From the NCBI GenBank assembly GCA_023255445.1, contig JALRIL010000155.1, forward strand, positions 1-36,010: a stretch of DNA of 36,010 bases, given 5' to 3'. The notes beneath the pieces were generated by a model that worked only from the letters and a program-made list of their open reading frames with translations, was not told the origin of the DNA and searched no databases. The translations under genes were made by a program, and so were the position numbers. How positions within the stretch are numbered: position 1 is the stretch's first letter; each line of letters opens with the position of its first letter. Below are positions 1 to 36,010 of this stretch, piece after piece. The stretch is from Limnohabitans sp. Its GTDB lineage: Bacteria; Pseudomonadota; Gammaproteobacteria; Burkholderiales; Burkholderiaceae_C.

Positions 1-210
1 GGTGAGCGTCAGGCAAATCAGGCCCCGACCAAAGCGGGCCATGAAGTTGATGGCCTCAGGGGTGACGTGGTCTGAAGCCAGGACCAGGTCGCCTTCGTTT
101 TCGCGGTCTTCTTCGTCCACCAGGATCACGATGCGACCGGCTTTCATCTCGGCCACGATCTCTTCGACGGGCGAAATCGCCACGGGGGTCAGTTGTGCGG
201 GCGCGTTCAT
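1..210 (-). CDS. ribB: 3,4-dihydroxy-2-butanone 4-phosphate synthase (RibB or RibBA), N-terminal part, truncated by window edge
   Basis: Reverse-strand translation [80 protein letters not shown] is the DHBP synthase signature. Start overlaps ribE stop (ATGA). Confidence 0.93.
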
Positions 211-845
211 GCGGTGTCTTTCTGGACCAGGCCTGCGCTGAGCATGCGCTCCACATAGCGGGCCACGGTGTCGATTTCGAGGTTGACGCGGCTGCCAGCC
301 TTCAGGCTGCCCAGCGCGGTGTTTTGTAGGGTATGCGGAATCAGGTTGATGCTGACCTCGCAGCCTTCGTCCAGATCGTTCACCTTGTTCACCGTGAGGC
401 TCACGCCGTTGATGGTGATGGAGCCCTTGTAGGCCAGGTACTTGGCCAGCGCAGGCGGGGCCAGCACGCACAGCTCCCAGCTTTCGCCGACCTGCTCAAA
501 GCGGCTTACGCTGCCCACACCGTCGACGTGGCCTGAGACAATGTGTCCGCCCAAGCGGTCGTGGGCGCGCAGCGCTTTTTCGAGGTTGATGGGGCCAGGC
601 TGGTCAAGTCCGCAGGTCTTGTCCAGCGATTCGGCAGAAATGTCGATCGTGAACTGTTGCAGCTCGGGGTTGAAGGTGGTGACGGTCATGCAGGCGCCGT
701 TGAGGGCGATGCTGTCGCCCAGACCCACGTCGTCGAGGTAGCCGGCGGGCGCCTCGATGGTCAGGCGCTTGCCGTGTTGTAAAGAGCGACCCAGGTCGTG
801 GAGGGCGACGATTCGCCCCACGCCGGTGATGATTCCGGTGAACAT
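207..845 (-). CDS. ribE: riboflavin synthase alpha subunit
   Basis: Translation [15 protein letters not shown]...SGHVDGVG...[13 protein letters not shown]; classic duplicated lumazine-binding fold. True start is internal ATG at 845, not the longer ORF start. Confidence 0.95.
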
Positions 846-959
846 GACTCGTATTTTCGCAGGATATGGGGCTGTTTCCCGTACCTGCATACAAAAAGCC
901 TGCCACCGACCTAGGGTAAGCCATGGGCGGGCATGCGCAGCTGGGTGCCTAAAATATGT

Positions 960-971
960 TGCATTGCAGCA
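960..971 (+). promoter_or_regulatory. candidate PhaR operator (TGCATTGCAGCA) just downstream of a TAAAAT -10-like element
   Basis: Matches the TGC-rich PhaR consensus TGCRNYGCASMA (recalled, not looked up), directly upstream of phaR. Confidence 0.45.
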
Positions 972-1006
972 TGCCCGCTGGGTGGCTGATCTGTCTGGAG
1001 CCTCAA

Positions 1007-1450
1007 GTGTCTGTTTCGTCCAAATCCAAGCCCGTCCCATCCCATGACGAGGGCTTGCACATCATCAAGAAATACCCCAACCGCCGCTTGTACGACACGC
1101 ACACCTCCACTTACGTGACTTTGGCCGAGGTCAAACAGCTGGTGCTCAAGGCCCGGCCATTTGCGGTGCGGGATGCCAAAACGGGCGAGGACCTGACGCG
1201 GTCCATCCTGCTGCAGATCATTCTGGAAGAAGAGGCCGCCGGCATGCCTTTGTTCAGTGAACAGGCGTTGGCCAACATCATTCGTTTTTATGGTCATACC
1301 TCGCAGGCTTACATGGGCAGCATGCTCGACAGCCAGCTCAATGCCCTGGCCCAATGGCAAACCCGGCTGGGTGAGCAATCTGTGCCCTTGATGGATCAGA
1401 TGAAAAAACAGACCGAACAAATGTGGGGCGCTTTTGGCCTGAAGCTCTGA
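1007..1450 (+). CDS. phaR: polyhydroxyalkanoate synthesis repressor PhaR
   Basis: [28 protein letters not shown]...[21 protein letters not shown] accumulation regulator DNA-binding domain. GTG start at 1007 preferred over upstream TTG at 956. Confidence 0.93.
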
Positions 1451-1490
1451 GGCCACCGCGCCTGACCCGTTTTGCAGGGACAATCGGGGC

Positions 1491-2894
1491 ATGAACGCAG
1501 AAGTTTCCACACCCAACGCCAAACAGGACGCCCCCAAAGTGGGCTTTGTCAGCCTGGGCTGTCCCAAGGCGCTGACCGACTCCGAATTGATCCTCACGCA
1601 ACTGAGCGCCGAGGGTTACCAAACCTCCAAAACCTTTGACGGGGCCGATCTGGTCATCGTCAACACCTGTGGCTTCATTGACGATGCCGTCAAGGAAAGC
1701 CTGGACACGATCGCCGAAGCCCTGGCCGAAAACGGCAAAGTCATCGTGACGGGTTGCCTGGGCGCCCGTACGGCCGAGGAGGGGGGCAACTTCGTGCTCG
1801 ACAAGCACCCCAGCGTGCTGGCCGTGACGGGACCGCACGCCACCCAAGAGGTGATGGATGCGGTTCACACCCATTTGCCCAAACCGCACGATCCTTTCCT
1901 GGACCTCGTGCCCGGCGGCTTTGGCGAGGCGGGCCTCAAACTCACGCCCAAGCATTACGCGTATTTGAAGATCAGCGAAGGCTGCAACCACCGCTGCACC
2001 TTTTGCATCATCCCGTCCATGCGGGGTGACCTGGTCTCGCGCCCGATTGGCGATGTGCTCAAGGAATCCAAGGCCTTGTTCGAAGGCGGTGTGAAAGAGC
2101 TGCTGGTCATCAGCCAGGACACTTCAGCTTATGGCGTGGATGTGAAGTACCGCACGGGTTTTTGGGACGGCAAACCCGTCAAGACGCGCATGCTGGAGCT
2201 GGTGCAGACCTTGGGCGAGATGGCCCGCGAACACGGGGCCTGGGTGCGCTTGCACTATGTCTACCCCTACCCCAGCGTGGACGACATCATTCCGCTCATG
2301 GCCGAAGGCCTGGTGTTGCCTTATCTGGATGTGCCGTTTCAGCACAGCCACCCTGATGTGCTGCGCCGCATGAAGCGCCCCGCCAGCGGCGAGAAAAACC
2401 TGGAGCGCATCCAGCGCTGGCGCGAGCTGTGCCCGGAGCTGGTGATCCGCAGCACCTTCATTGCCGGTTTCCCGGGCGAGACCGAAGAAGAGTTTGAGCA
2501 CCTGTTGGACTTTTTGCGCGAAGCGCAGATCGACCGTGCAGGTTGCTTTGCCTACAGCCCGGTGCATGGCGCCAGAGCCAATGATTTGCCGGGGCAGTTG
2601 CCCGACGCATTGCGCGAAGCGCGTCGTTCGCGTTTCATGGAAGTGGCTGAAGAAGTATCCATCGCGCGCTTGCAGCGCCGGGTGGGCTCGAACATGCAAG
2701 TGCTGGTCGATTCCGCACCAGCCATGGGCCGGCGCGGTGGTCAGGGCCGAAGCTACGCCGATGCGCCCGAGATCGATGGCGTTGTCCGTCTGCTGCCACC
2801 CGAAAAAATCAGCAAAACCCTCAAGGTGGGCGAGTTCACCCGCGCGCGCATTGTGAGCGTTGAGGGCCACGACCTCGTGGCCCAGCCCATTTAA
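1491..2894 (+). CDS. rimO: ribosomal protein S12 methylthiotransferase RimO
   Basis: [23 protein letters not shown], radical [14 protein letters not shown] motif, C-terminal TRAM-like domain. Confidence 0.97.
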
Positions 2895-2903
2895 GCCGGG
2901 GCC

Positions 2904-3605
2904 CTACACCACCTTGAGCGGGTAGCCCAGGGCATAGCCATAACCGCGCAAGGTGCGTATGGTGTCCTCGGGAGCGCCACATGCACTGAGTTTCTTGCGC
3001 AAGGTGCTGACCCGCATTTCCAGGTTGGCTGGCAGCAGTCCCTTGTCTTTGGTGTCGATCAGCTGCATGGCTTGCCAGCGCTCCAGTTGCTGGCCAGGGG
3101 CACGACTCAGCGCGGCCAAAAGCAGGCTCTCGCCCTGGGTCAAGAGCACGGGTTCTTTGGGGCCGGTCAGCCACCAGGTTTGGCTGTTGAGCTCCAGTGC
3201 AAGGTGCTCGGTCGAGGTTTGCGTGGGTCGGACACGACGCCCCAGGCTGTTGATACAGGCGAGCAGTTCGGCTTGTTCCACCGGCTTGATCAGATAGTTG
3301 TCGGCCCCGCAGGCGTAGCCCTCCAGGCGGTCTTGCAGTTGCCCCCGGGCCGTCATGAGCACGATGCCTGCCTTGGGGTGGCTTTGCCGAATGCGATCGG
3401 CCAGGCTGAAACCATTTTCGCCGGGCAGGTTGACGTCAATGATGTACAGGTCAGGCAGGCTGTGCGTGGGGGTGTTGTCGATGTCTTCGGCGCAGTCCAG
3501 GCTGGTGACGCGGTGTCCCTGGTCTTGCAGAAAGGCTGTGGTGGCTTCGCGCAAACCATCGTTGTCTTCCACGATCAGGATGTGCAGGGACTGGGGCGAA
3601 TGCAT
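2904..3605 (-). CDS. OmpR/PhoB-family response regulator
   Basis: LHILIVEDNDGLREATTAFL...DLYIIDVNLPGENGFSLADRIRQ...LMTARG...KPVE receiver plus winged-helix C-terminus (EMRVSTLRKKLSACG...IRTLRGYGYAL). Start ATG at 3605. Confidence 0.92.
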   Translation of the reverse strand: MHSPQSLHILIVEDNDGLREATTAFLQDQGHRVTSLDCAEDIDNTPTHSLPDLYIIDVNLPGENGFSLADRIRQSHPKAGIVLMTARGQLQDRLEGYACGADNYLIKPVEQAELLACINSLGRRVRPTQTSTEHLALELNSQTWWLTGPKEPVLLTQGESLLLAALSRAPGQQLERWQAMQLIDTKDKGLLPANLEMRVSTLRKKLSACGAPEDTIRTLRGYGYALGYPLKVV

Positions 3606-3661
3606 GTGTGTCAGGTAGAAAACGTGTTGGCGTAAATGTAGGCAATGTGCGCAGCTGCGGA

Positions 3662-3677
3662 CCAAATCTAACCAAAT
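3662..3677 (-). promoter_or_regulatory. TTTGG-N5-TTTGG direct repeat upstream of the response regulator
   Basis: CCAAATctaaCCAAAT on + strand; reads ATTTGGttagATTTGG on the regulator's strand, between kinase stop and regulator start. Confidence 0.4.
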
Positions 3678-3683
3678 GCGGCT

Positions 3684-5579
3684 TCAAGTACCCTTGGGCA
3701 GGGTCAATACAAAGCGCACCTGTTCACCAAACGGATCGTAGTCCACGCGCCCTCCGAGTTTGTGCATCAGGTTGCGCACCAGGAACAAACCCAGGCCCGT
3801 GCCTGCCTGGCGTTGTGCGCCAGGGGTACGGTAGTACTTGCCAAACACTTTCTCCCTGTCGGGCCAGCCGGATTTGCCCACCGTGTTGCTGATCAACAGC
3901 CTCTCAACGGGATGCGTATCTGTCGCCTGTAATGCTTCCATCTGAATGGGGGTATCGGGTGCGGCGTATTTGCAGGCGTTTTCCAGCAAGTTGCTGATCA
4001 CAATGAACAACAATTGCGGGTCGGTCAACAGGGGCCATTGCGCAGGCAGATTGACATGTACACGCTCAGGGGCCGGACAGGCAGCGACAGCATCGTGCAG
4101 CATGGCCACCAGATCAACATGGGAGGCATGAATCTGCAGGCCCTGGTCGCCCAACTGGGTGCTTTGCAGGCAGCGCTCGATCACGGCGTTCATTTCTCGG
4201 ATGGCGCGTTTGATGTCCAGTGCCCCTTTGCTGCCTGGGTCCAAACGCATGTGCATGGTCGCCAAGGGTGTTTTGAGCTCGTGGGTCAACATCGTCAACA
4301 ACTGCTCTTGTTCCTGCCGAGCAAGGCGGTCTTGCTCGGCTTGCAGGTGCAGCCGCTCAAGTTGCTGCTGCGCCTGCTGTTGATGTTTTTGCCTCACATA
4401 CGCTCGGTACTGCAGCATAAGCAAGACCAAAAAGCCGCTGGCCAGGCCATGGGCCTGCACCAGGTAAATCGCGATCTCGGCACCTTTGGTCAGGCCCAGC
4501 CCGGGCAAGGAGGCCACAGCCAGAATCAGCAGCAGCAAGCTGTAAAAGCCGATCACAATACGACGAGGCAGGGCGGGTGGATTCAAAGAATCTTGCTCTC
4601 TCCACCCTCGTGCCAGCAAGGCAGCAATCAACAGCACGACGGGGGTGATCAGCACCGTAGACAGATTGATTTGCAAGGCCAGGCGGGGCATATCGAAGAC
4701 AAAAAACAAACTTAAATTCACAAACAACATGCCTGCCAACAAGCGCAGCGCCCACAGTGTCCAGAGGCGAGGCTTGAATTCGCTGAGGAAGACCAAGTGG
4801 AAATAAATGCCCGCACTGGTGGCCACCATGCTGAACAGGGACGACAGTAAATCCAGCGAATGCGCTGACCAGGACTGGGGCCAAAAGATGCGCATGTACC
4901 CCAGCACACACAAGGCGTAAATCAAGGCGGCCAGCTGTTTAAGGCCAAACAAGCCCGCCACCTTTTCCTTGGTGAACAGCCAGTGCGTGATACCCCAAAG
5001 CGAAAAAATGCTGACCAACCCCACATACAGTGCAAACAGCAGATGATCGGTTTGCACCAGGTTCAGCAAGTCGGGTTCACGCACCACGGTGGTTGAGAGT
5101 TGACGAGTGCTGGTCGAGGTGACGCGAAGCCAGATGTCCCTGGGCTGCTCGTTTGCGGCCAGCGGGACCAAAAAAGCCATGCCTTTCAAACTGGAAGCGC
5201 TTGGGTGGTGTGTGTCGCCTGTGCGGCCGGCCATGCCGTTGGGCGCAGCGGGATCGAAGACCTGAATGTCGTCCAGGTACACAGGTCGAATGCGCAACAC
5301 CAGATCGTCCTGCACGGGGCCAGGATTGGCCGCTGTACCCGCAATTCGTAAGCGGACCCACACCACAGAGTCGCCAAAGCCCTTGCTGAGCACCCCTTCA
5401 TAGGGGGTGGTTTCACGGCTCTGTACCTGGGGCCATTGCAGCTGGCCAGTGGAGTCTTCCAGCCAGGCGCGTTCTGTGATGAGGTCTTGGCCCGCAAACG
5501 CAGGTGTGACGGATTGCAGCCAGAACCCGATGAGCCAAGCGACCCATGTCAGGAATTTAATTCCTTTAAATTTATACAT
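3684..5579 (-). CDS. 7TMR-DISM sensor histidine kinase
   Basis: Signal peptide MYKFKGIKFLTWVAWLIGFWLQSVTPAFA; DISM extracellular-like N-terminus; 7 hydrophobic helices; H-box LTHELKTPLATM, N-box NLLENACKYA, G-box GTGLGLFLV. Confidence 0.92.
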   Translation of the reverse strand: MYKFKGIKFLTWVAWLIGFWLQSVTPAFAGQDLITERAWLEDSTGQLQWPQVQSRETTPYEGVLSKGFGDSVVWVRLRIAGTAANPGPVQDDLVLRIRPVYLDDIQVFDPAAPNGMAGRTGDTHHPSASSLKGMAFLVPLAANEQPRDIWLRVTSTSTRQLSTTVVREPDLLNLVQTDHLLFALYVGLVSIFSLWGITHWLFTKEKVAGLFGLKQLAALIYALCVLGYMRIFWPQSWSAHSLDLLSSLFSMVATSAGIYFHLVFLSEFKPRLWTLWALRLLAGMLFVNLSLFFVFDMPRLALQINLSTVLITPVVLLIAALLARGWREQDSLNPPALPRRIVIGFYSLLLLILAVASLPGLGLTKGAEIAIYLVQAHGLASGFLVLLMLQYRAYVRQKHQQQAQQQLERLHLQAEQDRLARQEQEQLLTMLTHELKTPLATMHMRLDPGSKGALDIKRAIREMNAVIERCLQSTQLGDQGLQIHASHVDLVAMLHDAVAACPAPERVHVNLPAQWPLLTDPQLLFIVISNLLENACKYAAPDTPIQMEALQATDTHPVERLLISNTVGKSGWPDREKVFGKYYRTPGAQRQAGTGLGLFLVRNLMHKLGGRVDYDPFGEQVRFVLTLPKGT

Positions 5580-5594
5580 TTAATGAATTTGTGA

Positions 5595-5719
5595 ATTTTG
5601 GGATATTTTGGATTGCGGCGATTTTGGTTGGTATGCTTGCAAAACGCTTAAATGAACACTTTTTGTTGTTTAAAAATGAGTTCAAAAGCACACATCTTTC
5701 TTTTGGTTTAATGGTTTGG
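5595..5719 (+). promoter_or_regulatory. AT-rich divergent intergenic region with five same-strand TTTGG half-sites (5597, 5607, 5623, 5702, 5715)
   Basis: Direct read; 5597-5611 is TTTGG-gatat-TTTGG (10-bp period). Confidence 0.45.
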
Positions 5720-5740
5720 AATTGATATGAAAAGAAGCAC

Positions 5741-7306
5741 TTGAGCAAAGTGGTGCAAATGTCTGCTGTGGCCTTGGCCTGTGTGGTGATGGCAGGGTGT
5801 TCGAGTGTAGGTCCTGTGGCCATCAAGCCACAAGACATCCAGGCTATGAACAAGCAAGACGCTGAGGCCATGCGGAAAAATGTGGAGCCGATCACGGGCT
5901 CGCTGACGCTGGAAGAAGCGCTGGCACGTGCCCTGAAATACAACCTCGACCACCGCGCCAAAATGATGGAGCAGGCCTTGGCCTTGGGTCAGTTGGATGT
6001 GGGCAAGTTCGACATGCTGCCCAAGATCATGGTGCAAGCAGGTTACTCAAACCGCAGTATTCCACGCTTTACGGCTTCTCAGGGTTACACGGAATGGCTG
6101 CGAGATGGAACCATTTCCAAAGGCACCAGCTTCTCAACCTCTTCCGAGGACTACCACTACACCGCCGAACTGGGTATGACCTGGAGCTTGCTGGATGTGG
6201 GTTTGGGCTACTATGGCGCCAAACAAAACGAAGCACGCTTCCAGATCGCGTCTGAGAAGCGTCGCAAAGCGATGCAGCTGCTGATGCAAGACGTGCGCAA
6301 TGCCTACTGGCGTGCGGCCAGCGCGCAGCTGCTCAAGGCTGACGTGAAAAAGACCATTGCCCTGGCAGAAGAGGCGATGGCGGACTCCAAAAAAATGGCC
6401 GCTGAGCGCGTGAAGAATCCGCTGGAGCCCCTGCGTTACCAGCGCCAGTTGCTCGAGAACCTGCGCCTGCTGGAGAACATCAACCAGGAACTGTCTTCCG
6501 CACAGGTTGAGTTGGCTTCCTTGATCAACGCGCCTTTGAATCAAGCCATTGTGATTGCGGACGCCGAGATCAAAAACATCGACAGCCATATTGAGGACGT
6601 GCCGCACGAGCGCCTGGAAGAGGTGGCCATGCTTGGCAACCCCGACTTGCGCGAGCAGCACTACAACACCGCCATTGCTCAGGAAGAAACCCGTCGCACT
6701 CTGGTGCGCATGTTCCCGAACCTGGTGTTCAACTACGGCGTCAAGTACGACACCGACAACTACCTGATGAACCGCAACTGGAACGAAGCGGGTCTGCAGC
6801 TGTCGTTCAACCTGATGAACCTGTTCACGGGCAGCTCGCAAATGAAGCTGGCCGAGGCGGGCGTCAAGCTTGCGGACCAGCGCCGCATGGCCATGCAAAT
6901 GACCGTGCTTACGCAAATGCACCTGGCACGTTTGGCAGTCATCAACAGCCGCAGCCAGTTTGACCGCGCTGATGCGGTCTACACCACGGACCAGAAGATC
7001 AGCACGATCATGAAGGCCCGCCAGTCTGTGCAGCAGCAAAGCAAGCTGGACTTGGTGAGCACCCAGGCTTCGGAAATTTTGAGCCTGCTGCGCCGCTACC
7101 AGGCGCTGGCACAAGTGCAAGTGGCCGAGAACCGCTTGATTGCCACCTTGGGCCTGGACATGGACATTGGCAGCTTGAGCGATGTGTCCCTCAAGGACCT
7201 GACTGAAAAGCTTCGCCAAAACCAGGCGCCATGGAAGCAACTGATTGAACAGCCGGCCAGCGCTACGAGCCTGGTTAAAGTGCCTGCCGTGGTCAGCAAG
7301 TGGTGA
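5741..7306 (+). CDS. TolC-family outer membrane protein, probable lipoprotein
   Basis: Lipobox VVMAGCSS; SLTLEEALARALKYNLDHR; two TolC-like halves (…VRNAYWRAASAQ…, …LARLAVINSRSQFDRADAVY…). Start ambiguous: only TTG at 5741 or ATG at 5759 in frame. Confidence 0.88.
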   Translation: MSKVVQMSAVALACVVMAGCSSVGPVAIKPQDIQAMNKQDAEAMRKNVEPITGSLTLEEALARALKYNLDHRAKMMEQALALGQLDVGKFDMLPKIMVQAGYSNRSIPRFTASQGYTEWLRDGTISKGTSFSTSSEDYHYTAELGMTWSLLDVGLGYYGAKQNEARFQIASEKRRKAMQLLMQDVRNAYWRAASAQLLKADVKKTIALAEEAMADSKKMAAERVKNPLEPLRYQRQLLENLRLLENINQELSSAQVELASLINAPLNQAIVIADAEIKNIDSHIEDVPHERLEEVAMLGNPDLREQHYNTAIAQEETRRTLVRMFPNLVFNYGVKYDTDNYLMNRNWNEAGLQLSFNLMNLFTGSSQMKLAEAGVKLADQRRMAMQMTVLTQMHLARLAVINSRSQFDRADAVYTTDQKISTIMKARQSVQQQSKLDLVSTQASEILSLLRRYQALAQVQVAENRLIATLGLDMDIGSLSDVSLKDLTEKLRQNQAPWKQLIEQPASATSLVKVPAVVSKW

Positions 7307-8091
7307 AACGGTTGAGTTCCAAGGCTGCAGTGCTGGGCCTTTGGGCTTGCGCTGCACTGCAAGCCACTGCTCAGCAGGCTGTGGTGCCTGTGCCGGGCGC
7401 AGCTGTTAAGCCCGCTATGGAGCGCTACGACATTCGTGCCCAGTTGATGCCGCGTCGCTACACCACGATTGCTGCAGAAATTGGCGCCAAGGTGTCCGGC
7501 TTGCCTGTGGCCGAAGGCTCGGCGTTTCGGGCGGGGCAGGTGTTGGTGAGTTTTGATTGCTCTTTGCAACGCGCGCAACTGGATAAGGCTCAGGCTGAAC
7601 TGGAAGGTGCAGAGCAAACGCTCAAATCCAATTTGCGTCTGCTGGAGCTGAACTCGGTGGGGCAGCTGGAACTTGATCTGTCCAAGTCGGCGGCCAACAA
7701 AGCCAAGGCGGAGGTTGGGGCGAACAAAGCCGTCTTGGCCAAGTGCCAGGTGCCCGCCCCATTTGCGGGTCGCGTGGCCGAGCAAAAAGTGCGCGAGCAG
7801 CAGTATGTGCAGCCAGGCCAGCCCCTGTTGGACATTCTGGACGACAGCGTGCTGGAGCTCGAGTTTCTGGTGCCGTCCAAGTGGCTGCGCTGGCTCAAAG
7901 TTGGTGGCGCGTTTGATGTGCAGATCGACGAAACCCAAAAAACCTACCCCGCGCGTTTTACGCGCATCGGCGCACGGGTTGACCCCGTTAGCCAGTCCGT
8001 CAAAGTGGCTGCGGCCATTCACGGCAAATTTCCTGAATTGATTGCAGGCATGAGCGGCAAGGTGCTGATCAAGCCAAACGAAGGACAGTGA
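7300..8091 (+). CDS. periplasmic adaptor subunit (HlyD/RND membrane-fusion family), short form
   Basis: Signal peptide-like N-terminus; IAAEIGAKVSGLPVAEGSAFRAGQVLVSFDC lipoyl half, coiled coil, PAPFAGRVAEQKVREQQYVQPGQPLLDILDDSVLELEFLVP. Overlaps tolC-like stop. Confidence 0.9.
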   Translation: MVKRLSSKAAVLGLWACAALQATAQQAVVPVPGAAVKPAMERYDIRAQLMPRRYTTIAAEIGAKVSGLPVAEGSAFRAGQVLVSFDCSLQRAQLDKAQAELEGAEQTLKSNLRLLELNSVGQLELDLSKSAANKAKAEVGANKAVLAKCQVPAPFAGRVAEQKVREQQYVQPGQPLLDILDDSVLELEFLVPSKWLRWLKVGGAFDVQIDETQKTYPARFTRIGARVDPVSQSVKVAAAIHGKFPELIAGMSGKVLIKPNEGQ

Positions 8092-8092
8092 C

Positions 8093-11000
8093 ATGTCAAA
8101 CAACAAACACCTGGGTTTGAAGCGCCGCAACAGCGGCATGATGGCGTTGGAACAGCGCTTTATGTTTGATGGGGCGGCGGTGGATACGCTGCACGACCAA
8201 TTGGTCGACTCATCTGTAGCAGATGCTTCAACAGTTGTCGTGGCTGATGTTTTTAAATTTGACGCGTCCACGTCTAGCCTGTCGAGTACGGCCCAGTTGG
8301 CCCATCAACAAGTGCGCGACTACCTGGCTGGGGCAACCGATGCGCAGTTGTTTGATATTTTCAATGGCGGAAAGACGGCGCCTGACGCTGCTTGGACGGA
8401 GCGATTGGCCAGCCTGCGCGAGGCTTTTGCGAACGGTTCATTCAATGTGAACGTGGTGGCCATGGACAGCGCCAGCCAGTTCACGGCTGTTGCTGCTTTT
8501 GCCGAAAATGGCCCTGATGGCCAACCCACAATCTTCATCAACACCTACTGGTTTGGGATGTTTGATGCGCCCGATGCCACCCGTGCCTTGGTGGAAGAAG
8601 TTGGCCATGCTTTTGATGCCTACTTGAATCCCAATGCCGATTCGGCAGGGGACGAAGGCGAGTCTTTCGCAGACATGGTGATTGATGGCTCAGTTAGCCA
8701 AGAGCAAAGCTCTGCCTTGTTGACCCAAAATGACCACGGCCAAGTGGTAGTCAACGGCGTTTCGTACGAAGTCGAATTCGCCTCATTTAATTTTGTGAAC
8801 GCGTACCACATGGTGTACGACTGGGACACGCAAAACAACAGCGAAGATACGACTGAGCGTTGGGCGAGCAAAGAACAGAATTTGCATTACTTCAATACTG
8901 CAGGCCTTGGTGTCGTCAGTATTTCTGATGGGTCAAACGGAACCAACTTTAGCGGCAACGATGTGTCAGCTGTTGCGTTGACGATTGGTGGGCAAACCTA
9001 CTACGGCTGGATCAGCCGTCCCATCAAGTCCAACGGCATTGTTCGTGGTTTTTACTTCTGGACCGATGTCAACTTCACATCATTGGCCTTGGCGCAAGCA
9101 GACGGCAACCAGGATAGTGCTGTCGGAGATCCAGGTAATTCAGATAACCGTGGTTTTGTGCTGGTGGTTGATCAAACTTGGTTTAACCAACAAATCGCTG
9201 ATACGGATTTCACCAAGGAATTCACATCCACATCTAAAGATGTTCTTGACGGTTACGTGACAAGCGGGAGTACGTTGACTGTTGCGAGTGTTGGCTCTTC
9301 GTCGGATCGAGTGGATAGTGCGTTGAATGGTGTCGCCGAGAGTAACACTAACATGGCGCCGAGTGCAGTCAATGATGTGGCCTCAGGTACACCCAGTGCA
9401 ACGCCCTCTGCCGATCAAGGAAGCGCTGCTTTGGAGGAGGGCTACAACACCAACACTTCTACGGTGATCACGGCCACGATTGACGGTTCGGGCAACGTGC
9501 TTGCCAACGACACTGACTCCAATTCCGACAGTCTTAGTGTCACCACGATCACAAGCAAATTGACAGGGGCTTCAGGTACCGCATCTTCAGGTGGAACGCA
9601 AATCGTTGGTAAGTACGGTACGCTGACCATGCAGGCAGACGGTGATTGGACTTACGAAGTCAATAACTCAAGCGCAACGATCAACGCCTTGCTCAGCGGA
9701 AACATTCAGGAAGACTTCACCTACACAGCCAGCGACGGTAAAGGTGGAACTTCTACAGCCACACTGACTGTGCAGATCAAAGGAAGCAACGATGCGCCCG
9801 TGGCTACAAATGATTACAACATCGCCAAAGAGCACACCAGTACCAACGACACTGGATATAACGCCACTGGCAATGTGTTGCCCAATGACACAGATGTAGA
9901 TACGGGAGATACGAAAAGTATTGCAGGGATTGTTCAGCTGGGTAATGCTGATGCGGCCACAATTGTTTCTACAACAACTGACTCAATTGTGAGATTTGAC
10001 GCTTCGGCTGAACCCTCATTTGGTGCGAACCAAGTTGAGAGCAAAAAACTGTACCTGAATGTGTCTGGAACTTATAGAGCGATTTACGGGTCCAGCAATC
10101 TGCAAGTCTATGCACTCTCCGGAGGAGTTACAGATTCCAACAACGATGACATTTGGGATGTGAAACTGAGCGAGGATGTTTACTATTACATGGTAAACAC
10201 AACGCGTTATGACATTTCCCTTGCTGAACTTGCTAATCGTCAAGTTGCTTTTTCTTCTTCCACTTCGGCAACAACTAATGGTGGTGGAAGTGATAAGTTG
10301 GCGCTGCTCACAACCACAGAGTCGACAGGGACTTACACAGTCGATCTTTCAAATTACACAGGAAGCATAGCTGTTGGAGCTGCTCTGTGGTACGACAACG
10401 ATTCAACGGCCAATATCAACTACGTCAATAGCCTTTTGACTGTTCAGTCAATCGCTTATGACGCGAATGGAAATCCAACACAAGTGACGTTGAACGGAAG
10501 GATTCCGTTTTCAACAGGTACTGCGATTGAATTCAGAAGCTCGCTCTCTACGGGCGTCACATATTCCGGCCAATACGGCACCTTGAACTTGGCTGCGAAC
10601 GGGTCTTATACATACACACCCTATACAGACAATTCCGCAATTAACGATGGTGACATCGTCACAGAAGTGTTCGACTACACCATGCAGGACACGGCGGGGC
10701 AAACGAGCGCTGCCAAGCTGTACATCACAGTGACGGGTTCAGGCACCAACGATCCTGTGCTTACTGCTGATACGGCAACGGCCTATGAGGCTGGCGTCGG
10801 TCGGGACGGAAGTAACACGGTCATTAATGGAACAACCGTCTATACCGGAGCCGCTGCAACGGGGGACGTTTTGTCGAATGACAAGGAGAAATACAGCGCG
10901 TCCTCCAACCAAATTGGAACGGGTTATGTAGCGCAGGTAGGTAGAACCGGCGCGGGGAGCTATACAACCATTGATGCCACAGGTGATGGCCGAACAACCA

Positions 11001-14000
11001 CCGATTCTGCGACCGTCACAGGCCTCTATGGCAGTTTATTGATTGATGATCATGGATCGTTCACTTACACAGTCGCCGATTCCAACATAACAGTAAACGC
11101 ACTGCAGGTGGGTCAAACGCTGACGGAAACATTCAGCTACCAAGTGAAAAATACCTTAAGTCCCATTGGATACTCATGGTCGACCTTGACGATCACTATC
11201 CAAGGCACAAACGACACTCCTACAGCTGTTGCAGACACGGGTTCTGCACTGACCGAAGATGTCACTACATCCACCAGCGGTAATGTCACGACCAACGACA
11301 CCGATGTAGATACCGGTGATACAAAAACCGTTACCAAGGCTGGTACATCCTCAGCAAATACCTCGATCACAGCGGGTACGACCTCCGCCAACGGCTTGGC
11401 TGTAGATGGTACCTACGGGCGCTTGATCATTGGTGCAGATGGCACCTACACCTACACACTGGGCGTTACATCTGCACAAAACACAGCTGTCCAAGCATTG
11501 AACAGTGCAAGCACGCCACCTACAGAAACGTTTAACTACGAACTTACCGACAGCCGCGGAGCTACATCCACGACAACTTTGACATTTACCGTTAATGGGA
11601 CAAACGAGCCCCCGGTCAACCAGTTGAACGGAGCGTCTTTCTCCAATACATCGACAACAACTCTGACAACGGCCATAAACACTGATTTGGTCTTTACAGG
11701 TGTAAACGCGATTTCCGTGGCAGATGCTGATAATGACTTGGCGTCTGTCACGCTGACCGTTGAACATGGAACGCTCAGCTTTACTGGTGGAACCGCGGCT
11801 TCAACAACTGGCAGTTCAGTCACCATCACGGGTACGCAGGCCAGTATCAACGCTGCATTGGCTTATTTGAAGTACACGCCAACCACGAGTTACACAGGGT
11901 CCGATTACCTGACGATTGCCAGTAAAGATGCAACCAACCGTTGGGATACCGATGGCATCGCCATCAATATTCCAACGGCATTCACTGGTCCCACTGTACT
12001 GGAAAGCGATCTTTCAACAGGCAGTAACTCCGCGGGCAGCGGTGAGGTTAACAACATCACGTTGACGGCGCCAACAGGTCAAACCTTTGGAGCCAATACA
12101 CAATCAGGAACCGATACCTACGGAAGCTGGACCTTGACTACCGGTGGTGTTTTCACTTATACGCTCACCAGCGCGCCTGCCGTCAGTGGTGCAAACAGCA
12201 CCCGCACCGTCAACATTCTGACCTATGACGCTTTCGGCAATGCCACCACCAACACGGTTACAGTCACCATCACCGACGATGCGCCAGTTGCCAACGCCAA
12301 CACCAAAACTGTCAACGAGGGCGCATCGGCTTCAGGTAATGTGCTGACAGATGGTACTGTTGACGTGTTTGGCGCTGATGGTGCCAAAACAACTTCACCC
12401 ACAGGAGGAGTTGTTGGCGTTCGCGCATCGGGTGGAGACACCACTACAGCGGTCACTTCAGGTACGGGTTCGTCTATTTCAGGTACGTATGGGTCGTTAA
12501 CGCTCAATGCCGACGGTAGCTATACCTATACGGCGACCGCGTCCATTTCTGCGACGGTGACCGATACCTTCGTCTACACCATCGAGGATGCAGACGGAGA
12601 TCGATCCACTACAACGCTCACGATAACAGTCAACGACGCCTCTACGCCCACCATTGCAGTGACTGGTTATGGCCCTGTTAATGAGGGGTCTACATACGCG
12701 ACTTTTACTGTTCAACCTGGTAACAGCTCGAGCAGTGACCTTATCGACTTGAGTGTGTCGAATGGAACGACTTCCTTGAGTACTCCTGCAATGGAGTATT
12801 CGACTGACGGTACCAACTGGATTGTGTACGACAACACCCACAAACCCAATGGGGGAGGTGTTTTTTACGTTCGTGTGAACATCACCAGCGAAGCTGATAC
12901 GACTTACGAAGGTTCAGAAAGCTTCTCGTTAGTGGCTGCTTACACCGCCAACTCATCGATTACCGACTCGGCATCTACGTCAATTATTGATGACGGCACG
13001 GGCACAAACTACACCGGCAACGTCAGCGGTGGTAGCCCTGTAACGAATACGACCAGTTTGAATGATGACCGTGCGTTGGCAGTGAACTCGATCACGGTCA
13101 ATGAAGGTGGTGGTTATGCGGTCTTCACGGTGAGTGCGAATGCAGGCCAGACGATGAACCTGGCGCTGAGCAACGGCACGACTAATCCGACGGCGACGAG
13201 CGGGACGGACTACACCAACGCGCTGGAGTACTGGGATGGATCGGCTTGGGTTTCTTACACGGCGGGCTTCACGGTGCCGGGCACCAGCAATGCGGCGGTG
13301 TCGCTGTATGTGCGTGTGGCCATCACCAACGACAGCACGTTTGAAAACGCTGAAGACTTCAAGCTGACGGCGACGTACACCAGCGGAGCGAGCCGTTCGG
13401 CCACGGGTGTGGCCACCATTGTGGACGATGGCACGGGGACTAAATACGACGGCACAATCACCAGTGGTTCACCTACCACAGACACTAATAATCTAGATGA
13501 TGACCGTTCTGGCCCCATCGCAGTTACCGGCGGCAACTACAACGAAAACTCCCCCCGTGCCGTTTTCACTGTTACGGCTAATTCCGGACAAGTGCTGACC
13601 CTTGATGTTCAAAATGCCGCGCAGCCTGGAAAGGCACCTACGGGCGACAACGAAGGTAAGGCCAACGATTCGTTAGACACAGCTGATATTTACTACTCAT
13701 TGGACGGTGGCACCACATGGCAGCTGTACACCGGCCCAATCACTGCGGGCAATGTGCCAGTGCTGGTTGCTGTTGACATTACGAACGAGCGTGATGATGT
13801 CTACGAAGGTGAAGAGCAGCTCAAGCTGGTGGTTACCTCGGGCGGTCAGTCTGCGTCTGGCTTCTCTTCGATCTTTGATGATGGCACCGGCGTTGTGACG
13901 AATGAGATCACAGAAGATACGCAAAACGATACGGGTGCAAATGATCCATCGGTGACCAAGGACGACGATCGCCCTAAACCTGTGGATTCAACTGCTTCCC

Positions 14001-14632
14001 CCGCGCCTTTGATGGAGCCAGCGCTGATTCAGGCACCGCAAGTTATTGCTGAGTCGAGGCCTCAAGTTCAGTCTTTCAGTGGAGTACTGCGTCCAGCAGA
14101 GCCACCTATCTCTCTGGGCCAGACTTTGACCAGTGAGAACGGACACCCGATTTTGGTCAGTGAAACTGCGTTGCCAGGCCTGAGCTTGTATCAAGGCATC
14201 ACAGACCAGTTTGTGCAATCGACCACAGACGTTACCAAGATCAGTATTCCCTTTGACGCCTTTATCCATTCGGATAAAAACGCCGTGATCAAACTGCAGG
14301 CGAAGCAGTCCGATGACTCGCCCTTGCCAAGTTGGGTGGAGTTTGATCCTGCCGCCGGTACATTCACGGTCAAGCCGCCCAAGGACTTCAAAGGTAAGCT
14401 GGACCTGAAGGTCATTGCCCGCGATGACCAAGGCAACGAGGCCGTGTCGATGTTCCAGATGTTCGTGGGTGAACAAGACGCGCCCGCAACCGAGCGCCCG
14501 CAAGGCCGCAACAGCTTTACAGAAAAGCTGCGCATGGCTGGCAAGCGCCCGGTGACCTTGGTGCGTATGGCCGATGGTTCGCACAAAGCGTTGGAGCGAG
14601 TTGTGGCGGTTAACAAAGTGCGCGCTGGATGA
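8093..14632 (+). CDS. giant (2179 aa) repeat-rich surface/secreted protein: LEPR-XLL-like N-terminal motif, EExGH domain, VCBS/cadherin-like repeats, Calx-beta repeats, basic C-terminal tail
   Basis: MALEQRFMFDGAAV near N-terminus; VEEVGHAFD...GDEGESFAD; repeated GNVLxNDTD...GTYGxLxxxxDGxYTYT...DTFxYTxxDxxGxxSTxTLTxTVxGTND blocks; Calx-beta blocks ending in DDGTGT; no GGxGxDxux nonapeptides seen. Confidence 0.93.
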   Translation: MSNNKHLGLKRRNSGMMALEQRFMFDGAAVDTLHDQLVDSSVADASTVVVADVFKFDASTSSLSSTAQLAHQQVRDYLAGATDAQLFDIFNGGKTAPDAAWTERLASLREAFANGSFNVNVVAMDSASQFTAVAAFAENGPDGQPTIFINTYWFGMFDAPDATRALVEEVGHAFDAYLNPNADSAGDEGESFADMVIDGSVSQEQSSALLTQNDHGQVVVNGVSYEVEFASFNFVNAYHMVYDWDTQNNSEDTTERWASKEQNLHYFNTAGLGVVSISDGSNGTNFSGNDVSAVALTIGGQTYYGWISRPIKSNGIVRGFYFWTDVNFTSLALAQADGNQDSAVGDPGNSDNRGFVLVVDQTWFNQQIADTDFTKEFTSTSKDVLDGYVTSGSTLTVASVGSSSDRVDSALNGVAESNTNMAPSAVNDVASGTPSATPSADQGSAALEEGYNTNTSTVITATIDGSGNVLANDTDSNSDSLSVTTITSKLTGASGTASSGGTQIVGKYGTLTMQADGDWTYEVNNSSATINALLSGNIQEDFTYTASDGKGGTSTATLTVQIKGSNDAPVATNDYNIAKEHTSTNDTGYNATGNVLPNDTDVDTGDTKSIAGIVQLGNADAATIVSTTTDSIVRFDASAEPSFGANQVESKKLYLNVSGTYRAIYGSSNLQVYALSGGVTDSNNDDIWDVKLSEDVYYYMVNTTRYDISLAELANRQVAFSSSTSATTNGGGSDKLALLTTTESTGTYTVDLSNYTGSIAVGAALWYDNDSTANINYVNSLLTVQSIAYDANGNPTQVTLNGRIPFSTGTAIEFRSSLSTGVTYSGQYGTLNLAANGSYTYTPYTDNSAINDGDIVTEVFDYTMQDTAGQTSAAKLYITVTGSGTNDPVLTADTATAYEAGVGRDGSNTVINGTTVYTGAAATGDVLSNDKEKYSASSNQIGTGYVAQVGRTGAGSYTTIDATGDGRTTTDSATVTGLYGSLLIDDHGSFTYTVADSNITVNALQVGQTLTETFSYQVKNTLSPIGYSWSTLTITIQGTNDTPTAVADTGSALTEDVTTSTSGNVTTNDTDVDTGDTKTVTKAGTSSANTSITAGTTSANGLAVDGTYGRLIIGADGTYTYTLGVTSAQNTAVQALNSASTPPTETFNYELTDSRGATSTTTLTFTVNGTNEPPVNQLNGASFSNTSTTTLTTAINTDLVFTGVNAISVADADNDLASVTLTVEHGTLSFTGGTAASTTGSSVTITGTQASINAALAYLKYTPTTSYTGSDYLTIASKDATNRWDTDGIAINIPTAFTGPTVLESDLSTGSNSAGSGEVNNITLTAPTGQTFGANTQSGTDTYGSWTLTTGGVFTYTLTSAPAVSGANSTRTVNILTYDAFGNATTNTVTVTITDDAPVANANTKTVNEGASASGNVLTDGTVDVFGADGAKTTSPTGGVVGVRASGGDTTTAVTSGTGSSISGTYGSLTLNADGSYTYTATASISATVTDTFVYTIEDADGDRSTTTLTITVNDASTPTIAVTGYGPVNEGSTYATFTVQPGNSSSSDLIDLSVSNGTTSLSTPAMEYSTDGTNWIVYDNTHKPNGGGVFYVRVNITSEADTTYEGSESFSLVAAYTANSSITDSASTSIIDDGTGTNYTGNVSGGSPVTNTTSLNDDRALAVNSITVNEGGGYAVFTVSANAGQTMNLALSNGTTNPTATSGTDYTNALEYWDGSAWVSYTAGFTVPGTSNAAVSLYVRVAITNDSTFENAEDFKLTATYTSGASRSATGVATIVDDGTGTKYDGTITSGSPTTDTNNLDDDRSGPIAVTGGNYNENSPRAVFTVTANSGQVLTLDVQNAAQPGKAPTGDNEGKANDSLDTADIYYSLDGGTTWQLYTGPITAGNVPVLVAVDITNERDDVYEGEEQLKLVVTSGGQSASGFSSIFDDGTGVVTNEITEDTQNDTGANDPSVTKDDDRPKPVDSTASPAPLMEPALIQAPQVIAESRPQVQSFSGVLRPAEPPISLGQTLTSENGHPILVSETALPGLSLYQGITDQFVQSTTDVTKISIPFDAFIHSDKNAVIKLQAKQSDDSPLPSWVEFDPAAGTFTVKPPKDFKGKLDLKVIARDDQGNEAVSMFQMFVGEQDAPATERPQGRNSFTEKLRMAGKRPVTLVRMADGSHKALERVVAVNKVRAG
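9450..12650 (+). repeat. VCBS / cadherin-like repeat region within giant protein
   Basis: Recurring N(D/E)TD + YG.L...DGSYTYT + TLTITV.(G/N)(T/D) pattern around 9490-9800, 9870-10760, 10790-11220, 11240-11610, 12290-12640; cadherin-like HGTLSFTGG...INAALAYLKYTPTTSYTGSDYLTI at about 11610-11980. Confidence 0.8.
12650..13975 (+). repeat. three tandem Calx-beta-like repeats with conserved DDGTG...DDR linkers
   Basis: PVNEGSTYATFTVQPG / TVNEGGGYAVFTVSANAGQ / NYNENSPRAVFTVTANSGQ; linkers IDDGTGTNYTG...LNDDR, VDDGTGTKYDG...LDDDR, FDDGTGVVTNE...KDDDR. Confidence 0.8.
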
Positions 14633-15969
14633 TGCAAGCCTTTGGGGATTTGTCTCGGCGTGCTCGTCATGCCGAGACGGACCGTGAGCTCGGGTTTGTG
14701 TGGGTCAATGACACCATGGCCTTGGCGCCTTACCGCCAGGCGGCGTTGTGGTTGGCGAACGAGGGTGTGTGGTGTTTGTCTGGCGTGGTGCAGGTGGATG
14801 CCAATGTGCCCCATGCCCAGTGGCTAGACGCCGTCGCGCACCATGTACACGCCTTGGAGCCAGGGCAGGGCGCCGTCCGTAACTTTACGGCTGCAGATTT
14901 ACCTGCAGACCTGGCCAGCCAGTGGGCACAGTGGTGGCCGGCGCACGCTGTGTGGTTAGGCTCAACCCATGCACACATCAAAGGCGCAGGCATCTTGCTG
15001 CGCGAAGAGCCTTGGCAACCCGACGAACTGGCCGCCCTGCAAGAGTGGGCCGATGTGTGGTGGCATGCCTTTGCGGCCCTGCATAAGCCGAAGGCACTGC
15101 GCTTACGCGGCTGGAAAGACAAGCTCAAAAACGCATTCGCATGGTCGCCAGACAAGCCCTGGTTCAAGCAGCGCCGCCTGCAAATTTTGGGCGCATTGGT
15201 GGCGGTTTTGCTCTGGCCTGTTCGTTTGACGGTGCTGGCCCCCGGCGAGCTGGTGCCCGCGCACCCAGTGGTGGTGCGCGCCCCGCTCGATGGCGTGATA
15301 GACGTGTTCCATGTCCAACCCAACCAGCAGGTCAAAGCGCAGCAACCTTTGTTCAGTTTTGACGAGATGGTGATCCAGGCGCGCCTTGAGGTGGCCCAGC
15401 AAACCCTGGCTACCGCCGAGACGGACTACCGCCAGACCAGCCAAATGGCCTTGAGCGACGCGCGCTCCAAATCGCAGTTGGGTTTGCTGGCGGGCAAGGT
15501 GGAAGAGCGCCGCGCCGAAACGGACTACCTCCAAGAGCAATTGGCCCGCGCACGGGTGCTTGCGCCTCAGGCTGGCGTGGTGCTGATGGACGACCCCTCG
15601 GAGTGGATGGGTAAACCCGTGAGCACGGGTGAGCGTATTTTGCGCATTGCGACGCTCAACGATATGGAGGTGGAGGCCTGGTTGCCTCTGGCCGATGCCA
15701 TTGCGCTGGAGCCGGGCGATGCGGTCACCTTGTACCTCAGCGCCAGCCCGCTGTCGCCCGTGTCGGCCACCTTGCGCTACATGGCGCACGATGCCGTGCA
15801 ACGCCCGGATGGCAGCTTTGCCTATCGGGTGCGTGCCACGCTGGACGCCAAAACCGAGCATCGCGTAGGCCTGAAGGGCACAGCGCGTGTGCATGGTCAG
15901 TGGGTGCCCATGGTGTATTGGGCGCTGCGCCGGCCCTGGGCCACGGTGCGTGCCTATCTGGGTTGGTAA
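14629..15969 (+). CDS. HlyD-like inner-membrane adaptor with soluble (GAF-like?) N-terminal domain
   Basis: N-terminal ~185 aa soluble region (VWVNDTMALAPYRQAALWL), single TM (LQILGALVAVLLWPVRLTVLAPGELVP), lipoyl halves VVVRAPLDGVIDVFHVQPNQQVKAQQPLFSFD and ARVLAPQAGVVLMDDPSEWMGKPVSTGERIL. Confidence 0.87.
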   Translation: MMQAFGDLSRRARHAETDRELGFVWVNDTMALAPYRQAALWLANEGVWCLSGVVQVDANVPHAQWLDAVAHHVHALEPGQGAVRNFTAADLPADLASQWAQWWPAHAVWLGSTHAHIKGAGILLREEPWQPDELAALQEWADVWWHAFAALHKPKALRLRGWKDKLKNAFAWSPDKPWFKQRRLQILGALVAVLLWPVRLTVLAPGELVPAHPVVVRAPLDGVIDVFHVQPNQQVKAQQPLFSFDEMVIQARLEVAQQTLATAETDYRQTSQMALSDARSKSQLGLLAGKVEERRAETDYLQEQLARARVLAPQAGVVLMDDPSEWMGKPVSTGERILRIATLNDMEVEAWLPLADAIALEPGDAVTLYLSASPLSPVSATLRYMAHDAVQRPDGSFAYRVRATLDAKTEHRVGLKGTARVHGQWVPMVYWALRRPWATVRAYLGW

Positions 15970-15972
15970 GCC

Positions 15973-18078
15973 ATGCCCTTGCCTCGTTTGCGCGAAGAGC
16001 TTGACCTGCTGCCAGGCCCCAATCAGCCCGATGGTCAGCCTACCTGGACTTTGCACGACCCGGTGCGCAACCAGTTTTTCCGGATTGATTGGCCTACGCT
16101 CGAAATTTTGCAGCGCTGGGACATGGACGACCCCGAGCAAATGGCCGCCGACGTTTCAGCGCACACCACCTTGGCGATGAGTGCTGAAGACGTGGTGCAA
16201 GTAGCCCAATTTTTGGTGCAACACCAACTGGTGCAAGCCGCAGCAGCAGACGCTCCCCGCAAGATGGCCGGGCAGTGGCACCGCCTGCAGGGCACGGCCA
16301 TGCAGTGGTTGCTGCACCACTATTTGTTTTTCCGCATTCCGTTGCTCAGACCTGATGCCTGGCTGACCCGTTGGTTACCGGTGGCTCGGTGGTTTGGCGC
16401 CCGTGCTTTCATGGGCATCACTGCCCTGGCTTTGGTGCTGGGCCTGGCTCAGGTGTTTCGTCGGTGGGATGTCTTTACGGCATCGCTGGTGGATACCTTC
16501 AACCTTGAAGGTTTGCTGTCTTACGGTGTGGCGCTGTTTTTTGTGAAGTTGCTACACGAGCTCGGACACGCCTTTACCGCCAAACACTACGGCTGCCGGG
16601 TACCGACCATGGGCGTGGCGTTTTTGGTGATGTGGCCTGTGGCCTACACCGACACCAATGAAACCTGGCGCCTGACCAACAGGTTTCAGCGCTTGCGTGT
16701 GGCCAGTGCGGGCATTGTGACGGAGCTGGTCATTGCCGTATGGGCCACGCTGGCATGGGGGCTGTTGCCAGAGGGCGGTGTTCAGTCAGCGGCCTTTGTA
16801 CTGGCCACCACCAGTTGGGTGGCCACGCTGGCCATCAACGCCAGCCCGTTCATGCGCTTTGATGGTTATTTCATTGTCATGGACGCGTTGGACATGCCCA
16901 ACCTGCACGGCCGCAGTTTTGCGTTGGCCCGGTGGAAACTGCGTGAGTGGTTGTTTGGCTTGGGCGATGAGCCGCCAGAACATTTCAAGCCCACCAAGCA
17001 GGCAGCATTGATTGCTTTTGCCTGGGCTGTCTGGCTGTATCGCTTGGTACTGTTTCTGGGTATCGCTGTGCTGGTGTATCACTTCTTCATCAAGCTGGTG
17101 GGTATCTTTTTGTTTGTGGTCGAGATTGTCTGGTTCGTGGCCAAACCCATTGCGGCGGAGCTGGCGGTATGGCGCCAGCTGTGGCCCCAGATCCGGGAAA
17201 AGGCGAGGGGCCGTCAAACCGCACTTTGGGCGGTGGGTCTGTTGGCCCTTGTGCTGATGCCGTGGCCTGGCCGTATCTCGGCCAGCGCGGTGCTCAAGCC
17301 GCAAGAGTCCTGGCCCGTGTTTGCGCCTTCGGGGGCCTTTGTGCAGGCTTTGCCCTTCAAGCAAGGTGACATGGTCAAGGCCGGGCAAGCGCTGGCTATT
17401 TTGTATGTGCCCGATCTCGCTACGCGCCAACGTGCCTTGCAGGCACGGCTGGAGCAAGAGCGCTGGCAGGCCGAAGCTTCGGCTTTCAACGATGACATGC
17501 GCAAGCGCTGGAAGGTGGCTGAACAATCGTTTTATGCCACCCAGGCCGAGTTGCAGGGCGTGCAAACCGAGCAAAAGCAATTTTCACCTGTGGCGCCTTA
17601 TGACGGCCAGTTCATGGCGGCAGACCCTGACCTGGTGGCCGGTCAATGGGTGTCGAAAAAGGAAATGCTGGGCACGCTGATCAAGCAGGGCGGTGGCTGG
17701 CGTGTGGAGACCTGGCTGGACGAGGATGCGATCGCCACCGTGCAAGTCGGGCAGACCGCCATGTTTTATCCGGACAGTGGGGTTGGCGGTGTGTTGAAGC
17801 TCAAGGTCAGCAGCATCGATCACGATGCCAGCCATGTGCTGCCCAGGCGGGAATTGGCCAGCGTACTGGGTGGGCATCTGCTGACGCGCGAGAAAAACGG
17901 TTTGTTTGTGCCCGAACGTGCGGTGTACCGCGTGGCTTTCGATGCACCAGATGTGCCCGCAGCTTTGCAGCTGCAAAGCTGGCGCGGACATCTGGTGGTC
18001 CATGCGCAGTGGAGCAGCCCGGCAGCGCGGTATGTGCGCCAGGTCGTGTCGGTGCTGGTGCGTGAGTTCGGTTTTTAA
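15973..18078 (+). CDS. M50 (site-2 protease family) membrane metalloprotease fused to PqqD-like N-terminus and HlyD/lipoyl C-terminus
   Basis: LLHELGHAFTAKHYGCRVP zinc motif (HELGH at 16555-16569), NASPFMRFDGYFIVMD second motif (16837-16884), multiple TMs; C-terminal SASAVLKPQESWPVFAPSGAFVQALPFKQGDMVKAGQALAIL; N-terminal TWTLHDPVRNQFFRIDWPTLEIL...AQFLVQHQLV. Confidence 0.88.
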   Translation: MPLPRLREELDLLPGPNQPDGQPTWTLHDPVRNQFFRIDWPTLEILQRWDMDDPEQMAADVSAHTTLAMSAEDVVQVAQFLVQHQLVQAAAADAPRKMAGQWHRLQGTAMQWLLHHYLFFRIPLLRPDAWLTRWLPVARWFGARAFMGITALALVLGLAQVFRRWDVFTASLVDTFNLEGLLSYGVALFFVKLLHELGHAFTAKHYGCRVPTMGVAFLVMWPVAYTDTNETWRLTNRFQRLRVASAGIVTELVIAVWATLAWGLLPEGGVQSAAFVLATTSWVATLAINASPFMRFDGYFIVMDALDMPNLHGRSFALARWKLREWLFGLGDEPPEHFKPTKQAALIAFAWAVWLYRLVLFLGIAVLVYHFFIKLVGIFLFVVEIVWFVAKPIAAELAVWRQLWPQIREKARGRQTALWAVGLLALVLMPWPGRISASAVLKPQESWPVFAPSGAFVQALPFKQGDMVKAGQALAILYVPDLATRQRALQARLEQERWQAEASAFNDDMRKRWKVAEQSFYATQAELQGVQTEQKQFSPVAPYDGQFMAADPDLVAGQWVSKKEMLGTLIKQGGGWRVETWLDEDAIATVQVGQTAMFYPDSGVGGVLKLKVSSIDHDASHVLPRRELASVLGGHLLTREKNGLFVPERAVYRVAFDAPDVPAALQLQSWRGHLVVHAQWSSPAARYVRQVVSVLVREFGF

Positions 18079-18087
18079 AACGGCACA

Positions 18088-18123
18088 AAAAAACCGCTGA
18101 GCATCAAGCAGAGCGGTTTTAAT
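18088..18123 (-). terminator. bidirectional-type rho-independent terminator between M50 gene and convergent tRNA-Leu
   Basis: AAACCGCT-gagcatcaagcag-AGCGGTTT stem with A/T runs on both sides (7 T on minus strand). Confidence 0.8.
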
Positions 18124-18126
18124 TTG

Positions 18127-18211
<85 letters not shown>

Positions 18212-18228
18212 ATCTCAGGAATCAAGGA

Positions 18229-20520
18229 TTGTATATCAAAAAAGCAGCTCCCCCCAGCGGTTTGCTGGATGAAATTGAAGGCACGGTGCAAGGCCACCGT
18301 GATGGACATGGCTTTGTGATTCGCGACGACGGCGAGTCCGACATTTATTTGCCTCCCAACGAAATGCGCGCTGTTTTGCACAAGGACAGGGTGCGGGTGC
18401 GCGTGGTCCGTACAGACCGCAGAGGGCGCCCCGAGGGGCGTGTGGTCGAGATCGTCAAACGTCCGGAGCAACCCATCATTGGCCGCTTGCTGCACGAAGG
18501 CGGTTTGTGGTTGGTGGCACCCGAAGACAAGCGCTACGGCCAGGATGTATTGATCCCCAAAGGTGCATTGGGTCAGGCCAAGCCTGGGCAGGTGGTGGTC
18601 ACAGAACTCACCGAGCCCCCGGCCCTGTATGGCCAGCCGGTGGGTCGCGTACGCGAAGTGTTGGGTGAAGTCGATGACCCCGGCATGGAGATTGAAATTG
18701 CGGTGCGCAAGTACAGCGTGCCTCACGAGTTTTCAGAGGCCTGCATTGCGCAGTCGCGTGGCTTGCCGGACAAAGTGGCGGCCAAGGATCGCAAAGACCG
18801 TGTGGACCTGCGCGATGTGCCGCTGTGCACGATTGATGGCGAAGACGCTCGCGACTTTGACGACGCTGTATATTGCGAACCCACCAAGGTGGGGCGTGGC
18901 AAAGGCTGGCGTTTGCTGGTCGCCATTGCCGATGTGTCGCACTATGTGCAAACCGGCAGCGCCATTGATGTTGATGCGTACGACCGCGCCACCAGTGTGT
19001 ATTTTCCGCGCCGTGTGATTCCCATGTTGCCGGAAAAACTCTCCAACGGCTTGTGCTCGCTCAACCCCGATGTGGATCGTTTGTGCATGGTCTGCGACAT
19101 GTTGGTGACGGCCTCGGGCAACGTGCATGCCTACCAGTTCTACCCGGCGGTGATGCACAGCCACGCACGTTTCACCTACACCGAAGTGGCGGCCATTTTG
19201 GGCAACACCCGGGGGCCGGAGGCCATGCGTCGCAAGGAGCGCATTGACGACCTGATCAACCTGCATGATGTGTACCGCGCCTTGCTGGGTGCGCGTGAGC
19301 GCCGCGGAGCGGTGGACTTCGACACCACCGAGACACAAATTGTGTGCGATGACAACGGACGAATCGAAAAAATCGTCCCACGTGTGCGCAACGATGCACA
19401 CCGCGTCATTGAAGAGGCCATGCTGGCGGCCAATGTGTGCAGCGCCGACTTCATTGCGCACAACCACCACCCGGGTCTGTTTCGGGTGCACGAAGGCCCG
19501 ACCCCCGAAAAACTCGAAATTCTGCGCGGCTATTTGCGTGCCATGGGGGTGTTAGCGAATGTGGGCGAAGACCCCCATCCCTCGGACTTTCAAAAAATTG
19601 CCGAGCTCACCAAAGACCGACCCGATGCGCAGCAAATCCACACCATGCTGCTGCGCTCGATGCAGCAAGCCATCTACACGCCGATCAACAGCGGGCACTT
19701 TGGCCTGGCCTATGAGGCCTACACCCACTTCACCAGCCCGATTCGGCGCTATCCGGACTTGTTGGTGCACCGGGTGATCAAAGCCATTCTGGCGCAGCGC
19801 AAGTACACCTTGCCCGCCTTGCCTTTGCCGGGTGAGGCACACGCCCAGCTGGCGCGACGGCTGCAAAAGAACAAGGCGGGTTCCCGCGAGAACTCAGCCG
19901 CCCCGCGTGTGCGCATGAACACGGCCGAGCAGCAAGCCTGGGAGGCTGCAGGTCTGCATTGCAGCGCCAACGAACGCCGCGCCGACGAAGCCAGCCGCGA
20001 TGTGGAAGCCTGGCTCAAATGCAAATTCATGCGCGAGCATCTGGGCGAGGAGTACAGCGGTGTGGTCACGGCGGCGACCAGTTTTGGTCTGTTCGTCACA
20101 CTGGACGCCCTGTATGTCGAGGGCTTGGTCCACATCACTGAGTTGGGTGGCGAGTATTTCCGTTTTGACGAAACACGCCAGGAGCTGCGCGGCGAGCGCA
20201 CGGGTATTCGTTATGCCATTGGCACCAAGGTGCAGGTGCAGGTGAGTCGTGTGGACCTCGATGGCCGCAAGATCGATTTCCGGCTCGTCAAGCCGGGCGA
20301 CGATCTAGTGCCTCGCGCCCTGCGCGATAAAGCAGGGGCATCGGCAGAGCCCCATTCGCGTGCCAAGGAGCGTAAAGACAGGCACCGTGCTGCGGCCAAG
20401 CCGCAGCCGGGCGAGCTTGCCCGCTCGCCCATTCAGGCCATCAAGGCTTCGGTGAAAAACGCCACAGCACGAAAAAAGGGCAAGGAAAAAAGCAAGGCTT
20501 CTCGCAAGTCGCGCTGGTAA
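18229..20520 (+). CDS. rnr: ribonuclease R
   Basis: EGTVQGHRDGHGFVIRDD; CTIDGEDARDFDDAVYC; HFTSPIRRYPDLLVHRVIKA; S1 domain; Lys-rich tail. ORF can extend to GTG 18184 (inside tRNA-Leu); TTG 18229 after AAGGA-like sequence is an alternative start. Confidence 0.93.
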   Translation: MYIKKAAPPSGLLDEIEGTVQGHRDGHGFVIRDDGESDIYLPPNEMRAVLHKDRVRVRVVRTDRRGRPEGRVVEIVKRPEQPIIGRLLHEGGLWLVAPEDKRYGQDVLIPKGALGQAKPGQVVVTELTEPPALYGQPVGRVREVLGEVDDPGMEIEIAVRKYSVPHEFSEACIAQSRGLPDKVAAKDRKDRVDLRDVPLCTIDGEDARDFDDAVYCEPTKVGRGKGWRLLVAIADVSHYVQTGSAIDVDAYDRATSVYFPRRVIPMLPEKLSNGLCSLNPDVDRLCMVCDMLVTASGNVHAYQFYPAVMHSHARFTYTEVAAILGNTRGPEAMRRKERIDDLINLHDVYRALLGARERRGAVDFDTTETQIVCDDNGRIEKIVPRVRNDAHRVIEEAMLAANVCSADFIAHNHHPGLFRVHEGPTPEKLEILRGYLRAMGVLANVGEDPHPSDFQKIAELTKDRPDAQQIHTMLLRSMQQAIYTPINSGHFGLAYEAYTHFTSPIRRYPDLLVHRVIKAILAQRKYTLPALPLPGEAHAQLARRLQKNKAGSRENSAAPRVRMNTAEQQAWEAAGLHCSANERRADEASRDVEAWLKCKFMREHLGEEYSGVVTAATSFGLFVTLDALYVEGLVHITELGGEYFRFDETRQELRGERTGIRYAIGTKVQVQVSRVDLDGRKIDFRLVKPGDDLVPRALRDKAGASAEPHSRAKERKDRHRAAAKPQPGELARSPIQAIKASVKNATARKKGKEKSKASRKSRW

Positions 20521-20531
20521 TGCCTGATTGC

Positions 20532-22016
20532 TTAGTCGTTAGCCGTTGCCAGCGCACTCGCCGTCAACGTGCGGCTTGGCGGCCAGGCGTCTGCCCGCTG
20601 ACCGTGTTCCCACACGGCATGCATCACGGCTGACCAGGCATCGTGGCTTTGCGCCAGACGGGCGCCGACCATGCCCGCCAGTACATCGCCTGTGCCGCCC
20701 GTGGCCAGGCGGCCGTTGCCTGTGGTGTTGATGCGGCTTGTTTCGCCGGGGCAGGCCAGTACGGTACCGGAGCCTTTGAGTGCAACACAGCAGCCAAAGC
20801 GTTGCGCCAACGTTTGTGCGGCGTTCAATCGGTCGTCTTGAACCTGGGTTGTGTGGGTACCCAGCAGGCGGGCGGCTTCCAGTGGGTGGGGGGTCAGAAT
20901 TGTTGTTCTTGGCGGTCGCCGCTTGAGCAAATCTTGTAACCAAGGGTCTTTGGCCACCATGTTCAGGGCATCCGCATCCAGAACCAATCGCGCACTGTAT
21001 TGAAGCAGTCGACCCATGGGCGCGGCCATGGCTTGGCCACCACCGCAACCGGCCACCACGGTCATGCGAGGCAGATCGAGTGCGTCAATGCTGGACAACA
21101 TGACATCCGGGGGCAGAGCACCGCCCACAGGTGCTGGCCCCAGCAGGCTGAGGATGACCCGGCCTGCACCCGTGTGCAGTGCGGCTGTGGCGGCCAGCAC
21201 GGCCGCGCCGGTCATGCCTGTGCTGGAGCCCTCCTGGCTTTGGCCACCCACGATGGCTACATCGCCGCGCGTGCCTTTGTGACTGGCGTGTGCGATGGGG
21301 TTGGCGTCCGAGGGGGCATTGATCAGCGCATCAGGGGGGGTGGATTGCCACAACGCATCGGGCAATTGCAGGGTGTCAAGCCAAAGCTGACCGCACATAT
21401 CACGCCCGCTACCCATCAACAATCCGGGCTTTGCGGCCAGCAAGGTGAGGGTGTGATCGGCACGCACCACGGAGTTGCCACTGCCAAACGTCTGACCGTT
21501 GTCCGGGTTCAGTCCGGTGGGCGTGTCGACCGCCAGGACGGTGGCTGGGCTTTGGTTGATCTGGGCAATCGCTTCGCGCAGGGCGCCTTCAGGTTCGCGG
21601 GTGCTGCCCAAGCCGAGCAGAGCGTCGATGCACAGGTCGGCCGGACCCAGTGACCATGGCACTTGGGGACTGTGCAGAGGCACTCCGGCTTCAAGGGCTC
21701 GGTCGTAAGCTCGTCGTGCATCCACGGGCAGCTGGTCTGGGTGAGCGTAAAGCCGAACATGGATTGGGCGACCCCAGTTGTGCAGGTGTAGGGCAGCCTC
21801 CAGCCCATCTCCGCCGTTGTTGCCTGGGCCTGCAAGCACGCAGATCTGGCGGGCATGAGGGGCCAAGGCCAATGCCAGGCGGGCCACAGCGAGCCCTGCC
21901 AGGTCCATCAAGGGGCGGGGGCATTGGCCCTGCCACTGCGCCTCGAGCTGGCGCAATCGGGCTGTGGTGCAGACCGGGGCAGGGGCAGGGGCAGTTATCA
22001 GGCGAGTGGTGGTCAT
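20532..22016 (-). CDS. nnr: bifunctional NAD(P)H-hydrate epimerase / ADP-dependent NAD(P)H-hydrate dehydratase
   Basis: N-terminal YjeF_N (VLAGPGNNGGDGLEAALHL) plus C-terminal carbohydrate-kinase-like domain (TILTPHPLEAARLL, NTTGNGRLATGGTGDVLAGMVGA). Confidence 0.95.
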   Translation of the reverse strand: MTTTRLITAPAPAPVCTTARLRQLEAQWQGQCPRPLMDLAGLAVARLALALAPHARQICVLAGPGNNGGDGLEAALHLHNWGRPIHVRLYAHPDQLPVDARRAYDRALEAGVPLHSPQVPWSLGPADLCIDALLGLGSTREPEGALREAIAQINQSPATVLAVDTPTGLNPDNGQTFGSGNSVVRADHTLTLLAAKPGLLMGSGRDMCGQLWLDTLQLPDALWQSTPPDALINAPSDANPIAHASHKGTRGDVAIVGGQSQEGSSTGMTGAAVLAATAALHTGAGRVILSLLGPAPVGGALPPDVMLSSIDALDLPRMTVVAGCGGGQAMAAPMGRLLQYSARLVLDADALNMVAKDPWLQDLLKRRPPRTTILTPHPLEAARLLGTHTTQVQDDRLNAAQTLAQRFGCCVALKGSGTVLACPGETSRINTTGNGRLATGGTGDVLAGMVGARLAQSHDAWSAVMHAVWEHGQRADAWPPSRTLTASALATAND

Positions 22017-22041
22017 GGGCTTTAGGGGAAATCCCGAGTGC

Positions 22042-22047
22042 TATAAT
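22042..22047 (+). promoter_or_regulatory. -10 element (TATAAT) of rpsB promoter
   Basis: Perfect TATAAT ~140 nt upstream of rpsB; -35 not obvious. Confidence 0.55.
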
Positions 22048-22054
22048 CTCAAGG

Positions 22055-22184
22055 CTTTGCGTATCAAGGCGCTCATGGTGGGCGTCAAAGCGCGCAAAGT
22101 AATCGCAAACCTGTCCTCACAAGGTGTCGCTGTTTTCAGTGATTGTCGGGCAGGATTTAAGACATAACCTTTGGAGCATCAAAA
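22055..22184 (+). promoter_or_regulatory. rpsB 5' leader (candidate S2 autoregulatory region)
   Basis: CTTTGCG (22055-22061) / CGCAAAG (22093-22099) inverted repeat and a 30-codon ORF in a ~137-nt leader. Confidence 0.4.
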
Positions 22185-22928
22185 ATGTCCGTCACCATGC
22201 GCGAAATGCTGGAAGCCGGTGTCCACTTCGGTCACCAAACCCGCTTCTGGAACCCCAAGATGGCCCCCTTCATCTTCGGCCATCGCAACAAAATTCACAT
22301 CATCAACCTGGAAAAATCCCTGCCGATGTTCCAGGACGCAGCCAAGTTTGCCAAGCAACTGGCTGCCAACCGCGGCACCATCCTGATGGTGGGCACCAAG
22401 CGTCAATCGCGCGAACTGGTGGCCGCTGAAGCCCAGCGCGCTGGCATGCCATTCGTGGACCAGCGTTGGCTGGGCGGCATGCTGACCAACTTCAAGACCG
22501 TCAAGACCTCCATCAAGCGTCTGAAGGACATGAAGGCCCAGCAAGAAGCCGGTCTGGACGCCATGAGCAAAAAAGAACAGCTCATGTTCAAGCGCGAGAT
22601 CGAGAAGCTGGAAAAAGACATCGGCGGTATCCAGGACATGAACACCCTGCCGGACGCGATCTTCGTGATCGACGTGGGCTACCACAAGATCGCCATTGCC
22701 GAAGCCAAGAAGCTGGGCATTCCCCTGATTGGCGTGGTGGACTCCAACCACTCGCCCGAAGGCATCGACTACGTGATTCCTGGCAACGATGACTCTGCCA
22801 AGGCCGTGGCTCTGTACGCTCGTGGCATCGCTGATGCGATCCTCGAAGGCCGTGCCAACGCCGTGGCCGAAGTGGCCCAGGCTGTGGCCGCCGAAGGCTC
22901 TGACGAATTCGTCGAAGTCGAGGCCTGA
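22185..22928 (+). CDS. rpsB: 30S ribosomal protein S2
   Basis: [32 protein letters not shown]. Confidence 0.99.
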
Positions 22929-22944
22929 TCGCCCGAGACCCATC

Positions 22945-22970
22945 AAAAGGGGCTCTGAGCCCCTTTTTTT
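22945..22970 (+). terminator. rho-independent terminator/attenuator between rpsB and tsf
   Basis: AAAAGGGGCTCTGAGCCCCTTTTTTT. Confidence 0.9.
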
Positions 22971-23004
22971 AACCTGACCTGAACACTGAATACCGGAGAA
23001 CACA

Positions 23005-23895
23005 ATGGCTGCTATCACCGCAAGCATGGTTGCTGAACTGCGTGGCAAAACCGATGCACCCATGATGGAATGCAAAAAAGCCCTGACCGAGGCCGATGGC
23101 GACATGGCCAAGGCTGAAGAGATCCTGCGCGTCAAGCTGGGGACCAAAGCTGGCAAGGCCGCTTCCCGCGTGACCGCTGAGGGCGTGGTTGCCAGCTTCG
23201 TGCAGGGCAACGTAGGTGCCATGATCGAAGTCAACTGCGAAACCGACTTTGTGACCAAAAACGACAGCTTCCTGGCCCTGGCCAACGCTGCTGCCGAACT
23301 GGTGGCCAAGCACAACCCCGCTGATCTGGAAGCCTTGGGCGCTCTGGACTACAGCCAGGACAGCTTTGGCCCCACGCTGGAAGAAGTGCGCAAAGGCCTG
23401 ATTGGCAAGATCGGTGAGAACATGAGCTTCCGTCGCTTCAAGCGCGTGGAAGGCAGCCAGGTGGCAACTTACCTGCACGGCACCCGCATTGGCGTGATGG
23501 TCGAGTTCGCTGGCCAAGAGCAAGCTGCCAAGGATGTGGCCATGCACGTGGCCGCCATGAAGCCTGTGGCCCTGACCAGCGCCGACGTGCCTGCCGACCT
23601 GATCGCCAAAGAGCGCGCTGTGGCCGAAGGCAAAGCCGCTGAATCCGGCAAGCCCGCTGACATCGCTGCCAAGATGATCGAAGGTTCTGTGCAGAAGTAC
23701 CTCAAAGAGGTGTCTCTGTTCAACCAGCCTTTCGTGAAAAACGACAAGCAGACCGTCGAGCAGATGCTCAAGGCTGCCAACACCAATGTGTCCGCCTTCA
23801 CGCTGTTCGTGGTGGGCGAAGGCATCGAGAAAAAGGTTGACGACTTTGCTGCTGAAGTGGCTGCCCAGGTGGCTGCTGCTCAGGGCCAGGCCTGA
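23005..23895 (+). CDS. tsf: elongation factor Ts
   Basis: [39 protein letters not shown]. Confidence 0.99.
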
Positions 23896-23956
23896 TACTT
23901 TTTCCTGTTCCCCCCGTTAAACTACTGATCACACCTTTACGCCTGGAGATTTGCCC

Positions 23957-24679
23957 ATGACCGTTGCCAAACCGGCCCACAAGCGCATTTTGCTGAAGTT
24001 GTCCGGTGAGGCCCTCATGGGCGATGATCAGTTTGGCATCAACCGGGCCACCATTGAGCGCATGGTCCAAGAGGTGGCCGAGGTGACCCGTTTGGGCGTC
24101 GAGGTGGCGGTGGTCATTGGCGGGGGCAATATCTTCCGCGGTGTGGCCGGTGGCGCTGCAGGCATGGACCGGGCCACAGCCGACTACATGGGCATGCTGG
24201 CTACGGTGATGAACTCGCTGGCTCTGGCTGATGCCATGAACAAGATTGGCCTGACTGCCCGCGTGATGTCGGCCATTGGGATTGACCAGGTGGTCGAGCC
24301 GTATGTACGACCCAAAGCCCTGCAGTACCTCGAAGAAGGCAAGGTGGTGGTGTTTGCGGCTGGGACTGGAAACCCGTTCTTCACGACCGACACTGCAGCT
24401 GCCCTGCGTGGCGCCGAAATCGGTGCTGAGCTGGTGCTCAAGGCGACCAAGGTCGATGGCGTCTATACCGCTGATCCCAAGAAGGATCCTGCTGCAACGC
24501 GTTACAGCAGCATCAGTTTCGACGAAGCCATTTCCCGCAATCTGGGCATCATGGATGCCACCGCTTTTGCACTGTGCCGTGACCAGAAGTTGCCGATCAA
24601 GGTGTTTTCCATTTTCAAAAACGGCGCCCTCAAGCGCGTCGTGATGGGCGAGGACGAGGGCACTTTGGTGCACGTCTGA
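23957..24679 (+). CDS. pyrH: UMP kinase
   Basis: [15 protein letters not shown]...[11 protein letters not shown]...[12 protein letters not shown]. Confidence 0.98.
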
Positions 24680-24704
24680 TCAAAACCCTCAGCAGGAGAG
24701 CCTC

Positions 24705-25265
24705 ATGAGCATTGCAGACATCAAGAAAAATACCGAAGCCAAAATGGAGCAATCCATTGCAGCTTTCAAGAACAACCTGACCAAAATCCGTACCGGCCGC
24801 GCCAACCCGGCCCTGCTCGATACGATCATGGTGGAGTATTACGGCTCCATGGTCCCTCTGTCGCAAGTGGCTAACGTAGCTTTGCTCGACTCGCGCACCA
24901 TCAGCGTTCAGCCTTGGGAAAAGGGCATGGGCGCCAAAATTGAAAAGGCCATTCGCGAAAGCGACTTGGGCCTGAACCCTGCCTCCATGGGTGACCTGAT
25001 CCGTGTTCCCATGCCGCCCATGAGCGAAGAGCGCCGCAAGGAAATGACCAAGCTGGTCAAGGCCGAAGGTGAGCACGCCAAAATCGCAGTGCGCAATTTG
25101 CGACGTGATGCCAACGAATCTGTCAAAAAGCTGGTCAAGGACAAAGAGGCCACCGAGGACGATCAAAAGCGTACCGAGGCCGATGTCCAGAAAATGACTG
25201 ACAAGCGCATTGCCGAGATCGATCAGCTGATCGTCGCCAAAGAGCAAGACATCATGGCCGTTTGA
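24705..25265 (+). CDS. frr: ribosome recycling factor
   Basis: [39 protein letters not shown]. Confidence 0.99.
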
Positions 25266-25301
25266 TGGCCACGTTTGCCCTGATGCACCGACACAAACTT
25301 C

Positions 25302-25324
25302 AGGCCGCCTCGTGCGGCCTTTTT
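25302..25324 (+). terminator. rho-independent terminator between frr and cdsA
   Basis: AGGCCGCcTCGTGCGGCCTTTTT hairpin with T run. Confidence 0.85.
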
Positions 25325-25338
25325 ACTGGAGCGCAACC

Positions 25339-26193
25339 ATGCTGATGCAGCGCGTGATCACCGCCGTGGCCTTGCTGGCGGTTTTGTTGCCCGCCCTTTT
25401 TGCGCAGGTGGTCTGGCCCTGGATGGCTTTGACCCTGTTGTTCATTGCGGCTGGGTCTTGGGAATGGGGGCGTCTGCAAGGCCTGGGCTTTGGCCCCTCG
25501 ATGCTGGGCGGCCTGCTGGTGACAGGTTTGTGTGCAGATGCGTATTTTTCGGGTTGGGTTCTGCAGCCTTTGGCCGGGCTCTGGCAGAGTGTGAGTGTGT
25601 TCTGGGTGGTGCTGTCGGTGTGGATGCTTCGTCGTGGGGTGACGGGCTGGTCGCAATGGCCCTTGTCTCTGCGCTGGCCGGCAGGCTTACTCGTATTGGC
25701 TGCGGCCTGGCTGGCTTTGTCGCAGGCACGTGTGCTGGGCGTCAACTTTTTATTGTCGTCCATGGCGTTGGTGTGGGTGGCCGATATTGCTGCTTACTTT
25801 ACTGGCCGGGCCTTTGGAGGGCGCATCATTCGCCGCAAGCTGGCCGCAACCATCAGCCCGGGTAAAAGCTGGGAAGGTGCACTGGGTGGTTTTGCGGGGG
25901 TTTGTGTGCTGGCTTGGGTCTGGCGGCGTCTGGATGTGATGCTCCCTGTAGATGCGCCCAGTCTGTTCTCGCGCTTGATGGAAATGGGCTTGCTGTGGAC
26001 GGCTGGCGCGTTGGTCTTCCTGACCGCCATGAGTGTGGTGGGTGACCTGGTGGAGTCTTTGGTCAAACGCAGCGCCGGCATGAAAGACAGCTCCCAGCTG
26101 CTGCCAGGCCATGGCGGTGTCCTCGACCGGGTGGATGCGCTGTTGCCAACCCTGCCGTTGTGCATGATGCTGGTGACGTGGGGGGGCGCATGA
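25339..26193 (+). CDS. cdsA: phosphatidate cytidylyltransferase
   Basis: C-terminal signature SVVGDLVESLVKRSAGMKDSSQLLPGHGGVLDRVDALL; multiple TMs. Confidence 0.96.
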   Translation: MLMQRVITAVALLAVLLPALFAQVVWPWMALTLLFIAAGSWEWGRLQGLGFGPSMLGGLLVTGLCADAYFSGWVLQPLAGLWQSVSVFWVVLSVWMLRRGVTGWSQWPLSLRWPAGLLVLAAAWLALSQARVLGVNFLLSSMALVWVADIAAYFTGRAFGGRIIRRKLAATISPGKSWEGALGGFAGVCVLAWVWRRLDVMLPVDAPSLFSRLMEMGLLWTAGALVFLTAMSVVGDLVESLVKRSAGMKDSSQLLPGHGGVLDRVDALLPTLPLCMMLVTWGGA

Positions 26194-27395
26194 GCGCAGA
26201 GACAGCCAAACAACGCATTACCGTCCTAGGGGCTACGGGTTCCATTGGCGGTAACACGCTGGATGTTTTGTCCCGTCACCGCGATCGCTATGAGGTGTTT
26301 GCACTGACTGCCGCCACCCAGGTTGATGTCATGGTGCGTCATTGTGCAGCCTTCAAACCCGTGTGGGCGGTGATGGCTGATGAGGACGCCGGGCGTCAAT
26401 TGCAGGCGCGTTTGCACCACGAAGGCTTGACCACGCAAGTACGTTGGGGTGCCCAAGCTCTGGACGACGTGTCCTGCGCCCCCGAGGTGGATGTGGTCAT
26501 GGCGGCCATTGTGGGCGCAGCGGGTCTGTCCCCTTGCTTGAGTGCTGCTCGGGCTGGCAAGCGATTGCTACTGGCCAACAAGGAAGCGCTGGTGGTGGGC
26601 GGAGAGGTGTTTCTCGCTGCGGTGCGCGAGGGTGGGGCCACGCTGCTGCCCATTGACAGCGAGCACTCGGCCATCTTCCAGTCCTTGCCCGAAGATTCGA
26701 CCAGCTGGTCTGAGCGGGTCGAAAAAATCATCCTGACGGCCTCTGGAGGACCTTTCCGACAACGTGATGTGAGCACGTTGCATCAGGTCACGCCCGAGCA
26801 GGCGTGTGCGCATCCAAATTGGGTCATGGGGCGAAAGATTTCGGTCGATTCCGCCACGATGATGAACAAGGCACTGGAAGTGATTGAGGCGCGTTACCTG
26901 TTCGGGATGCTGCCCGAGCAGATCGAGGTGGTGATTCACCCTCAAAGCGTGATTCACTCCATGGTGCAGTACAAGGATAGCTCCGTGGTGGCACAGCTTG
27001 GTACGCCGGACATGCGCGTACCCATCGCCTATGGCTTGAGCTGGCCGAATCGCATGGCGTCAGGGGCCGCCGCCTTGGACTTTCACCGTATGGCAGCCAT
27101 GACTTTCGAGGCCATGGACGACCACGATCACCCGCAACGTTTTGCAGGCCTGAAGCTGGCCTGGCAGGCCCTGCAGAGTACGCCAGGCAGCTGCGCTGTT
27201 CTCAATGCAGCCAACGAAATGGCCGTGCAGGCATTTCTGGAGCGGCGTATCCGCTTTGACCAGATTTATCAGGTCAATGCACAGACGCTGTCCGATATCG
27301 CCGTACAAGCGCCCACGTGCCTGCATGAACTGCTCGAACTTGACCGCAGGGGCAGGTCACAGGCGCAAACCGTCATACAAAAGTTCGGATATTGA
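26190..27395 (+). CDS. dxr: 1-deoxy-D-xylulose-5-phosphate reductoisomerase
   Basis: ITVLGATGSIGGNTLDVL...LLANKEALVVGG...PIDSEHSAIFQ; ATGA overlap with cdsA. Confidence 0.98.
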   Translation: MSAETAKQRITVLGATGSIGGNTLDVLSRHRDRYEVFALTAATQVDVMVRHCAAFKPVWAVMADEDAGRQLQARLHHEGLTTQVRWGAQALDDVSCAPEVDVVMAAIVGAAGLSPCLSAARAGKRLLLANKEALVVGGEVFLAAVREGGATLLPIDSEHSAIFQSLPEDSTSWSERVEKIILTASGGPFRQRDVSTLHQVTPEQACAHPNWVMGRKISVDSATMMNKALEVIEARYLFGMLPEQIEVVIHPQSVIHSMVQYKDSSVVAQLGTPDMRVPIAYGLSWPNRMASGAAALDFHRMAAMTFEAMDDHDHPQRFAGLKLAWQALQSTPGSCAVLNAANEMAVQAFLERRIRFDQIYQVNAQTLSDIAVQAPTCLHELLELDRRGRSQAQTVIQKFGY

Positions 27396-27440
27396 GGCCG
27401 CTCGGTTATCATCAAACAAAGCATCACAACGAGGAACAGC

Positions 27441-29756
27441 ATGCGCATTTTTTCCCGACGTCAACACGCTGTCGCTCTGGCCTTGGCCGCTGCTGGCTGG
27501 CTTGGGGCAGTGCTTCCGGCATGGGCGGTAGAGCCATTCAAGCTCAAGGACATTCGCGTGGAGGGTCTGCAGCGCGTAGAGTCTGGCACCGTGTTTGCGT
27601 CCTTGCCATTCCGTGTGGGGGACACTTTCACCGATGAAGCGGGGGCTTCGGCCATTCGTTCCTTGTTTTCGCTGGGCTTGTTCAAGGATGTGCGCCTGGA
27701 AACCCAGGGGGATGTCCTGGTGGTTGTGGTGCAAGAGCGCCCCACCGTTGCCACGGTGGAGTTTGTTGGGCTCAAGGAGTTTGACAAGGACATGTTGACC
27801 AAGTCACTCAAGGATGTGGGATTGGCCGAGGGGCGCCCGTTTGACAAGGCCTTGGCGGACAAGGCCGAGCAGGAACTCAAGCGTCAATACATTTCGCGCA
27901 GTCTGTATGGTGCCCAGGTGGTGACCACTGCCACGCCGATCGACCGTAACCGCGTGAACCTGACCTTCACCATCACCGAAGGGGGACCGGCGAAGATTGC
28001 TCAGATCAACATCGTGGGCAATAAGACCTTTTCCGAGTCGACCTTGCGTGACCAGTTTTCCCTGGACACCGGTGGCTGGATGACCTGGTATACCAAGGCG
28101 GACCGCTATTCGCGAACCAAACTCAACGCCGACCTTGAGGCCCTGCGCTCGTACTACCTGGCGCGCGGCTACCTGGAGTTCCGTATTGACTCCACGCAGG
28201 TGGAGATGTCGCAAGACAAGCAACAAATGTTCATCACCATCAACATCAACGAAGGGGACCGCTTTGTCGTCTCTGGCGTGAAGTTGCAGGGCAATTACCT
28301 GGGCAAAGACGATGAATTCAAGGCATTGGTCAAGATCAAGCCCGGCCAGCCTTACAACGCCGAGACGGTGGCAGAGACCACCAAGGCCTTCACCGATTAC
28401 TACGGCAATTTTGGCTATGCCTTTGCCCGCGTCGAGGCGCGCCCGGAGATTGACCGTGCCAACGGCCGCGTCGAATTTGTGCTGGTGGGTGATCCGTCTC
28501 GTCGCGCTTACGTGCGACGCATCAACATCACGGGTAACAACCGCACACGCGATGAAGTGATCCGCCGTGAGTTCCGTCAAATGGAAGCGGCATGGTACGA
28601 CGGCGACAAGATCCGCCTCTCGCGAGACCGTGTGGACCGTCTGGGCTTTTTTACCGGCGTTGAGGTTGAAACGCAGGAAGTGCCGGGTTCGCCCGACCAA
28701 GTGGACCTGGCCTTCAATGTGACCGAAAAGCCCACTGGCAGCATCTCTTTGGGGGCGGGCTTCTCGTCCACCGAAAAACTGGCGCTGACCTTTGGCATTG
28801 CGCAGGAAAATGCCTTTGGTACCGGTCAATACCTGGCCATCAACCTCAACACCAGCAAGTACAACCGCACGGCGGTGATCAGCAACACCGATCCGTACTT
28901 CACCGACTCGGGCATTTCGCGCACGATCGATGTGTTCCACCGCACTACGCGGCCTTACTTGTCCACGGTCAATACCAGCACTTACAGCTTGGTCAACCAG
29001 GGTCTCGGCTTGAAGTTTGGTTTGCCAGTGACAGAGCGTGACACGCTTTACGTGGGTGCCAATCTGGAGCGCAACCAAGTGTCCGACGGGACCTACCTGC
29101 CCGATGCTTATCGTGACTACCTCGGTACGCGCACAGCTTTGCCTCTGACCTTGGGGTGGGCGCGAGACGGGCGTGACAGCGCCTTGGTTCCGAACAAAGG
29201 TGTTTATCAGCGTGTCAGTGCAGATTTGAGTGTGGCAGGCGACTCTCGCTATGTTCGTACCAGTTACCAGTACCAGCAGTACGTGCCATTGACCAAAAAA
29301 TACACCTTGGCCTTTAACACGGAGCTCGGTTGGGGCAAAGGCTTGAATGGTCAGAACTATCCGATTTTCAAGAATTTTTATGCGGGTGGTCTTGGCAGTG
29401 TCCGCTCGTTCGAGCAATCGAGTCTGGGTCCGACATCCGCTGTCAGCGATCCAGCTGGCAGCAACCCGGTCTACACCGGCGGTGCCAAAAAAATGATTTT
29501 CAATGCCGAATTCATCACGCCGTTCCCTGGTGCGGGCAACGACAAGACCTTGCGCTTGTTCGCCTTCACTGATTTCGGCAATGTGTATGGCGAACACGAA
29601 ACCATGGCCCTTAACAAGCTGCGCGGTTCGGCCGGTATTGGTCTGAGCTGGATCTCGCCAGTGGGCCCGCTGCGTTTTTCCTATGGCGTTCCTTTGCGTA
29701 AGGAAGCCAACGATAAAATCCAGAAACTTCAATTCCAGATTGGCACAGCCTTCTAA
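27441..29756 (+). CDS. bamA: outer membrane protein assembly factor BamA
   Basis: Signal peptide, POTRA repeats (FKLKDIRVEGLQRVESGTVFASLPF), C-terminal beta-barrel ending IQKLQFQIGTAF. Confidence 0.98.
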   Translation: MRIFSRRQHAVALALAAAGWLGAVLPAWAVEPFKLKDIRVEGLQRVESGTVFASLPFRVGDTFTDEAGASAIRSLFSLGLFKDVRLETQGDVLVVVVQERPTVATVEFVGLKEFDKDMLTKSLKDVGLAEGRPFDKALADKAEQELKRQYISRSLYGAQVVTTATPIDRNRVNLTFTITEGGPAKIAQINIVGNKTFSESTLRDQFSLDTGGWMTWYTKADRYSRTKLNADLEALRSYYLARGYLEFRIDSTQVEMSQDKQQMFITININEGDRFVVSGVKLQGNYLGKDDEFKALVKIKPGQPYNAETVAETTKAFTDYYGNFGYAFARVEARPEIDRANGRVEFVLVGDPSRRAYVRRINITGNNRTRDEVIRREFRQMEAAWYDGDKIRLSRDRVDRLGFFTGVEVETQEVPGSPDQVDLAFNVTEKPTGSISLGAGFSSTEKLALTFGIAQENAFGTGQYLAINLNTSKYNRTAVISNTDPYFTDSGISRTIDVFHRTTRPYLSTVNTSTYSLVNQGLGLKFGLPVTERDTLYVGANLERNQVSDGTYLPDAYRDYLGTRTALPLTLGWARDGRDSALVPNKGVYQRVSADLSVAGDSRYVRTSYQYQQYVPLTKKYTLAFNTELGWGKGLNGQNYPIFKNFYAGGLGSVRSFEQSSLGPTSAVSDPAGSNPVYTGGAKKMIFNAEFITPFPGAGNDKTLRLFAFTDFGNVYGEHETMALNKLRGSAGIGLSWISPVGPLRFSYGVPLRKEANDKIQKLQFQIGTAF

Positions 29757-30271
29757 TGTCTATGCGTAACCTTTCCATTGCTCGTTTGATTTCGGTGGTT
29801 CTGTTGTCCACGGCTGCGCTTGCACACGCCCAGGACTTCAAGATGGGCTTTGTCAACACTGAGCGCATCTTCCGCGAGGCCGAGGCTGCCAAGCAGGCCC
29901 AAGGCAAGCTGGAGCAGGAGTTCTCCAAGCGCGAAAAAGAGTTGGTCGACACCGGTAACGCCATCAAGGCAGCCTCCGACAAGCTCGAGCGCGAGGCGCC
30001 TACGCTGTCTGAATCTCAACGCGTCAACCGTCAAAAGCAACTGGTGGAGCAAGACCGCGAGTTCCAGCGCAAACGTCGTGAATTCCAGGAGGACCTCAAT
30101 TCGCGCAAAAACGAAGAGCAGCAGCTCATCATTGAGCGTGCCAATCGCGCGGTCAAGCAGGTGGCTGAGTCAGAAAAATACGATGTGATTTTTCAAGATG
30201 CCGTGTATGTGAATCCCAAGCACGACATCACCGACAAGGTGCTCAAAGCCCTCAACGCCGCTGCCAAGTAA
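29756..30271 (+). CDS. skp: OmpH/Skp family periplasmic chaperone
   Basis: FKMGFVNTERIFREAEAAKQAQGKLEQEFSKREKEL; overlaps bamA stop. Confidence 0.94.
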   Translation: MSMRNLSIARLISVVLLSTAALAHAQDFKMGFVNTERIFREAEAAKQAQGKLEQEFSKREKELVDTGNAIKAASDKLEREAPTLSESQRVNRQKQLVEQDREFQRKRREFQEDLNSRKNEEQQLIIERANRAVKQVAESEKYDVIFQDAVYVNPKHDITDKVLKALNAAAK

Positions 30272-30289
30272 ACGGTTGCCCGCATTGCT

Positions 30290-31273
30290 GTGTCACTGAC
30301 GCTTGAACGCATTGTCAGCACCCTGGGCGCCGAGTTGTCCGGGCCTTCCGATCGGGTGATCGAGGGCTTGGCGCCGCTGCAAACGGCGGGACCCGCACAA
30401 CTGAGTTTTTTAAGTCACCCCAAATACAGTGCACAGCTGGCCCAGACCCAGGCTGCTTGCGTCATTCTCAAGCCCGAATTTCTGTCTGCTTTGCCTGAGG
30501 GTGTGGCCGCCATCGTGACGCCGGACCCGTACCTGTACTTTGCCCGTTTGACGCGTTTGTGGCGACAAACCCACCGTGCAGCTGAGCCCGTGGGCATTCA
30601 CCCCTCGGCGGTGGTGCACCCTGATGCCAGGGTGGCTCCAGATGCCAGTATCGGCCCCTTGTGCGTGGTCGAGGCGGGGGCGGTTGTGGGCGCAGGCACC
30701 GTGCTGCATTCGCGCGTCACGCTCGGGTATGACTGCCAGATTGGCGAGCGCTGCATCGTCCACCCGGGGGTGGTGATCGGGGCGGATGGCTTTGGCTTTG
30801 CGCCGGTGCAGGGAATCTGGGAAAAAATCGAGCAACTGGGTGCTGTTCGTATTGGCAACGATGTGGAAATTGGTGCCAACACCTGCATCGACCGTGGGGC
30901 GCTTGAGGACACCGTGATCGAAGACGGTGTCAAGCTCGACAACCTCATCCAGATCGGTCACAACGTACACATTGGTGCGCACACCGCCATGGCGGGGTGT
31001 GTGGGCGTGGCTGGCAGTGCCCGTATTGGCGCCCATTGCACTGTGGGGGGAGGGGCAGTGGTCCTGGGTCATTTGACGCTGGCCGACCATGTGCACATCT
31101 CGGCCGCCACGGTGGTGACACGTTCCATTCTCAAGCCGGGCCAGTACACCGGCGTCTTTCCCATGGACGACAATGCCAAGTGGGAAAAAAATGCGGCTTC
31201 ACTCAAGCAACTTCATCAGCTTCGCGACCGCATCAAACGCATCGAACAACAACATCCCAAACAGGAACCATGA
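30290..31273 (+). CDS. lpxD: UDP-3-O-(3-hydroxymyristoyl)glucosamine N-acyltransferase
   Basis: Hexapeptide repeats, [42 protein letters not shown]. Confidence 0.97.
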
Positions 31274-31716
31274 CCATGATGGACATTCATCAAATTCTCA
31301 AGCAATTGCCGCACCGCTACCCTATCTTGCTGGTGGACCGCGTGGTCGAGGTGGAAAAGGGCCTGCGCATCAAGGCACTCAAGAATGTCACCATCAATGA
31401 GCCGTTTTTCACGGGTCACTTTCCACACCGTCCCGTCATGCCGGGCGTGCTCATGCTCGAGGCCCTTGCGCAGGCTGCCGCTTTGTTGGCGTTTGATACG
31501 TTGGGCACCACGCCTGACGACAAAACGGTGTATTACTTTGCGGGTATCGACGGTGCACGCTTCAAGCGTCCTGTCGAGCCGGGTGATCAACTGACCCTGG
31601 ACGTGACTCTGCTGCGCATGAAAGCCGGTATTTTCAAATTTGGTGCCAAGGCTTGGGTGGGTGATGAGGTGGCTGTGGAAGCTGAACTCATGTGCACCAT
31701 GCGCACGATTGCTTGA
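31270..31716 (+). CDS. fabZ: 3-hydroxyacyl-[acyl-carrier-protein] dehydratase FabZ
   Basis: [23 protein letters not shown]...[26 protein letters not shown]. The ORF track's 30997 start is over-extended. Confidence 0.97.
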
Positions 31717-31727
31717 GTAGCAGACAG

Positions 31728-32522
31728 ATGACGCGTATTCACTCCACAGCGTTGGTGGACCCAGGTGCAGAGATCGACAGCAGTGTCGAGATCGGTCCTT
31801 ACTCCGTCATTGGGCCACACGTGAAGATTGGCGCAGGTACCTCGGTGGGCGCCCATTGTGTGATCGAGGGTCACACCACCATTGGCCGGGACAACAGGAT
31901 CTTCCAGTTCAATTCGCTGGGTGCGATTCCTCAGGACAAGAAGTACAAAGGGGAGCCTTGCGAGCTGCGTATCGGTGACCGCAATACGATTCGCGAGTTT
32001 TGCACCTTCAACATCGGCTCGCCCGGCGATCTGGGCTACACCGCTTTGGGCAATGACAACTGGGTCATGGCCTATGTGCATCTGGCCCATGATTGCGTGG
32101 TTGGCAACCACACGATTTTTGCCAACAACACGCAATTGGCTGGTCATGTGCATGTCGATGACTGGGTCATTTTGGGCGGCTTCACGGTGGTGCACCAGTT
32201 CTGCCGCATTGGGGCCCATGCCTTTACCGCCATGAACAGTCTGCTGTTTGGCGACTTGCCGCCTTTTGTCATGGCGCAAGGCCAACCCGCTCAAGCGCGT
32301 GCAATGAACTTTGAGGGCTTGCGCCGCAGGGGGTTTTCGGCCGAGCGCATTCGCGCCGTCAAGGCCATGCACAAACTGCTGTACCGCCAGTCCCTGACAC
32401 TGGATCAGGCCAAGATCAAGATTGCCCAACTGGTGCAGTCCATTCCTGAAGCCAAAGCCGATGTGGACATGATGGTCAACTTCCTGAATGCAGGCACGCC
32501 TGAGCGGGGCATTGTTCGGTGA
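31728..32522 (+). CDS. lpxA: acyl-ACP--UDP-N-acetylglucosamine O-acyltransferase
   Basis: [38 protein letters not shown]; left-handed beta helix repeats. Confidence 0.97.
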
Positions 32523-33694
32523 ATGCGCAACGTATGCTCGCGACGCAAGCCCCTGAGGGGGCTTTGTCGTTTGCCATGGTCGCTGGCGAGGTCTCTGGCG
32601 ATTTGCTGGCTGCGTTGCTGATAGAAGGCTTGCAAAAACGCTGGCCTCAGGCGTGTGGCCAGGGCATTGGCGGGCCGGCCATGCAGGCGAGGGGGTTTCA
32701 TGCCCAATGGTCTTATGAAAAATTGGCAGTGCGCGGCTACTTTGAAGTGCTGCGTCATTACCGCGAAATCGTAGGTATTCGCAAACAACTGCGCGAGCAA
32801 CTGATCGCTCAGCCGCCGGATGTGTTCATTGGTGTGGATGCACCCGACTTCAACCTGGACCTGGAAGCCGCCTTGCACGACCAAGGCATCCCCACGGTGC
32901 ATTTTGTGTGCCCATCGATATGGGCCTGGCGTCCGGAGCGCATCGAAAAAATCCGCCGCAGTGTGGACCACATGCTGTGCATCTTTCCGTTCGAAGAGGC
33001 CTTGTTGCGTGAGCAAGGCGTTGCCGCGACATACGTAGGGCATCCGCTGGCGCCCGTGATTCCCATGCATCCTGACCGCGCCGCTGCACGCCAGTCGCTG
33101 GGACTGGACGCCGATCGCCCGGTAGTGGCGCTGTTGCCTGGCAGCCGGCGCTCGGAAATTGAGCAGCTCGCAGGCCGCTTCGTGCAAGCAGCCCAACGGA
33201 TGCAAGGACACAAGCCGCACTTGCAGTTCGTGTTGCCCACCGTGCCCGCCTTGTTCGAGCATGTGCAAGCCGCTGTAGCGCGTGCAGGCGGGCTCAACGA
33301 CCTGGTGGTCCTCAAAGGCCAATCACACCAGGCCCTGGCCGCATGTGATGTGACAATGATCGCCAGCGGCACGGCCACGCTCGAAGCGGCCTTGTTCAAA
33401 CGACCCATGGTGATTGCCTATCACATGAACGCACTGAGCTGGGCCATCATGCGCCGCAAAAAATTGCAGCCGTGGGTGGGTTTGCCCAACATCCTGGCTC
33501 AGCAATTCCTGGTGCCTGAATTGCTTCAGCACGAGTGCACGCCAGAGCGCCTGGCCCAGGAAACCCTGCAGTGGCTGGATGATCCGCTGCGTGTGCAACA
33601 TGTGCAAGAGCGCTTTGAAACCATGCACCACACCCTGATTCGCCCCACGGCAGATTTGGCCACCCATGCGATCGAAGAAACACTGGGTCGCTGA
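32519..33694 (+). CDS. lpxB: lipid-A-disaccharide synthase
   Basis: [66 protein letters not shown]. Confidence 0.97.
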
Positions 33695-34304
33695 GCAGCA
33701 ACCGTTCAACTTTGACGGCCCAGGCTTGATCGCCGGTGTCGATGAGGCGGGCAGGGGGCCATTGGCCGGCCCCGTGGTGGCCGCTGCCGTGGTGCTGGAC
33801 GATCAGCGCCCCATTGCCGGACTCAACGACTCCAAAAAACTCTCTGCACGCAAACGAGAGCAGCTGTTTGACGAGATTCGTGCCAAGGCCTTGTGCTTTT
33901 GCATAGCCGAGGCCAGCGTGCAGGAAATCGACACCCTCAACATCCTGCAGGCGACGCTATTGGCTATGCAGCGCGCGGTGCAGGGCCTGCGGCTCAAGCC
34001 CACCAAGGTTCTGGTCGATGGCAACCGCTTGCCCGTGCTTGATGTTCGCGCAGAGGCCATTGTGCAAGGCGACGCGAAAGTGCCGGCCATCTCGGCCGCC
34101 TCCATTCTGGCCAAAGTGCACAGAGACCGCTTGTGCGAGGCCTGGCACGAAAGCTATCCGGATTACGGGTTTGACCAGCACAAGGGTTACGGCACCGCAG
34201 TTCATTTACAGGCCCTGCAGCGACTGGGTCCCACCCCGTGGCACCGCATGACCTTTGCCCCGGTGCGCAACAGCCTGATGTCACATACCCAAGCCCATGA
34301 TTGA
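33666..34304 (+). CDS. rnhB: ribonuclease HII
   Basis: [54 protein letters not shown]. Confidence 0.96.
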
Positions 34305-35073
34305 GATCTCCTCCCGCGATAACCCATTGCTCAAGCAAATTCGCAAGCAAATCCAGGACCCTGCGGGTTACCGCAAGTCTGGCCAAATCTGGGTGGAGGG
34401 TGAACACTTGTGCTCAGCGGCCTTGCTGCGCGGCTGTGTGCCCGAGGTCATGTTGGTCAAACACAGCAGCTGGAACCGCCACGCGCCGCAAGGCACAGAT
34501 CTGGCCCGCAAATGTCTGGTGGTGCAGGACGCCTTGTTCGACGAGCTGAGCACGCTTGAATCGCCCGCAGATCAGGGTTTTTTGCTGCCTTGGCCCGGGC
34601 GACTCGAAGTCCAGAGGCACACCCCCACCGTGGTGCTGGACCGCTTGCAGGACCCTGGTAATGTGGGCGCCATTTTGAGAACCGCTTCGGCCTTTGGGTT
34701 CAAGCAGGTACTGGCCATCAAGGGTACGGTGGCCCTGTGGTCGCCCAAGGTGCTGCGTGCCGGCATGGGGGCCCATTTTGGGTTGCATCTGGTGGAGGGG
34801 AGCGATGCAGATGCTGTTCAGTCGCTGGAAATGCCCGTTTTGACCACCCACGTGCACGAAGGCCCGTATCTGCACGACCTGGTTCGCCAGCAACAGCTGC
34901 CGGCCCGTTGCGCCTGGATCATGGGTCACGAAGGGCAGGGGGTAAGCGAAGTACTGGCCGCTTTTGCAGGCCAAAAGGTGCGTATTGCGCAGCCTGGCGG
35001 TGAAGAGTCCCTCAATGTGGCCACGGCTGCAGCCATTTGTCTGCATGCGAGCGCCACGGCTGGGCATTCCTGA
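34297..35073 (+). CDS. TrmH/SpoU-family RNA methyltransferase (RlmB-like)
   Basis: [63 protein letters not shown]. Confidence 0.93.
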
Positions 35074-35118
35074 GCACAAACAAGCTTTGCTAGAGCCAAA
35101 CTGCTGTAAGGTCTGCGC

Positions 35119-35124
35119 TATAAT
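35119..35124 (+). promoter_or_regulatory. -10 element (TATAAT) of the carA promoter
   Basis: Perfect TATAAT ~125 nt upstream of carA GTG; no clear -35 at 17 bp. Confidence 0.5.
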
Positions 35125-35147
35125 TAAGGGCTTTCCCGCATCAACCC

Positions 35148-35225
35148 GTACGCCCCAGCTCGCAACACCGGCCCCTTCCTCGAACAAGCAGCCGCAGGTT
35201 TGTCCTGTCCAGCGCTGAGGCGTAC
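35148..35225 (+). promoter_or_regulatory. structured carA leader: long-range stem GTACGCCcCAGC / GCTGaGGCGTAC
   Basis: 35148-35159 pairs with 35214-35225 (11 of 12 positions); inner CAGG-TTTGT-CCTG hairpin at 35195-35207. Confidence 0.45.
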
Positions 35226-35247
35226 CCGAACCATACCGGAGAACCCA

Positions 35248-36010
35248 GTGCTTTTGTCTCTTCAGGGAACCTTCCCGCCCGCCATCCTGGCGCTTGCAGA
35301 CGGCACGGTCTTTATCGGCAACTCCATCGGAGCTTCTGGCTCCACCGTCGGTGAGGTGGTGTTCAACACCTCGATCGTCGGTTATCAGGAAATCCTCACT
35401 GACCCCAGCTATTGCCAGCAGATCGTCACGCTGACGTATCCGCATATCGGCAACTATGGCGTGAACCCTGAAGATGTCGAGTCCGACAAGGTCCATGCTG
35501 CTGGCCTCATCATCAAAGACCTTCCTTTGCTCGCGTCCAATTTCCGAAGCACCCAGTCGCTGTCGGATTACCTCAAGGACAACGGCACTGTGGCCATCTC
35601 CAACATCGACACCCGTCAATTGACCCGCGTGCTGCGGACCAAGGGCGCACAAAACGGCGCCATCGTGGGCCTGGCTGCGGGCCAGGAAGTGACGCAGGCC
35701 GTCATTGACCAAGCGATTGCTGCAGCCAAGGCGGCGCCCTCCATGGCGGGCCTGGACCTGGCCCAAAAAGTAACCGTGAGCCAAGGCTATGACTGGACTC
35801 AGACCGAGTGGAAACTGGGCAGTGGTTACGGTGTACAAACCGCCCCCAAGTTCCACGTGGTGGCTTACGACTTTGGCGTCAAGAAAAACATCCTGCGCAT
35901 GCTGGCCGAGCGTGGCTGCAAAGTCACCGTGGTGCCTGCCAAGACGCCTGCAGCCGAAGTGCTCAAGCACAAGCCTGATGGCATCTTCCTGTCCAACGGC
36001 CCCGGCGACC
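35248..36010 (+). CDS. carA: carbamoyl-phosphate synthase small subunit, truncated by window end
   Basis: GTG start; [73 protein letters not shown]...[38 protein letters not shown]. Not in ORF track because it runs off the end. Confidence 0.97.

Follow-up and report, generated by a model that had tools for sequence, protein, structure and literature searches.

Does the divergent promoter between a sensor kinase gene and a TolC-like gene carry the binding sites through which a neighboring two-component system controls an export operon? A first-pass annotation of the window (the whole 36,010-nucleotide stretch of DNA analyzed here) had proposed this from TTTGG words in the promoter. The window corresponds to contig C191 in a draft genome (G000) of 1.97 Mb and 80% completeness. 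We examined the regulator, the words themselves, and the orthologous loci of other genomes.

A two-component system beside an export operon

The window encodes an OmpR/PhoB-type response regulator of 233 aa (2904..3605, minus strand). Its Response_reg (PF00072) and Trans_reg_C (PF00486) domains scored above the Pfam cut-offs, which confirms the claim that an OmpR-type regulator is encoded next door. The start is likely the ATG at 3605 rather than the TTG at 3665, and orthologs align from about there. Residues D14, D57, T85, and K107 are invariant in eight orthologs. The putative recognition-helix region is nearly invariant across eight orthologs and differs in paralogs. Full-length relatives in the PDB are PrrA, BaeR, and BasR; by profile, BasR is one of the nearest with a solved structure. 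The protein did not reach the cut-off of any of the named NCBIfam equivalogs (OmpR, PhoB, PmrA, CpxR, and others); among the 25 models listed, its best equivalog score was 116 bits, against cut-offs of at least 250. It is a member of the OmpR/PhoB family, but none of the named equivalogs listed.

Directly upstream of the regulator gene is a sensor histidine kinase gene (3684..5579, minus strand; 631 aa) with 7TMR-DISMED2 and 7TM domains by Pfam. Its translation contains the H-box THELKTP, and the pair stays together in orthologs, as befits a cognate kinase. The parts of the literature accessible to our search contained no earlier description of this two-component system and no precedent for a 7TMR-DISM kinase with OmpR or adhesin control.

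The export operon (5741-18078, plus strand) begins with a gene for a TolC-like outer membrane protein (5741..7306; Pfam OEP). It is followed by genes for an HlyD-like periplasmic adaptor (7300..8091; HlyD_3), a giant VCBS/cadherin-domain protein of 2179 aa (8093..14632; Cadherin_4, VCBS repeats), a second HlyD-like adaptor (14629..15969; HlyD_3), and an M50 intramembrane protease fused to an HlyD-like domain (15973..18078; Peptidase_M50, HlyD_3). The giant protein is probably a surface adhesin and the cargo of the operon; against a BapA/LapF-like model it reached 155 bits, where the cut-off is 180. A search of the genes in 5741-18078 gave no ABC ATPase, so the operon combines the giant protein, TolC, two HlyD, and M50-HlyD in a set that is not classical type I secretion. 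We found no precedent for M50/HlyD export in the portion of the literature that could be searched. Translation from the best-placed ATG of the TolC gene (5727) would end at a stop after five codons, and the open frame starts at the TTG at 5741. In this region (5727-5760), the gene may start at a codon other than ATG, or the draft sequence may contain a one-base frameshift; joining the frame across the stop would give a typical lipoprotein signal.

One tandem repeat among five TTTGG words

The divergently oriented genes for the kinase and the TolC-like protein are separated by a gap of 161 bp (5580-5740) with 32% GC. The first-pass annotation had counted five same-strand TTTGG half-sites there, the first two exactly 10 bp apart. 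All five words are present on the plus strand, at 5597, 5607, 5623, 5702, and 5715, and the 10-bp distance is borne out by an exact match. Dinucleotide shuffles of the gap gave a mean of 1.5 words (P = 0.005 for five), and the repeat TTTGG-N5-TTTGG inside the gap has a P value of 0.012. This repeat, TTTGG-gatat-TTTGG (5597..5611, plus strand), is the predicted regulator operator before the export operon, and it is conserved in orthologs.

The window holds two exact copies of TTTGG-N5-TTTGG. The other, which the first-pass annotation missed, is TTTGG-ttaga-TTTGG on the minus strand (3662..3676). Read from 3676 to 3662, it points toward the regulator gene. The gap that holds it, from the kinase stop (3684) to the regulator ATG (3605), is 78 bp long, and P = 0.001 there. 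It is the second predicted operator.

The other three words lack conservation, and this rules out a reading of all five as half-sites. The word at 5623..5627 follows the repeat and precedes the predicted -10 element, and those at 5702 and 5715 (5702..5719) lie in the predicted 5' leader without a conserved counterpart. The word at 5715 is located at the ribosome-binding region upstream of the ATG at 5727. Chance is the likely account of all three. The five half-sites should therefore become one operator of two half-sites, the pair at 5597-5611. TTTGG pairs spaced 16 bp apart, seen in five other loci, seem to reflect a common kinase-coding stretch, and we rejected them as half-sites.

The repeat is conserved beside regulator orthologs

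Orthologs of the two-component system are present in seven other genomes (G011, G014, G306, G030, G035, G029, and G089), with regulators 63 to 68% identical. Together with G000 and a later find, L181, the comparison covers nine genomes. Phylogenetic footprinting had been named as a check on the proposed sites, with loss of the repeats in orthologous regions as the outcome that would speak against them. We found that the first pair is kept in all eight orthologous loci and in L181, whereas 5623, 5702, and 5715 are not. For the first pair, this supports the reading of the first-pass annotation. A repeat with promoter-like spacing lies in the kinase/regulator gap, before export genes, or in both places. 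However, the sites are not all independent, because some of the genomes are closely related. The genus of G306 is sampled by G306 alone.

In the kinase/regulator gap, the repeat is exact in G011 (TTTGGTTTTTTTTGG) and in G306, a different genus (TTTGGCTTCCTTTGG), and has one mismatch in G014 (TTTGGGTTGATTTGT). The gaps of G030, G035, G029, and G089 contain no clear operator. The divergent region of G306 has an exact repeat (TTTGGGTTTCTTTGG) that faces a giant cadherin/lectin-domain gene. That of G014 has a one-mismatch repeat (TTTGGATTTATTTAG) facing the orthologous TolC operon. The TolC operon of G011 is on another contig, with TTTAGTTTTTTTTGG upstream. Taken alone, these last two single sites are marginal (P = 0.07 in G014 and P = 0.04 in G011).

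No TolC match was found in G035, G030, G029, or G089 at the threshold used. In G035 (exact) and G030 (one mismatch), a composite site (the repeat with a -10-like hexamer at the spacing described below) is directly upstream of an ShlB/FhaC-type gene that resembles the one of G011, and a gene for a filamentous-type protein of about 4600 aa follows. G011 has a one-mismatch composite site upstream of its own ShlB/FhaC gene. An exact composite site in G029, and exact half-sites with the hexamer TTAAAT in G089, precede a SapC-type gene, after which a large LEPR-motif protein begins. Target genes were called by Pfam in G011 and G029; the calls in G035, G030, and G089 rest on start-sequence match and gene order. 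TonB-ExbB-ExbD genes separate the regulator from the two-partner secretion operon (L110, 2388-4124; L174, 16187-17777; L175, 2048-3988). They were identified by Pfam in G011, where the tonB frame looks interrupted, and by similar position in G035 and G030.

A single-sequence search of named genomes with the kinase gave no matches. A search with the regulator alignment gave two new orthologs, L180 and L181, and records matching G030 and G089. In public records, the close orthologs come from metagenome-assembled genomes that carry the labels Comamonadaceae, Burkholderiales, and Comamonas. L181 has TTTGGATTGCTTTGG-N20-TAGCTT upstream of the kinase, which agrees with the spacing found before. In this Comamonas draft (region 941-1755), the site faces a HigB/HigA-like toxin-antitoxin pair and not a surface-protein gene, which makes it the one exception to the surface-protein theme. 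Upstream of the L181 operator is a further half-site in phase with it, TTTGT, the third in the row. L180 has no operator site, its kinase gene is missing, and its regulator N terminus is truncated or replaced. An intact-looking TolC gene adjoins them in the same region (5008-7585). L180 is possibly a natural co-loss of kinase, regulator N terminus, and operator, or else an assembly artefact.

The repeat has a fixed distance to a predicted -10 element

The predicted -10 element of the export operon is TATGCT (5632..5637, plus strand). It starts 20 bp after the second half-site and has a TG one base upstream. That of the regulator gene is TACATT (3635..3640, minus strand), 21 bp after the second half-site, and G011 has TACATT at the same 21 bp. 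Among eight sites picked by half-site alone, TANNNT starts 20 or 21 bp after the second half-site in all eight; at offsets of 8 to 18 it occurs in none, and elsewhere only isolated ones occur. In total, 14 sites in the nine genomes read toward the downstream gene and have a -10-like hexamer starting 20 or 21 bp on (TANNNT in 13, TTNNNT in one). The spacing is independently tested by the first eight sites and L181 only, as the sites found with the composite query are not independent for it. The consensus of the 14 sites is TTTRG-N-TT-NN-TTTGG, with T at linker position 2 in 13 and at position 3 in 12.

The fixed 20/21-bp spacing to TANNNT places the second half-site at the -35 position. A site over -35 at a fixed distance to the -10, here a -10 predicted from sequence, is the arrangement of PhoB/PmrA-type activated promoters. 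No sigma-70 promoter with a good -35 was found in 3560-5800. In 5 of the 14 promoters, the start codon comes 6 to 7 nt after the hexamer, as in a leaderless message, and this lends support to the -10 assignment. These predicted -10 elements lie in L110 (near 2310 and 5499), L174 (15703), L175 (4065), and L101 (6964). The prediction is that the regulator message is leaderless in G011 and G306, as is the message of the shlB-type gene in G011, G035, and G030.

The hexamer also decided the outcome of the genome scan that the first-pass annotation had suggested. The exact repeat occurs 7 times in the 1.97-Mb draft genome versus 5 for a reversed control, so TTTGG-N5-TTTGG alone is near background. 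However, when TANNNT was required 20 or 21 bp downstream, only the two window sites were left. Across 90 genomes, the exact composite gave 10 matches; 4 adjoin this two-component system, in the genomes G000, G011, and G029; a fifth, in G035, is 2.6 kb from it. With the -10 required and one mismatch allowed, per-genome totals likewise resemble the control. Therefore, the regulon seems local.

We then compared TTTGG with all other words, in a test that was designed after the motif and spacing were known and that shows that no other word is comparable. It covered 1024 five-mers at 17 spacings (0 to 16) in the eight loci, each as an exact repeat with TANNNT at 20/21 bp. TTTGG-N5 ranked first, with 7 sites in 5 genomes; the next best reached 2 genomes. 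With one mismatch allowed at N5, TTTGG reached 7 genomes and 11 sites, and the next best reached 3. Sixty-six control loci, which held paralogous or more distant two-component systems or other relatives of TolC, yielded one match, which we took as chance. The TolC orthologs of G007 and G012 (65 to 67% identity), which are without a close regulator ortholog, have no site.

A predicted operator of the neighboring regulator

We consider it very likely, judging from these comparisons of sequence, that the conserved TTTGG-N5-TTTGG is the operator of the neighboring OmpR-type activator, which would act locally, regulate its own gene, and serve the export of giant surface proteins. The word recurs at the same promoter distance, beside the regulator and before quite different giant-protein genes, so it is most likely the neighbor's site. 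The proposed link between the two-component system and the export operon gains support from the same pattern, as the repeat is kept with promoter spacing beside regulator orthologs. The 10-bp period of the conserved repeat at the predicted targets is in the range of OmpR/PhoB sites (10 to 11 bp).

In the mechanism that we propose, the 7TMR-DISM kinase (3684-5579) would phosphorylate the regulator (2904-3605), a step that activity may require. Two regulator protomers would then occupy TTTRG-N-TT-NN-TTTGG head-to-tail. Bound there, with the downstream half-site at -35, the regulator would recruit sigma-70 RNA polymerase to a target promoter that appears to have no good -35 of its own. The operator at 5597-5611 would drive the TolC-HlyD-giant protein-HlyD-M50 export operon, and the operator at 3676-3662 would drive the regulator's own gene, in positive autoregulation.

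The same operator could instead repress, with a dimer on -35 blocking polymerase at both the export operon and the regulator gene. OmpR-family regulators activate or repress according to site position (PMC7380067), and the second half-site overlaps -35, where a bound protein can block polymerase too. However, an unaided promoter would need a good -35 hexamer, and there is none. The fixed 20/21-bp spacing to the -10 is what contact between an activator and polymerase demands, whereas a repressor site would tolerate variable positions. We regard repression as unlikely.

Slightly less likely still is that another transcription factor or an unusual sigma-factor promoter explains the element, with the regulator as a bystander. 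In principle, TTTGG-like -35 elements combined with TANNNT might define a promoter class. However, the exact composite is too rare for a general class, with its 10 matches in 90 genomes. Against a bystander, the sites travel with the regulator orthologs, even before unrelated target genes, and the TolC orthologs of genomes that have no close regulator ortholog lack them; tandem repeats of 10 bp also fit OmpR-type dimers. That TTTGG clusters merely by chance in AT-rich DNA between genes is very improbable. In favor of chance are the AT content of the gap (68%), the near-background count of the repeat when no -10 is required, and the lack of conservation of three of the five words. For the first pair, chance is contradicted by conservation at nine loci and two positions with a fixed promoter spacing, and by the first rank of TTTGG-N5 among all 5-mers in the open search.

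The preferred reading, activation by the neighboring regulator, describes an operator of a known kind that is real by sequence, and its interest lies in the exchange of target modules. The regulator and operator probably form a cassette dedicated to giant surface proteins, in which operator and geometry stay constant and the driven module is exchanged between species. The exchanged modules are the ABC-less TolC/HlyD/M50 set, ShlB/FhaC two-partner secretion, SapC with a giant protein, and a giant cadherin-like protein. If so, the regulon would be defined by function, namely surface attachment, and not by gene homology, and target modules would have been exchanged while the regulator and operator stayed constant. 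This suggests that one sensor may command whichever giant adhesin-like protein a species carries, so the kinase signal may be a general attachment cue. The binding-site model TTTRG-N-TT-NN-TTTGG-N20/21-TANNNT is testable and predicts the regulon of the two-component system.

Comparison with known systems

The export operon is like the BapA/Bap/LapF type of adhesin type I secretion in that TolC-like and HlyD-like proteins are encoded with a giant VCBS/cadherin protein. It is unlike that type in lacking an ABC ATPase, in having an M50-HlyD fusion instead, and in a giant protein that scores below the cut-off of the adhesin model.

The CpxR box is GTAAA-N5-GTAAA. It shares with the predicted operator a 5-mer half-site, a 5-bp linker, and a 10-bp period, but differs in half-site sequence, and the regulator scored 70 bits against the CpxR model, far under the cut-off of 341. 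Its score against the PmrA equivalog was 105 bits, far under the cut-off of 330. A TTTGG half-site for OmpR-type regulators was not found in the part of the literature that our search reached, which is no proof of novelty. PmrA half-sites are 6-bp words of the CTTAAT/CCTAAG type with an 11-bp period, whereas those found here are TTTGG with a 10-bp period (PMC4660055, PMC3973317). In the PmrA pbgP promoter, -35 is at half-1 (PMC4660055), whereas here the downstream half-site is at -35. However, the PmrA/BasR box and the predicted operator share the 5-bp separation of half-sites (PDB 4s04, 8jo2). Head-to-tail tandem binding that overlaps -35 is a documented mode of PmrA and PhoB (PMC4660055). 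The operator described here is like the PmrA/BasR, PhoB, and OmpR boxes in its tandem half-sites, its predicted head-to-tail arrangement, and its overlap with -35 (PMC4660055, PMC3973317, PMC7380067).
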